IMG/VR virus record: IMGVR_UViG_3300044991_001427
Span: 1 to 51,444 of that record
Length of the DNA stretch: 51,444 bases
Source of the DNA: a virus
Direction: 5' to 3' (one strand)
Each line of letters begins with the position of its first letter. The stretch's first letter is position 1. Shown here piece after piece: positions 1-51,444 of the stretch. The notes under the pieces were generated by a model, which was not told the origin of the DNA, did not search any database, and worked only from the letters and a program-made list of their open reading frames with translations. Made by a program: the position numbers and the translations under genes.

Positions 1-126
1 CTGCCACGGTGATTCCAGCCGACAAGACCCCCGCGGACGCGCCAGCGGGGCACAGCGGGGCCGCAAACGGGCTCCCCGAGGGAGCCGTCGCCGAGTTCCG
101 GTTCCACCGGCAGCGGAAATTCTGCT
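1..126. repeat. Left copy of 126-bp terminal direct repeat
   Basis: Positions 1-126 are identical to 51311-51436. After the repeat the two ends diverge: this copy continues into the nuclease gene, while the right copy is followed by eight different bases. The offset gives a unit length of 51310 bp if the molecule is circular. The length equals k-1 of a k=127 de Bruijn assembly, so it may be an assembly overlap rather than a biological repeat. Confidence 0.9.
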
Positions 127-389
127 TTGACTGGGCCTGGCCGGCGCGCCTGGTGGCCCTGGAAATCGAAGGGGGGCTGTTTGGGCGCGGCAAACGCTGC
201 CCGACGTGCGGACGCCGGGCAGTTGCCGGACACAGCAGCATCGAGCGGATCAAGACGGACATGGAAAAATACAACCTGGCTTCCCTGGCCGGTTGGCGGG
301 TGCTACGGGTGACCCCGCAGCAGATGAGTTCTGGAGAGGCTGGCCGGTTGGTCCGGCTGGCATTGGCAACGAGTGGTTTACGGAGGTAG
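1..389 (+). CDS. PD-(D/E)XK-like phage endonuclease, C-terminal part (gene wraps the ends)
   Basis: The reading frame is open from the first base and matches the frame running off the right end (51193-51444), so this is the 3' part of a gene split by linearisation. Seen in the protein: an FDWAWP segment, then LEIEGG, a CPTCG cysteine pair, DMEKYN and GWRVLRVTP near the C-terminus. This order of Asp, Glu-x-Glu and a closing beta strand is typical of small phage PD-(D/E)XK nucleases of the Vsr/DUF559-like kind, which cut DNA or resolve branches. The CxxC insertion between the catalytic strand and the DMEKYN helix is unusual for that group. The exact substrate is unknown. Confidence 0.7.
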   Translation, partial: ATVIPADKTPADAPAGHSGAANGLPEGAVAEFRFHRQRKFCFDWAWPARLVALEIEGGLFGRGKRCPTCGRRAVAGHSSIERIKTDMEKYNLASLAGWRVLRVTPQQMSSGEAGRLVRLALATSGLRR

Positions 390-393
390 GACA

Positions 394-1083
394 ATGGCGA
401 AGAAACTGGAAACAGCGGACGCGGACGCATTGGCACGAATTGGCGATGCCCGCGAGAAACTGCGGGAGGCGGAGAGCCGGCACCTGATCGCGAAAGAGAA
501 CGCGAAGGCGGCCAAGTCCTCGTGGGAAGCGGCGGTCGAACACCTGACCACCGTGATTGATTCCGAGACGCGGCCCCTGCCGCTGTTCGACGCGGCGCCG
601 GCGGTCAGCCTGCCCGTGGTCGAAATCGTGAGCGGGACGGATCAACACGGGCTCGAGATCGGCACAAGCTGGCCTGTGGTCGAGATCCGGGCGGGAGGGA
701 TCGTGGTCCAGATCGACGCGGGCACTGTCCCGCTGGCCGACGGTGAGTACCTGGCCGAGCCGGACGTACAGACCGCGATTGCCGACGCCCGGACGGCAGG
801 CGTCGACGGTCCCGAGGCATGGTCCGAGTTCTGGGCCGGCTTGCAGGCCGGAGTCGCGGGGGCCTGGCGGGAGTTGCCGCTGAGCGAGGCCGGCATCACG
901 GGGAAGATTGCCGACACGCTGGCCGGCGCCGGTTGCGAGACGCTGGGGGCCCTGGTCGAGCGGATGGCCAGCGGGCTCGGGTGGAACGATGGGCTCAAGG
1001 GCATCGGGGAGGAGAAAGCGGCCGGGCTGGCGGACAAGCTGGCCGACTTCTGGAAGGACCATCCTGAATTCGTTCAGGCGTGA
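394..1083 (+). CDS. Helix-hairpin-helix-like early protein
   Basis: 229 aa. The ATG at 394 is chosen because GGAGG at 382-386 sits just upstream; an earlier in-frame start would overlap the nuclease. The N-terminal 60 residues are charged and helical (KLREAESRHLIAKENAKAAK), giving a likely coiled coil. The centre is beta-rich. The last 65 residues, with GAGCETLGALVERM and LKGIGEEKAAGLADKL, look like a helix-hairpin-helix nucleic-acid-binding fold with its glycine turns. A role in DNA or RNA binding is an inference; I do not recognise a named family. It follows the nuclease by four bases, so the two are probably co-transcribed. Confidence 0.7.
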   Translation: MAKKLETADADALARIGDAREKLREAESRHLIAKENAKAAKSSWEAAVEHLTTVIDSETRPLPLFDAAPAVSLPVVEIVSGTDQHGLEIGTSWPVVEIRAGGIVVQIDAGTVPLADGEYLAEPDVQTAIADARTAGVDGPEAWSEFWAGLQAGVAGAWRELPLSEAGITGKIADTLAGAGCETLGALVERMASGLGWNDGLKGIGEEKAAGLADKLADFWKDHPEFVQA

Positions 1084-1100
1084 GGCGGGAAACGAAACCA

Positions 1101-1121
1101 CGGCGGGGGCTTTCCCCGCCG
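1101..1121 (+). promoter_or_regulatory. GC hairpin in the csrA leader
   Basis: CGGCGGGG (1101-1108) and CCCCGCCG (1114-1121) form a perfect 8-bp stem with a 5-base loop, 19 bases before the csrA start. There is no following T run, so it is not an obvious terminator. It may shape access to the csrA ribosome binding site; that is inference. Confidence 0.45.
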
Positions 1122-1140
1122 GCATTGCGGAAGGAATCCC

Positions 1141-1347
1141 ATGCAGACGAAAGAAAAAGGCGGGTTGGTCCTGACTCGCAAACGTGGCCAGTCGATCGAG
1201 GTCGACGGGCCGGCGCGAATCGTGGTGGACCGGCTGGGCGGCGGCCGGGTGCGGTTGCGAATACTGGCTGACCGCGCGGTGACGGTGCTGCGGAGCGAGA
1301 TTGCGGAGCGGGAGGAAGGACATGGTGTACCAGAAGCCATTGGGTAA
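1141..1347 (+). CDS. csrA: CsrA/RsmA-family translational regulator
   Basis: 68 aa, close to the usual 60-70 of the family. The N-terminus LVLTRKRGQSIEV matches the first strand of CsrA (consensus LILTRR.GE...I), followed by ARIVVD, VRLRILA and a VLRSEI segment corresponding to the conserved VHREEI region with its RNA-binding arginine. CsrA dimers bind GGA motifs in mRNA leaders and repress or stabilise transcripts. Here the ribosome binding site itself reads GGAAGGA (1130-1136), containing the AAGGA type of CsrA target, so self-repression is possible (inference). Bacterial genomes normally carry csrA; on a phage it may retune host or phage mRNA translation. Confidence 0.85.
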   Translation: MQTKEKGGLVLTRKRGQSIEVDGPARIVVDRLGGGRVRLRILADRAVTVLRSEIAEREEGHGVPEAIG

Positions 1348-1543
1348 ATTCCGGCACTCCCGAGCGTCGCGAAAGCCCCGCGTCAGCCGTGCGGAAGTCG
1401 AGCCGGACCAAACCGTTCCCGCCGACGGCCCGTGCGACGGTGATGAGGCCATGCGGCTGATGCGCGATCGGCCGACTGGCGAGCGTGAAAACGTTGCCGA
1501 TGAGATTTGCGAGCGGGTGGCGAAATGGGGAGGGAGATCATGA
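1322..1543 (+). CDS. Small hypothetical protein overlapping csrA
   Basis: 73 aa, very polar, rich in Arg, Pro and Asp, with no recognised motif. The ATG at 1322 follows a good GGGAGGAAGGA ribosome binding site lying inside the end of csrA, and the gene overlaps csrA by 26 bases in another frame. Its stop overlaps the next start (ATGA at 1540), so it sits in a coupled operon. Function unknown. Confidence 0.55.
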   Translation: MVYQKPLGKFRHSRASRKPRVSRAEVEPDQTVPADGPCDGDEAMRLMRDRPTGERENVADEICERVAKWGGRS

Positions 1544-2109
1544 GCGAGGCAGCAAAACAGTTGCGAGACATTGCGAGATGTTGCCGAGACTGGAACATTG
1601 AACTGCGATCCGCGGCTGACGAAATCGAGCGGCTACAGGCCGACGTGGATTCGTGGCAAAAAACCGCGGTCATCCTAGGAGAGCAGCGAGACCAGAGGCA
1701 GGGAGAAAACGTGCGACTACAGGCTTCCCTCGACACCGTACAAGCCGCCGCCGTCAACGCGATCAGCGAGTGCAGCAGGCTGCGGGCGGAGAACGAGCGG
1801 CTGCAAGACAAATTGCGAGACGCTGAGGATGTCCGCGATCAGCGTTGGCAGATGGCTAAGGAAGCGAAAGCGGAGATCGAGCGGCTACAGGCGATCGTGG
1901 ACCGGCTGCCAAAGACGGCGGACGGTGTGCCGATCACGCCTGGGATCACAATCTGGGATTCGATCGGCGTGAAATCGTGGGAAGTTACCGGCGTAAACAC
2001 CAGGCTCGGAAAGCTGTCATGCGTGTACGGCCCAAATGGATCATTTGACGCCATCTGCAGTGGCTACTACTCCACCCGCGAAGCCGCCGAGAAAGCGAGG
2101 ACGCCATGA
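1540..2109 (+). CDS. Coiled-coil hypothetical protein
   Basis: 189 aa; starts at an ATGA overlap with the upstream gene. Residues about 5-130 are a long coiled coil with heptads such as EIERLQADVDSW, NERLQDKLRDAEDVRDQ and AEIERLQAIVDRL. The last 60 residues form a compact Trp/Gly/Tyr-rich tail (WDSIGVKSWEVTGVN) of beta character. Proteins with this build are common in phage early operons and often remain unassigned. The next gene again overlaps by ATGA. Confidence 0.65.
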   Translation: MSEAAKQLRDIARCCRDWNIELRSAADEIERLQADVDSWQKTAVILGEQRDQRQGENVRLQASLDTVQAAAVNAISECSRLRAENERLQDKLRDAEDVRDQRWQMAKEAKAEIERLQAIVDRLPKTADGVPITPGITIWDSIGVKSWEVTGVNTRLGKLSCVYGPNGSFDAICSGYYSTREAAEKARTP

Positions 2110-2477
2110 GAGGGCGACGCTACGAGCATTCCATCGACGCCTGGTCATGCTACCGGCTGAAGCAGATCATGTCCGGCGGAACCGAGCGAATCACGCCGGC
2201 GGAGCTGGACGCGCGAGTCGCCATCGAGCGCCGGCACGAAGCCGGGGCCGCGCTCGCCGACCATGAACAGGTGATGACCGAACTGCGGCGCGAACTTGGC
2301 GGCCGATGTCCGCGATGTGGATATCCGGTTCTTGACCTGTTGACGTGTCCGGATTGCGGGGAGAATATCTGGAGATCCGCGGGAGCCCCCACGGTGAGCG
2401 CAGGGGAATCCTGTCCGGCAGCCGGTGCAACTCCGGCCGTTCGCCGGGGGCCCGCGGAAATTCGCGGCTCATGTTGA
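2106..2477 (+). CDS. Zinc-ribbon hypothetical protein
   Basis: 123 aa. A helical, charged N-terminal half (AELDARVAIERRHEAGAALADHEQ) precedes a CPRCG...CPDCG pair at about residues 69-86, a four-cysteine zinc ribbon. The C-terminal 35 residues look disordered. It is the last gene of the left operon: its stop lies inside the -35 box of the next promoter. Probably a nucleic-acid or protein-binding accessory factor; no named family. Confidence 0.6.
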   Translation: MRGRRYEHSIDAWSCYRLKQIMSGGTERITPAELDARVAIERRHEAGAALADHEQVMTELRRELGGRCPRCGYPVLDLLTCPDCGENIWRSAGAPTVSAGESCPAAGATPAVRRGPAEIRGSC

Positions 2478-2503
2478 CGAGCCTACCCGAAACTCGCTAA
2501 AAT
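2474..2503 (+). promoter_or_regulatory. Sigma70-like promoter for the secreted-protein transcript
   Basis: TTGACG (2474-2479), an 18-base spacer and TAAAAT (2498-2503) lie between the end of the early operon and the start at 2571. Position and match to the consensus make this a convincing vegetative promoter, with a leader of about 60 bases. Confidence 0.6.
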
Positions 2504-2570
2504 TCCGTCCGTCGCACGAACGCGGCCACGGCTCGCATAGACGCGGGCACCCAAAACAACGAGGGGTGTC

Positions 2571-3428
2571 ATGCGTCCATTTATCGAAAAAAGCCGCCTG
2601 CCAGCGTTCGCCGGGGACCGACCCAACCGCGATAATCTCCGAGTCGCGCTCTTCCGCCTGCCGCTGCTGGAGGCTTTCTTTCCGGCGGGAAGGGCTCAAT
2701 GGGAGCCGCTGCGAGCATGCCGCAGAGGGGCCGTTCGATTCGGTGCCTGCCTCCTGATCCTGCTTTCGGCCGCCGCCGCCCTGGCCCAGTCGCCGCGGGC
2801 GACGATCACCGGCCCGCGCGAATCCCGCCCCGGCGCCCTGGTGGTCCTGGACGCCAGCGAGTCGGTTGGCACAGGCCGGCTTTGGCTGCTGGCGATCAGC
2901 CCCGAGGAAACCAGCTTCCTGCCGGTCGAACAGGGCCTGAAGTGCATTTTTGCCAGCCCGACCGCTGGAAAATACACGTTCGTCCTGGTCGTCAGCGGAA
3001 CCAACGCGAACGGCGGGCCGGCGGCGGACATGACGACGCACTCGATCGTGTTGACGGGAGTTGCTCCCCCAGATCCGCCGGACCCTCCGGCGCCGCCGGT
3101 ACCGACGTTGGGCCGGCGGCTGATCGTAGTCTTGCGGGAGAGTGGAGCGACGGACACAGCGACAGCGACAGCGATCCTGAAACTCAGGACGGACGAAGCG
3201 ATCCTGGAGCGGCTGCGGAGCAAAGACCACCCATCGCCGCTAGTCCTCGACCAGGACAGCGACAGCCCGCTAGTGCATCGGCTCAAACAAGAGATCGGCA
3301 GCGACCGCCTGCCGGTCCTGTTCGTCCTGGATTATTCAAGCGGAGCGTCCGGTAAGACGCTCGCCAAGGTGCCGATGCCAGCGAGTGCGGAAGGCGTCAT
3401 TGCGGCGCTCGGAAAGGCGGGTGGGTGA
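2571..3428 (+). CDS. Exported protein with PKD-like and thioredoxin-like parts
   Basis: 285 aa from the ATG at 2571 (GAGGGG upstream). About 57 residues in is a clear export signal, RFGACLLILLSAAAALAQ, so either the N-terminus is unusually long or translation starts later at a non-ATG codon. After it come a PKD/Ig-like beta domain (VVLDASESV...GKYTFVLVVSG), a proline-rich linker (PPDPPDPPAPPVP) and a C-terminal domain whose LIVVLRESG and RLPVLFVLDYS strands resemble a thioredoxin fold without the CxxC. Location would be periplasm or outer surface. It is the first gene after a new promoter and is followed by a peptidase with a touching start. The role, perhaps envelope modification, is inferred. 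Confidence 0.65.
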   Translation: MRPFIEKSRLPAFAGDRPNRDNLRVALFRLPLLEAFFPAGRAQWEPLRACRRGAVRFGACLLILLSAAAALAQSPRATITGPRESRPGALVVLDASESVGTGRLWLLAISPEETSFLPVEQGLKCIFASPTAGKYTFVLVVSGTNANGGPAADMTTHSIVLTGVAPPDPPDPPAPPVPTLGRRLIVVLRESGATDTATATAILKLRTDEAILERLRSKDHPSPLVLDQDSDSPLVHRLKQEIGSDRLPVLFVLDYSSGASGKTLAKVPMPASAEGVIAALGKAGG

Positions 3429-4183
3429 TGATTGACCGCAGGTGGATTGACGTTGATTTGGTACCGCCGAGAGGCATCGGCGTGGATGGATTCGCGGGGG
3501 CGTTGCCGGAATCCGAAGCCCAATTAGCCTGCGCTGATAGCGGCGACTTTATGTCCGCGTTCGACCTGATTCCGCGTGCTGACTGGCCGGACCTGATTGT
3601 CGCGCAGGGCGACCTGACGCGGCTTGACCCGTTCATTCGAGGGCAGGGCCGAGAGGGTTCTTGCGTTGGAAACGGAGCAGCGGCGGCGTTCGACCGATGC
3701 CAAGCGATTCAGCACGGCAAGATCGTCAGAACGTCGGCGATGAGCCTTTACAAGCGGATCGGCCGGAGTGCGTCATCGGGGGCCGTTGTCGGCGACGCAC
3801 TCACCGAGCTGAAAGAGCGCGGAATCCTTCCTGTCACAGGCGAACCGTTCCCGCACACTCACCCGGCAACTGGGTTCTCCCAGCGATTGCCGGACGGCTG
3901 GGAAGCGACCGCGTCTCAGTTCAAGGTTGAAGAATTCTGGCGGGTGTCAACGTTCGACGAGGCGGCAACCGCAACCTTCCTCGGGTTCGGGTTGGTGTAC
4001 GGGCGTTCGCGGCATTGTATCTGCGGCTGGCAGGCAGTCAAGGACGGCAAACGCTGGCTGCTGAAGTACAAAAATAGCTGGGAGAAAACCTGGGGAGAAA
4101 ACGGATTCGGCTACGATTCAGAATCGTTTCTACGCGGTGGGCCGAGTGGGTTTGCGATCAGAACTATCACAGTGAGGGAGTGA
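3428..4183 (+). CDS. Papain-like (C1A-type) cysteine peptidase
   Basis: 251 aa. The whole papain active-site set is visible: QGREGSC gives oxyanion-hole Gln73 and catalytic Cys79 with exactly the papain spacing (Gln to Cys six residues); RHCICGW gives His196; KNSWEKTWGENGFGY gives Asn216 and matches the papain KNSWG..WGENGY block. No signal peptide and no obvious long propeptide, although the first 45 residues could mask the site. Start is ATG 3428 or GTG 3425, both touching the upstream stop. C1A enzymes are rare in phages. Options are lysis through peptide cross-bridges, virion protein processing, or attack on host proteins. It adjoins small membrane proteins, which favours lysis, but that is inference. 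Confidence 0.75.
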   Translation: MIDRRWIDVDLVPPRGIGVDGFAGALPESEAQLACADSGDFMSAFDLIPRADWPDLIVAQGDLTRLDPFIRGQGREGSCVGNGAAAAFDRCQAIQHGKIVRTSAMSLYKRIGRSASSGAVVGDALTELKERGILPVTGEPFPHTHPATGFSQRLPDGWEATASQFKVEEFWRVSTFDEAATATFLGFGLVYGRSRHCICGWQAVKDGKRWLLKYKNSWEKTWGENGFGYDSESFLRGGPSGFAIRTITVRE

Positions 4184-4186
4184 GCA

Positions 4187-4570
4187 ATGGGAATCCTGGA
4201 ATCGTTTGCGAGTGCGGTCTATGGTCGCTTGACGGGCGACGATGACACGTTTGGATTTGATATCACGATGATCGTCAGCATCATCTCCGCCATCGCAGCG
4301 GCCCTGGAAAACTGCAATCCGCAGGGCGTCCAGGCGTTTGCGGAAGGGAAGCGGCGGGACCGGGCGGCTACGAATCGGCTGCGGACGTGTTGCGTCAACG
4401 CGGTGGATCAGGAGGTGCATGGCCCGCTACGGAAGGCGATTGCGGCAGGGCGACTGTATCGGGCGATTGTCGATGAGGCCGAGGCGTCGTCAAAGACGCT
4501 GATGGCAGGTAACACGGTGATGGCAGGAGACGTTTACGCTCAGATCATTGCCGAAGCGAAAGGCGTCTAG
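4187..4570 (+). CDS. Hypothetical protein with one hydrophobic segment
   Basis: 127 aa, three bases after the peptidase stop. Residues about 26-40 (ITMIVSIISAIAAAL) are hydrophobic but short for a firm membrane span. The rest is helical and basic, with a paired cysteine (RTCCVNAV). No family recognised. Co-transcription with the peptidase is likely. Confidence 0.6.
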   Translation: MGILESFASAVYGRLTGDDDTFGFDITMIVSIISAIAAALENCNPQGVQAFAEGKRRDRAATNRLRTCCVNAVDQEVHGPLRKAIAAGRLYRAIVDEAEASSKTLMAGNTVMAGDVYAQIIAEAKGV

Positions 4571-4660
4571 GATCTCTGCCCGACGCGATGCGGGCCGCCG
4601 CCGGGCGTGCACCCTGCCAAGAGTTCCGCCTGGCGGCATCTTACACGGAGGAAGACCACT

Positions 4661-4698
4661 CCCCGCGGACCCGGCCGCATGGACGCGGCCGCGCGGGG
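4661..4698 (+). promoter_or_regulatory. Strong bulged GC hairpin before a small ORF
   Basis: CCCCGCG (4661-4667) pairs with CGCGGGG (4692-4698), and CGGCCGC (4672-4678) with GCGGCCG (4685-4691), leaving a GACC bulge and a 6-base loop. It ends just before the GGGAGG ribosome binding site of the next ORF, so it may control its translation. No T run follows. The rest of the 136 bases between 4571 and 4705 shows nothing else. Confidence 0.5.
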
Positions 4699-4705
4699 CG
4701 GGAGG

Positions 4706-4873
4706 ATGAGAATGAACTTGCCGTTGCAGAGGATCCATGATTGCAGGTCGAGTTATGGCTGGCTGCTGTTTCCGCTGTGGTTCGGTAGGTGGATCGCGTG
4801 GTTCGACAACTATGGTTTGCGAATGACCAGTTCAATCGGGTTTCACAACTGCACACGGACGGGCGTTTACTGA
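4706..4873 (+). CDS. Small hydrophobic hypothetical protein
   Basis: 55 aa from ATG 4706 (or 53 aa from ATG 4712); GGGAGG lies just upstream. The middle (YGWLLFPLWFGRWIAWF) is strongly aromatic and hydrophobic and could insert in a membrane. No family recognised. Support comes from the ribosome binding site and its place in the run of small genes. Confidence 0.4.
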   Translation: MRMNLPLQRIHDCRSSYGWLLFPLWFGRWIAWFDNYGLRMTSSIGFHNCTRTGVY

Positions 4874-4916
4874 TGGCGGGTGCGAACTGCGGGACTTAGC
4901 TTAGGTGGAGCAGAGC

Positions 4917-5162
4917 ATGGCGAGAAGTCGTCAAGGCACGCGTTCGAGTCGCGTAGTCCCGGCTAAGATCACGAGGCTCGATAGGCGGCACATGCGGAAA
5001 CTGGACCGGAAAATAGCGATGCTTGACCACGCAATTTGGATCAACCAAATTTGCCGTCCGTCGCTCGCCATTTCACAGCGCCGAGAGCGGGACAAACTCG
5101 ATGACACGAGACGGTGGCTTAGGAATTGGATGAAGAATCCAAGCAGAACAGAAACATCATGA
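4917..5162 (+). CDS. Small basic hypothetical protein
   Basis: 81 aa, about a quarter Arg plus Lys, helical (RLDRRHMRKLDRKIAMLDHAIW). ATG 4917 is preferred over GTG 4905 because GGTGGAG is correctly spaced. The stop overlaps the next start (ATGA at 5159). Possibly nucleic-acid binding; no family recognised. Confidence 0.5.
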   Translation: MARSRQGTRSSRVVPAKITRLDRRHMRKLDRKIAMLDHAIWINQICRPSLAISQRRERDKLDDTRRWLRNWMKNPSRTETS

Positions 5163-5365
5163 CCATCTACGCGGCAATACTGATTCTCGCGTCGATGGCA
5201 GTCGGCGTGCTGCTGGCGGCCGGCTGGATTGCGATCGTGCGGCACGTGATGCCTGACGAGCCGCGCGGCATCCATCGCGACGACGTGGATCGTGAGTTTG
5301 AACGGGACTTTGGGCCGCTGGTTGAGGCCGGACACGAAGCGTATCGAGATCGGCGGGACGAATGA
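5159..5365 (+). CDS. Single-span membrane protein, holin/spanin-like in layout
   Basis: 68 aa starting at an ATGA overlap. Residues 3-27 (TIYAAILILASMAVGVLLAAGW) form one clean transmembrane helix, followed by a charged tail (DDVDREFERDFGPLVEAG). Size and layout fit a one-span holin or i-spanin-like protein, but no sequence family is recognised. The next gene starts by ATGA overlap. Confidence 0.55.
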   Translation: MTIYAAILILASMAVGVLLAAGWIAIVRHVMPDEPRGIHRDDVDREFERDFGPLVEAGHEAYRDRRDE

Positions 5366-6120
5366 ATATCGCAGCGGCAATTCTGATCTTGGGAGCGACC
5401 GGCCAGGCGAGCCGCGAGACGACGGTCCCGGTGCCGATAACTGGCGTTCTGTGGGGTGTGGTAGTCGGAGGGATGCGTGATGCCGTTGGTCGATTTACGT
5501 CAGTCGGAAATTCGGATTTTACCGCGCGAAACACGGCGGCGGCTCTTGGAAGACGCAGCCGAGAAATGGATGCCGAGCGAACCGGAGGACGGCGAGATGC
5601 TGATGGAGGGATCGGCTCCAAAACAAGACTGGGTTCCGTTGCACCCAAGCAAATCACGCTCAGCATCGACGGCCGCGAGCGAACCGGCTGGGCCTGGGGA
5701 GAGGCCGCCTACAGAGTCGCATCCTACGTTACCGACCGCAGGACCGACGGCTCCGTACGTTACGAGTACCGATTACGAATTCGAGGTTACGACGTTCGGA
5801 GGTCAACCAGAATTGAAAACGGTTCGGTCGTACTGACCACGGACGTTTGGGGCAGCATCGGACCCAATGGGGAACTCTACCGTGTTCGACTTACCATTAC
5901 TGCCGATGAATCTGGAACCAGCACTCGACTACGCGGGACGATTACCGGAGACAGTCGGATCGGCGACCGATGCGGACTGGTTGAGCGAGTCGCCGAACGA
6001 ATCATCTCCCGAGAACTCGCCTTCGTCCTCCGCAGAATCGAAGACGAGGGACGCGGACTGTACGCCAGCGGAGACATCCATCAACTTGGGAACGTACTGA
6101 TTGAGAGGCTGACCCGATGA
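5362..6120 (+). CDS. Hypothetical protein with hydrophobic N-terminus
   Basis: 252 aa, ATGA-coupled to the gene before. The N-terminus (MNIAAAILILGATGQ) resembles a short signal or membrane segment. Residues 100-250 look like a beta-rich folded domain (ITLSIDGRERTGWAWGEAAYRVASY, VVLTTDVWGSIGPNGELYRVRLTIT). A second plus-strand frame is open across most of the gene (see 5480-5836). Codon third positions favour this frame, and it alone continues by ATGA overlap into the next gene, so I take it as the main product. Function unknown. Confidence 0.6.
   Translation: MNIAAAILILGATGQASRETTVPVPITGVLWGVVVGGMRDAVGRFTSVGNSDFTARNTAAALGRRSREMDAERTGGRRDADGGIGSKTRLGSVAPKQITLSIDGRERTGWAWGEAAYRVASYVTDRRTDGSVRYEYRLRIRGYDVRRSTRIENGSVVLTTDVWGSIGPNGELYRVRLTITADESGTSTRLRGTITGDSRIGDRCGLVERVAERIISRELAFVLRRIEDEGRGLYASGDIHQLGNVLIERLTR
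5480..5836 (+). CDS. Possible overprinted gene in a second frame
   Basis: 118 aa lying wholly inside 5362-6120 in another frame. The ATG at 5480 has a good GGAGGG six bases upstream, and the start of the product (MPLVDLRQSEIRILPRETRRRLLEDAAEKW) looks like a real amphipathic helix; the second half is Pro/Ser/Thr-rich. After the stop at 5836 the same frame reopens at 5867-6100. It may be a true nested gene or a chance open frame in GC-rich DNA. Confidence 0.35.
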   Translation: MPLVDLRQSEIRILPRETRRRLLEDAAEKWMPSEPEDGEMLMEGSAPKQDWVPLHPSKSRSASTAASEPAGPGERPPTESHPTLPTAGPTAPYVTSTDYEFEVTTFGGQPELKTVRSY

Positions 6121-6287
6121 TCCTACCCCAGCAATCACCGCCGATCACCCGCCGCCCGTCGCCGCTGGCAACGCCGCGACACACGATTGTCACAACCCCC
6201 GATGGACGCCGGCTGACGCTGTTGTGTGCGATTCATCGGGGCGAGAGTTTGCACCATAATTCACTCCGATCCATGAGGAACTGTTAA
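6117..6287 (+). CDS. Short hypothetical protein
   Basis: 56 aa, beginning at an ATGA overlap with the upstream stop and ending two bases before the next ATG. Sequence starts MILPQQSPPITRRPSPL and has a TTPDGRRLTLLCAIHRGE core of beta-hairpin character. Tight packing between two genes is the main support. Function unknown. Confidence 0.45.
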   Translation: MILPQQSPPITRRPSPLATPRHTIVTTPDGRRLTLLCAIHRGESLHHNSLRSMRNC

Positions 6288-6289
6288 CG

Positions 6290-6868
6290 ATGATGACACC
6301 AGCAAAGCACTCAGATGACCCGTGGTACGCGAGATTAATCCTCCAGATCATGAGCCGCGAAGGGATCATGACCACGTTGGTTGTCGGAGTGATTGTCACC
6401 ATTGTCGTGTTCGGGTGGCTCAACGGGAAAAAAGAAATGGAGTCCAGGCAGAAGGTCAACGAGGACATGGCCAGCGCGTACAAAACCAACGCTGAGACGA
6501 ACAAAACCAACGCGGAGACGAACAAATCGGTATCGGATTCGGTCAAAAAGCTGGCGGCAATCGCAGACCAGAATATCGAGTTTCAACGCACCGTAATCGC
6601 CCAGCACGAGACATTGCAAAAGTACGTGATGGACGATTCCGAATGCACCAGACAGATCATGGAGGATGGAACGTTACCTGCTCGCGAAGTTCGCGACATG
6701 ATGGAAGCCGCAACGCGACTAATGACTCCGATTCCAGCCATTCGCGATGCTCAAGGCAAGGTGATGCTGGAATTGCTGGACGTGCAAAAGCAGGTGCTAC
6801 AGACCCTCAAAGAGCAATCAAAAAACGTCCAACCGCCGCCGAGCAATGGCGGCGCATCGAGGAGCTAA
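6290..6868 (+). CDS. Membrane-anchored coiled-coil protein
   Basis: 192 aa. One transmembrane helix at about residues 27-44 (TTLVVGVIVTIVVFGWL) is followed by a long helical region with a perfect repeat TNAETNKTNAETNK (about 64-77) and further heptads to residue 180, then a PPPSNGG tail. Topology with a short N-terminus and a large coiled coil resembles inner-membrane spanins and other lysis-accessory proteins. There is no lipoprotein partner in sight. Assignment to lysis is inferred from context only. Confidence 0.6.
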   Translation: MMTPAKHSDDPWYARLILQIMSREGIMTTLVVGVIVTIVVFGWLNGKKEMESRQKVNEDMASAYKTNAETNKTNAETNKSVSDSVKKLAAIADQNIEFQRTVIAQHETLQKYVMDDSECTRQIMEDGTLPAREVRDMMEAATRLMTPIPAIRDAQGKVMLELLDVQKQVLQTLKEQSKNVQPPPSNGGASRS

Positions 6869-6874
6869 TGCCCG

Positions 6875-7258
6875 ATGAAGAAGCGATCAACGCGGCAATG
6901 CGAGCTTGGGATACCAACGCGGGCGCTGGCAGAGGCGATCCGTGAATGGGACGCGGCCGACGATCGGAAACAGTGGAATCTCGTTCTCGGCTCGCCTGGC
7001 AGTTACGTCGGCTCCCTACCTCGATACCCGACGCCGGGGACCGACGGCTACACCCGTTGCATCCAGCAGTGGTACGCGGCCTGGCAGGCAGCGAGCAGGC
7101 TTGACGCGACGATTCAGCAGATGGGATATTTGAAACAGCAGATCGAAGCGGCGACGAATCAACTCGGCGTGCTGCAGGGCCAGATCAACACCGGGGAAGT
7201 GGCACTCGTCGCGCTGACGGCGGCGTTCGTCGGCTGCATGAACGGAATCCAAACATGA
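6875..7258 (+). CDS. Hypothetical helical protein
   Basis: 127 aa. A Gly/Pro-rich middle (GSPGSYVGSLPRYPTPGTDGY) separates a basic N-terminus from a helical C-terminal half with a coiled coil (LDATIQQMGYLKQQIEAATNQLGVLQGQ) and a hydrophobic end (VALVALTAAFVGCM). The stop overlaps the next start by ATGA. No family recognised. Confidence 0.55.
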   Translation: MKKRSTRQCELGIPTRALAEAIREWDAADDRKQWNLVLGSPGSYVGSLPRYPTPGTDGYTRCIQQWYAAWQAASRLDATIQQMGYLKQQIEAATNQLGVLQGQINTGEVALVALTAAFVGCMNGIQT

Positions 7259-7461
7259 GTGCGACCTGCGGCAACCCGCTGTGCACGACGATTTCGGTTA
7301 TGATGAGCGAGGGTGCCGTGAGGTTCGATCGCGAGGAAGGCGAGAAAAACGTGCAAGTGCGGGTGACATGGATGATGGATGACGGGCGGCGGTTTTTCGG
7401 CTACGGGGCCAACGTGCGGGACGCGATTTCCGATTGTGTGGATGCGAGGATGGGAGAATAG
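7255..7461 (+). CDS. Small hypothetical protein
   Basis: 68 aa, ATGA-coupled to the gene before and three bases from the fibre gene. A beta-hairpin-like core (VQVRVTWMMDDGRRFFGYGANVRDAI) resembles small phage proteins that sit beside fibre genes. Function unknown. Confidence 0.5.
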   Translation: MSATCGNPLCTTISVMMSEGAVRFDREEGEKNVQVRVTWMMDDGRRFFGYGANVRDAISDCVDARMGE

Positions 7462-7464
7462 AGA

Positions 7465-9237
7465 ATGCCGATCAGTTACCGCTACCCGCCCGGTGGCACC
7501 GCAACCGAGATCCAAGTTCGCGCACTGACCGGCGTGCATTACGGCGTCTCGGGAACGTCCTATGTCGTAGGCACGGACACGCTGACTATTAAGGGCTTGA
7601 CACTCACGACCGCTGCGGTTGGCGTGAGCGTGCCGCTGACGGTGACGGTTGCCGGCACGCAACTCACGCTTGTCAACGCGGGGACGAACCAGACCACGTT
7701 CGCCACCGGAGCCACCGGCAACCTGACGGTGACGCCGAGTGGGACAATCATATCAGTGCCCGCAGGCAAGCAGATAGATATCGGCGAGAATGGAACGTCT
7801 CAAACGTCGCATATTCGATGTTTTTCAACAACGAATACTGATGCTTATTCGTTGCGTATGTACAACTATTCAACGGGAGCCGCTGCACGAATGGGGATGC
7901 AGTGGAACAACGGAGCCGCGAATACATATTTTCTGTTTTATGGGCAGTCATATTCTGGAACGTATCCTGCTGGAACATTTCGGTTTACTCATATTGCTGG
8001 TGCTACAGCTCCATTGATATTCAATTCTGAAGGAACGATCATATTCGATGGTGCGTCTGAGCACGCCCGATTTACCGCTGGCAATTTCGGCATCGGCACC
8101 GGGGCCACGGTATCCGCCCGTCTGCACGCCGTCAGCGTCACTAGCCCGCAATTCATCCTTGGCTACGACAACGGGACGAATCAGACTACGTTCGCCACCG
8201 GAGCCACCGGCAACCTGACGGTGACGCCGAGTGGGACACAGGTCACGTTCGGAAAAGCCGTCGAACTCGCAGGCGGTAGTTCTGCTGGAATTACACCGTC
8301 AGCGTCCTATGGATTCTACGCATATCGGTTATCGGGGGCGGCTGGTCAAGCGGCGGTGCGAGGGTACATGGTGGCATCTACCTCCACGTACACGGGTTGC
8401 TCGGCGCTAACGTTTACCTCGCTGGTGAATCATTCATCTGGCGTGTTGGACACCGTTTACGGAATCGACGGAACGGCGCGGTCAACAGCCTCCGGTACCG
8501 GATCTGTACTAATCATAAACGCCATGAGTTCGACCGCGCAGCAGTCATCGGCAAATGCAACCGGAATAATGCGTGGAATGCGGTCCTACATCGCACAAGA
8601 CGCATCGACGGGAACGGTAACGCTCGGGGAGGCGTATTCGTCATACGGAAACATCGGTGCGTCCTCGACGATGACCGAACTGCGGCACTTCTCGGTCACG
8701 GAAGTAGCTGGAGCCGGAACGCTCGGGACGCAGATCGGGCTCTATGTCCCGACGCTCGCGAAGGGCACAACCAACTGGCAGATTTACTCGGTGTCGGGCA
8801 ACTGGCGACTCGGCAACGACAACAGCCTGCTCTATCTCGGGACCGGCAATGACGCGACGATCACCTATGACGGCACGAACCTCGTCATCAATCCGAAAGT
8901 CGTGGGCAGCGGGTATCTGAGCGTCGCAGGCGATTTGGTAGTCGATGGGAAAACAACGACCGCCGGACGCAAGGCAACCATCCGCACCGTTGTTGACACA
9001 GCCGACGCAACCTTGGCGGACGAGGTGATTATCTGTTCCAAAGGTACGGCGTTCACTCTCACCATGAATACCGCGACCGTGGGCGACACGAAGCACATCA
9101 AAAACATCGGGGCCGGTGTGGTGACGATCGAGGGATTTGGCACCGAGACGATTGACGGCGTTGCGAACCAAACACTCAACCAGTGGGAAGCCATTACGCT
9201 CCGCTGCTACGCGACGGGAGCATGGGGGATAACATGA
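7465..9237 (+). CDS. Tail-fibre-like structural protein with internal duplication
   Basis: 590 aa, rich in Thr, Gly, Ser and Ala, beta-structured throughout, with no hydrophobic anchor; typical of trimeric fibres or appendages. A 66-bp stretch at 7681-7746 recurs nearly unchanged at 8173-8238 and encodes NQTTFATGATGNLTVTPSGT twice. Between the copies, roughly 7741-8060 is visibly AT-richer than the rest and encodes an aromatic, Asn-rich block (TYFLFYGQSYSGTYPAGTF), suggesting an inserted or swapped module. The C-terminal 90 residues (ADEVIICSKGTAFTLTMNTA...GDTKHIKNIGAGVVTIEG) resemble the repeat ends of phage fibres. Probably host-surface contact. Confidence 0.7.
   Translation: MPISYRYPPGGTATEIQVRALTGVHYGVSGTSYVVGTDTLTIKGLTLTTAAVGVSVPLTVTVAGTQLTLVNAGTNQTTFATGATGNLTVTPSGTIISVPAGKQIDIGENGTSQTSHIRCFSTTNTDAYSLRMYNYSTGAAARMGMQWNNGAANTYFLFYGQSYSGTYPAGTFRFTHIAGATAPLIFNSEGTIIFDGASEHARFTAGNFGIGTGATVSARLHAVSVTSPQFILGYDNGTNQTTFATGATGNLTVTPSGTQVTFGKAVELAGGSSAGITPSASYGFYAYRLSGAAGQAAVRGYMVASTSTYTGCSALTFTSLVNHSSGVLDTVYGIDGTARSTASGTGSVLIINAMSSTAQQSSANATGIMRGMRSYIAQDASTGTVTLGEAYSSYGNIGASSTMTELRHFSVTEVAGAGTLGTQIGLYVPTLAKGTTNWQIYSVSGNWRLGNDNSLLYLGTGNDATITYDGTNLVINPKVVGSGYLSVAGDLVVDGKTTTAGRKATIRTVVDTADATLADEVIICSKGTAFTLTMNTATVGDTKHIKNIGAGVVTIEGFGTETIDGVANQTLNQWEAITLRCYATGAWGIT
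7681..7746 (+). repeat. Fibre-gene direct repeat, copy 1
   Basis: 66 bp encoding NQTTFATGATGNLTVTPSGT; a near-identical copy (two silent differences seen) is at 8173-8238. The copies bracket the AT-richer central block of the fibre gene. Confidence 0.9.
8173..8238 (+). repeat. Fibre-gene direct repeat, copy 2
   Basis: Second copy of the 66-bp repeat found at 7681-7746. Such long nearly identical copies could recombine and delete or exchange the block between them. Confidence 0.9.
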
Positions 9238-10304
9238 GCTACTTCAAATATACCGGCTGGCTGGATTCAACAGGCGTTGCCCGCGGATGGAAAAACGTCG
9301 ATGGCAATCCGCGCGTCGTCTCTCAGACGTACCTGGAGCAAATCGCCGAGGGTGGCGTTACCGGGCATTCCGTGTTTGAGAAGATCGGATTCTCGACGCT
9401 GACCGGAACGACGGCAAAGGATGTTTGGTCGTACACCGACGCGACGATTACGCTGCCGACCACTGGCACAGCGATGGAGGTATACACCGCGCACGCACAG
9501 GACCGAGCATCGGCAATCCGCGGCCCACTGACCGCCGACGCCGGGGGCACGACAACCAGCCTCGTCGATGCGTCCGAGGACTTCCTCGCCGCGACGGCGG
9601 TAGCAGTTGGCGATCTGGTGATTCTCGACAAATCAGGCACGACGCCCGAGTACGGATTCGTTACCGCGGTAGCCACCACTACACTCACGATTGCTGGCGG
9701 ATTCAGCAGCGGCGGGACAGCGGCATCCAGGGGCTACCACGTCGTCAGCGTGGCGGCTTACACGGGAGCGCACGCGGTCAAAATCAGTTACTTGACGACC
9801 GCGTTCGCTCAGAAGTCAGAGATCGTCTTGCTCGGTGGAAACGCGACCGGGGTTGATTTAATCAACACGGACGTTTTTCGCGTCAACTCGATGCGAGTCA
9901 TCTCGGCAGGGACGGGCGGGGTTGCGGCGGCTGCGATCCAGCTATGGGACGCGGACGGTTCCGCCCCGGTCTACACCTACATTACGGCCGGGTACACCAG
10001 GGCAAGGAACACTGTCTACACCGTGCCGGCTGGCAAGACGCTCTACCTCACGCAGATTTCATGCGGCTACGCGACAACCGCGAATCAAGTGCAAAGCGCC
10101 AGGATCATCCTGCGAACGACGCAAAATGACGGCTTCGCAACGAATCTGTTTCAAGCCATCGCGGAAGTGAGCAGCCCGAACGCTTTCAACTTGGTGAAGT
10201 TCGATATCCCAATTAGGCTGCCGGCCGGCGTGACACTCAAATTTACCGCAGTGCCGACCGCGAATGGAACAGTGGTTACGATTGCACGGGGATGGATTGA
10301 ATAG
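9234..10304 (+). CDS. Virion surface/structural protein
   Basis: 356 aa; ATG 9234 overlaps the fibre stop (ATGA). The N-terminus (MSYFKYTGWLDSTGVARGW) is followed by beta-rich sequence with GDLVILDKSGTTPEYGFVTAVATTTLTIAGG, a hairpin repeat type common in phage virion proteins, and a C-terminal beta-sandwich (VYTVPAGKTLYLTQISCGYAT...GVTLKFTAVPTANGTVVTIARG). Its position in the fibre block suggests an appendage or baseplate component. No precise family. Confidence 0.6.
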   Translation: MSYFKYTGWLDSTGVARGWKNVDGNPRVVSQTYLEQIAEGGVTGHSVFEKIGFSTLTGTTAKDVWSYTDATITLPTTGTAMEVYTAHAQDRASAIRGPLTADAGGTTTSLVDASEDFLAATAVAVGDLVILDKSGTTPEYGFVTAVATTTLTIAGGFSSGGTAASRGYHVVSVAAYTGAHAVKISYLTTAFAQKSEIVLLGGNATGVDLINTDVFRVNSMRVISAGTGGVAAAAIQLWDADGSAPVYTYITAGYTRARNTVYTVPAGKTLYLTQISCGYATTANQVQSARIILRTTQNDGFATNLFQAIAEVSSPNAFNLVKFDIPIRLPAGVTLKFTAVPTANGTVVTIARGWIE

Positions 10305-10313
10305 GAGAACGAG

Positions 10314-10655
10314 ATGGCGAAACTAATGGAAGCGGTGGCTCGGCTCTACGGTAGCAACGAAACGCTAATTCGTGAGATCCAGGCTCTCTACACGCTCGGG
10401 ACGACGATCGTGAAGCGGATCAGTGACGATAACAGAATGGCGAGGGAATCCGAGCACGCCGCCACGCTGGCTGTCATGCAGGCCGAAGTGTGGGCCGGGG
10501 CATCGAAGGCGGAAGAGATCGTGGCCGAGGACTTTGGGAAACTGGTGGTCGCGATCCAGGCGACGCTGGACGAGATCGACAGACTGAACGCGAAGCAGGG
10601 GACGTTTTTCCAGGTGGCAGCGACGATTGACGACACGCTGCCGGTTGTGGGGTAG
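10314..10655 (+). CDS. Hypothetical helical protein
   Basis: 113 aa, almost entirely alpha-helical and acidic (EIQALYTLGTTIVKRISDDNRMARESEHAATLAVMQAEVW). GGAGAACGAG precedes the ATG. Sits among virion surface genes; may be a small structural or chaperone protein. No family recognised. Confidence 0.55.
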   Translation: MAKLMEAVARLYGSNETLIREIQALYTLGTTIVKRISDDNRMARESEHAATLAVMQAEVWAGASKAEEIVAEDFGKLVVAIQATLDEIDRLNAKQGTFFQVAATIDDTLPVVG

Positions 10656-10678
10656 TTTCAACACGAAAGGGAAGGCGA

Positions 10679-10879
10679 GTGGCGCAGAATCAGACGGTGG
10701 ACCTGTCTCAATTGAGTGACGAGCAACTTTACGCAATCGGCTACCAGCAGCGGAAGCAGATCGACGAGTGCAACCGGGCGCTGGAAATGATTGATCGAGT
10801 GTTGGCAACTCGGCAGGCCGTTGCAGAAGCGACGGCGGCCAAGGCCGAGAAGCCGGCGGAGGAGGTGTCGAATGGATAG
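10679..10879 (+). CDS. Small helical protein, GTG start
   Basis: 66 aa from GTG 10679 with GGAAGG upstream. A helical core (QLSDEQLYAIGYQQRKQIDECNRALEMIDRVLATRQAV) ends in an Ala/Lys/Glu-rich tail. The last codons overlap the next start by eight bases. Function unknown. Confidence 0.55.
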   Translation: MAQNQTVDLSQLSDEQLYAIGYQQRKQIDECNRALEMIDRVLATRQAVAEATAAKAEKPAEEVSNG

Positions 10880-11114
10880 CCCACAGACGCCGCTGTACGT
10901 GAACGACGGACAGTATGCGCTGGCGATTTCCGATTCGCCCAACAGTTCACTGAAGCAGAACCTCGTCATCATCGACAGCGTAAATGGTGAGGTGTTCCGC
11001 ATCAACGAGGACGGCACGCTTGTAGGTGACCTTGACGCGGCAATCGCAGTGTGTGAATCCAACGGTGGCTGGGGAATTTGCGTCCTGCGAGCGATTCAAC
11101 GACTGAGAGTGTGA
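10872..11114 (+). CDS. Small hypothetical protein
   Basis: 80 aa; ATG 10872 with GGAGG at 10860-10864, overlapping the previous stop. Beta-rich (QYALAISDSPNSSLKQNLVIIDSVNGEVFRINEDGTLVGD), ending RAIQRLRV. The short repeated EVFRINEDGTL-type strands suggest a small sandwich. No family recognised. Confidence 0.55.
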   Translation: MDSPQTPLYVNDGQYALAISDSPNSSLKQNLVIIDSVNGEVFRINEDGTLVGDLDAAIAVCESNGGWGICVLRAIQRLRV

Positions 11115-11115
11115 G

Positions 11116-11280
11116 ATGTTGACCCGTCGAGAGTACGAGCAGATCAAAGCGGCCCTGAGCATGGCCGACGGGCTTACGCTGCGAGTGAGCGAACAGAGCA
11201 TTGAAGTTGTGCCAGTACAAAACGTGCTTAACCTGCTGGCCAACTGGACTGAGCAGGACGAGCCGAAAGAAGGTGAATGA
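11116..11280 (+). CDS. 54-residue hypothetical protein
   Basis: 54 aa starting one base after the previous stop and ending in an ATGA overlap with the next gene. Starts MLTRREYEQIKAALSMADG; mixed helix-strand. The tight packing on both sides is the main reason to accept so short a gene. Function unknown. Confidence 0.5.
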   Translation: MLTRREYEQIKAALSMADGLTLRVSEQSIEVVPVQNVLNLLANWTEQDEPKEGE

Positions 11281-11645
11281 TGGCAGGCGAGATCAAGTAT
11301 CGGCACAACGCGACCGGGGCTACGCTTTACGTCCCGATTCAGAGCGAGGCCGGGACGTATTACAACGTCGCGACCGACGCACTGGAAACACTCGACCCGA
11401 TGCACTGGTACGTTGCCGGGAGCAACCGCTACAACGTCCCGGTTGTCGAGACGCCTGCTGGTGGCTATCTGTACGTCGGGACGTTTCCGGCATCGCTTGC
11501 GGCTGGGTGGTACTATCTGTTCGTCACGGTGAAATCCGGGGCCGATCCTGCGATTACGGACACGCCGGTGGCGACAATCAGCGGCTATTGGGACGGCACG
11601 ACGTTTCACGACGACGGATTCAAGGCTCTTACGGAGACTGCATGA
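11277..11645 (+). CDS. Virion-region beta protein
   Basis: 122 aa; ATG 11277 overlaps the upstream stop (a second ATG follows at 11280). Beta-sandwich-like sequence with YRHNATGATLYVPIQSEAG, TFPASLAAGWYYLFVTVKSG and PVATISGYWDGTTFHDDG, resembling small immunoglobulin-like modules seen in phage appendages. The stop overlaps the next start by ATGA. Confidence 0.55.
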   Translation: MMAGEIKYRHNATGATLYVPIQSEAGTYYNVATDALETLDPMHWYVAGSNRYNVPVVETPAGGYLYVGTFPASLAAGWYYLFVTVKSGADPAITDTPVATISGYWDGTTFHDDGFKALTETA

Positions 11646-12022
11646 TGACCGCTTACGCGATTACCGGGACACTGAATCCCGATTGCACCGCAGCGACGAC
11701 GGGAAATGCGATCGGCACTCTCAACGGACAGCCGTACTGGAGTTGGTCAAGCGGCGGGGCAACGTGGTATCTGTGGTATGAAGGTACGCGTTGGTACATT
11801 TCGCAGGATTTCAACGGGGATGGCGCGCTGACGGTGACTGATTTGACAGCCGGGCCTTCTTGGCGATCCAGCAGCCTGGCTGGCGTCTATTTGCCGTATC
11901 GCAACGCCACGGGGCTGCCGACCGTTGCGTCGGTGCCTGCGGGCGGCATCAAAATCCTGGCTTTGCAAATTTTCGTCGGTATCGATGCTGGCAAATACGT
12001 CCTGTTGAAAGAGAGTGACTGA
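11642..12022 (+). CDS. Virion-region Trp/Tyr-rich protein
   Basis: 126 aa. An aromatic block (YWSWSSGGATWYLWYEGTRWYISQ) could be a carbohydrate-contact surface, as in small lectin-like appendage domains; DFNGDGALTVTD resembles a calcium-binding dockerin/EF-hand-like loop. Both are pattern observations only. It is ATGA-coupled upstream, and one base separates its stop from the next start. Confidence 0.5.
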   Translation: MMTAYAITGTLNPDCTAATTGNAIGTLNGQPYWSWSSGGATWYLWYEGTRWYISQDFNGDGALTVTDLTAGPSWRSSSLAGVYLPYRNATGLPTVASVPAGGIKILALQIFVGIDAGKYVLLKESD

Positions 12023-12023
12023 G

Positions 12024-12749
12024 ATGACACTGCGATTCAAGGCGGATGCGTTTCCATTTGTGGCTGTGGCGGCTCCCGACGTGAACGTGACGACCATTGA
12101 AGGAACCGACGCAACCGACGCGTTGGAAGCGGCAGCAGCGGCTGCGATTGCGGCGGCAGGGCTGTCAGCACCGGGCGGCACGTATGCCCAGACGGTCACT
12201 GTCACAACCGGGACGCCAGCGGTAGCTGTCCAGGGTGCGACGGTCGAAATCCGAGAGGCAGACGGGACATTGGTGGACATTCAGACGACCAACGCGAGCG
12301 GGGTAGCTACGCCGACGTGCGACGCGGGGACGTATAGCCTCGTGGTCAGTAAGTCGAGCCTGTATGCGAGCAGCACGGCAGAGATCACGGTGACGTCAGC
12401 CGCGGCAAGGTCGGTTACGCTCAGTGCCATAGGATCAGTCCCCAGCCCATCGTCCGACCTGCAATGCACGGGATACAGCTACGTCTACGATGAGGACGGG
12501 AATGTAGAGAGCGGGGTGTCGATTGTCTGCCGCCTTGTGCGTGAGCCGACAGGCGGCGGCATCATCGTCGAGAACGCAGAGAGAACCGAGGCGAGCGGCG
12601 CGGGCGGTCTCGTGACATTCGAGCAACTATGGATCGGCGGGACGTATGAATTTCGGCGCTCCGGTTCGACAGTTAGAAAGCCTGTCACGATTGCCGCTGA
12701 CGACGTTGATTCACTAGGAAGATTTCCGATTCCGAATTTCCGAGGATAG
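12024..12749 (+). CDS. Protein with carboxypeptidase-regulatory-like Ig domains
   Basis: 241 aa. After an Ala-rich helix (residues about 35-55) comes VQGATVEIREADGTLVDIQTTNASGVATPTCDAGTYSLVVSK, the classic pattern of a transthyretin/CarboxypepD-regulatory-like domain, and then a second related unit starting near YSYVYDEDGNVESGVSIVCRLV. Such domains decorate fibres and capsids of many phages and bind sugars or surfaces weakly. It closes the appendage block ahead of the packaging genes. Confidence 0.65.
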   Translation: MTLRFKADAFPFVAVAAPDVNVTTIEGTDATDALEAAAAAAIAAAGLSAPGGTYAQTVTVTTGTPAVAVQGATVEIREADGTLVDIQTTNASGVATPTCDAGTYSLVVSKSSLYASSTAEITVTSAAARSVTLSAIGSVPSPSSDLQCTGYSYVYDEDGNVESGVSIVCRLVREPTGGGIIVENAERTEASGAGGLVTFEQLWIGGTYEFRRSGSTVRKPVTIAADDVDSLGRFPIPNFRG

Positions 12750-12824
12750 CCACAACGAACTGGCTGCGGAAAAGCGAGTATCGCGGCGGCAGTGAATTGG
12801 AACAGGCTGGGGGGCGGGGGGCCG

Positions 12825-13196
12825 ATGCGCAACAGGACACTAAAACTCGAAGTGCAAGCCATTCTAGGGCGCTGGCCGATTAGTCCCGAGGTACGTAAGA
12901 GGACGATCCGACGACTCGATAGAATCGTGAGCAACAAGAGGGCCAGTCGACGCGAAGTGACCGCGGCGGCCCGGGCGCTGATTGCCGCAGATGCCCTATC
13001 CCTGGCTGAAGAAAAATCGAATGACGGCTTTACACAAGAGGAACTACTTGCGAAATGGCAAGAGGCGGTATCAGACGGCGTGGCGGCCGAACTTGCGCGC
13101 CGTTCGGTTCGCCGAATCGAAGACGGCGGAACTGACCAGCCCGACGCAGCAGTGGTGCCCGCACAAGCCGTTCCCGAGACAGCGAACGTTTCTTGA
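12825..13196 (+). CDS. Putative terminase small subunit
   Basis: 123 aa from ATG 12825 (a GTG at 12792 is also in frame). Basic helical N-terminus (RNRTLKLEVQAILGRWPISPEVRKRTIRRLDRIVSN) then helices with RREVTAAARALIAADAL, consistent with a DNA-binding small terminase. Its 3' end overlaps the large-subunit frame by up to 176 bases. Placement directly before the large terminase is the main support; no specific small-terminase family is recognised. Confidence 0.55.
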   Translation: MRNRTLKLEVQAILGRWPISPEVRKRTIRRLDRIVSNKRASRREVTAAARALIAADALSLAEEKSNDGFTQEELLAKWQEAVSDGVAAELARRSVRRIEDGGTDQPDAAVVPAQAVPETANVS

Positions 13197-14562
13197 AGAG
13201 ACTGCGCTCGAGGTGTTGTATGGCGGTGCGGCAGGAGGCGGGAAGTCAGATGCAATCTTGATGGCCGCTCTTGAATACGTGGACGTGCCGGGTTACAGCG
13301 CGTTGATCCTGCGGCGGGACTTTCAGCGGCTGAACCTGGCCGGGGCGATCATGGATCGCAGCAAGGAATGGCTGAAAGGGACGTCGGCAACGTGGAATGA
13401 GACGGCGAAGCGGTGGACGTTCCCCAGCGGGGCCAAGATTTCGTTCGGCTACGTGGACAACCCTGACGACCGATTCCGTTACGCATCGGCAGAATACCAA
13501 TTCATCGGATGGGACGAACTTACCGAGTTTCGCCTGACTGACGACGAAAGCAACCCGTACATGTTCCTGTTCTCCCGCCTTCGCAAAACCAAGGAGCTCG
13601 ACCAGGCGGCAGCCAAGGCCGGCCGCGGTCCTGTTCCGCTGCGGATGCGATCGGCGAGCAACCCCGGCAATATCGGTCATGCGTGGGTCAAACGGCGGTT
13701 TCTGACTCAGGACAGTGCGACGGCGATCGAGCGGAGCGACGCGCGGGTGTTTGACGGGCCGGAGGGACGGCGATTTGTTCCGGCTGCGATTCGAGACAAT
13801 CCAGCACTCGACCCCGACGAATACGAGCGGCAGTTGTCCCACCTGCCCCCGGTGACGCGGGCGCGGCTGATGCGTGGGAATTGGGACGTGGTCGAGTCGC
13901 TGGTCATTCCGGCAGAGTGGCTGCGGAGGTACGACGCCCGCGGGGATCTGCTGGACGCCGGGGAGAAGAGGACAATCGACCGGCGGCAGTGTCGGCGGTT
14001 CGCGACGATTGACACCGCTGGGACCAGCCGGGACAAGGCGGACGCGGCGCGAGGCAAGGGCGCCTCTTGGTCCGTGGTTGCGGTTTGGGACTACTGGACG
14101 TCGGCGGATCTGCTGTTTCTGCGGCACGTTTGGCGGGACCGAGTCGAGTGGTCGAACCTCGTGCCGGCTGTCAAGGCGACGCTGGCGGACTGGCAGGTCC
14201 GATCGGCTCGGATTGAAAACGCCCACTACGGCCCTCCGCTGCGGTCAGAACTGCTGGGCGCTGGGGTGGGGGATGCGGCTCTCGTCGGGCCTGTCTTGGA
14301 GGGCATGCGAGACGGCACGGCCGGGGCCAAACTGGATCGGGCTGTAGCGGCCGGCCTGATCAAGCGGCTGGAGGCAGGCAAGTTGCTGATTCCGCAGGCG
14401 GCCCCGTGGCTGGCCGCTTACGAGAGCGAGTTGACCGCATGGCAGGGTTTGCCGGACGAGCCGGCGGACCAGATTGACGTGAGCAGCTATGCGGCGGCCG
14501 AGTGCCGTCGCGTGGTTGGCGGGTGGGGTGGCACAATCAACCTAGGAGGCATGGCACGATGA
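13021..14562 (+). CDS. terL: Terminase large subunit
   Basis: 513 aa from ATG 13021; the true start is uncertain because the first 45 codons overlap the upstream gene. The ATPase half has Walker A GGAAGGGKS (residues 68-76), an LILRRDF strand and Walker B FIGWDEL (about 161-167, with D165 and E166). The SASNPGNIGHAWVKRRF block is typical of phage terminases. The C-terminal nuclease half begins near FATIDTAGTS, with metal-binding aspartates, and ends in VSSYAAAECRRV. It pumps DNA into proheads and cuts the concatemer. The small subunit precedes it; the portal, its docking partner, lies 12 kb downstream rather than next door. Confidence 0.92.
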   Translation: MTALHKRNYLRNGKRRYQTAWRPNLRAVRFAESKTAELTSPTQQWCPHKPFPRQRTFLEETALEVLYGGAAGGGKSDAILMAALEYVDVPGYSALILRRDFQRLNLAGAIMDRSKEWLKGTSATWNETAKRWTFPSGAKISFGYVDNPDDRFRYASAEYQFIGWDELTEFRLTDDESNPYMFLFSRLRKTKELDQAAAKAGRGPVPLRMRSASNPGNIGHAWVKRRFLTQDSATAIERSDARVFDGPEGRRFVPAAIRDNPALDPDEYERQLSHLPPVTRARLMRGNWDVVESLVIPAEWLRRYDARGDLLDAGEKRTIDRRQCRRFATIDTAGTSRDKADAARGKGASWSVVAVWDYWTSADLLFLRHVWRDRVEWSNLVPAVKATLADWQVRSARIENAHYGPPLRSELLGAGVGDAALVGPVLEGMRDGTAGAKLDRAVAAGLIKRLEAGKLLIPQAAPWLAAYESELTAWQGLPDEPADQIDVSSYAAAECRRVVGGWGGTINLGGMAR

Positions 14563-14786
14563 GCAAGCAGAAGCAACCCGAGCAAGACCGGCAACTCGAG
14601 CAGGCCCCCGAGCCGATGCTGACCGTCCACCGCGCGAGGCAAGCGGCCATGTTGGGCATCTCGCATGCGTGGCGAAAGGCCGGGGCCAAAGAAATCCCGA
14701 GCGACAACGCGCCGGGGATGCTGCGGAAGGTCGCCATCGGCTACGTCCTGGACGAAATCCGTGCGGCCGCGGAGGCGAACCAGTGA
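14559..14786 (+). CDS. Small hypothetical protein after terminase
   Basis: 75 aa, ATGA-coupled to terL. Gln/Glu-rich N-terminus (KQKQPEQDRQLEQAPEP) and a helical C-terminal part (ARQAAMLGISHAWRKAGAKE...LRKVAIGYVLDEIRAAAEANQ). No family recognised; perhaps a packaging accessory protein. Confidence 0.5.
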   Translation: MSKQKQPEQDRQLEQAPEPMLTVHRARQAAMLGISHAWRKAGAKEIPSDNAPGMLRKVAIGYVLDEIRAAAEANQ

Positions 14787-14974
14787 AGCGTACCCGCGAA
14801 GCCCAGCAGCGACGCCAAGACGATCCGCTTTTGAAGCCGGCGGAGGTCGCGAGGCTCTTGGGTGTCTCCGAGTCCACGGTGAGCAGGTGGGTTCGGCAGG
14901 GGCTTCTCGTCGCCGTCTGGCTGCCGTCTGGCCGGCCGGTCATCCGCCAGAGCGACGTACAACTGCCGGGCTAG
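14783..14974 (+). CDS. Excisionase/MerR-like HTH protein
   Basis: 63 aa from a GTG overlapping the previous stop (GTGA). The core DPLLKPAEVARLLGVSESTVSRWVRQGLL followed by PSGRPVIRQSDV is the helix-turn-helix plus wing of the excisionase/HTH_17 family: it binds DNA and bends it or represses. With no integrase in the window, a regulatory rather than excision role is more likely. Its stop overlaps the end of the convergent minus-strand gene by four bases. Confidence 0.7.
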   Translation: MKRTREAQQRRQDDPLLKPAEVARLLGVSESTVSRWVRQGLLVAVWLPSGRPVIRQSDVQLPG

Positions 14975-15381
14975 TCGATTTCGCCCGAGCCCTGCCAGAT
15001 CCGGATCCGCCAGATCCCGCGGTGGTCTTCCTGCCCGTACAAGACGCGGATTGAGTACGTTCCGCCACGGTCCATGTTGACCGACACGTGTGAGTCCGGC
15101 TTGCCGATAATCCAGCGAGGATTTTTCAGGCTGCCCGGCGGAAGCTTCGCATCGACAACGAGCAGGTCACGCCCGACACTGCGGGCGCCGTCTTTCGCGT
15201 CCAGTTCCAGCCGCCAATCGTCTTGGACGGTGAACTCCGCGGTCCGGCCGACGCCGGTTGAACGGAATTCAACGACCAGCTTTTCTTTCGGCTCCGCGCC
15301 GTCGACGCCCGCTGCGCAGCCGTAGACGATCGTCGCCACCAGTCCTACCGCCAGCATCCAGGGGAGATTTCGCCAGAACAT
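14971..15381 (-). CDS. Exported (possibly lipoprotein) accessory protein, minus strand
   Basis: 136 aa, the only minus-strand gene in the structural region. ATG 15379-15381 is chosen because AAAGGG precedes it and a signal peptide follows at once (MFWRNLPWMLAVGLVATIVYGCAAG); Cys22 could be a lipobox, though Tyr at -2 is atypical. The mature part is beta-rich (KLVVEFRSTGVGRTAEFTVQDDW...GTYSIRVLYGQEDHRGIWRIRIWQ). It converges on the HTH gene and diverges from the protease gene. Position and orientation fit a moron, an independently expressed cargo gene acting on the host envelope, such as superinfection exclusion; this is inference. Confidence 0.65.
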   Translation of the reverse strand: MFWRNLPWMLAVGLVATIVYGCAAGVDGAEPKEKLVVEFRSTGVGRTAEFTVQDDWRLELDAKDGARSVGRDLLVVDAKLPPGSLKNPRWIIGKPDSHVSVNMDRGGTYSIRVLYGQEDHRGIWRIRIWQGSGEID

Positions 15382-15481
15382 CGCAAGCCCTTTCGTGCCA
15401 TTCGTGCCGTTTCTTCCATTGCTACCGCATTCAGTCTGGCGCGCGTTGCGGCAAAAGTCAAGTTCGCCGTATCGTTGGGGC

Positions 15482-16678
15482 ATGGCCAAATTCCGCAAGG
15501 CAATTCTGAAAACTGGCACCTATCACAGCCCAGACGGCAAGGTCGAGGTGACAACCGATCGGTTGCGGAATTGGGAGCTACAATTTGGCCGCATGACGCG
15601 GGCGAAGCAGGTCGTTCCGATCGACTGGGACCACGCCGACACGGCCGAGGCACTGCAGCCGCTGACGATGGATGTCTACCACCGCCGCCGGTCGGCTAAG
15701 TCCACCATCGGGCACCTGGCCGACTTCCGTGTCAACGACGCGGGGGACGCGGCGGAGATCACGCTTGACATCCGGGCGCCCAAGGCCGCTGAAGCCGCCG
15801 AACTGAACACGGTCTACGTGTCGCCGGTACTCTTCCCCGAGTGGCGGGACGGCGCCGGAAACTGCTACCGGGACGCAATCACCCACGTTGACATGGTCAA
15901 TCACCCGGTGGACCACTCCCAGACGCCATTCGTGCCAGTCGAATCGCAGACAATCGCCTGCGCTTTGCGGATGAGCCTGAACGCGAAACCTTACCGACTC
16001 TCGGAGGAACCGATGGACGACGACAAGAAGCCCGACGACGAAGAGACGCCCGAGACGCCGGAAGACGCCGAGCCCGCCGAAGACACTCCCGCCGAGCCGC
16101 CCCCGCCGCCCGAGAACGCGAGCACGGTTGACGACATTCTCGAAGGGCTACGCACGTTCAATATCGTGCTGCCGGACGGGACCAACGGGAGCAACCTGCT
16201 GGAGCGGCTGCATTCCGCGCTGCTGACGGCCGCCGCGCACCAAGGCAAGGGGCCGAACGACGACGCGCAGGCCCCGCCCGCGGATACCAAGATTGAAGAC
16301 CCCGCCATCGCCACCATGAGCCTGCAGGCCCGTGCGGCGCTGTCCTGGGCCGAAGGCCAGTATCGGGCATCGCTCGCCAGTCGTCTGAAGACGCTGGCGG
16401 AATCCGGCCGGGCGACGCCGGCGGAAATCAAGACCCTAGACGGCCAGAGTACGGCAGTCCGCCTGAGCCTGGACGCCAGCGGTAAGCCGTCTCCGTCGGA
16501 TCTGGAGAAGTGGATTGAGTCCCGTGAGGCGATCCCCGCCGGGACGTTCTGGAGCCCGACGCAGCGGCTCAGCCTGGCAAGCGCGACGGTCATTGATCCG
16601 CCCGCTGCCATGCGAGGAGAAATGACGCCGGACGAAATCAAGGCCACCGCCGATTGGGCGCTTGGTCGCAAGAGCTAA
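15482..16678 (+). CDS. Mu gpI-like prohead protease/scaffold
   Basis: 398 aa from ATG 15482. The first 160 residues (AILKTGTYHSPDGKVEVTTDRLRNWELQFG, VPIDWDHAD, AEITLDIRAPKAAEAAELNTVYVSPVLF, AITHVDMVNHPVDH) follow the pattern of Mu-like phage I proteases, which mature the prohead. A Pro/Glu/Asp-rich linker (residues about 178-208) leads to a helical C-terminal part suited to scaffolding. It lies just before decoration and capsid genes, as expected. I cannot point to the catalytic residues with certainty. Confidence 0.7.
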   Translation: MAKFRKAILKTGTYHSPDGKVEVTTDRLRNWELQFGRMTRAKQVVPIDWDHADTAEALQPLTMDVYHRRRSAKSTIGHLADFRVNDAGDAAEITLDIRAPKAAEAAELNTVYVSPVLFPEWRDGAGNCYRDAITHVDMVNHPVDHSQTPFVPVESQTIACALRMSLNAKPYRLSEEPMDDDKKPDDEETPETPEDAEPAEDTPAEPPPPPENASTVDDILEGLRTFNIVLPDGTNGSNLLERLHSALLTAAAHQGKGPNDDAQAPPADTKIEDPAIATMSLQARAALSWAEGQYRASLASRLKTLAESGRATPAEIKTLDGQSTAVRLSLDASGKPSPSDLEKWIESREAIPAGTFWSPTQRLSLASATVIDPPAAMRGEMTPDEIKATADWALGRKS

Positions 16679-16721
16679 CGGACGGTCGAAACAACACCAC
16701 ATTTTTTGAGCAGGTGACACG

Positions 16722-17570
16722 ATGAGCAAAATGGGCGGATGGGCAACGCCGGGTATTGGTGCGGACCGTACCGTGGCCGAAACCGAAATCCTTTGGGGCG
16801 CTGATCAGGCCCGCAGTGCGGCCCTGTGGACGTCGGCGGTAATTTCCGGGGCGGCCCGTGACGCCGGCAACACGCCGACGACGGTCTTGCGGCCGGGGCT
16901 ACTGATGGGCAAGGTGACCAGCAGCGGCGAGTTCAAGGAGTGGAATCCGGACGGGACTGACGGCAGCGAAAACCTGTGGGGCGTGCTCGATACCGAGTTG
17001 CGAGCGCAGGACTTCGACGCCACGGACCAGGACCGCGTATTCCGCCTGCTAGTGGCCCGTGCTCCGCTGAAGGCCCGCAAGTTGCTGATCGAAGGAACCG
17101 CGCTGGTCGGGGACACCGACGAGTACCTGGCTCGTCGCATGCTGGCCAAGGCGGGGTTTGTCCTGGACGACGATCCGGGCAACTACCTGTCGGGCCTGAA
17201 CCAGCGAATTTCCCGCGTAACGGGGGTGACGGACGCGGTGACCGCCGCCGAAAACGGCTCGCTGCTGATTTATTCGAACGCTGCCTCGGTGACCGTGACC
17301 CTGCCGACGATCGTCCCTGGCCTGTCGTTCGACCTGCTGCGCGAGGGAGACGAGGAATTCATCGTCACGAGTGCGGAAGGCGACAACGTCATCGTTGGTA
17401 ACGACCTGGCCGCCGATTCGATCACGTTCACGACGGCCGGCAACCACATCGGCGCGATGGTGCATGTCGAATCGATCTACGTCAACGGAACGCCTTTGTG
17501 GCTGCTGACGTTGCCAAACGTGCCGATCGGAACGGGCGTTAACACGCTGCCGTTCGGGCTCGGAACCTAA
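16722..17570 (+). CDS. Head decoration protein (lambda gpD-like) with C-terminal extension
   Basis: 282 aa. The first half carries the gpD-family signature: VLRPGLLMGKVTSSGEFKEWNPDGTDGSENLWGVLDTEL. Family members are about 110-150 aa, so the C-terminal 110 residues (SLLIYSNAASVTVTLPTIVPGLSFDLLREGDEEFIVTSAEGDNVIVG) are an added beta domain, probably displayed on the capsid surface. Decoration trimers cement the expanded capsid. The gene sits directly before the capsid gene, the usual order. Confidence 0.75.
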   Translation: MSKMGGWATPGIGADRTVAETEILWGADQARSAALWTSAVISGAARDAGNTPTTVLRPGLLMGKVTSSGEFKEWNPDGTDGSENLWGVLDTELRAQDFDATDQDRVFRLLVARAPLKARKLLIEGTALVGDTDEYLARRMLAKAGFVLDDDPGNYLSGLNQRISRVTGVTDAVTAAENGSLLIYSNAASVTVTLPTIVPGLSFDLLREGDEEFIVTSAEGDNVIVGNDLAADSITFTTAGNHIGAMVHVESIYVNGTPLWLLTLPNVPIGTGVNTLPFGLGT

Positions 17571-17588
17571 CAGACATTGAACGAATAC

Positions 17589-17636
17589 CGCGGCTAGGGT
17601 AGCTCCCGAAAGCTCGCTCCCCGGCGAGTAGCCGCG
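17589..17636 (+). promoter_or_regulatory. Branched RNA structure before the capsid gene
   Basis: CGCGGCTA (17589-17596) pairs perfectly with TAGCCGCG (17629-17636). Inside, AGCT...AGCT and CTCGC...GCGAG form two small hairpins, giving a three-way junction in the 118-base gap before the major capsid start. No T run follows, so it is not a classic terminator; it may be a stability or translation element. Confidence 0.5.
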
Positions 17637-17688
17637 TCCAAACACGATGGGGCTTTCGCCTGGGGACGGCGCGAGAGAGACACGACAC

Positions 17689-18858
17689 ATGGCCAGCTAT
17701 CTTGACATCCTCCGCCCGCAAGTGCTGACGCAGGTCGTTCGGCAAGTGGTGGCGAGCGCCGACCCGATCTTGAACTTTATGGGATTCCAACCGGGCGGCT
17801 CGAACGAGAAGTACATGGGGCACGGTCGCGAAGGCGCCTTCCACGTCTTCGACGATTCGCGGAAGGTCGGCAAGGGGCGGGCGCCTGGCACACCGGCGGC
17901 GCGCAGCAGCAAGCAGCCGATGAAGCAGATCCCGTTCGTCTACCCACGGATGCACGACAGCGTGAGCCTGCTGGCCGAGTTCTACCACAACCTCGGACGC
18001 ATCGACGATCCGGCGATGCGGGACGAGGCAGGGAAGGACATGATCACCAGGCAGACGGGCGTCCTGAGTCAGAAGGCCGCAAACTGGCGTATTGCCATGA
18101 CCGTGGGCATGTTGCGGGATCAGCTGTACGTGCACCAGGAAGGGGACGACTGGTTCGTCAACTACACCAGCGGCTCGGCTCTGTTCCAGATGAACTGCCG
18201 AGTGCCGGCGGGCAACAAGAATCAGCTGCTGATGCTGGATCGGTCCGGCGGGACGATCCTGGGGACAATCATCGACGTGCCTTGGTCGAATGCCGGCGCC
18301 AACATCCCCTTGCACATCGCCAAGATCAATCAGGCCCGCGCCGTCCTGGGCGTTGGTCCCGTGACCGATGTTCACCTGAATTCAGTGACGTGGCAGTACC
18401 TGATCACCAACGATTACCTGGCCGCGATGGCAGGTATCGCCAACCCGCCGTTCGAGAACTTCGCGAGGGAAGCCGGCAAGCGGCCGGACGGCAGCCCGAT
18501 GCACGAGTACATCGGCCGGTTCAATGCCCTGCCGGGCGTGACGTTCCATATTTCGGACGAGGGATTGGAACTGTGGAGCGCCACGACGGACACCTACGTC
18601 CATACGAAGCACTGGGCCGACGGCATGGTGGTCATGATGGGCGACCCGAAGGCCCGCAGCGACAACTACACGCTGTATCAGGGCTCGGAACCGATCGCCG
18701 AGTATGACGGGGGACCGGAGACGGTCCGTGTCGGCCTGAGCAGCTGGAGTAAGAAGACGGCCAATCCGACGGCCACCGAGATTTACGTCTTGGACAACGC
18801 ACTGCCGGTCAATCACGACCCGTACAGCATCTGCATTGCGACGGTCGCCGGGTTCTAG
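17689..18858 (+). CDS. Major capsid protein (lambda gpE-like)
   Basis: 389 aa from ATG 17689. N-terminus SYLDILRPQVLTQVVRQVVASADPILNFMGFQPGG and the FVYPRMHDSVSLLAEFYHNLGR segment, then a long C-terminal beta domain with HISDEGLELWSATTDTYVHTKHWADGMVVMMGDP, fit the lambda E-type HK97-fold capsid family. Size and position after the decoration protein agree. Hundreds of copies form the shell; strong expression might be served by the structured leader just upstream. Confidence 0.8.
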   Translation: MASYLDILRPQVLTQVVRQVVASADPILNFMGFQPGGSNEKYMGHGREGAFHVFDDSRKVGKGRAPGTPAARSSKQPMKQIPFVYPRMHDSVSLLAEFYHNLGRIDDPAMRDEAGKDMITRQTGVLSQKAANWRIAMTVGMLRDQLYVHQEGDDWFVNYTSGSALFQMNCRVPAGNKNQLLMLDRSGGTILGTIIDVPWSNAGANIPLHIAKINQARAVLGVGPVTDVHLNSVTWQYLITNDYLAAMAGIANPPFENFAREAGKRPDGSPMHEYIGRFNALPGVTFHISDEGLELWSATTDTYVHTKHWADGMVVMMGDPKARSDNYTLYQGSEPIAEYDGGPETVRVGLSSWSKKTANPTATEIYVLDNALPVNHDPYSICIATVAGF

Positions 18859-18906
18859 GACACTTGACGCGGCCGACGCCGCATTTTGAAAGCGAGGACT
18901 CGAAAC

Positions 18907-19362
18907 ATGGGTACGCCCTGGACAAGACGCGTTCCGCAAAGCGTGGAACGTCAGACCGACACGCTGCCGCAGACAGCCGACGAGGCGCTGTTCCGGATCA
19001 CGGGCGGCAAGGTCCGAATCCTGGAAATCGTCGGCGAGGTGACCACCGCGATTCAGAATCAGGCCAATAACACGAAGTTGAAGTTCAATCCGGCCGGGAC
19101 CGGCGCCGACGTGGACTTGTGCGCGGTCCTAAACATCGCCGATGACGCGGTGGGACGGCTGTATTCGATCACAGGCGATTTTTCCGATGCCATGATCGAT
19201 GGCCTGTGGGCACTGGAGACGGATAGCGTGATGGAGAAGCGGGGAATCATCCTCGGGCCGGGCGACATCGAACTGGACTGCGCCGCGAGCAACGCGGGTT
19301 CCGTCAAGTGGACGGTCACCTGGGAGCCGCTGGACGCCGGCGGAAACGTCGCTTACGTGTAG
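18907..19362 (+). CDS. Capsid-adjacent structural protein
   Basis: 151 aa from ATG 18907. Beta-rich (FRITGGKVRILEIVGEVTTAIQNQANNTKLKFNPAGTGADVDLC) with an acidic C-terminus; proteins of this size and place are often minor capsid, decoration or head-completion proteins. No named family. A transcription terminator follows. Confidence 0.55.
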   Translation: MGTPWTRRVPQSVERQTDTLPQTADEALFRITGGKVRILEIVGEVTTAIQNQANNTKLKFNPAGTGADVDLCAVLNIADDAVGRLYSITGDFSDAMIDGLWALETDSVMEKRGIILGPGDIELDCAASNAGSVKWTVTWEPLDAGGNVAYV

Positions 19363-19393
19363 AGCATGCCTTTCGTGCTGGGTTGCTTCGCGT

Positions 19394-19431
19394 GGGGCCG
19401 GCTGGCTCATCCGGCCGGCCCCTTGTGTTTT
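19394..19431 (+). terminator. Rho-independent terminator after capsid genes
   Basis: GGGGCCGGCTGG (19394-19405) pairs with CCGGCCGGCCCC (19411-19422) around a CTCAT loop with one mismatch, followed by TTGTGTTTT. It would lower transcription into the connector and tail genes and so favour capsid over tail message. Confidence 0.75.
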
Positions 19432-19443
19432 ATGGGGTGAATC

Positions 19444-19968
19444 GTGACCGTTGAAACGCTGCCGGTTCTGTGTACGCAAGCCGAAGTTGAGCGGGTGCTA
19501 TCCGCCAACGGCGTGGTTGCGTTTGCGGATCACGATGGCGACGGGATCGAGGACAGCGGAGTTGTAGACGACTGCATTCAGCGGGCGAGCGACGAAATTT
19601 TGCTGTACCTACATGACCGATACGAAAACGCGGTCCTAGCGACGGTAAACCTCGTGCGCAGGTGGGCGGCAGTTGGCGCGGCGTGCTATCTGTGTGAGAC
19701 GCGAAACAATCCTCCGCCCGAATCGCTCCGTGCTCAGTGGGACAGGCTGATCCAGGAGCCGGACGGGTTGATCGTCAGAATCGGAGCCGGACACCAGAAT
19801 CTGCCGGGCGTCGAACTGCGGTACGACAGTCGCCCAAGCTTCTCGAACCTGCGAGTTGACCGACGCTGGCCGACCAGCAAAACGCGGGTGACGCGAGTCA
19901 ATAGCAGCGACGCGCCAACGACGCTGACGCAAGATCATACCATCGAGCCGGCGGGGTTTGACCTGTGA
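19444..19968 (+). CDS. Head-tail connector, Mu gp36/DUF1320-like
   Basis: 174 aa from GTG 19444. VDDCIQRASDEILLYLHDRYENAV and LVRRWAAVGAACYLCETRNNPPPESLRAQWDRLIQ are the hallmark helical segments of the DUF1320/gp36 family, which forms the adaptor ring below the portal. The C-terminal 50 residues are less ordered. Its stop overlaps the next GTG start. Confidence 0.75.
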   Translation: MTVETLPVLCTQAEVERVLSANGVVAFADHDGDGIEDSGVVDDCIQRASDEILLYLHDRYENAVLATVNLVRRWAAVGAACYLCETRNNPPPESLRAQWDRLIQEPDGLIVRIGAGHQNLPGVELRYDSRPSFSNLRVDRRWPTSKTRVTRVNSSDAPTTLTQDHTIEPAGFDL

Positions 19969-20825
19969 CCGACACGACGATCTATTTTCGAGGAGGGCGA
20001 CAACTGGCGCGGCAATTGGCCAGTCGTCTCGTCGGCATGGTGACCGGACGGGAGCCGGACACGCTGGGTATCGGGCGCGGCGTGTTTACTGCGGTCGGAT
20101 TTGCGGCCCTGTCCGACATCAAGGCGGATTTCATCCGTAAGGCCAAGGGGCAGCCGGGCGAAGACGGGCAGACGTGGGCGCCGCTGAGTCCGAAGACGAT
20201 CGCACGCCGGCGGATCGGGCCGGGCGACAAGCGGATCCCCCATATCGCCGCGAGGTTACAGGCCGAGAAAGACGCCGCCAAGGCTGCGAGGCAGAAGTTT
20301 GACGCGGACACGAAGCGACGTCGCGATCGCCTGGCGGCCCGGTTCGCGCTGTCGATGCCTCCAAGCGAGGCCCGTAAGCGAGCAGATGAGCAAATCAAGG
20401 CCGAGCGGAAGGAGGCAGACTTTCGCCTCCGTGGCCAGATCGCGTTGGCCAATGCGACCGGGAAGCGGCGATGGGAGATACTTGCCCAGCGGCAGGTGGA
20501 CATTCTCCGCGACACGGGCGTCCTGCTCAACAGCCTGTCACCTGGCCAGATCAGTGGGGACGGGCCGGGGATCGTCTATCAGCCTCCGGGCGGCGACGGC
20601 GGTGACAAGCAGGTCTTTTCCCTGTTCGACAGCGGCGTAATCGTCGGCACGACGGTCAAGTACGCCAAGACTCACCAGGAAGGCGACGCAAGCCGGAAGA
20701 TACCCGCGCGCCCGTTTCTGCCCACGCGTGGAGTGCCGCAAGTCTGGCTCGATCGCTGGGCGGATGCCGGACAAGTGGCACTGGCCGAAGGCGCGAGACA
20801 GCTTTACCAGACGGTGGGGACATGA
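19965..20825 (+). CDS. Mu gpG-like virion morphogenesis protein
   Basis: 286 aa, GTG start overlapping the connector stop. The C-terminal half carries the gpG-family pattern: QVDILRDTGVLLNSLSPG, GVIVGTTVKYAKTHQEGD and KIPARPFLPTRG. The family is usually about 150-200 aa; here a basic helical insert (KDAAKAARQKFDADTKRRRDRLAARF...RKEADFRLRGQI, about residues 100-155) lengthens it. Members act as tail-completion or head-tail joining factors in Mu-like phages. Confidence 0.78.
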   Translation: MTDTTIYFRGGRQLARQLASRLVGMVTGREPDTLGIGRGVFTAVGFAALSDIKADFIRKAKGQPGEDGQTWAPLSPKTIARRRIGPGDKRIPHIAARLQAEKDAAKAARQKFDADTKRRRDRLAARFALSMPPSEARKRADEQIKAERKEADFRLRGQIALANATGKRRWEILAQRQVDILRDTGVLLNSLSPGQISGDGPGIVYQPPGGDGGDKQVFSLFDSGVIVGTTVKYAKTHQEGDASRKIPARPFLPTRGVPQVWLDRWADAGQVALAEGARQLYQTVGT

Positions 20826-21361
20826 TCGAAGAAAAGTGCCTACTGCTGGCTGTCCGGAATCAACTGCGGTCGGCGTGCGGCTATGCGGAAACGGCGTGCG
20901 AAGTCGAGTTCGACGAACTGGCCCCCGGAACCGTCGGCGAGACCTACGTGATTGTGCAGCCGGGCGGATTCCGCCGCGGGCCGCATCAAGACAAGAGCGG
21001 GACCGTTCGGGACTACGTCTACGCAGTGAGCGTGACGGTAGTTAAGCGAGTCCGCCACGTTCCGCGAGACCGATACCGAGACGTGTTCCTGAACAACCTG
21101 GCCAGTCTGGACCAGGAGCTGGAGAGCATCGCGGCGGCAATCGACTGGCAGTATGCCGTGACCACGGCGGCAAACGCCCTGCTGGTTGAAGGCGGGGACG
21201 CGGCGCAGGGATTCAATCATCCGCTGACGTTTACGGGCGTAGACGCCAAGCCACGGCTGGTCGACCCGGGCGTGTTCGCCGCCACGGGCCACCAGGCGGC
21301 CGGAATGGCTCGGACGATTCACTTTGACGGGGCGAGGCGAACCAAAACAGTCAACGTGTAG
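20822..21361 (+). CDS. Probable tail terminator/tail-completion protein
   Basis: 179 aa, ATGA-coupled to the gpG-like gene. Pattern of an N-terminal helix, a central beta segment (RDYVYAVSVTVVKRVRHVPRDRYRDVF) and a following helix (NNLASLDQELESIAAAI) is typical of tail-terminator folds that cap the tail tube. Position between the gpG-like protein and the next tail proteins fits. Sequence family not certain. Confidence 0.55.
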   Translation: MIEEKCLLLAVRNQLRSACGYAETACEVEFDELAPGTVGETYVIVQPGGFRRGPHQDKSGTVRDYVYAVSVTVVKRVRHVPRDRYRDVFLNNLASLDQELESIAAAIDWQYAVTTAANALLVEGGDAAQGFNHPLTFTGVDAKPRLVDPGVFAATGHQAAGMARTIHFDGARRTKTVNV

Positions 21362-21372
21362 GAGCAACGACC

Positions 21373-22011
21373 ATGACAGCATCGGCCAATATCACCATTT
21401 CCGCGACCATTGGCGGGAAGCAGGTTTACAAGAGCTTCACGCGGTCTGCGGACCACCCCAATGTCTACCAGGATATCGACCTGCCGGCCGGCAAGGCCGC
21501 TACGGATTGGGTGAAATCCGACGCAGACACGGCCGCCTGCAACCTGACCGCAGGGCATGGGTACAGCAGCGGAAAGGCGGACGTTTACTGGACTGCGTCT
21601 GGAGTTGCCAAGCAGCGGCACAATGTTGACATGACGGTCACCGTTAACGCGCTGGCCCTGGATGGCGGGACGGGCGACGATTTTCCGGCATCGGCAACCA
21701 CGGGCGTCGTCGTATGTACGCAGACCGCCATCAACGTGCAGGCCGACGGCAGTACCGCGGTCGCGATTTGCGTCTGCGCCGAGTTCGCCGTGACGACCGA
21801 AACCGCCTACTGCGGGGCCGACTTCCAGGACACCGCACCGGCGACCGTCAAATTCTTCCACCTGCCGCCGAACGAGCCGCAGTTGTGGACCAAGTACAGC
21901 ATCGCCGCAAACCCGCTGACTGGAAACGTCATCGAGGAATGCAAGGCCAGCAACGGCAGCGCGACCAATGCCGCCGTGTTGCAGATCCTGATCTTGGAGG
22001 ACGCGACTTGA
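21373..22011 (+). CDS. Tail-region structural protein
   Basis: 212 aa, Thr/Ala/Asp-rich and beta-structured (NITISATIGGKQVYKSF, DVYWTASGVAKQRHNVDMTVTVNAL), with several cysteines in the second half. Might be a tail-tube or tube-associated protein. No family recognised. The TTG start of the next gene overlaps its stop. Confidence 0.5.
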   Translation: MTASANITISATIGGKQVYKSFTRSADHPNVYQDIDLPAGKAATDWVKSDADTAACNLTAGHGYSSGKADVYWTASGVAKQRHNVDMTVTVNALALDGGTGDDFPASATTGVVVCTQTAINVQADGSTAVAICVCAEFAVTTETAYCGADFQDTAPATVKFFHLPPNEPQLWTKYSIAANPLTGNVIEECKASNGSATNAAVLQILILEDAT

Positions 22012-22409
22012 CCGGAATCGTAATCCCCAGCGACCGAACAACCAAGCAGCAGCCGATGGGCTACTGTCTGAATCCCGCCTGCCGCGAGCGGAGCGAGGAT
22101 AGCCGGTTCGAGTTTGCCGTGGATCACGACCGCTTCGCCTGTCCCAAATGCGGCAGTCGTGACGCGCCGGGCGTGGGCCTGCTGGTCTTGACTCACCTAT
22201 TGATCCGCGACCCGCGCGGGCCGATCAAGGGGGAACTGGGCCGGTTCAAGGTGGCGTGCGACACTCGCCGCGCCTACCTTGCCACGCTGACGAACCTGGA
22301 AGCCGCCACCGCCGAGCCGTCGATTGCCAACTGCCCTGGCTGCCTTGCCGCCGCCGAGAAAGCCGGAATCCGAACACCGCAGGGGGCCGCCCTGCTCGCC
22401 AAAGCCTGA
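22008..22409 (+). CDS. Zinc-ribbon protein in the tail operon, TTG start
   Basis: 133 aa from a TTG that overlaps the previous stop (TTGA), with GGAGG about ten bases upstream. Four-cysteine module CLNPACRERSEDSRFEFAVDHDRFACPKCG at about residues 20-48, and a further CPGC near the C-terminus. Zinc ribbons are unusual among tail genes; it may be an assembly factor or a small virion protein. Confidence 0.6.
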   Translation: MTGIVIPSDRTTKQQPMGYCLNPACRERSEDSRFEFAVDHDRFACPKCGSRDAPGVGLLVLTHLLIRDPRGPIKGELGRFKVACDTRRAYLATLTNLEAATAEPSIANCPGCLAAAEKAGIRTPQGAALLAKA

Positions 22410-22420
22410 AAGGGATTGCC

Positions 22421-22891
22421 ATGTCGTTCATCGCCGGACCGTACACCGCCACGTATAAGGGATCCGCGCTGGGCCAGACCGCCGACGGATACCGAGTGAG
22501 TCACCAGTTTTTCAAGCGGCTGATTCTGGGCGACAGTTACGCACAGACGCCGCAAGACGAGGTGTACCAAGGGGCGGAGGTGTTTGTGCAAATGCGGCTG
22601 ATCGAATATGACGCCGCAGGGGTGCAATCTGTGATGTGGCCATATGGCGCGTACATGAACGTCGGGCAGGTTGGTCGCGTGTCTCGCCAGCAATCGCTGG
22701 CTGGCGCATTGGTACTGACCGCGGTCGCAGGGACGCCGGCAGCGACCGTGCCGTCCAGCGTGACGCTGACAAACGCGATTTTGGCGGAGGGGTTCCCCGT
22801 GGAACTGCTATTCGCGCCGGACCTGCGCGAGGTGCCGCTACGGCTCCGGGTCTTTCCTTCCACCGTCGGCGTGTTCGGCTCCGTGGCCTGA
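22421..22891 (+). CDS. Tail-tube-like structural protein
   Basis: 156 aa. FIAGPYTATYKGSALGQTADGYRVSHQFFKRLILGDSYAQTPQDEVYQGAEVFVQMRLIEYDA is a beta-barrel/sandwich pattern seen in major tail-tube proteins, and the gene lies just before the tape measure, where tube genes usually are. The family itself is not certain. Confidence 0.6.
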   Translation: MSFIAGPYTATYKGSALGQTADGYRVSHQFFKRLILGDSYAQTPQDEVYQGAEVFVQMRLIEYDAAGVQSVMWPYGAYMNVGQVGRVSRQQSLAGALVLTAVAGTPAATVPSSVTLTNAILAEGFPVELLFAPDLREVPLRLRVFPSTVGVFGSVA

Positions 22892-22943
22892 TTCGCGCCG
22901 GGCGGTGACGGCGTGAGTTTGGCGGCGGAGAAAGGCGGGCGAC

Positions 22944-24245
22944 GTGGCGGATGCAAGTCTGAAAATCATCTTGGTGGACGAAGGCGGGCCGGCGGCTGGC
23001 CCAACCGCCGCGCCGTCAATCAATCCGCCATCGCCAATCCAGATGCCGCCGGGGCCGCAGTCGAGCCGCACGGCAGGCCCGCAAGCGCAAGCGGCCAATC
23101 AGACGCCGCAGACGTTGGGACGCCACCAGGCGGCAACCAGCGGCCCTACCGTGGCGAGCGCGGCCGCCGACTTGGCTACTCACCTTGCCAAGGCGTCTGG
23201 ACTTGGCGGGCTCGTCGGAACAGTCCGGACTGCTACCGGGCTGATCGGCGAATTCATGCGGTTTACGAAGACGGTCGCCGGTCCGGGTGCGTCAACGTTC
23301 GATGTTCACCTTCCGGAAATGCCGCAGCATGTTCCAGCGGGGCAAAACGCGACATGGACACCGCCGATTCCGCGATTGCCGCGAATGCCGACGCAGGCCC
23401 CGGTTGCTCCGGTTCCGTCCGCTGCTCAGTCGGCTACAGCAGCGACAGCATCGCGAGTCGCCGCAACGGGGGCGGCAAGCGCAGCCGGCTCCGCTGCTGG
23501 CACGGCGGCGGCGGGATCCGCGGGGGCAGCGGCTGGCGCTGCAGGCAGTCTGGCTGCAGCCGCTGGGCCGGTCGGAATCGCACTGGCCGCCGTGGCGGTT
23601 GCGGCAACCGCGGCCGCGATCGGCGTCAAAGCGTTCTTCGCCGTGGTCAAGGATCAAGCCCAGAAGCTGGAAGGCTACAGCGGCGCCGTGGCAATGGCGA
23701 CTTCGGAGTCCGAAATCCGCGGTGAAATGGCGATGATGCGGAGGGCGCAGCGGATCGGGCCGGACGTTGCCCGGTTCGAGCAACTGCGAGGCAAGGCGTC
23801 TGAGAAGCTGGCGGACGTGACGACGGAAATCCTCAACCAGTTGTTCGAGATCGTCAACAAGTTCGAGCCGATGATTTCCGCGGGTGTCGAAATCTTGGGG
23901 TTACTTCCCCCGGCAATCGAAGTCGTGGGGGAAGCGGTGCAGGTGAATTTTGACCTGTTGATGGGCGACTTTGCCGGGGCATGGCAGGACACGAAAGAGG
24001 GCGCCGAAGCGATCAAGAAACTCGGCAAGGCGGTCAAGGACTTCATCGACGACAGCAAGCAGCAAGACGTGGTCCAAGACCCGTTCATCCAGGAATTCTT
24101 CGACAGCCTACCGCAGAGGCTGGCACAAGACAGACGCGGCCCCGCGGCGCCGGCCGGACGGCGGTTGAATGGCCCGCGGCCAATGGACCCAATCGTCCAG
24201 GCGTTCGGGCAGGCAAACGCGGCGGTAGCAGGGGGAGGCCCGTAA
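22944..24245 (+). CDS. Short tape-measure-like protein
   Basis: 433 aa from GTG 22944. A Pro/Gln-rich N-terminus, then an Ala-rich stretch (about residues 145-240) ending in the hydrophobic PVGIALAAVAVAATAAAIGVKAFF, then long helices (EKLADVTTEILNQLFEIVNKFEPMISAGVEILGLLPPAIEVVGEAVQV). This layout of low-complexity helix plus hydrophobic segments is that of tape measures, which set tail length and may cross the host membrane during ejection. At 433 aa it predicts a rather short tail. The next gene starts directly after its stop. Confidence 0.6.
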   Translation: MADASLKIILVDEGGPAAGPTAAPSINPPSPIQMPPGPQSSRTAGPQAQAANQTPQTLGRHQAATSGPTVASAAADLATHLAKASGLGGLVGTVRTATGLIGEFMRFTKTVAGPGASTFDVHLPEMPQHVPAGQNATWTPPIPRLPRMPTQAPVAPVPSAAQSATAATASRVAATGAASAAGSAAGTAAAGSAGAAAGAAGSLAAAAGPVGIALAAVAVAATAAAIGVKAFFAVVKDQAQKLEGYSGAVAMATSESEIRGEMAMMRRAQRIGPDVARFEQLRGKASEKLADVTTEILNQLFEIVNKFEPMISAGVEILGLLPPAIEVVGEAVQVNFDLLMGDFAGAWQDTKEGAEAIKKLGKAVKDFIDDSKQQDVVQDPFIQEFFDSLPQRLAQDRRGPAAPAGRRLNGPRPMDPIVQAFGQANAAVAGGGP

Positions 24246-25925
24246 ATGCCCATGATCCTGGCTGACGTTGGCGTGGTCGAGTACAACGGCTACACGTTCG
24301 ATGGGGCGTCCAACGTGACCATCCGCTGCGAACCGGTCTACGACGACGCCGGGCGGACAGTCGTTTACCACAAATACGTCGTGAACGTCAAATCTTTGGT
24401 TGCCGAGGTGGCGGGGACCGATTTAACGCTGGCCGGCATCCGCGCCCTTCTCACTAAAGCCGGTTACGGCCTGCGAGTCTACAATAAGGGCTACGGAAAC
24501 CTGATCGTCAATGCCGCCTGGGACGCCGCGAGCGTCAACGACGTTGCGTTCGGCCCCAAGCCGCGGATCTTGTCCTGGACTCCAATCGGCTCGATTTACG
24601 CGTGCGAGATCGAATGGGAGTGTGAGGCGTGCGTCGCCTACTGCTACCTGCCGCAGACGCACAGCGGCATTCTGGCGTTCAATTACGGGATCACCTACGC
24701 ACTGGACTACCGAGGGCTGACGACGCGGACGATTGCCGGGTATTACGAGATCGCGATGAGCCGCAACGGGTACGCGATTCCCGACACGGCTGACAATTAC
24801 CGAACACTGGTGTCCCCCGCGATTCCCGAGCGATTCCAGCGGACGACGCAATCGTACGCGCTGAGCCTGGACAAGCGGCGATGTGACTTCAATGTCACTG
24901 ACCAGGAGCTGCCGAGCAATAACCCGTGGCCGGCGGGCGTGGTCAAGGCCGAAGGCAGGCATCGGGTGAACTGGACGCGGTCCGGCGGCAATGCCAACCG
25001 GCTGTTCAATCAGATCGGCTTGGACGTGGAAATGGGCGCGGACCAGCCGATGCTGAACGCCTACGCCGCCTTTGCGGCGATCGTCAAACAGCGGTTGAAT
25101 ATCGTGTTGGCAACCGACAACTACGGCGTGATGATCGACACGCTGAGCGTTGAAGAAAGTCTGTTCGATCGGCAATGCTCGTTTTCGTGTTCGTATCGCC
25201 TGACGCGGTCGCTCAAGCAGATTCTGACCGATACTGGCCTGTGGCAACCGCTGGGCCTGAATACCTGGGGAGCATGGTCGGCAGCCATCCAGGGACTGAT
25301 GGACCAGCGGGGCTACGCCAACATGCAGCACCTGGCGGCGAACGACGCGATTGTGGACCCGTGCGGGGCAACGTTTACGATCCCGTGGGACGCGGTCGCC
25401 GTCGAGAAGCCGCAGCAAGCCGTGTTTGGCCGCTTGCTGCTGGCCAACGACACACCGGCGCCGGAAAACTCCTGGCTGGAGTACGACGCCCACGTGTTCG
25501 TCCTGCGCGACCGGGCCACCGTCCGCCACGCGATCATGCAGCCGCCGGACGAGGAAGACGCCGCCTATAACCCACAGGACGCCGCCGGGCTCAAGTACCC
25601 GGTGCGCGGCGGGACGGATGACATTCTCCAGCGGTCGGGAAAGTCGCGACACACGGCCGTATTTCAGGGGCACGCCAAGCGAGCTGGACACCCGATCCCA
25701 AGGCCATCGCTGACGCAAGTGGGCGACGTAGCGGCGCAACAGGCGTTGCGGTCGGACGACTTCATTCAGCGCATCCAAGACAACTGGCTTGGAGTTCCGA
25801 TCTATGTTGCCAAGTGGAACATCGTATACAATCTGGCCGGGGAACCGGGGGCAATCGATCCCCCGGCAAATCTAGCGAAAGGTGTTCAGTCCGATGGAAC
25901 TGCCGAAATGTCCGCCAGCCCGTAG
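24246..25925 (+). CDS. Large tail protein after the tape measure
   Basis: 559 aa, starting immediately after the tape-measure stop. Beta-rich with scattered cysteines (IYACEIEWECEACVAYCYLP), a conserved-looking core (RHRVNWTRSGGNANRLFNQIGLDVEMG) and a C-terminal region with RQCSFSCSYRLTRSLKQIL. Place and size fit a distal-tail or hub protein, but no family is recognised. The 3' end overlaps the next gene by 32 bases. Confidence 0.6.
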   Translation: MPMILADVGVVEYNGYTFDGASNVTIRCEPVYDDAGRTVVYHKYVVNVKSLVAEVAGTDLTLAGIRALLTKAGYGLRVYNKGYGNLIVNAAWDAASVNDVAFGPKPRILSWTPIGSIYACEIEWECEACVAYCYLPQTHSGILAFNYGITYALDYRGLTTRTIAGYYEIAMSRNGYAIPDTADNYRTLVSPAIPERFQRTTQSYALSLDKRRCDFNVTDQELPSNNPWPAGVVKAEGRHRVNWTRSGGNANRLFNQIGLDVEMGADQPMLNAYAAFAAIVKQRLNIVLATDNYGVMIDTLSVEESLFDRQCSFSCSYRLTRSLKQILTDTGLWQPLGLNTWGAWSAAIQGLMDQRGYANMQHLAANDAIVDPCGATFTIPWDAVAVEKPQQAVFGRLLLANDTPAPENSWLEYDAHVFVLRDRATVRHAIMQPPDEEDAAYNPQDAAGLKYPVRGGTDDILQRSGKSRHTAVFQGHAKRAGHPIPRPSLTQVGDVAAQQALRSDDFIQRIQDNWLGVPIYVAKWNIVYNLAGEPGAIDPPANLAKGVQSDGTAEMSASP

Positions 25926-26223
25926 CGTGCTGGAATCCGGGGAGATCGTGTTTCACGTTCGACGCGGTGGCGAGTGCGTCACCGAGCACAAGGTGGACCT
26001 GCTGTCGCTCAAACTGACGTGCGAGGAGTGCGAGCAGTCCCACGGGTTACAGATTGCCGACGGCCGCATCCAGCCGACGGCCGCGTTCCTTCGCGATTTG
26101 GCGGGACGCATCCAAGAACTTGGCGTTGAAAATTGCACGCCGACAACCGCCTGGCAGATGTGGCTGGCTGCCGCCGAGGCGATGGCCGAACTAAAAAACG
26201 CACTGAGCGAGATGCCGAGTTAG
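25894..26223 (+). CDS. Zero-frame product of a frameshifting gene pair
   Basis: 109 aa. N-terminal part is beta-like with three cysteines (ELPKCPPARS, LTCEECEQSHGLQIADG), then helices. Near its end the message reads A AAA AAC in frame (26193-26199), the strongest kind of -1 slippery heptamer, and the -1 frame stays open to 26471. In many tailed phages such a pair makes two tail-assembly chaperones (lambda G and GT), but here the gene lies after, not before, the tape measure and just before the portal. Confidence 0.65.
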   Translation: MELPKCPPARSVLESGEIVFHVRRGGECVTEHKVDLLSLKLTCEECEQSHGLQIADGRIQPTAAFLRDLAGRIQELGVENCTPTTAWQMWLAAAEAMAELKNALSEMPS

Positions 26224-26471
26224 CCTTTTGGTTTCATCTCGACCCGCGGACCTTGACGCCGGTCGAGAAACTCGGTTTTCTCGCCAACCTCGAGCATTGC
26301 AAGGCCCAACAGACGATCCACTTGGGAAATTACGATCCATGCGACCATCGAGGCGTCTACCGATTATGGAAGGACGCCTACGGAAAAGAGGGCTTGGCGC
26401 GTAAGGCCCAGTCATTGGCGGCCGAAGCCAAAATGGAGCGGGATTGCGACGCGGCCCGCGGGAGACGATGA
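25894..26471 (+). CDS. Predicted -1 frameshift fusion (G-T-like)
   Basis: Ribosomes slipping one base back at 26193-26199 would join 102 residues of the zero frame to 90 residues of the -1 frame, giving about 192 aa. The downstream part (RTERDAELAFWFHLDPRTLTPVEKLGFLANLEHCKAQQ...NYDPCDHRGVYRLWKDAYG) has protein-like composition but no usable start codon close to 26200, which argues that it is reached by frameshifting. A Shine-Dalgarno-like GAGG (26176-26179) lies 13 bases upstream of the slip, a known stimulator position. The stop overlaps the portal start by ATGA. Confidence 0.65.
26193..26199 (+). promoter_or_regulatory. -1 programmed frameshift slippery site A AAA AAC
   Basis: The heptamer sits in the correct phase (codons CTA AAA AAC). 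GAGG lies 13 bases before it. A 7-bp stem CTCGACC/GGTCGAG at 26238-26267 lies downstream, farther than usual stimulators, so its role is doubtful. Confidence 0.7.
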
Positions 26472-29400
26472 TGTTTGACTGGCTGAAAACAGGATTGCAA
26501 CGGCTCTCTTTCTATCCCGCCGGCTACCAGGCGGTGACAGCCGATCCGCAGGCCAAAGAGCGGGAACAGTTGGTCGACGACGTGCCGAAGACGGCCGGAT
26601 ACCAGGGGCTCGGGTATCATCGCTGGGGACTGTACCCAAAGAACCTTCCGCAGTTTACGTTCCTCACGGTCCAGCAGATGCTGCTGGAACCGACGATACG
26701 GCTCGGGCTTGCCATGCGGGCGGCCCCGCTCTGCTCGCTGCAGTGGGGATGGAAGGACGGCGACACGTGGCAGGACGGAATCCAGGCAGCGCAGCCGGAT
26801 GTAGCCGAGTTCGTGGAGCGGCAACTCAAGCGGATCTGGGCGAACGACCTGGACGCGGTTCTGTCCGCGCAAATCTGGGGCTGGTCGGCCGGAGAAGTTA
26901 CGCATCGCATGACGGGCGCGGGGCAGGTTGAGATCGATCGTCTTTTGCCACGACACGCCAATGATGTTCGGGCAATGTCTCGCCAGTCCAAGCTGATCGG
27001 CTGCCGCGTGACGCGGTGCGCGACGATCGCCGGCGGATCTGTGGATCTGGAGTTCCCCAAGTGCTGGTGGCATGCGTTCGCGCCCGAGGCCGGAATGCAC
27101 TATGGCCTGTCCGTGTTGATGGGGGCCTATAGCCCGTGGTGGGACAAGTGGATGGACGGCGGCGCCCTGGACGTGCGACGGTTGTTCATGCACAAGGACG
27201 CGTATGCAGGTGCCGACTTGACCTATCCCGAGGGCATGCAATTCATTCCTGGCAAGGGTGAGGTTCCAAACCGTGACATTGCACGCGAGATCGTGGAACA
27301 AGTCATCGCCGGCGGAGTGACGACGCGGCCCGCGAGCCTGGGGCCGAACGGGGAAGAATTGTGGAAACTGACCCGCGCCACGGTGGCAAGCAGTCCGACG
27401 CATATCCTACAGTACCCCAAGGATTTGGACGTGGAAATCCTCCGGGGGCTCGAAATCGCGGACGACGTTCTCGCCGTGGACGGCTCCGGAAGCTGGGCCG
27501 GAAAACGGGTGCCAATGGCTGCCTTCTACGCCGGGCTCGACCGCTGGGCGTCTGCCGTGGTGCGCGACCTTGACGAGCAGGTAATTCGACCGCTGGTCGA
27601 ATTAAATTTCGGCGAGGAAGTCGAATACCAGATCGGACACAAGCCGCTTGCCGAGCAGGCGATGGAGCAGCAACAGGACGACGGCAGCAAACAACAACCG
27701 GGGGCCGGCGGCGATTCCTACGCGGATCTGTTCGGCGGTCCTCAGCCGGGGCAACCGGGCCGGCCTGCCGCACAAGTCCCGCCAGCGCAGCAGCCTGGCC
27801 AGCGAATGAGCCTCCGCGAGCAAGAGGCGGTGTCATCCGCCGTTCAGCGGGTTATCCGGCTGCGCGGCGGGCCGGAGGCCAGCGGGGAACGCTGGATCAC
27901 CATCGGGGCACAGCACGGCGACGACGGCGAGAAACACGGCGGGTTCCCCTGCAATATCAACGCCGATGGCGAGATCATCGCCGGCGGTCCGAAGGGGATG
28001 CGCGGCAAGAAGGTCTCCGAGGTCTACAAGCACTTCCGCAAGGCTCGCAACACGCCGCAGGCGAAAGAGAAGCGGTATCAGGGGCTGGTGAAGAAACAGG
28101 CAAAAGCGTGGCAAATCAGCCCCGCCGAGTACCAGCAATTCGCGGACGAGGTCCACAAGGAGAAGTTGGCCCACCATCAAGCGAGGGAATCCGCTAAGGC
28201 TGCGGCCCGGAAATCGTTGGGCGTGACCGCTGCAGACGTCAACCGCTGGGAGAACCAGGGGCTCGACTACTCGAGCGCAAAGCTGTCAAAGTATGAGTTT
28301 GATCGGGCCGGGCAATCGCTGGCCAGCCAATACCGGGATCTGGGCTGGGGTGGAGGTTACGGCGACGGGCAGGACGAGGGCGGGCACGACGCTAAGCTCT
28401 GGGAACTGTTGAAGGAAGGCAAGGTTGACCCGCCCAGCCGGCACAGCGAAGAGTTTCACGCTGACGTTGACGAATACCTGCAATATCTGGCGAGCCAATC
28501 CGGCGGACTGGACGACGCGCCGGACGCCGGGGATACGGGTTTCGACTTCGGAGCCAACGCGGACGACGACGAGTTCACGCGGTTCGGCCTGGAAGTCTTG
28601 CGGCTGGCTCGCCAGAAGCACATGTTAACCGAGGGCCGCGCCGGCGGTGACAAGAGCGGTACGCCGGACCAGAAGCGCATCAAGTGGATCACCATCGGCG
28701 GAGGCCATGAGGAAGGAAAGAAGCACGCCGGAGGGACACCGATCGGGCTGAACGAAGCCGGGGAAGTTGTCGCCGGGGGGCCGGCGCACTTGAAGGGCGT
28801 CCATATCTCGGACGTGAAAGAGCATTTCGACGACATTCGGGCCGGGGGCGAGGGGAAGGCGAAGAAGGAAGAGGATACGCGCACTCCGCAGCAGGCACGC
28901 GAACAAGCGGCCGAAAAGCGAAAGGCTGAACAACAGGCAAGTGCAGAAGCCAAGTATGGCAAGCCTCGCCCCCTGTTGGCTGACATGCCGATTGACGACA
29001 TGCTGGCCGAGCGAGATAAGTTGATCGGCGCGCCAGAGCAATACCCAGGACACAGACGGATGATGCAGGCCAGAATCCGCGAACTAAACGGAGAATTGAC
29101 AAAGCGCGGGCACGTCGAGAAGTCCGATTCCGACATCGTAAACGAGGACTTTGCAGACAACTGGGGCCGGGTCATGGGCGACCCCGACGGTGCGAGCGAC
29201 AAGGACATAAGCCGCGCCATGAGTTACGGCGACGATTTGCGAGACCACTTGACGAAGCAGGGGAAGCACGACGCCGCCGCATCGGTTGTTTCTGAAATCG
29301 ACAACCTGAAACGGATCTTGCGGGAGCGAGAGCGGAACGCGGCAAATCCGGCCCCCAACCCGATCCACACGCCGCCCGAGCCGGACGCGGCCAAGACGTT

Positions 29401-30580
29401 CCTGAACGGCGACGAAGCCGAGTACGTCGGAACGTCCGAGCAAATCAGCGGCGGGACGTTCTTTCACGTCAAGATGCTGGAAGGAAAAGACAAGGGCAAG
29501 GTGAAGGTGACGTCGCGAGCGCCGGACGGCAGTAATCCCCAGATGGACGCGCGCAAGGCAGAGCAAGAGGCAGGCCGCAAGGACACTGAAGCCAAGTTCA
29601 AAGCCTTACGTGAAAGCGGGGAGTACGACCAGATGCCGCCGTCGAAGCCCGCCCCCGCCATCGACCTATTCGGCAACGCCATCAAGCCCGCCGCTCCGAA
29701 AGCCGAGGCCATCCAGGATCTGGGCGGCAAGCAACAAGGGCTGTTCCCGAAGAAGGGACTGCCGGGGCAGATGAACATGTTTGCCGAGGCCGGGGTGCCG
29801 GATGAGATGTTGCCGGCGCATTTGCGGAAAGAATCCGAGAAAATTCCTCAAGTCCCGCTTGCATCCAATCCGAAACCGGATATACTGCAATCAGCGGCTG
29901 GCAGTGTGCCGGACGCACAGCAGCAACCGAAAGCGGAGGGCGGGAAGATGGTTGGCGACCAACTAAAACAGATTCAAGCAGCCGGACAAGCAGAGACGCT
30001 TACTGTTCGCGTGGAGCACAGCAAGGGGTACACTGGCAAGCGGTCCGGAAAGAGCTATCTTGCCCGCGTGAACGGCATGAGCAAGGAATATGGTCTTGAT
30101 CGCGAATTCTTAGAACCAGATGATCGCGATTATGGTGATTCTCAACTGTACAAGAAGAGTAAAGGTTCTTGGCACGAAATTCATACGATTCAACCTGATG
30201 GCGGAGTCTACGACATCGCGACTCACGGAGAATCCGTGTATCGCGTGTATTTTCCGAAGGTGAAGGACGGAAAGGTTCAATTGGTGTCGTCTACCGTTCA
30301 ACGCGACGAATTGAAGCAGGCGATTACCCTACTGAAACACGCCGGAATGGACGTTGACGAGTTGCCAAAGGCAATGTCCGACAGCAAAAAAGAAGACGGG
30401 ACGCTGATTGATCGCGTGAGGCGATGGACTAGACACCACATGGATTCCGAAGTTGCGGAGGCATACGAGGGCGACGTAGAGGCCATGCGATCGCACGTAA
30501 GTGATGCGGGCTGGGTGGCAAGGCAACGCAAGGGGTACGTCGCTGCCGTTCGCCGGGCACTCGGGGAAACCGAAGCATGA
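26468..30580 (+). CDS. Portal protein fused to a giant polyvalent-type C-terminus
   Basis: 1370 aa from ATG 26468 (or 26471). Residues 1-400 fit DUF935/gp6-like portals: IWGWSAGEVTHRM, LLPRHANDVRAM, YGLSVLMGAYSPWWDKWM, LEIADDVLAVDGSGSWAGKRVPM. Portals are normally 400-550 aa. The remaining 900 residues hold two copies of a module beginning WITIG (Trp476 and Trp740) and continuing KHGG/KHAG...GEI/EVVAGGP...GKKVSEVYKHF/GVHISDVKEHF, separated and followed by charged coiled-coil sequence and QQGLFPKKGLPGQMNMFAEAG. This WITIG module is typical of phage polyvalent proteins, thought to be ejected with DNA. The next two genes are ATGA-coupled. Confidence 0.78.
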   Translation: MMFDWLKTGLQRLSFYPAGYQAVTADPQAKEREQLVDDVPKTAGYQGLGYHRWGLYPKNLPQFTFLTVQQMLLEPTIRLGLAMRAAPLCSLQWGWKDGDTWQDGIQAAQPDVAEFVERQLKRIWANDLDAVLSAQIWGWSAGEVTHRMTGAGQVEIDRLLPRHANDVRAMSRQSKLIGCRVTRCATIAGGSVDLEFPKCWWHAFAPEAGMHYGLSVLMGAYSPWWDKWMDGGALDVRRLFMHKDAYAGADLTYPEGMQFIPGKGEVPNRDIAREIVEQVIAGGVTTRPASLGPNGEELWKLTRATVASSPTHILQYPKDLDVEILRGLEIADDVLAVDGSGSWAGKRVPMAAFYAGLDRWASAVVRDLDEQVIRPLVELNFGEEVEYQIGHKPLAEQAMEQQQDDGSKQQPGAGGDSYADLFGGPQPGQPGRPAAQVPPAQQPGQRMSLREQEAVSSAVQRVIRLRGGPEASGERWITIGAQHGDDGEKHGGFPCNINADGEIIAGGPKGMRGKKVSEVYKHFRKARNTPQAKEKRYQGLVKKQAKAWQISPAEYQQFADEVHKEKLAHHQARESAKAAARKSLGVTAADVNRWENQGLDYSSAKLSKYEFDRAGQSLASQYRDLGWGGGYGDGQDEGGHDAKLWELLKEGKVDPPSRHSEEFHADVDEYLQYLASQSGGLDDAPDAGDTGFDFGANADDDEFTRFGLEVLRLARQKHMLTEGRAGGDKSGTPDQKRIKWITIGGGHEEGKKHAGGTPIGLNEAGEVVAGGPAHLKGVHISDVKEHFDDIRAGGEGKAKKEEDTRTPQQAREQAAEKRKAEQQASAEAKYGKPRPLLADMPIDDMLAERDKLIGAPEQYPGHRRMMQARIRELNGELTKRGHVEKSDSDIVNEDFADNWGRVMGDPDGASDKDISRAMSYGDDLRDHLTKQGKHDAAASVVSEIDNLKRILRERERNAANPAPNPIHTPPEPDAAKTFLNGDEAEYVGTSEQISGGTFFHVKMLEGKDKGKVKVTSRAPDGSNPQMDARKAEQEAGRKDTEAKFKALRESGEYDQMPPSKPAPAIDLFGNAIKPAAPKAEAIQDLGGKQQGLFPKKGLPGQMNMFAEAGVPDEMLPAHLRKESEKIPQVPLASNPKPDILQSAAGSVPDAQQQPKAEGGKMVGDQLKQIQAAGQAETLTVRVEHSKGYTGKRSGKSYLARVNGMSKEYGLDREFLEPDDRDYGDSQLYKKSKGSWHEIHTIQPDGGVYDIATHGESVYRVYFPKVKDGKVQLVSSTVQRDELKQAITLLKHAGMDVDELPKAMSDSKKEDGTLIDRVRRWTRHHMDSEVAEAYEGDVEAMRSHVSDAGWVARQRKGYVAAVRRALGETEA

Positions 30581-30777
30581 CGCCCCACACTGACACCCTA
30601 CGCGCCGCCCTGCTTGCCAGCGGTCGAAGCCAGTACGACCTGTCCCGCGAAACGGGCGTTGCTCAAAGCCGGATTTCCGCCCTGCTGTCCGGCGGGGGTT
30701 GCAACTGGGAGAACGGCTGCAAGTTGGCGGCAGCGGTCGGGATGGAATGGAAGCCGCGGAGGAAGTCCCGTAAATGA
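30577..30777 (+). CDS. Small Cro/C1-type HTH protein
   Basis: 66 aa, ATGA-coupled to the portal gene. LRAALLASGRSQYDLSRETGVAQSRISALLSGGG fits a Cro/C1 helix-turn-helix (helices at about residues 10-40); the C-terminus is basic. A DNA-binding regulator between two head genes is unusual; it could tune late transcription or bind packaged DNA. Its stop overlaps the gpF-like start. Confidence 0.65.
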   Translation: MTPHTDTLRAALLASGRSQYDLSRETGVAQSRISALLSGGGCNWENGCKLAAAVGMEWKPRRKSRK

Positions 30778-31802
30778 AACGCCGCGCCCGCCCAACAATC
30801 ACGGACCTGATCATCCGCCGGACCATCATGGCGAGCGAGGAAATCGCCGCCGAACTGCGCGAGCGACTGGCCAACGCGATCACCGACGCCGACGCCCGCC
30901 GGCTGGGCGTGCAGGGCGTCTTGGATCTGGCCCGCGACATCCTCCGCCAGTACGAGCCGCTTCTCGCCGAACTGATCGGGGACAGCGAGTTGCACGGCTG
31001 GGTGGCCGGGTACAGCTACACCGCCGAGCGGCTGCCGCCGTGGCTGCAGGACGTAATGCGGCGCCCTGGACGGCCGCCGGGTGAGCCGCCCAAGATCGTT
31101 TTGCCGGGCCTGCTGGGCGGCGGGGATCCGGAACTCCGGTTCCCCATCCTCGACAAGGCGGTCCAGTCGCTCCAAGACCGCGACATCCTGACGCGACCCC
31201 AGTACGACACGCTTTCTGCCGAAGCCCGCCAGCGTGTGTTCACGGTGGCCGGCGACCTGACCACGGAGACCATTGACGCCATCCGCGAGGAATTGGCCGC
31301 CGACATCGACGAGGGGGCCAGTTTGACCGGGTTTCGCAACCGGATCAAAGACCGGCTGGACGGCTCGCCCATTGGCAAGTGGCACTTGGAGACGGTCTAT
31401 CGGACCAACGTGCAATCCGCCTTCCGGGACGGCCGGGAATCGCTGGCGAATAATCCAATCGTCGCCGCGGTGTTTCCATACCAGGCTTACGAGCCGATCC
31501 ACGACGGGCGGGTACGCGACGAGCACGCCGAACTGGAGAAGCTGGGGCTGAACGGGACGAACGTCTACCGGCGGGATGACCCGATGTGGAACTACTTCAC
31601 GCCGCCGTGGGGCTACAACTGCCGATGCGGTGTCAACCTGCTGACCGTCGACGCCGCAGCCCGCGCCGGGGTGGCCGAGGCCAAGCTGTGGCAATCGACG
31701 GGCCGGCCGCCGGAGGTTCCCGAGCATCGGTTGCAGGCGATTGACTTTCGGCCGCCGGTGGGATTTGGGACGCGGGGCAGGCAAACCGTAGGGGCACTTT
31801 AA
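30774..31802 (+). CDS. Mu gpF-like head morphogenesis protein
   Basis: 342 aa, ATGA-coupled. The C-terminal third has the gpF/SPP1 gp7 signature: VYRTNVQSAFRDGRESL, PYQAYEPIHDGRVRDEHAELEKLG, WNYFTPPWGYNCRCGV, with the closing CRC motif. N-terminal 150 residues are helical. Members bind the portal and a few copies enter the capsid. The gene follows the portal, as in Mu, although both are displaced from the terminase. Confidence 0.85.
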   Translation: MKRRARPTITDLIIRRTIMASEEIAAELRERLANAITDADARRLGVQGVLDLARDILRQYEPLLAELIGDSELHGWVAGYSYTAERLPPWLQDVMRRPGRPPGEPPKIVLPGLLGGGDPELRFPILDKAVQSLQDRDILTRPQYDTLSAEARQRVFTVAGDLTTETIDAIREELAADIDEGASLTGFRNRIKDRLDGSPIGKWHLETVYRTNVQSAFRDGRESLANNPIVAAVFPYQAYEPIHDGRVRDEHAELEKLGLNGTNVYRRDDPMWNYFTPPWGYNCRCGVNLLTVDAAARAGVAEAKLWQSTGRPPEVPEHRLQAIDFRPPVGFGTRGRQTVGAL

Positions 31803-34252
31803 TGGACTACCACGTCCTGAAAATCGACGGCGAGAACTGCCTTTCCCCGCGGGAACTGGCCGACGCCGCGAACGAGCAGGGATTCCCAGCGGACTTCTGG
31901 GGCCGGGCAAACTCGATCCGCCTGCCGATCGGGTTCGAGCCGGGGACCGCCCATATCGTTGTCCCGCGCGCCACGTGGGACGCCATCGACGCCGACGGGA
32001 TCCACACACTGACGTGGCTGATGAGTCGCAACGGGACCGCGACAACAACGACGTTTTTCAACTGGGTGCTGTGCGATTCTCGCATCCAGGGCATCGACGG
32101 GGACGAGAAAGCCGCCTATTTGCTGACGCTTCGCGACGCCCGCCAGATCCTGAAACACGCCAAGCTGATCAACCAGGGGTATAACGTTTCCGTTCCCACC
32201 CCGTGCGGCTCGGACGTGGGCAGCGGGGGCACGTTCGGCTGCGACAAGCGGTATCTTCCGGAAACGCTCAATGGTGGCTCGCCGTGGGCGTGGCAAGAGA
32301 TCCTAGTCGATCTGTGGGCCAGATTGCCAGCGGCACTTGCTGGGGCCTGTCCGGTGCTGCCCTGGGCGCCGCCCCACCTGCCGGACAGTTGGCGATTCCA
32401 CGGGATTCAAGTTTGGCAGGCAATCCAGATGCTGATGGACGCCTGCCAAACGACCATCATGCCGACCGCTACGGCGTGGGAATGTGTCAATTTCGGGACG
32501 GCGCAGGCTACGCCGTGGGCGGCGCTGACCGGCCGCTTGCTTCGCGACGAGAAGCCGAAAGACCCTTGCCGGTGCATGTTGCCGGAGTCCGTCCGCGTGA
32601 CGTTTCCCGCGCGATTGTGCGACCCGTGCCGATGGGATACGCCATCGGCCTGGGAGGACGAGCCGGTCTACATGAGCGCCGCCTACGCCACGGGGCAGAC
32701 CTGCAGCGAGGCCAGCAGCGAACTGGGCGTGCGGTACGACCTGATCGCCGAATACGTCTGCGATGGGACGGTGGCCAACGCGACCGACCTGGAGACGGCT
32801 GCCGCCGCCATTGCCGCCCGCATCGCAACCAGGATGAGCGTGGCGCGGGATCTGGCCAAAGACCATTCCGGGATCTGTCACGAGGTGACCTTCGGGAGCA
32901 AGATTCACGAGATCGTCTTCCGGGACTACGGCGACGACAACGGATGTATCACCGAGGCTTACGGTTACCAGACCTGGGGCCTGCCGCGCGAGGCGTGGAC
33001 GAAGCCCGTTCGCGACTACCCGGATTGCGACCGCTCGATTTGGGTGCAAGCCGTGGATTGCATCCAGCTTGGCGTAGGCGGTGCTGTTTCCGTGGTCCGG
33101 TACGACGCCACAGCGGCCGCCTGGGTTCCCGACGCCGGCGCCTGCGCGGACGGTTCCGGGACGGTGATTGTGTGCGATCCAAACTGCTGGCTGTTCGCAC
33201 TGCCGGGGGAAGTCTTCCGCGTGACACGCGACGGGTGCGCGGGGGCGGATTGCTGGCTGCCGGAATCGCCCTACGGCTTGCGACGGAAGGTCCGTATCGA
33301 AAGCCGGCTGGGCTGCGGGGAGACAGGAACGGCTACCGTCTTGGAGCCGGGAGACGGAGGCAACGGGTCCGGGGATTGCTCGCCATCGCCGGCCGGATGC
33401 ACGGCGGGATGGGCAAAGTCGCTTTGTGAGATCGAAGTCTGCAACGACGGGAATAGGATTATCGCCTGTGACGTGCCATGCGAGGACGCATGGGTGGAAG
33501 CGATTCCAGGCACGTGCGTCTGGCTCGCCACGCCGGGGCAGCGGGCGACGATAGCGACCGCGGTGCTGACCGGCGAATTTTGCGGGGACGATCCGGCGGC
33601 ACTGTCCGGATTCCAAGCCCGCGATGTTTGCGACTGGACTCCCGAGCCGACGCCGGACACCGCCGGGGCAGACGTCAAGCGGCTGGGCTGCGTTGGGGAC
33701 ACGGTCCTGCTGTACTGGGATGAAAGCGACGACGTGTGCGGCTGGAAAGTGCTGTCAACGCCTGTCCATACGTTCGATCACATGTTCACCCGCGCCGAGT
33801 GCGAGGAAGCCGGTTGTTTGAAACTCTACCAGACCACAGGAAAAGTAGGCGTTGAACAATGCCAGTCTTGCGAGACCGAGAGCGACGCCGGGGTTCCGGT
33901 CGCGTTTATTGACGTGGTGACCGGGGCCAGCGTGACCTACGACAGCGGCAGCGGTTCCGGATGCAACACGGACGGCGGCAATCTGGCAATCTCTCTGCAG
34001 ACCAGCCGGATATGCGTCGTCTGTCCGACTGGGGAAGGCGGCAGCCATACGATCGGGACGCCAGTGACGTTTCCCTTGGAACTTGAGGAGGTCGAGGCGG
34101 TCATTGACGCCGAGCCGATTTGCGACCCGTGCTTTGGAATCCGTCAGACGGTCCAGAAGTTTCATGCGTTCTGCCTGAAAACGTCGGAGGTAATTGACGC
34201 GGAATTGTGCGACTGCTACGAGTGCCCAAAGGAATCCGGGTCAGGGAGTTGA
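31802..34252 (+). CDS. Very cysteine-rich large virion-region protein
   Basis: 816 aa; the ATG shares its A with the preceding TAA. I count 47 cysteines (about 6%), spread as CxC, CxxC and isolated residues, with a C-terminal cluster ELCDCYECPKESGSGS. The first 140 residues are an ordinary folded domain poor in Cys; the rest is beta-rich and repetitive. Such content implies many disulfides or bound metals, so the protein may be finished outside the cytoplasm or in the virion. Position after head genes suggests a tail-tip or surface structure. No family recognised. Confidence 0.65.
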   Translation: MDYHVLKIDGENCLSPRELADAANEQGFPADFWGRANSIRLPIGFEPGTAHIVVPRATWDAIDADGIHTLTWLMSRNGTATTTTFFNWVLCDSRIQGIDGDEKAAYLLTLRDARQILKHAKLINQGYNVSVPTPCGSDVGSGGTFGCDKRYLPETLNGGSPWAWQEILVDLWARLPAALAGACPVLPWAPPHLPDSWRFHGIQVWQAIQMLMDACQTTIMPTATAWECVNFGTAQATPWAALTGRLLRDEKPKDPCRCMLPESVRVTFPARLCDPCRWDTPSAWEDEPVYMSAAYATGQTCSEASSELGVRYDLIAEYVCDGTVANATDLETAAAAIAARIATRMSVARDLAKDHSGICHEVTFGSKIHEIVFRDYGDDNGCITEAYGYQTWGLPREAWTKPVRDYPDCDRSIWVQAVDCIQLGVGGAVSVVRYDATAAAWVPDAGACADGSGTVIVCDPNCWLFALPGEVFRVTRDGCAGADCWLPESPYGLRRKVRIESRLGCGETGTATVLEPGDGGNGSGDCSPSPAGCTAGWAKSLCEIEVCNDGNRIIACDVPCEDAWVEAIPGTCVWLATPGQRATIATAVLTGEFCGDDPAALSGFQARDVCDWTPEPTPDTAGADVKRLGCVGDTVLLYWDESDDVCGWKVLSTPVHTFDHMFTRAECEEAGCLKLYQTTGKVGVEQCQSCETESDAGVPVAFIDVVTGASVTYDSGSGSGCNTDGGNLAISLQTSRICVVCPTGEGGSHTIGTPVTFPLELEEVEAVIDAEPICDPCFGIRQTVQKFHAFCLKTSEVIDAELCDCYECPKESGSGS

Positions 34253-34255
34253 CGC

Positions 34256-34735
34256 ATGGTAGCTGTCATTCGCCTGAACGGTGCGTTCGTCCGCTACAAC
34301 GGCAAGTTTGCGATCGATCCAGATCTGTGCGATTGCGATTGTGATGAGGGTGAATGTTGCTGCGACAACCTGACCGATCTGTATATCGAGGCCACGGTTG
34401 GCAGTTGCTACGTTAAGGCGAAAATGACGCGTGAGGCGGACGGCAGTTACGGAGGATTTCTCGTTCGACTATGGTCAACCAGCCTCGACCTTGGAGGATC
34501 AACGCTGCGAGCCTACGTTCACTGCTTTAGCCAAACATGCGCACTTGGGTTTTACTCAGATACATGCAGCGGACTGCCACCTGGATTCGACCCGTATGAC
34601 GTAGGATCTGCAATTTGGGATAAGTTGTCGAATTGCGAATTGCCGCAGACGTTCAGCCGGCCTGGGGCATGCAATAACGCGACGTGCGGGACTGGGCAAA
34701 CGCTGTACTTTACCATCGGGGAAACGGCATTCTGA
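34256..34735 (+). CDS. Second cysteine-rich protein
   Basis: 159 aa with 13 cysteines (8%). The cluster DLCDCDCDEGECCCDN at about residues 23-38 resembles the LCDC-type tail of the gene just upstream, so the two may be related or bind each other. The remainder is a beta-rich domain (LYIEATVGSCYVKAKMTREADGSYGGFLVRL). Probably co-expressed with the 816-aa protein. Function unknown. Confidence 0.6.
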   Translation: MVAVIRLNGAFVRYNGKFAIDPDLCDCDCDEGECCCDNLTDLYIEATVGSCYVKAKMTREADGSYGGFLVRLWSTSLDLGGSTLRAYVHCFSQTCALGFYSDTCSGLPPGFDPYDVGSAIWDKLSNCELPQTFSRPGACNNATCGTGQTLYFTIGETAF

Positions 34736-34746
34736 CCGGGGACACC

Positions 34747-36783
34747 ATGACAACGGCGAGACAGAGGCGGGCGGAACTGCGGGGCAATCAGGCGACGCCG
34801 GCCATTGCGATGCGAACGACCGCACGCCAGCGGATGAACGGGACGCCGGCGGTTCTGAAAACGACGCCATCCGTCTGCAAACATCTCGGGAAGCAGGTCG
34901 GCTCCCTCGTCTGCAAGTGCTCCGGAAAGGCCCGAATTTGGGAATGCTCGCATCCCGAGACGCCGCACGGCTACGCCATCGCGGTCCCTCCGCGGGAGTG
35001 GATTGACGGCCCGATCAAGTTCAACGACGGGAAGCGGTCCGAGGCAATCTACCTGCCGTGGCCGTGGTCCGCAGATAAGCCGACGCCGGACTACGGAATC
35101 CTGACCTGTGACAGGTGCCCAAATCGCGAATTGGCGGACCAGACCGCGCCCGCGCCGCATCCGCTTGCGGTCGCCGAGTGGTTCGCCCAACCGGGCAACG
35201 TGGCTTACGGTGACCAGATCGGGCCCGAGGTGCTGAACGCTGGAGCCAGCGTTTGCGTCGTGACGGGCTACACTCCTGAGTCGGAGGTTTGGCGGCAGAT
35301 CGGCGAGCGAACCAGTTGGACCATGCGGGACTACTGCCGGCGGCACGGGTACGGGTTCCGGTGCCACACGCGGGACTTCGAGCCGGGAGTCCATCCGAGT
35401 TGGTCCAAGGTCAAGTTCCTCCGCGAGGCCCTGGAATCCCACGAAACCGCCCTTTGGCTGGACGCTGACGCGCTGATCACCAACCCGCACATACGCATCG
35501 AGGACATCCACCAGGGACCGGAAGAACTTGCTCTATGCTCCGATTCCGTGGCGTTGAACTGCGGGGCAATCATGCTGCGCCGCTCGCCGTTCGCGTCCTG
35601 GCTGCTGGCCACGCTGTGGGCCCGCCGCAACGACGGCAACCGCCTCTGGGAACAGGACACCATGCAGCAACTGATTCACCACGGCGAAATCGGCGCCCAT
35701 CTGCGGATCTATCCGCCGCGGACGTTCAACGCCTGTGTGCCGTCGAAAGCCGGTCGGTTCGGATTCGCGGATCGGTTCGACTGGCGTCCAGGGGACTTCG
35801 TTGCCCACATTTACCACACGGGCGGGCACGCGGAGCGGAAAGTTCCGCACGTCGCCGCGGTCATGCAGGCCGCGACCGCGGGGATCGATCACGATTTCAT
35901 CGAGCAATCGCGCGAGTTCCTGGAATCACTACCGCCGTTCGACGCCGGGCGGTTCAGCGGCCGCGGGATCGTGACGTCCGCCGGCGGCCCCCGGCTGCAA
36001 CTCAATGCCTATGTCATGCTCCGTTTGCTCCGGTCGCTCGGATGCAAACTTCCTGTCGAACTCTGGTACGACGGTGATCGAGAGCGAGATGACGGGTTCG
36101 CCGCGATGGTGGCCCCGCTGGGCGTGCGGTGCGTTGACGGTCGGGCGCAGGGGTTCACCTACCAGAAGCCGGCCGGTCCGATCACTCACGCCGGGCGGCA
36201 TACCTGCAAGGTTGATTTGGCCCTGGGACTGAACCTCAAGGTCTACGCGGTGGCGTGGTCCTCGTTCGCGGAGGTACTGTGGATTGACGCCGACAACTGC
36301 CCAGTGCGCGACCCGTCTGGACTGTTCGACGATCCGGCTTACACGGAATCCGGTTCAATACTGTGGCCAGACCCGGCGCCGAACTATGGTCCCAACCTGG
36401 CCGCGTTCGGCACGGGGGGGTACTTCCGGGAGGGACTGGAGACGGGCCAGATGCTCTTTCACAAGCCCAGCACCTGGCCGGCGCTGGCTCTGAACTGCTG
36501 GTACAACGAGCGGGCCGAGTACACCTATCAGTATTCGTGGACCGACAAGGACACGATTCTGGCGGCCATGCTTCGCGCAGGGCTGCCATTGAACGTGGCC
36601 CCGCTACCGCTGGCCGAGAGTCAGGTCTACGGGCAATTCGGGCCGGACGGCGGGCTGTCGTTCTGTCATCGCGTCGGCGCTGCGAAGTGGAAGCCCGGGC
36701 CGGACAACGCCAGTCCGGAGTGGTTCCTGTGGCACGAGCGATGCCAGCGGTTCGTTGACGAATACCAGGCGGCGATGCAGTAG
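34747..36783 (+). CDS. Zinc module-GT34-like-GT71-like double glycosyltransferase
   Basis: 678 aa. Three parts: (1) residues about 40-130, a cysteine-rich zinc-ribbon-like module (VCKHLGKQVGSLVCKCSG...ECSH...LTCDRCP); (2) about 165-390, a GT34-type (GMA12/MNN10-like) transferase with VCVVTGYTP, HPSWSKVKFLREAL, the metal-binding DAD at 239-241 in LWLDADALITN, WEQDTM and GDFVAHIYHTGG; (3) about 410-640, a GT71-type (MNN1-like) domain with LRSLGCKLPVELWYDGD, a second DAD at 514-516 in LWIDADNCPV and TGQMLFHK. Both domains keep their nucleotide-sugar motifs, so both may be active. Likely substrates are phage surface proteins or host glycans (inference). It ends the late operon. Confidence 0.8.
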   Translation: MTTARQRRAELRGNQATPAIAMRTTARQRMNGTPAVLKTTPSVCKHLGKQVGSLVCKCSGKARIWECSHPETPHGYAIAVPPREWIDGPIKFNDGKRSEAIYLPWPWSADKPTPDYGILTCDRCPNRELADQTAPAPHPLAVAEWFAQPGNVAYGDQIGPEVLNAGASVCVVTGYTPESEVWRQIGERTSWTMRDYCRRHGYGFRCHTRDFEPGVHPSWSKVKFLREALESHETALWLDADALITNPHIRIEDIHQGPEELALCSDSVALNCGAIMLRRSPFASWLLATLWARRNDGNRLWEQDTMQQLIHHGEIGAHLRIYPPRTFNACVPSKAGRFGFADRFDWRPGDFVAHIYHTGGHAERKVPHVAAVMQAATAGIDHDFIEQSREFLESLPPFDAGRFSGRGIVTSAGGPRLQLNAYVMLRLLRSLGCKLPVELWYDGDRERDDGFAAMVAPLGVRCVDGRAQGFTYQKPAGPITHAGRHTCKVDLALGLNLKVYAVAWSSFAEVLWIDADNCPVRDPSGLFDDPAYTESGSILWPDPAPNYGPNLAAFGTGGYFREGLETGQMLFHKPSTWPALALNCWYNERAEYTYQYSWTDKDTILAAMLRAGLPLNVAPLPLAESQVYGQFGPDGGLSFCHRVGAAKWKPGPDNASPEWFLWHERCQRFVDEYQAAMQ

Positions 36784-36818
36784 GCCCGCCAGTACGCCAC
36801 GTTCGCTTCTCCCGCCCC

Positions 36819-37052
36819 CTAATCCGCCCCGCCCCCTGGGATCCGCTCCGCAGCCGGACGCGGCTGGAGCCCCTCCCGCTCGATGCCGTCGGCCAGCAGC
36901 CGGGCCAGCAGCGCTGACTGCCCGTGACGCGGCGCAATGCTGGCCAGCTTATCGAGCAGCGATTCCGGCAGGCTGAACGACCGCACCCGGCAAATCTCGC
37001 CGCTGTATTTCCGCGGCTGTCCGACGCTGCGGCCCGTCTTTTTCCGTCCCAT
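36819..37052 (-). CDS. Ribbon-helix-helix regulator (CopG/Arc-like)
   Basis: 77 aa on the minus strand. ATG at 37050-37052 follows a strong AAAGGAGAT site. A basic N-terminus (GRKKTGRSVGQPRKYSG) leads to RVRSFSLPESLLDKLASIAPRHGQSALLARLLADGIER, the beta strand and two helices of a ribbon-helix-helix DNA-binding dimer. It is transcribed away from the early operon from its own sigma70 promoter (37074-37102), so it is the best candidate for the repressor of the rightward early promoters. Confidence 0.72.
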   Translation of the reverse strand: MGRKKTGRSVGQPRKYSGEICRVRSFSLPESLLDKLASIAPRHGQSALLARLLADGIEREGLQPRPAAERIPGGGAD

Positions 37053-37073
37053 GTCCTGATCTCCTTTCGCCAA

Positions 37074-37102
37074 ATCATAACAGATTATCGGCCAGTTATC
37101 AA
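37074..37102 (-). promoter_or_regulatory. Leftward promoter of the RHH regulator
   Basis: Read on the minus strand: TTGATA (37102-37097), a 17-base spacer and TATGAT (37079-37074), an almost ideal sigma70 promoter, with a leader of about 15 bases to the start at 37052. Confidence 0.7.
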
Positions 37103-37128
37103 GGTTTCCGCAGCCAGGAAGAAAACTT

Positions 37129-37178
37129 TGACAATTTTTCAAGATTCCCCTTGCAACGTACCGATATCATGATAGGAT
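37129..37178 (+). promoter_or_regulatory. Rightward early promoter module, copy 1
   Basis: TGACAATTTTT (37129-37139) lies exactly 22 bases before TTGCAA (37151-37156), then a 16-base spacer and TAGGAT (37173-37178). The same layout and spacing recur at 37678-37727, and the following leaders share GACGAAC-type and AAAGGGGAACG-type segments. The first block may be an UP element or an operator for the divergent RHH protein. Confidence 0.65.
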
Positions 37179-37221
37179 ATAGGAGTGCAAGGGACGAACA
37201 ACCACGAACGAAAGGGAAACG

Positions 37222-37401
37222 ATGACCATGCTAACCACGAAAACCGGAATCATCTGCGAACTGTTCGCGACCGTCCGAGAAGCGTTTGTCGCGAAGGCAG
37301 CCTACGAAGCCAACGGGTTCAAAGTGCGAGTCTACTTTGTCAACGAAAACTTCGATGACCAGATGACCGCAATCGAAGCGACCCCAGGATTCCTGAACTG
37401 A
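37222..37401 (+). CDS. 59-residue early protein
   Basis: 59 aa beginning MTMLTTKTGIICELF, with AAAGGG spaced for the ATG at 37222. The core (TVREAFVAKAAYEANGFKVRVYFVNENF) is a plausible helix-strand fold. First gene after the rightward early promoter. Early small proteins often target host functions, but nothing here identifies the target. Confidence 0.55.
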   Translation: MTMLTTKTGIICELFATVREAFVAKAAYEANGFKVRVYFVNENFDDQMTAIEATPGFLN

Positions 37402-37414
37402 CCACCAACCGAAA

Positions 37415-37446
37415 GCATGGGGCGGGGACCGCAACCCGCCCCATGC
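37415..37446 (+). promoter_or_regulatory. Perfect 12-bp hairpin between early genes
   Basis: GCATGGGGCGGG (37415-37426) and CCCGCCCCATGC (37435-37446) pair fully around an 8-base loop, 13 bases before the next ATG. No T run follows, so it may act as an attenuator, RNase-processing site or translation block rather than a terminator. Confidence 0.6.
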
Positions 37447-37459
37447 CGGAGCCGACTCC

Positions 37460-37675
37460 ATGACGCAAGCCGAACGACGCCGACGCATCGCTCACCTGAC
37501 CGCACAGGCCAACGCCATTCGGGCCGAATGCTGGCGGGGCTACCAGGACCTGATTGTGGACGGCCGGACGATCGCGACCGCGGCGGAAATCGAGAAGTCA
37601 TCCTGGCGGTTGGTTTGCGATGCCGACGCGCAGGTTAGACGACTTTCCGAAGGGCTCCGCAGCCGTCGAAAATAA
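37460..37675 (+). CDS. Small helical early protein
   Basis: 71 aa, almost all helix and strongly charged (QAERRRRIAHLTAQANAIRAECWRGYQDL, EIEKSSWRLVCDADAQVRRLSEGLRSRRK). The ATG at 37460 lies just after a strong hairpin and has only a weak ribosome site. The second promoter module begins three bases after its stop. Function unknown. Confidence 0.5.
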   Translation: MTQAERRRRIAHLTAQANAIRAECWRGYQDLIVDGRTIATAAEIEKSSWRLVCDADAQVRRLSEGLRSRRK

Positions 37676-37677
37676 TC

Positions 37678-37727
37678 TGACAATTTTTGCGAATTGTGCT
37701 TGCATGGTGCCGATAACCTGCTAAGAT
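37678..37727 (+). promoter_or_regulatory. Rightward early promoter module, copy 2
   Basis: TGACAATTTTT (37678-37688), 22 bases on TTGCAT (37700-37705), a 16-base spacer, TAAGAT (37722-37727); spacing identical to copy 1 at 37129-37178. It drives the gene at 37773. Confidence 0.65.
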
Positions 37728-37772
37728 AAATGAAGTGAAGGACACGAACACGCAACGCAAAGGGGAACGAAA

Positions 37773-38051
37773 ATGAAGACCGAATACGATCAGAACGACG
37801 TGGACATGGATGGACGATGGGAAATCATCGACACCTACACCGCCCGATGCTACGGTGGCAACGGCGATGAGCCTGGGGACGTGCCAGTCGCCGTCCGGCC
37901 GTGCGAGGTACGCGGCAGCGATGACGACGTAACGATGTGGGCGGCGGCAGAAATCCCCGATGAGTGCACGAACTACATCGGGATCTACACCGATCGCGAT
38001 GAGGCGGTTGCAGCGGCTGAGGCGTTCTGCGCGGAACATGACCATGGCTGA
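37773..38051 (+). CDS. Acidic early protein
   Basis: 92 aa, very acidic (MKTEYDQNDVDMDGRWEIID, EVRGSDDDVTMWAAAEIPDE), which could mimic DNA or bind a basic host factor; that is inference from charge alone. AAAGGGGAACG precedes ATG 37773. Ends DHG then TGA CTG, after which the same frame continues (see 38052-38183). Confidence 0.6.
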   Translation: MKTEYDQNDVDMDGRWEIIDTYTARCYGGNGDEPGDVPVAVRPCEVRGSDDDVTMWAAAEIPDECTNYIGIYTDRDEAVAAAEAFCAEHDHG

Positions 38052-38183
38052 CTGACCGCCACGTTTCGCTGCCCGCGGTGTGGCGGGCAGTATTGGGGGA
38101 CGATCGACCTGGCTGCCGGTACGGTCGAGTGCCATGCCCGCGGCTGCGGGTGGACGGGCCGGCGGGATGAGTGCGGATTGTGA
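38052..38183 (+). CDS. Possible zinc-ribbon extension or CTG-start peptide
   Basis: 44 codons directly after the previous TGA in the same frame. They encode FRCPRCGG...VECHARGCGWTG, a complete four-cysteine zinc ribbon with no ATG, GTG or TTG at its head. It could be made by TGA readthrough (giving a 92+44 residue protein with a zinc tail), from the CTG at 38052, or be a relic. Gene-like, but expression is uncertain. Confidence 0.35.
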   Translation: MTATFRCPRCGGQYWGTIDLAAGTVECHARGCGWTGRRDECGL

Positions 38184-38188
38184 CACCA

Positions 38189-38202
38189 GGCCCCGCGGGG
38201 CC
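38189..38202. repeat. 14-bp perfect palindrome GGCCCCGCGGGGCC
   Basis: Lies between the zinc-ribbon segment and the gene at 38223. The 12-mer GGCCCCGCGGGG occurs again as an arm of the hairpin at 43257-43288. It may be a protein-binding or RNA-folding element. Confidence 0.5.
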
Positions 38203-38222
38203 GCAACGGGAGGGATGGGACG

Positions 38223-38429
38223 ATGGTAAAACGCGAAATCATCAATCGACTGAACAACGGCACGGACCCGAAATCGCTCGGGTTTGAACGTGCCGCGACT
38301 GACGCGTTCGGCAACGAGTACTGGTGCCGACGGCAGGGCGCGGTAACCGTGCGGCTGAATCGTCACGAAGCCGACGACGGGACCGTGACGTGGGACGATG
38401 ACGTTGAGGGATGGGAGAATCCGTCATGA
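38223..38429 (+). CDS. Small early protein
   Basis: 68 aa; GGGAGGGATGGGACG precedes the ATG. Strand-helix pattern KREIINRLNNGTDPKSLGFERAATDAFGNEYWCRRQGAVTVRLNRH, ending in an acidic tail. No family recognised. The stop overlaps the 23-residue membrane peptide (ATGA). Confidence 0.55.
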   Translation: MVKREIINRLNNGTDPKSLGFERAATDAFGNEYWCRRQGAVTVRLNRHEADDGTVTWDDDVEGWENPS

Positions 38430-38497
38430 GCGAACGGCTATTCTGGGCATTACTCGCCGCCGGCTTGATCCTGGCGGCCCAACTGATCGGAGGATGA
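38426..38497 (+). CDS. 23-residue membrane miniprotein
   Basis: MSERLFWALLAAGLILAAQLIGG: a single transmembrane helix with a short charged head, ATGA-coupled to the gene before. The following gene starts one base after its stop, with the GGAGG at 38490-38494 inside this ORF. Tight coupling supports expression. It could modulate a host membrane protein. Confidence 0.45.
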   Translation: MSERLFWALLAAGLILAAQLIGG

Positions 38498-38498
38498 C

Positions 38499-38762
38499 AT
38501 GGACAGGAAAGAGCGTTGCGAGACATGCCGCTGGTCGATGCCGTGCAAAAACTGCCGGCTGATGACAGGCACGGTCCAATGCAGACGACATCCTCCAGCG
38601 GTTGCTGTGCTGCGGCTGCTGACGGAAGAATCGGCGCGGTGTTCCGTTTGGCCCCACCCTATGGCCGATGACTGGTGTGGCGAGTGGCAGCCTACGCCAC
38701 CAGCAGCCGTAGACGAGGACGCCCTGTTTGCCGCTGGACCAGCCACGGGGGGGCGGGATTGA
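38499..38762 (+). CDS. Cysteine-rich zinc-binding-like early protein
   Basis: 87 aa. RCETCRWSMPCKNCRLM...VQCRRH in the first 30 residues, then CSVW and WCGEWQ: spacing suited to one or two zinc sites. The ATG at 38499 follows GGAGGATGAC. The promoter of the next gene overlaps its last codons. Confidence 0.55.
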   Translation: MDRKERCETCRWSMPCKNCRLMTGTVQCRRHPPAVAVLRLLTEESARCSVWPHPMADDWCGEWQPTPPAAVDEDALFAAGPATGGRD

Positions 38763-38787
38763 CTTGGTGCGCACGATCTGATATGAT
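38759..38787 (+). promoter_or_regulatory. Consensus sigma70 promoter, leaderless downstream gene
   Basis: TTGACT (38759-38764), a 17-base spacer and TATGAT (38782-38787). The expected transcription start is within a base or two of the ATG at 38795, and no ribosome binding site is present, so the mRNA is probably leaderless. Confidence 0.7.
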
Positions 38788-38794
38788 ACCGACC

Positions 38795-38989
38795 ATGCGA
38801 CGAACAAACATACACCTGACGGACGAGCAACGCGACTGGCTCCGACGGCATTCCGCCGACGCTGGGCAGCCACCAGCCGCAATCGTCCGGCTGGCAATCG
38901 ATCATTACCGCGAAGCGACCGAGCGACGCACAGACCGGCGAGGCCCACGGCCGTCGACCCGCGAGCGCCGCAACGCTGCCGAGCGGTAA
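38795..38989 (+). CDS. Second ribbon-helix-helix protein
   Basis: 64 aa. MRRTNIHLTDEQRDWLRRHSADAGQPPAAIVRLAIDHYREATERR has the short strand and two helices of the CopG/MetJ class; the C-terminus is basic and disordered. The promoter places the start of transcription at or next to the ATG. It may autoregulate or control the operon that follows; a 12-bp palindrome at 39011-39022 is a candidate operator. Confidence 0.7.
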   Translation: MRRTNIHLTDEQRDWLRRHSADAGQPPAAIVRLAIDHYREATERRTDRRGPRPSTRERRNAAER

Positions 38990-39152
38990 TCTGTCCCGTG
39001 CCGGGTGACAGACGCATGCGTCTTTCACGACCGGCTGCCTGGGGCTGAACGACGAGGCCCCCAGCCGCCCGCAAGGGCCGCTGAGAAACAGGAGCCTGCA
39101 AGTACGCGGGCGTTTTCACGGATTGTTCCCATTCCAACTTGTGAGCGCAGCT
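38990..39152 (+). other. Intergenic region with palindromes
   Basis: 163 bases without a convincing gene. It holds a bulged inverted repeat TCTGTCCCG/CGGGTGACAGA (38990-39012), a perfect palindrome GACGCATGCGTC (39011-39022) and CTGGGG...CCCCAG pairing further on. Probably operator or mRNA leader of the ParB-like pair. Confidence 0.4.
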
Positions 39153-40022
39153 ATGCGCAGGAGTTCTGTCTTGAGCCAAGAACTTGCACCTGTTCCCAAC
39201 GGCAAGGCCGTCTCGAAGGTAGAGAAAAACAATTGGATGAGGCTTGGAAAGCAAGGAAAGTTCGAGTTGATTCCGAAAGGCGAAATTAACATCGACCACG
39301 CCTACCAGCGAGACAAGACAAGCCAGTCACGAATCCTTTCAATTGCCCGCGACTTCTCTTGGCAGGCGTTCGGCGTGCTGCTGTGCGTCCGCAGAGAAGA
39401 CGGAACCGTCTGGGCGTTTGACGGGCAGCACCGCAAGCTCGCCGCGGACAAGCGGTCCGACGTGTCAAAGCTTCCGTGCTTGGTGTTCACTGCCGACGAC
39501 TTGGAGCAAGAGGCGCGGGCGTTCCTCTCGTCAAACACGGTTCGCGGAGTTGTCGTGTCGCTCGACAAGTACCGCGCTTTGCTGACATGCAAGGATACGA
39601 CCGCGCTCATGGTGCAGGAAATGGTCAGGAGCACTGGACACCAGATCGGACGCACAACCACCGGAGTCCGATGCGTCGCTTTCCTGATGAAGGCCATGCA
39701 ACTCGACCAGGACACGCTTTTGAAAATCTGGCCGATGGCCGCAAGGATCGCGCAGGATCACGCCATCACGGACGAGCTTGTCAAGGCGCTGTTCACGACC
39801 GAAAGGGCGATGCGACGCACTGGGCAGGGAAGCCTGAGCGACAAGCACAACCAGGAAGCCATCTCGAAGCTGAGATACTACCAGTTCGACGAGTCCAACA
39901 AGAAAGCCGCGGCGTACCTTGGCGGTGGAGAGAAGACGCACGCGAGGGCACTCGTTGACTGCTTGAACTTCCGGCGCACAAAGAACCGCATCGACTTAGA
40001 CAAGGTGCCAAGCAATGCGTGA
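39153..40022 (+). CDS. ParB/DGQHR-fold protein
   Basis: 289 aa from ATG 39153 (an in-frame TTG at 39123 is the alternative). AYQRDKTSQSRILSIARDFSWQAFGVLLCVRREDGTVWAFDGQHRKLAADKRSD carries the ParB-like core with the DGQHR motif also found in DndB-type proteins; the CTP-binding ParB/Srx fold is implied. The C-terminal 150 residues are helical. It overlaps the next ParB-like gene by eight bases, so the two are coupled. Possible roles are DNA partition, transcription control or shielding of phage DNA; none is proven. Confidence 0.7.
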   Translation: MRRSSVLSQELAPVPNGKAVSKVEKNNWMRLGKQGKFELIPKGEINIDHAYQRDKTSQSRILSIARDFSWQAFGVLLCVRREDGTVWAFDGQHRKLAADKRSDVSKLPCLVFTADDLEQEARAFLSSNTVRGVVVSLDKYRALLTCKDTTALMVQEMVRSTGHQIGRTTTGVRCVAFLMKAMQLDQDTLLKIWPMAARIAQDHAITDELVKALFTTERAMRRTGQGSLSDKHNQEAISKLRYYQFDESNKKAAAYLGGGEKTHARALVDCLNFRRTKNRIDLDKVPSNA

Positions 40023-40968
40023 TCCGATGTCCGGTATCGTCCGCAAGTTAAAGCCTGGATTCTGTGAGCTTCCGATAGACAAGATCAGGTCAGACGGTGG
40101 ACGGTCGATAGACAAAAAGCACGTCAAAGCCCTGTCCGAGTCCATCGCAGTGGAAGGCCTGTTGTGCCCGGTCTCAGTGACCACGGAATCCAAGATTGTT
40201 TGCGGACGGCACCGGCTTCATGCCTGCAGGCTACTCGGCTGGAAAAAGATACCGGCTGTCGTGGTCGGCTTCGACGCGATACACGCGGAGCTGGCGGAGA
40301 TTGACGAGAACGTCGTCAGGAAAGACCTGTCAGCCATCGAGCGGAGCAAGGCACTTGCCCGTCGCAAAGAGCTGTACGAGACGTTGCATCCAGATACAGT
40401 CAAGGGTGGGGACCGCAAGAGTGAAGACGCAGAAATCAAACGGACAACTTGTCCGTCTGTTCCTTCATTCGCCGCCGACACCGCCGCCAAGACTGGTCAG
40501 TCGGAACGGCAAGTACGGCGCGACGTTGCAATCGGAATTGGAGTGCCTGACGACGTGGTCGCTGTAATAGCCGATACGAAGCTGGCCAACAACAAAAAGC
40601 AGTTGACCAAACTGGCGAAATTGGACGCAGACAAACAGCGTGCAGTTGCTAAGAAGATCGCCGACGGCGCCGCCAGCACAGTCACGTCGGCACTGAAAGA
40701 ACATCATCCGGTCGCCGACGAAGTTTGCGACGACGACCAAGCCGCCGACGGGGGCGCGGGGCCGGTCACAAGCGGCCCGCTCGCCGGAATGGAACCGGAC
40801 CCCGTCGGCGTTGATTCTGAGCCGACCACTTGTGAAGCCTACACGACGCGACTTGTCGAGTGGACCCGCAAGCAGTTCTGCAATATCGACGGACTGACAT
40901 GGGGCCACGCCATGAGTGTGTGGGCGAGACTCTCTGAGTTGAGCGCAGACCAACTTGACGCGATGTAA
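40015..40968 (+). CDS. parB: ParB-like protein with HTH (KorB type)
   Basis: 317 aa. The N-terminal nuclease-like/CTPase domain is clear: LPIDKIRSDGGRSIDKKHVKALSESIAVEGLLCPVSVTT, then VCGRHRLHACRLLGWKKIPAVVV (the GxHR motif) and IDENVVRKDLSAIERSKALARR. A helix-turn-helix-like stretch (AAKTGQSERQVRRDVAIGIGVP) follows. Family members bind parS sites and slide as clamps, or repress transcription. No ParA is in the window, so a regulatory or DNA-organising role is more likely than plasmid-type partition. Confidence 0.82.
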   Translation: MRDPMSGIVRKLKPGFCELPIDKIRSDGGRSIDKKHVKALSESIAVEGLLCPVSVTTESKIVCGRHRLHACRLLGWKKIPAVVVGFDAIHAELAEIDENVVRKDLSAIERSKALARRKELYETLHPDTVKGGDRKSEDAEIKRTTCPSVPSFAADTAAKTGQSERQVRRDVAIGIGVPDDVVAVIADTKLANNKKQLTKLAKLDADKQRAVAKKIADGAASTVTSALKEHHPVADEVCDDDQAADGGAGPVTSGPLAGMEPDPVGVDSEPTTCEAYTTRLVEWTRKQFCNIDGLTWGHAMSVWARLSELSADQLDAM

Positions 40969-40981
40969 AAGGAACCGAATC

Positions 40982-41149
40982 ATGCCAACCCCCAACTATC
41001 GCCGCTGGCTCAAAATGACGGACGAGGAAGCCCGGGCCGAATTCCGCCGGCTGGAACGTCACGACGACATCATTGAATGGATCTGCACCGTCGTTGGCTG
41101 CATTGCCGTCGGCGCGATCATCGGGTTCGGCATGTGGCTTTGGAACTGA
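40982..41149 (+). CDS. Small single-span membrane protein
   Basis: 55 aa; AAAAGGAACCG precedes ATG 40982. A charged head (MTDEEARAEFRRLERHDDIIEW) and one C-terminal transmembrane helix (VVGCIAVGAIIGFGMWLW). Tail-anchored layout. Function unknown. Confidence 0.55.
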   Translation: MPTPNYRRWLKMTDEEARAEFRRLERHDDIIEWICTVVGCIAVGAIIGFGMWLWN

Positions 41150-41186
41150 GCGTATCGGGGCATTTGGAAGCGTGGGGCATCATCCA

Positions 41187-41202
41187 GGCCCGCAAGCGGG
41201 CC
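41187..41202 (+). promoter_or_regulatory. Short GC stem-loop in a gene gap
   Basis: GGCCCG and CGGGCC pair around CAAG in the 77-base gap before 41227. No T run. Possibly an mRNA processing or stability element. Confidence 0.35.
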
Positions 41203-41226
41203 GCAAACGAGAAAGTGAGAGTACGT

Positions 41227-41475
41227 ATGGAACCCGAGTTGACCAAGGGGCTGCTGGAATCAGTGGAATTCGCCACCGACATCCTGGCGCAGCACGCCGC
41301 GACGTTGCGTGAGTCGCATGAATCGCCAGCGACCGAGGAATGGGACTCACGGGAGCTGCACATTGAGCACATGAAGTGTTTGACAGTTTGCTTCCGTCTG
41401 GAGTGCTTCGCGATGTCGCTGGCCAAGGTGTTGCGGCGCGACGAACGGCAGGACGCGGTGGCATTCGGTAACTGA
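41227..41475 (+). CDS. Hypothetical helical early protein
   Basis: 82 aa, helical throughout (MEPELTKGLLESVEFATDILAQHAATLRES, IEHMKCLTVCFRLECFAMSLAKVLRRDE). Starts at ATG 41227 with GTGAGAG upstream. A terminator follows. No family recognised. Confidence 0.55.
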   Translation: MEPELTKGLLESVEFATDILAQHAATLRESHESPATEEWDSRELHIEHMKCLTVCFRLECFAMSLAKVLRRDERQDAVAFGN

Positions 41476-41505
41476 ACATCCCGCCGGATCGTTTCCGGCG
41501 TGGTT

Positions 41506-41555
41506 CCCGGCGGCCCGATTCAATCTTGACGGTGTGTAGGGCCGCCGGGGTTTTT
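41506..41555 (+). terminator. Rho-independent terminator
   Basis: CCCGGCGGCCC (41506-41516) and GGGCCGCCGGG (41539-41549) form a perfect 11-bp stem around a 22-base loop, followed by G and TTTTT. A smaller hairpin CGCCGGA/TCCGGCG precedes it (about 41482-41500). Together they separate the small early genes from the recombination genes. Confidence 0.75.
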
Positions 41556-41575
41556 GATTCACAGGGGGATGAGCG

Positions 41576-41779
41576 ATGAGCGAAGCGGACTTACGGGCGG
41601 TGCTCCAAGCGGCGGATCGCATGTACAACGCGATTCGACAGTATTTCGCCGCAGAAGGATTCGACGAGCAGGCCAGCGCTGACCGCGAACTATTCGCGGC
41701 CTGCAACGGGTACGACACGGCCAGCGAGAATGCGGGCCCGTCGCCGCTGGTCAGTCCGCCGGACGTGAGCAGGAACTGA
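41576..41779 (+). CDS. Small acidic hypothetical protein
   Basis: 67 aa; ATG 41576 after GGGGGATGAGCG. Helical N-terminal half (SEADLRAVLQAADRMYNAIRQYFAAEGF) and a disordered C-terminus. First gene after the terminator, so it needs its own promoter or antitermination; none is obvious. Function unknown. Confidence 0.5.
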   Translation: MSEADLRAVLQAADRMYNAIRQYFAAEGFDEQASADRELFAACNGYDTASENAGPSPLVSPPDVSRN

Positions 41780-41782
41780 AGC

Positions 41783-42031
41783 ATGAGCATTTACACTCAC
41801 CAGGGATTTTGCGGTCGAGTCCCACGTGACTATCAAGAGGGTGTCTTCGACCGGCACGAGCAGCAACTAGCATGGGAGGACGAATACTATGGCTCTTTCG
41901 GGAGTGATTTCGGGGAAGCGGATGAGGCTTCGGCGTGCGTTTTTCTACGCGACGGCCGGGTGGGGGAAGTCAACCTGGGCGGGATCTTGGCCCAACCCTG
42001 TCGCGATTTGCAGCGAAAAGGGAATGGATGA
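41783..42031 (+). CDS. Small acidic protein overlapping the recombinase gene
   Basis: 82 aa. The first 35 residues (SIYTHQGFCGRVPRDYQEGVFDRHEQQLAWEDEYYG) look genuine; the rest overlaps the Sak4-like gene in another frame by 143 bases. The ribosome site GGAGG of the recombinase lies within this gene, suggesting coupling. The C-terminal part could be a by-product of the overlap. Confidence 0.45.
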   Translation: MSIYTHQGFCGRVPRDYQEGVFDRHEQQLAWEDEYYGSFGSDFGEADEASACVFLRDGRVGEVNLGGILAQPCRDLQRKGNG

Positions 42032-42740
42032 CATCGGCTGCGCGAGGTTTGAGCCGAAGTCGTGGGATGAGTTCCAACGGAACCTGCTGTCGGTCGGCAG
42101 CGAGGAACACGACTACAAGACCCTCGTCATCGACACTGCGGACTGGGTGGAGATGATTCTCCATCGCGCAATCTGTGAGAAGTTCAGCAAGGAAACCTTG
42201 TCCGATTTCGATTGGGGGCAGGGCAACGCGAAGGCCGCAAAGGCGTGGCAATGGATCGTCGGCACGATCCAGGACACGCTGGACCGCAAAGGCATGGGGT
42301 GCGTCGTGCTGGCCCATGCACGACTGGAGAAGTTCACCAGTCCCGAGGGACCGTCTTACGATCGATGGGTACCCGACCTGGCCGACGGCACCAAGGGGAC
42401 GCCGGGGGCGAGGTCGCTGTTGGTCGAGTGGGCCGATGAGGTGTTCTTTGGCAAGTACAAGGAGTACTCAGCACAAGTGGACACAAAGGGCAAGCAGGGG
42501 CGAGCCATCGGCGTTGGGTCTGGGGACCGCGTGGTGTTCACCAGCGAGCGACCCAACCATATCGCGAAGCGACACATCGAAATGCCGGACGAACTTACGT
42601 TTCCAAAGGAAAATGGGTTCGCCGTTTACCGATCGTACTGGCCGACAGGCCAGCAGCAACAGGCCGGCGCCAGCGTGGCTTCCGGCGACATTTCTGGGAT
42701 CGTGGTCGAAGGCCACAGCAAGAGGAAGGAAGCAGCATGA
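41889..42740 (+). CDS. Sak4-like AAA (RecA-type) recombinase
   Basis: 283 aa. Walker A ATAGWGKST at residues 21-29, Walker B-like TLVIDTADW, and VVLAHARLEKF make this a phage RecA-core ATPase of the AAA_24/Sak4 group, which anneals single-stranded DNA with the help of an SSB. The SSB-like DUF669 gene follows by ATGA overlap, the standard Sak4 pairing. GGAGGA precedes ATG 41889. It probably drives phage recombination and replication restart. Confidence 0.78.
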   Translation: MALSGVISGKRMRLRRAFFYATAGWGKSTWAGSWPNPVAICSEKGMDDIGCARFEPKSWDEFQRNLLSVGSEEHDYKTLVIDTADWVEMILHRAICEKFSKETLSDFDWGQGNAKAAKAWQWIVGTIQDTLDRKGMGCVVLAHARLEKFTSPEGPSYDRWVPDLADGTKGTPGARSLLVEWADEVFFGKYKEYSAQVDTKGKQGRAIGVGSGDRVVFTSERPNHIAKRHIEMPDELTFPKENGFAVYRSYWPTGQQQQAGASVASGDISGIVVEGHSKRKEAA

Positions 42741-43213
42741 GCGGGAATCTATCAGGTTTTGACGCGGGGCAGGTTGCCCCCAACAGTTTCGACATTCTTC
42801 CGGCCGGAGAGTATGACGCGGTGATCGTCACCAGCACGGTCGAAAACACCAGCAAGGGGGACGGCAAGTACCTCAAGCTGGAACTGCAAGTCCTCAACGG
42901 AGAGTTTCAAAATCGCAAGGTCTGGGACCGGCTGAACCTCTGGAATCCGTCGGCCAAGGCTACGGAAATCGCGAGAGGCACCCTCAGCGCGCTTTGCAGG
43001 TCGATTGGCGTACTCCAGCCGCAGGACAGCAGCGACCTGCACGGAAAGCCGCTGCGGATCAAGGTCACCGTGAGGAAGTCGGACGAGTTTGGCGAGCAGA
43101 ACGAAATCAAGGCATACCGGCCGCGGCTCGCCGGGCCGACGTCGGCTCCGATGATGACGCAAGATTCGCCGAGCCCCGCTTACCAACAGTTGCGGGACTC
43201 GTCGCCGTTCTGA
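42737..43213 (+). CDS. DUF669 single-strand-binding-like protein
   Basis: 158 aa, ATGA-coupled to the recombinase. ILPAGEYDAVIVTSTVENTSKGDGKYLKLELQVLNGEFQNRKVWDRLNLWNPSAKATEIARGTLSALCRSIGV matches the DUF669 pattern (an OB-like fold that coats single-stranded DNA). The C-terminal tail is Pro/Ser-rich and ends SSPF, resembling the acidic/aromatic tails of SSBs. Partner of the Sak4-like protein. Confidence 0.8.
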   Translation: MSGNLSGFDAGQVAPNSFDILPAGEYDAVIVTSTVENTSKGDGKYLKLELQVLNGEFQNRKVWDRLNLWNPSAKATEIARGTLSALCRSIGVLQPQDSSDLHGKPLRIKVTVRKSDEFGEQNEIKAYRPRLAGPTSAPMMTQDSPSPAYQQLRDSSPF

Positions 43214-43225
43214 TTTCATCCCCCT

Positions 43226-43246
43226 GGCGCGGCTTGTCGCCGCGCC
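43226..43246 (+). promoter_or_regulatory. GC hairpin ahead of the terminator
   Basis: GGCGCGGC (43226-43233) pairs with GCCGCGCC (43239-43246) around TTGTC. It stands in tandem with the hairpin at 43257-43288, together filling the gap between the DUF669 and ATPase genes. Confidence 0.5.
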
Positions 43247-43256
43247 GGTTGCTGCG

Positions 43257-43288
43257 CCCCGCGGGGCCGTGAGGCCCCGCGGGGTTTT
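43257..43288 (+). terminator. Rho-independent terminator or attenuator
   Basis: CCCCGCGGGGCC (43257-43268) and GGCCCCGCGGGG (43273-43284) form a perfect 12-bp stem with a GTGA loop and TTTT. It lies 20 bases before the ATPase start, so it may be a partial terminator lowering expression of the downstream genes. Confidence 0.7.
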
Positions 43289-43307
43289 GATGAGAAAGGA
43301 AACTGCC

Positions 43308-44570
43308 TTGAAAATCGTCAATCTGAAAACCGAAAACGTCAAGCGGCTGAAGGCCGTGGAAATCACGCCGACGGGCGACATGGTCGTCATCGGCGGGCGC
43401 AACGCGCAGGGGAAATCGTCGGTCCTGGATTCGATCGAGATGGCCCTGGGCGGGAAGGAAAGCATCCCCGACGTGCCGATCCGGCGAGGGGAGAAGTCAG
43501 CGCGAATCATCCTGCAGCTGGACGGGCCGGACGGTGGGCTGGTGATTACGCGGAGGTTCACCGAGAAGGATTCGTACATCGACATCAAGCGGGCGGACGG
43601 CGGGAAGGTTGGCGCGCCGCAGGCCCTGCTGGACTCGCTTTGCAACCGGGTGGCGTTCGATCCGCTGTCCTGGATTCGGGCGCGACCTGCGGAGCAGGTC
43701 GAAACGTTGCGAAAGCTGGTCGGGCTGGACTTCCGCCAAGCGGACAAGGAGCGGGCCGATCTGTACGCCAAACGCACCGAGATCAACCGGACGACCAAGC
43801 AGGAAGCGGCGGCGGCGGAGGCCATTCCGCAGATCGACGCGCCGGCGGCGCCCGTGAGCGTGGCGGACCTGATGGCGGAACTGCGGAGGCGGAAGGATTG
43901 CAACCGGGACATCGACGCCGGCAAGCGGAAGCGGGACGACATCGCCAACGGCATGGAGATGCTGGTCCGGCGCGCGGGCGAGATCAAGCAGAAAATCGAA
44001 ACTCTGCAGGCCAAACTGGCTGACATGCGTGCGGAGCATGCGCGGATGGCACAGCAGTTGACCGAGGCCGACGGCTCCCTCTCGACCATGCAGCCCGCCA
44101 ACGAATCCGAAATCGAACAGCAGATCCGCGACAGCGAGCAAATCAACGAGGCCATCCGCAGCAACAACGCCCGCCGTCAACACGAGGTGAACGCGGAGCA
44201 CTTCGCCAAACAGGCGGAGCAACTGACCGCAGCCATCGACAAGATCGACGCCGACAAGTCGGCAGCGCTGGCCGCGGCCCGGTGGCCGATTCCGGGGTTG
44301 TCCTTCGACGGGGACGGGATCGTTTTCAACCGCGTGCCGCTTGACCAGGCCAGCAGCGCCGAGCAGACGAGGATCGCAGTGGCCATCGGGCTGGCACTGA
44401 ACCCCAAGCTGCCCGTGGTGCTGATCCGCGACGGGAGCCTGCTGGACGAGGCCAGCTTGGCAGCCGTGGGCCAGCAGGCGGCAGCGGCCGGGGCGCAGGT
44501 CTGGGTGGAGCGAGTCGGGCGCGGGGACGAGTGCGCGGTCGTCATCGAAGACGGGGAGGTAATGACGTGA
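43308..44570 (+). CDS. Rad50/RecF-like SMC-type ATPase
   Basis: 420 aa from TTG 43308, chosen because AAGGA is correctly placed and the protein then begins (M)KIVNLKTENVKRLKAVEI like other RecF/Rad50 proteins; an ATG at 43290 sits on the terminator edge. Walker A GGRNAQGKSS, a long central coiled coil (about residues 150-320) and a C-terminal half with LDQASSAEQTRIAVAIGLAL (signature motif) and VVLIRDGSLLDEASL (Walker B region). It lacks a zinc hook. Likely works with the nucleases and helicase in recombination or end processing. Confidence 0.8.
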   Translation: MKIVNLKTENVKRLKAVEITPTGDMVVIGGRNAQGKSSVLDSIEMALGGKESIPDVPIRRGEKSARIILQLDGPDGGLVITRRFTEKDSYIDIKRADGGKVGAPQALLDSLCNRVAFDPLSWIRARPAEQVETLRKLVGLDFRQADKERADLYAKRTEINRTTKQEAAAAEAIPQIDAPAAPVSVADLMAELRRRKDCNRDIDAGKRKRDDIANGMEMLVRRAGEIKQKIETLQAKLADMRAEHARMAQQLTEADGSLSTMQPANESEIEQQIRDSEQINEAIRSNNARRQHEVNAEHFAKQAEQLTAAIDKIDADKSAALAAARWPIPGLSFDGDGIVFNRVPLDQASSAEQTRIAVAIGLALNPKLPVVLIRDGSLLDEASLAAVGQQAAAAGAQVWVERVGRGDECAVVIEDGEVMT

Positions 44571-44776
44571 TCGTCACAAAGCCTGGTAAATACCGTTGGA
44601 CACGAGACGTAGGACTGCGCGGCCCGTGGTGCATTGAGACACGCGAGGCCGGTTCGGTGATCGAGGTGACGCAAATCGACTCGCAGGGCCACAAAATATG
44701 GGGACCGGAGTTTCCAGATTGGCAGCACTGGGACCAGCCGCTGGAGGCCGTGATAGATGGAGTCTCGCCGCAATGA
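44567..44776 (+). CDS. Small hypothetical protein, GTG start
   Basis: 69 aa from GTG overlapping the ATPase stop (GTGA). Trp-rich beta protein (KYRWTRDVGLRGPWCIETREAGSVIEVTQIDSQGHKIWGPEFPDWQHW). Its stop overlaps the helicase ATG. May be an accessory factor of the ATPase or helicase. Confidence 0.55.
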   Translation: MIVTKPGKYRWTRDVGLRGPWCIETREAGSVIEVTQIDSQGHKIWGPEFPDWQHWDQPLEAVIDGVSPQ

Positions 44777-46452
44777 CCCTCCGCTGGTATCAGTCCGAAA
44801 GCGTTCAGGCCGCCTGGGACTTCCTGCGATCCAGCCCCGGCAACCCGGTGATTTGCCTGCCCACCGGGGCCGGCAAGAGCCTCGTGATCGGGGAGCTGTG
44901 CCGCGAGGCGGTCGAGCGGTGGGGCGGTCGGGTGATCGTGCTGGCCCATCGGAAGGAACTGCTCCAGCAGAACGCTGCCAAGATCCGCGCCGCCGCGCCC
45001 GGCCTGGACGTTGGCATCTACTCCGCCGGACTCGACCGGCGTGACACGGAGCATTCGGTGGTGGTGGCTGGAATCCAAAGCGTGTTCCGGCGGGCGGAGG
45101 AATTCGGGCAAAGGCACTTGGTGCTTGTGGACGAATGCCACCTGATTCAACCGGACGGATTTGGCATGTACCGCACGTTCCTGGACAGCCTGCGAAGCAT
45201 CAACCCCCGGCTGCGGATGACTGGCCTGACCGCGACCCCGTACAGGCTCGATTCGGGCCCGCTTTGCCGACCGGATGGGCTGTTCCAGAAAATCTGCTAC
45301 TCGGCCCCCGTCCGCCGGCTGATCGCCGACGGCTACCTCTGCAATTTGACGACGCGACCCGCCGCGACCACGGTGGACACGTCGGGGCTCAAGCTCCGCG
45401 GCGGGGAGTTCGTGGCCAGCGATGCCGAGCGGCTATTCTCCGGCGTTGTCGACGCAGCTTGCTCCGAGTTGGTCCGGCTGGCCGCCGGGCGCCGGGCTTG
45501 TCTCGTGTTCGCCAGCGGGGTGACTCACGCGGACCAGGTGGCAACGCACATCGAGCGGCTGACCGGGGAGCGGGTGGGCGTCGTGACCGGGGACACCTGG
45601 CCGATGCTGCGAGAGCAGACATTGAGCGACTTCCGGCAGGGCCGACTCCGCTGGTGCGTCAACGTCGATGTCCTGACCACCGGGTTCGACGCGCCGAACA
45701 TCGACTGTATCGGCGTGCTGCGGGCCACGATGAGCCCGGGCCTATTCGCCCAGATCGTGGGACGGGGGTTCCGGGTGTCGCCGGAGAAGTCCGACTGTTT
45801 GGTCCTCGACTTCGGGGGGAACATCCGCCGGCATGGCCCCATTGACAGCGACGACTACGGGGTGACCGACAAACGGCAGCGGACGGCCGGCGAGGCCCCG
45901 GTGAAGTCGTGCCCGAATTGCCATACGGAATGCCTGATCGGGGCCACGGAATGCCGGGAATGCGGATTCATCTTCCCCCGTGACCGCGAGGCGAACCATG
46001 ACCACCAGGCCGACGACAGCCAGATTCTCAGTGAGCCGGAGACGTGGCTTGTGGAGTCGATCCGCTACGCGGTGCACTACAAGCGGAAAGACCCGGAAGC
46101 CACGCCGACGCTGCGGGTGGACTACGACTGCAGGCGGGAAGGGGCATCGGGGGATCTTGCGGGGGAGGTCATTTCGGAGTGGGTTTGCCTCGAGCATGCC
46201 GGATTCGCGCGAAAGAAAGCCGAGCGATGGTGGAAAGCAAGATCCGTTCTGGATCCGCCGGAGACGATCAGCGAGGCGTGCGACCTTTGCCGCCGGGGAG
46301 CCGTCGGGGCTCCGCGGTCGATCGTGGCGGCTCGGCAGGGGCGGTTCTGGCGGGTCTTGTCTGCGGCGCTGGACGAGCGGCCGGAGGAATGGGCGAGTGA
46401 AGAGGCGGGAGTGGATCCGTTTGCAGAGGTTTTCGAGGAGGCGGTGTTTTGA
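44773..46452 (+). CDS. RadD-like superfamily 2 DNA helicase
   Basis: 559 aa. All helicase motifs are in order: Q-motif region LRWYQSESV, Walker A PTGAGKS (30-36), DECH (120-123), TATP, a VNVDVLTTGFDAP segment and QIVGRGFR (motif VI). A zinc ribbon CPNCHTECLIGATECRECG starts near residue 380, as in RadD/YejH-type helicases. The C-terminal 150 residues are extra, with another CDLCRRG pair. Role: unwinding or remodelling of forks and recombination intermediates. TTGA coupling leads to the methyltransferase. Confidence 0.83.
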   Translation: MTLRWYQSESVQAAWDFLRSSPGNPVICLPTGAGKSLVIGELCREAVERWGGRVIVLAHRKELLQQNAAKIRAAAPGLDVGIYSAGLDRRDTEHSVVVAGIQSVFRRAEEFGQRHLVLVDECHLIQPDGFGMYRTFLDSLRSINPRLRMTGLTATPYRLDSGPLCRPDGLFQKICYSAPVRRLIADGYLCNLTTRPAATTVDTSGLKLRGGEFVASDAERLFSGVVDAACSELVRLAAGRRACLVFASGVTHADQVATHIERLTGERVGVVTGDTWPMLREQTLSDFRQGRLRWCVNVDVLTTGFDAPNIDCIGVLRATMSPGLFAQIVGRGFRVSPEKSDCLVLDFGGNIRRHGPIDSDDYGVTDKRQRTAGEAPVKSCPNCHTECLIGATECRECGFIFPRDREANHDHQADDSQILSEPETWLVESIRYAVHYKRKDPEATPTLRVDYDCRREGASGDLAGEVISEWVCLEHAGFARKKAERWWKARSVLDPPETISEACDLCRRGAVGAPRSIVAARQGRFWRVLSAALDERPEEWASEEAGVDPFAEVFEEAVF

Positions 46453-47333
46453 ATCCCATCCGCGAATCCTGGACATCGGCCGACGGGCAGCATCGCATCC
46501 TCGACAAGATTATCTGCGGTGACAACGTAGCGACAATGCAGACATTTCCCGATGGCTGCATCGACCTGACCGTGACGAGCCCGCCATACGATAACCTGCG
46601 GACCTACGGCGGTCATACATGGGACTTTGAGGCGGTGGCACAGCAACTCTGGCGAGTTACCAAGCCCGGTGGCGTTGTCGTCTGGGTGGTTGCCGATGCG
46701 ACGGTGAACGGGAGCGAGACAGGGACCAGTTTTCGGCAGGCGTTGCGGTTTATGGAGATCGGATTTCGGTTGCATGATACGATGATTTGGGAGAAGCCGA
46801 ATCCACGCCCGACGCAGAACAACCGCTACGAATCAGCGTTTGAGTATTGCTTTGTGTTTTCGAGCGGTTCGCCGACAACAGTGAACCTGATTCGAGAACG
46901 AACGGTAACGAATGGTTGGGCCGTAAAACATCGCGCAGTTGGCGGCCGGGTGGAAGTTGCTTCTGAAGGCGGACGATACAGGCACAAAGAAACCAAGATC
47001 AAGCGTAACGTCTGGTCAATTCAGATCGGTGATAGCGGATTGGGTCAACCGGCAGCGTTCCCCGAATCCCTAGCCCGTGACCACATCCTAAGCTGGAGCA
47101 ACGAGGGGGACGTAGTGCTTGACCCGTTCGCGGGCAGCGGTACGACCTGCAAGATGGCCCGAGCGATGGGGCGGCGGTACGTCGGTATCGAGATCAACCC
47201 GGACTATTGCGAAATCTGCCGGAAGCGGCTGGCTCAAAATGTTCTGGAATTCGGCATCGAGCGGATGGAACGCGAGGCCGCCCGGCATCCGCTGCTCGAG
47301 CCCAAACCCCTAACCCAAAGGAGCCTGATTTGA
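46449..47333 (+). CDS. Solitary DNA adenine/cytosine-N4 methyltransferase
   Basis: 294 aa from a TTG overlapping the helicase stop, with GGAGG upstream. The catalytic TSPPY (43-47) precedes the AdoMet motif DPFAGSGTT (225-233), the beta-class order. KRNVWSIQIGDSG and VGIEINPDYCEI are further family signatures. TSPPY occurs in both N4-cytosine and N6-adenine enzymes, so the base is not fixed. No cognate restriction enzyme of matched specificity is evident, so it probably masks phage DNA from host restriction. Confidence 0.85.
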   Translation: MNPIRESWTSADGQHRILDKIICGDNVATMQTFPDGCIDLTVTSPPYDNLRTYGGHTWDFEAVAQQLWRVTKPGGVVVWVVADATVNGSETGTSFRQALRFMEIGFRLHDTMIWEKPNPRPTQNNRYESAFEYCFVFSSGSPTTVNLIRERTVTNGWAVKHRAVGGRVEVASEGGRYRHKETKIKRNVWSIQIGDSGLGQPAAFPESLARDHILSWSNEGDVVLDPFAGSGTTCKMARAMGRRYVGIEINPDYCEICRKRLAQNVLEFGIERMEREAARHPLLEPKPLTQRSLI

Positions 47334-47335
47334 CC

Positions 47336-47728
47336 ATGACCGACCGTACCCCAATGGACATCGCCGCCGGAGAGCTGCTGAGCATTGTGACGGAGAAAGA
47401 GGCCGCCAACGTAAGCTGGGACCAATTTGTCCAGGGCCTGCGCAAAGCGGTCGAGGCGGCGCAACACCGCCTGGACATTTGCCTGCGCATCGAGACCAGC
47501 TTTGACGCCGACCGCCAAAAGACACTGTTCCCCGTGGTGCCCCCGCCGAAAAAAGAGCGTGCCAAGCGGCGCGTCATGATGCACGCCTGCGAAGGGGAAG
47601 AAGACGCCGACGGGAAGCCGGCGGCAAAGTTTGAGTGCCGAAAGTGCGGTCGCAAAACGGACTGGATTCAGATGGAAGCGAGCGCAGCAAAGCGCGGTCT
47701 CCCGTGCCCGACGTGCAACCAGGAATAG
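47336..47728 (+). CDS. Zinc-finger-tailed hypothetical protein
   Basis: 130 aa; ATG 47336 two bases after the methyltransferase stop, with AAAGGAG upstream. Helical N-terminal half (PMDIAAGELLSIVTEKEAANVSWDQFVQGLRKAVEAAQHRL), a basic linker (PPPKKERAKRRV) and a C-terminal CRKCG...CPTC zinc ribbon. Likely a nucleic-acid-binding early protein. No family named. Confidence 0.6.
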   Translation: MTDRTPMDIAAGELLSIVTEKEAANVSWDQFVQGLRKAVEAAQHRLDICLRIETSFDADRQKTLFPVVPPPKKERAKRRVMMHACEGEEDADGKPAAKFECRKCGRKTDWIQMEASAAKRGLPCPTCNQE

Positions 47729-47948
47729 ACAGGACAGCGTGGCATGGATGTTCCCCAAGAACTCGCCGACTCGTGTTGACGCATCGGCCGAAATCTGTAG
47801 GATGGATGGTGCTGCAAGGGTTCGACAACGCCAAATAAACGACCGCCTACCCCCGATTCCGCTCGTAAAGTCTGCCGATTCTCGGCTGCCTTTGCAGCAG
47901 CGGGCGGGATCGGGGGCAAGCGGTTGTCAATGCGCGGAGAGCTTCGAC
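47729..47948 (+). promoter_or_regulatory. Intergenic region with candidate promoter
   Basis: 220 bases with no supported gene. TTGACG (47776-47781), a 16-base spacer and TAGGAT (47798-47803) form a plausible promoter for the nuclease and primase genes, with the same -10 as early module 1. CCCCCGAT and ATCGGGGG further on can pair at long range. Confidence 0.4.
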
Positions 47949-48485
47949 ATGAAGACGATTTGCGAAGGAATCGAATTTCGCTCAAGGACAGAAGCCGCTT
48001 GGTACTTGATGTTCAAGCGATACTGCCTTGATCCGGTTTACGAACCGGAAACGTTTTCTCTTGAAACAAGAGAAGGGAAGACGTTTTGGTACATGCCGGA
48101 CTTTCAGATTCGCCTGTTCAGGCAAAGAGCGATGGTCGAGATCAAGGCCGGAATCGAAGGTGAGTCAATGGACATCGCCAAGGCATGTATTCTCGGCTAC
48201 AAGGTTCCTACTCTCATTATCGTCGGATGGCCGCTAAAGTACGCTGCCATCTTGATCGAAGAAAGGCACAAAGGGAATCCGTATGGCCGTGAAATTGGAT
48301 TCAGCGGAAATGAGGTGTATCAAGGAGAAAGCGTCGGCCTTTGTATGAGCTATCCTGACGAAGACTTTTTGGAGATCGACCCTTGCGACATGGGGCATTT
48401 CGCACCGAAGCAAGAGCCAGCAGTCGGATCAAGAGCGTACAGAATTGCCGTAGACTGCTGGAACGCCACGAAGTGGAACCGTTAG
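47949..48485 (+). CDS. PD-(D/E)XK-type nuclease
   Basis: 178 aa. EGIEFRSRTEAAWYLMFKRY, YMPDFQIRL and AMVEIKAG supply the Glu, Asp and Glu-x-Lys of the PD-(D/E)XK fold in the right order, with SMDIAKACILGYKVPTLIIVGWP as the following helix-strand. The DNA stretch before ATG 47949 is open in frame, but its translation is low quality, so the short form is chosen. Possibly a recombination or packaging-related nuclease; codon composition is slightly AT-richer than its neighbours, hinting at separate origin. Confidence 0.72.
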   Translation: MKTICEGIEFRSRTEAAWYLMFKRYCLDPVYEPETFSLETREGKTFWYMPDFQIRLFRQRAMVEIKAGIEGESMDIAKACILGYKVPTLIIVGWPLKYAAILIEERHKGNPYGREIGFSGNEVYQGESVGLCMSYPDEDFLEIDPCDMGHFAPKQEPAVGSRAYRIAVDCWNATKWNR

Positions 48486-48498
48486 AACGGATTCTCCT

Positions 48499-50496
48499 AT
48501 GCGCAGCCTGGATGCCGCCCTGCAATATGCCGAACTTGGCTATCGCGTTTTCCCGTGCGTCCCCAACGGGAAGCCGCCGGCGACGAAACACGGGTGCTTG
48601 GACGCGACTACGGACGAGGACAAGATTCAAGCATGGTGGACCGAGAACCCCGACTACAACGTCGCCATCGCAACCGATGGGCTGCTTGTCCTGGACATCG
48701 ACCCCGACGGCAAGCCGTGGTTGACGAAAGTGGACACGGCGGAGTTGATGCGGGCGACGATGACCAGCACGCCGCGCGGCGGGGTGCATTTCTGGTTCCG
48801 CGCTGAGCAGGAATTCCGCAACACGTCCGGCGATCTGGCCAAGGGCGTGGACACCCGGGCCAACGGCGGTTACGTCCTCGTGCCGCCCAGCGTGGTCGAC
48901 GGAAAGCCTTACCGCTGGGTGATCGATCTGGAAGCGGTTCTCCCCCCGGTACCTGCTTGGCTGGTGGCGTTGCTCGGGGGCCAGCGGCCGAAGATCCGGG
49001 AATCCGTCAGCGAGGAGATCCCCGAGGGGAACCGCAACCACGCCATGATTCGGTTCGCCGGCCTGTTCCGCCGCGGCGGGATGAACGAGGGCGAGATTTT
49101 CGACGCGCTGGCCGCTGTCAACGCTTCCCGCTGCAAGCCGCCGCTCCGCGACAAGGAACTGCGGAACATCGCCCGATCGGCCGCCCGGTACGAGCCGGAC
49201 TTCATTGAGGAAAGCCTGATTCTCTCCCACCTGCACAACGTCGATGACGAACCGGTCGAGGAAGAGTCGGAGGCAGTCTTCCCCCAGGACTGCTTGCAGG
49301 ATCTCCCCGGGCCGATGCGGGACGCCTTCCGCTACGCGGTGGACACGTCGATCAAGCCCCAGCCGGAGTTGTCGCTGGCCGCGCTGATCGCCCTGTTCGG
49401 GGCCGCATTCGGCCAGAAGGTCTGCGATGACTACGACACCAGGACGAACGTGATGGTCCTCGGATTGGCACCGAGCGGAAGCGGCAAGGAATACCCCCGG
49501 CAAGTCAACAAGCGGTTCCTGCTTGAATCCGGCCTGGAGCTGGTCAACGGGCCGGAGCGGATCGGCAGCCATGCGGGGATCATCTCCGCCGTGAGTCAAC
49601 ACCCGATCCGCCTGTTCCAGCTTGACGAGATCGGCCGGCTACTGGCGACCATGCGCGACCCGAAGGTGTCCCACCTGTACAACGTGGGAACGGTCCTCAT
49701 GGCCCTGTACTCGTCCTCCAACACAATCTGGACCGGGGACGCGTACGCCGACGCGTCGAAGGTCAAGCGGATCAATCAGCCCCACGTTTGCGTCTACGGA
49801 ACGAGCGTGGCGGAGAACCTCTACTCCGGCCTGAGCCCGGAGAACCTGACCGACGGGCTTGTGGGCCGGCTGCTGATCTTTCAAACGGACGTGCGCTGCC
49901 CGAAGCGACGGAAGCCGCTCAAGGCCAAGATCCCGAAGACGGTCTTGGAACGCCTTCGGATGTGGTCCGAGTGGAAGCCGCCGGGATCAGGGAACCTCGG
50001 GGGGCCGGCCCCGATTCTGGCAGAGAAGACGCCGGAGGCCGACGCCCGCCACGAGTCCTACTGTGATCTGGTCAACGACAAGCACCAGGCGGAGAGCGAG
50101 ATCCATTCCGCCGTCTGGAGCCGAGCCCCGGAGAAGGCCGCCAAGCTGGCCCTGATCTATGCATGCTGCCAAGCCACCGACATGGCCCCGCGGATCACAA
50201 TCGAGGCGGAGAACTGGGGAATCCGGCTGGCCAACTACTCGACCCGGCTGGTTCTGCAAGCCGCAAGGAACACCGTTGCAGGCAGCAAGTACGAATCGGA
50301 CCTGAAGCGGGTGTTCTGCGCGATTCGAGACGGATGTACCCAGAACGAACTGACCCGCCGTACCCAGTGGCTCAAACGGAAAGAGCGGCAGGAGATCATT
50401 GCCGACCTGGAGGCCAGCGGGGCAGTCAAGAGCGTTGAGGAGCGCACTGAGAAGCGGACCAGGACCATCGTCAAACGGATGAGGTGTTCGCTGTGA
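48499..50496 (+). CDS. PrimPol-type primase-polymerase with helicase-like C-terminus
   Basis: 665 aa. Residues 1-150 match the bifunctional primase/polymerase fold: ALQYAELGYRVFPCVPNGKPPATKHG, WWTENPDYNVAIATDGLLVLDIDPDG (catalytic D66-x-D68) and TPRGGVHFWFRA, then GVDTRANGGYVLVPPSV. A PriCT-like helical segment (about 170-235) and a DUF3987/P-loop-like domain with LAPSGSGKE (about 323-331) and RLFQLDEIGRLLA follow. It would prime and start phage replication. The AT-rich iteron region immediately after its stop is the probable origin it acts on. Confidence 0.85.
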   Translation: MRSLDAALQYAELGYRVFPCVPNGKPPATKHGCLDATTDEDKIQAWWTENPDYNVAIATDGLLVLDIDPDGKPWLTKVDTAELMRATMTSTPRGGVHFWFRAEQEFRNTSGDLAKGVDTRANGGYVLVPPSVVDGKPYRWVIDLEAVLPPVPAWLVALLGGQRPKIRESVSEEIPEGNRNHAMIRFAGLFRRGGMNEGEIFDALAAVNASRCKPPLRDKELRNIARSAARYEPDFIEESLILSHLHNVDDEPVEEESEAVFPQDCLQDLPGPMRDAFRYAVDTSIKPQPELSLAALIALFGAAFGQKVCDDYDTRTNVMVLGLAPSGSGKEYPRQVNKRFLLESGLELVNGPERIGSHAGIISAVSQHPIRLFQLDEIGRLLATMRDPKVSHLYNVGTVLMALYSSSNTIWTGDAYADASKVKRINQPHVCVYGTSVAENLYSGLSPENLTDGLVGRLLIFQTDVRCPKRRKPLKAKIPKTVLERLRMWSEWKPPGSGNLGGPAPILAEKTPEADARHESYCDLVNDKHQAESEIHSAVWSRAPEKAAKLALIYACCQATDMAPRITIEAENWGIRLANYSTRLVLQAARNTVAGSKYESDLKRVFCAIRDGCTQNELTRRTQWLKRKERQEIIADLEASGAVKSVEERTEKRTRTIVKRMRCSL

Positions 50497-50741
50497 ACGT
50501 CAAAATTGATGCATCAATCGGGGATAACGTCAATCAACGTATGTCAATTGCGTCAATTCTCAAATTTGACGTTTTCGACGCCGTAAACCCAATAGAGATA
50601 AGCACTTATTCAATAACGTCAATAATATCATCATCATCATTCATTCATTCATTCATCTACGTGCGCAAAGGACTTAGAGCGATTCCCTTACCACCGCTTC
50701 ATCTACACGCGAGAAACCTTGACGTTTTGAAAGGCACCCGA
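50497..50741 (+). other. Putative replication origin with iterons
   Basis: 245 bases, markedly AT-rich against a GC-rich genome. The 7-mer ACGTCAA occurs five times: direct at 50497, 50527 and 50616, inverted at 50566-50572 and 50719-50725; near matches are at 50542 and 50551. A 14-bp perfect palindrome ATTGATGCATCAAT (50505-50518) and TCAAATTTGA (50560-50569) are included, and a run of ATC and ATTC repeats (50626-50656) may be the unwinding element. It directly follows the primase gene. Confidence 0.65.
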
Positions 50742-50927
50742 ATGGAAACACGCCCCAGCATCTACGGCCCCCTGCCCCACGCCGACAACCGCGACCGCCC
50801 GGCGGCCAAGCCCGACCGCGAAGGCCGGCACGTCCGCTGCCCCGGATGCAAGGGGATCCTCAGCGTCAAAACGCCGGCCGCCTGCCCGGACTGCCGGCAG
50901 CCCCTGGACCGGGAGGGCGGACGATGA
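50742..50927 (+). CDS. Small zinc-ribbon protein
   Basis: 61 aa from ATG 50742. A Pro/Asp/Arg-rich N-terminus (METRPSIYGPLPHADNRDRP) then VRCPGCKGILSVKTPAACPDCRQPLDR, a compact four-cysteine ribbon. The frame is open further upstream through the origin region, but that part is low-complexity and not gene-like. ATGA-coupled to the next gene. Confidence 0.6.
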   Translation: METRPSIYGPLPHADNRDRPAAKPDREGRHVRCPGCKGILSVKTPAACPDCRQPLDREGGR

Positions 50928-51196
50928 CGTGGCTTCACCTGTCCGACACGACCCCGCGAGCGCGTGAGCAATACCGCTGCGAACTCTGTGGGCTGCGGAT
51001 CCGCAAAGGGGCTCGGCACGTCGCCCGTCGCGGGATCGATAGCGACGGCGGTGGGCATGTCACGTATCGAATGCACGCCGTCTGTGAGTCGCGGACCCGC
51101 GGCTGGGATTTGACCGACTGGGAGGTGGCGGACGACCAATGGGACTTCCGCAGGTGTAGCCTTGACCTTCCGCTGCTCAAGGAGGCCGGCAAGTGA
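50924..51196 (+). CDS. Treble-clef-like zinc protein
   Basis: 90 aa, ATGA start. YRCELCGLRIRKGARHVARRG...VTYRMHAVC gives CxxC plus H/C ligands in a treble-clef-like layout similar to HNH/zinc-finger phage proteins, but no full HNH triad is visible. Its stop overlaps the GTG of the end-spanning nuclease. Confidence 0.6.
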   Translation: MTWLHLSDTTPRAREQYRCELCGLRIRKGARHVARRGIDSDGGGHVTYRMHAVCESRTRGWDLTDWEVADDQWDFRRCSLDLPLLKEAGK

Positions 51197-51444
51197 GCAT
51201 TCGCGATATCCTCGTAACAGGACGGACGGCGCGCTTGCCGGGCGACTATGGGCCGGTGACGGACGAGGAGTTGCGCCGCAAGTCCCAGTTCCACGCTGCC
51301 GTGACGCCGGCTGCCACGGTGATTCCAGCCGACAAGACCCCCGCGGACGCGCCAGCGGGGCACAGCGGGGCCGCAAACGGGCTCCCCGAGGGAGCCGTCG
51401 CCGAGTTCCGGTTCCACCGGCAGCGGAAATTCTGCTACGAGGAT
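51193..51444 (+). CDS. PD-(D/E)XK-like endonuclease, N-terminal part (runs off the end)
   Basis: 84 codons from GTG 51193, overlapping the previous stop (GTGA). Begins (M)SIRDILVTGRTARLPGDYG with a TDEELRRKSQF helix. It continues in frame into the repeat and joins the gene at 1-389. The last codons read FCYED, whereas the left copy reads FCFDWAWP, so the two ends carry different versions after the repeat. Confidence 0.65.
   Translation, partial: MSIRDILVTGRTARLPGDYGPVTDEELRRKSQFHAAVTPAATVIPADKTPADAPAGHSGAANGLPEGAVAEFRFHRQRKFCYED
51311..51436. repeat. Right copy of 126-bp terminal direct repeat
   Basis: Identical to 1-126. Eight further bases (51437-51444) do not match positions 127-134, so the contig end is not a plain overlap. 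Confidence 0.9.

Follow-up and report, generated by a model that had tools for sequence, protein, structure and literature searches.

Why would a tailed phage carry, among its structural genes, a single protein with two glycosyltransferase domains, and on what would such an enzyme act? The question is raised by an open reading frame at positions 34747 to 36783 (plus strand) of the window, as we call the whole stretch of 51,444 bases analysed here. The frame runs unbroken from an ATG at 34747 to a stop at 36783, encodes 678 amino acids and is preceded by an RBS-like GGGGA just 5' of the start codon. Its GC3 is 0.80, N-terminal part included, and flanking genes are similar. A Pfam search of the protein returned a GT34 and a GT71 domain in tandem, both above the curated cut-offs, behind an N-terminal Cys/His module, and no TM-like segment was found in the 678 residues. 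The first-pass annotation had proposed this tandem and placed a DAD motif at residues 239-241 and another at 514-516; both positions were exact in the translation, and profile and fold searches likewise gave two GT-A-type domains, so that the outcome named as refuting the proposal, a lack of GT-A folds, did not arise. It is near certain that the gene encodes a glycosyltransferase.

The GT71-type domain (about residues 405-678; 35959 to 36780, plus strand) matched PF11051 with 93.1 bits against a curated cut-off of 22 (E 2.5e-26). Its AlphaFold2 model (pLDDT 88, pTM 0.90) was closest among solved folds to MNT2, a GT71 mannosyltransferase of yeast (7xjv; Z 21.7, rmsd 2.8 over 254 residues), with the next rows at Z 18.4 or below, and MNT2 was also reached independently by a profile of GT71 rows (E 3.4e-10). 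The DAD motif (36286 to 36294, plus strand) stands in the context WIDADNCP, and DADN (514-517) together with a later D, E and H was invariant over the 25 bacterial and phage GT71 domains of alignment A7. A second conserved acidic motif, DKD at residues 600-602 (36544 to 36552, plus strand), aligned with GDKD of MNT2, D600 being invariant in the same 25 rows. By profile score, nearest fold, DxD motif and later acidic motif this is a GT71 domain.

The GT34-type domain (about residues 151-390; 35197 to 35916, plus strand) matched PF05637 in two stretches (64.1 bits against a curated cut-off of 23, E 2.1e-17), and its DAD motif (35461 to 35469, plus strand) lies within WLDAD (237-241), where the second D, D241, was invariant in the five rows of alignment A6. 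When compared by profile with solved structures, the GT34 rows of phage and bacterial relatives led to plant xyloglucan xylosyltransferases (E 5e-12; 9e-12 for XXT1). AlphaFold2 modelled the first 401 residues with a pLDDT of 57 overall and mostly 70-89 in the core (190-330). In this moderate-confidence model the fold closest to the core was A64R of PBCV-1 (2p73; Z 20.2, rmsd 2.7 over 189 residues), followed by XXT1 (6bsu; Z 18.3, rmsd 3.2 over 221), after which matches dropped to Z 13.8 or below. By the title of entry 2p73, A64R has a part in glycosylating the major capsid of PBCV-1; the GT34 profile gave no sequence match to 2p73, and the likeness to A64R is one of fold only. Profile score, XXT1-like fold and DxD motif identify the domain as GT34. 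A recent duplication of one domain as the source of both was ruled out, as the two gave no BLAST match to each other.

No PHROGs family matched the protein. Near copies of its full length were absent from INPHARED, where a single weak GT34 match was obtained (tblastn, E cut-off 1e-5), from viral contigs, which held single-domain relatives only, and from genome contigs. The order Cys module, GT34, GT71 occurred only in this protein across the collections searched, and our literature search found no report of a phage GT71 together with GT34.

The N-terminal module (residues 44-124; 34876 to 35118, plus strand) contains six cysteines arranged as C44xH46, C56xC58, C67xH69 and C121xxC124. These four Cys/His pairings compare with a mean of 0.9 in shuffles of the same stretch (p 0.005), while the number of cysteines by itself is unremarkable in this protein (p 0.43). 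Residues 1-150 had no Pfam match, AlphaFold2 pLDDT was below 50 across most of the module, making the model unreliable there, and a search with the module alone gave no match in viral contigs. The Cys/His pairs of the proposed zinc module are real; zinc binding by them is putative, and a metal-binding role plausible. A resemblance to the neighbouring Cys-rich proteins had also been suggested and was rejected, since comparison with the products of 31802-34252 and 34256-34735 gave no significant similarity (best E 1.2). These two neighbours, of 816 residues (31802 to 34252, plus strand) and, directly upstream of the glycosyltransferase gene, 159 residues (34256 to 34735, plus strand), are Cys-rich and belong to no known family, with no match to virion proteins in Pfam or PHROGs. 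Both are candidate acceptors, and the larger is also a candidate virion protein.

The surrounding genes are those of a phage, with a terminase (12982), a capsid decoration gene (16722), a major capsid gene (17647), neck genes, a tape-measure-like tail protein of the upstream structural module (22944 to 24245, plus strand; phrog_167, E 7e-7) and a Mu-type portal (26444) on the same 51 kb. The portal frame (26444-30580, 1378 residues) has its Mu-type portal domain at residues 78-395 and is extended at the C-terminal side by about 950 residues, in which the pattern ITIG..H..G.KH.G....N..GE..AGGP describes two similar stretches. A gene for a Mu F-like minor head protein (30774 to 31802, plus strand; PF04233, E 4e-11; phrog_220) starts a co-directional run; the 816-residue gene overlaps its 3' end, the 159-residue gene starts 3 bases past the 816-residue gene, and the glycosyltransferase gene starts 11 bases past the stop of the 159-residue gene. 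With one overlap and gaps of 3 and 11 bases, the glycosyltransferase gene closes a tightly packed run within the structural block. A terminator 3' of the gene was considered and ruled out, the candidate not rising above shuffles. A tRNA-like gene, its anticodon undetermined by ARAGORN, was found at 4890-4963.

Beyond 39 kb lies a DNA-metabolism block (39-50 kb) of ParB-like proteins, helicase, DNA methylase and primase-polymerase, in which two ParB-like genes stand side by side (39123-40968), the first weakly related to DUF6551. The separation of the glycosyltransferase gene from this block bears on whether the enzyme might glycosylate hypermodified phage DNA as a defence against restriction. 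Virus-encoded DNA-hypermodifying glycosyltransferases exist (Pyle 2024, as cited in PMC12619734), but the scanned frames showed no gene for base hypermodification and the closest solved relatives of both domains work on glycans, so that we hold a role on DNA to be most improbable.

Two relatives of the window were available. One, from another metagenome (IMGVR_UViG_3300046006_002273, L077), is protein-identical over the 12 kb compared, and the other (L076) has a capsid protein 81% identical; in both, the DNA compared stops short of the position of the glycosyltransferase gene. The window terminase is 52-55% identical to those of two Planctomycetota genomes, the best Verrucomicrobiota match being 34%. 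A Planctomycetota host is suggestive only, because one of the two terminase loci comes from a short contig of a MAG, and other genes of the window were absent from both.

Among viral contigs GT71 was found as a separate gene. Low-GC phages carry it clustered with GDP-mannose dehydratase, GT69-type and GT92-type genes, a separate GT34-like gene and a DegT aminotransferase; GT71 and GT34 are separate genes in L003, and phages L089 and L092 have a GT34 gene on its own. On a high-GC contig (L008/L018) a tape measure gene and a Ser/Cys-rich 639-residue protein are followed by GT9, a methyltransferase-like gene, a DxD protein, a sulfotransferase and GT71, while in L009/L019 GT71 comes after a tape measure gene and a Cys-containing 445-residue protein. 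No structural protein common to the window and either of these contigs was detected, and the position of GT71 after tail genes therefore recurs in three backbones. The GT71 domain alone had no match in INPHARED.

Among about 85,000 genomes scanned there were 56 loci, most of them in Verrucomicrobiota and Bacteroidota and many of them GT9-GT71 fusions. GT34 is rare in bacteria (2 of 296 Bacteroidota and 3 of 289 Verrucomicrobiota genomes). The two families had been described as best known from fungi and plants, which is accurate for the characterised enzymes and not as a limit, both occurring in bacteria as well, GT71 widely. An origin in Planctomycetota was unsupported by GT34, with matches in 0 of 392 genomes, a zero that is no proof of absence as the control matched nowhere either. 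Side by side with these loci we noted a 1311-residue GT9-GT71-GT71-GT34 protein of a Cyclobacteriaceae MAG (L041, 3577-7512), which adjoins a DUF6603 gene and an unassigned 743-residue protein starting MANSSSSSG, and a GT71 fused to an Anp1/GT62-type domain (L062, 5821-8421). The latter, from MAGs with the label Actinomycetes, is a further case of a bacterial protein that unites two families of fungal mannan synthesis. Three Planctomycetota MAGs (L048, L049, L081) have GT71 genes beside Ser-rich proteins, one of which in L048 is an RHS-repeat protein; GT9 adjoins GT71 in L048 and L049, and the GT71 gene of L049 has an in-frame TAG. These Planctomycetota loci, judged from gene content, suggest O-glycosylation of Ser-rich surface proteins. 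As a general rule a Ser-rich, mucin-like neighbour did not hold, being present in L008, L048, L049 and L081 and absent from the window.

In the GT71 tree the window sits on a long branch of 3.42 changes per column, with a Planctomycetota MAG (L020) as its nearest row, and the tree did not single out a donor lineage. Such a branch, and the want of a close relative of the full architecture in the collections searched, would fit a passenger gene taken from a bacterium and inactive or useless to the phage. Both DAD motifs and the other invariant GT71 residues have been retained, however, in an unbroken frame whose codon-position GC pattern is that of the flanking genes, and we regard an idle passenger as very improbable.

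With two intact GT-A domains and no membrane segment, the protein is predicted to be soluble and to add two sugars. The two domains with their DAD motifs, the fold of the GT71 part, the fold match of the GT34 core and the place of the gene are best accommodated, in our view, by a soluble two-step glycosyltransferase that would place consecutive sugars on a virion protein using host sugar nucleotides, a reading to which we assign a probability of about 0.52. It would be one cytoplasmic, metal-dependent chain with two catalytic domains, in which the GT34-type and GT71-type domains would act consecutively to supply two sugars of one glycan. Each would hold its donor, a host-made nucleotide sugar, via its DAD motif and a divalent cation; no nucleotide-sugar synthesis gene was present among the window frames scanned, from which we infer that the donors come from the host. 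The most likely acceptor would be a virion surface or tail protein of the same operon, glycosylated in the cytoplasm of the host either ahead of assembly or while it proceeds, and a possible role of the Cys/His module is that of a small metal-binding domain through which the enzyme docks on this acceptor.

The two domains might instead not work in sequence, one being catalytic and the other acceptor-binding, or each serving a different glycan. The evidence for each domain is of fold and motif, and L003 shows that phages can keep the two families as separate genes. Against this, the metal motifs are intact in both domains, the fused viral enzymes A064R and A111/114R act on one glycan, and GT71 and GT34 are fused in a bacterium too (L041); we consider non-sequential action improbable.

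That the target is the virion we put at about even odds. A virion acceptor is favoured by the position of the gene in a structural run, by the finding that GT71 follows tail genes in unrelated phages too and by the precedent of A064R. A Ser/Thr-rich, mucin-like protein such as L008 and L049 have is missing from the window, so that the acceptor is not evident, and since bacterial loci without phage genes in sight carry the same families, the case for a virion target depends chiefly on where the gene lies. A glycosyltransferase gene that follows tail genes can also be cargo that acts on the host. The enzyme could accordingly be imagined to alter host surface glycans (capsule, LPS or an S-layer-type glycoprotein), blocking superinfection or changing the receptor, its location among structural genes being chance. 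Serotype-changing phage glycosyltransferases are known (PMC12619734), bacteria commonly have relatives, which presumably make glycans of their cell surface or proteins, and the phage clusters of GT71 and GT34 with GDP-mannose dehydratase and DegT aminotransferase fit either purpose. Yet no membrane anchor, flippase or lipid-carrier transferase adjoins the gene in the scanned subset of window frames, and the gene belongs to a late structural run, away from early or lysogeny genes. We think action on host glycans possible but rather unlikely.

If modification of the virion is correct, phages of uncultured bacteria would sugar-coat their particles using enzyme families that have been studied in the Golgi of yeast and plants, and the versions found in phages, bacteria and giant viruses would have a common plan of several transferases per chain that add consecutive sugars of one glycan. 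GT71 would then be a marker for glycosylation cassettes beside tail genes, and the protein offers a compact cytosolic enzyme for testing the evolution of virion glycosylation. An extended version, which we find doubtful, would have the metal-binding module dock on a Cys-rich virion protein of the same operon, where the two GT-A domains would build a mannan- or xyloglucan-like disaccharide, as part of a wider phage family of GT71 cassettes that follow tail genes and include GT9, methyltransferase and sulfotransferase. A single phage polypeptide would then glycosylate protein in the cytoplasm of a bacterium by chemistry of the Golgi type.

Bacterial GT9-GT71 proteins of Verrucomicrobiota and the L041 protein resemble the window protein in having GT71 inside chains of several glycosyltransferases, L041 with both GT71 and GT34. 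L041 differs in that GT71 precedes GT34, GT9 is present, no Cys module was matched and no phage genes are in view. We know of no bacterial GT71 multi-glycosyltransferase fusion that has been characterised.

GT71 and GT34 both serve Golgi mannosylation in fungi (PMC5225481). Yeast MNN1/MNT2 (GT71) and MNN10/MNN11 or plant XXT (GT34) share Pfam families and DxD motifs with the window protein, but are separate eukaryotic Golgi proteins, whereas here the domains are fused, soluble and without a TM segment, and donor or linkage is not transferable. Mycobacteriophages (Che8 gp110, Corndog gp38, Myrna) encode glycosyltransferases that add glycans to proteins of the capsid and tail tube (Freeman 2023, as cited in PMC11256854 and PMC12363180); these are different phages, and tblastn of the window protein matched no mycobacteriophage at E 1e-5.

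A close parallel is with the chlorovirus PBCV-1, whose A064R and A111/114R are likewise soluble viral proteins with several transferase domains per chain (PMC9614988, PMC7826918). A064R has two rhamnosyltransferase domains and a methyltransferase that work sequentially on the capsid N-glycan (PMC9614988), and its first domain, of GT34-like GT-A fold, is the best PDB match of the GT34 part described here. That domain was assigned UDP-glucose from its crystal structure and later shown to be a rhamnosyltransferase (PMC9614988), so donor identity cannot be read from the fold. A064R and A111/114R build successive sugars of a glycan on the major capsid protein, the counterpart of which is proposed here from sequence and models. 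A064R belongs to a eukaryotic giant virus, its second domain is of another, cation-independent family and its third is a methyltransferase; neither a GT71 domain nor a Cys module is reported for A064R or A111/114R, and the window protein has both. The first-pass idea of an undescribed virion glycosylation system is accordingly narrowed: virion glycosylation in mycobacteriophages, multidomain glycosyltransferases in chloroviruses and bacterial fusions of GT71 and GT34 are already known, and what is new, as read from the sequences, is that a tailed phage has the Cys module-GT34-GT71 architecture and that GT71 repeatedly follows tail genes.
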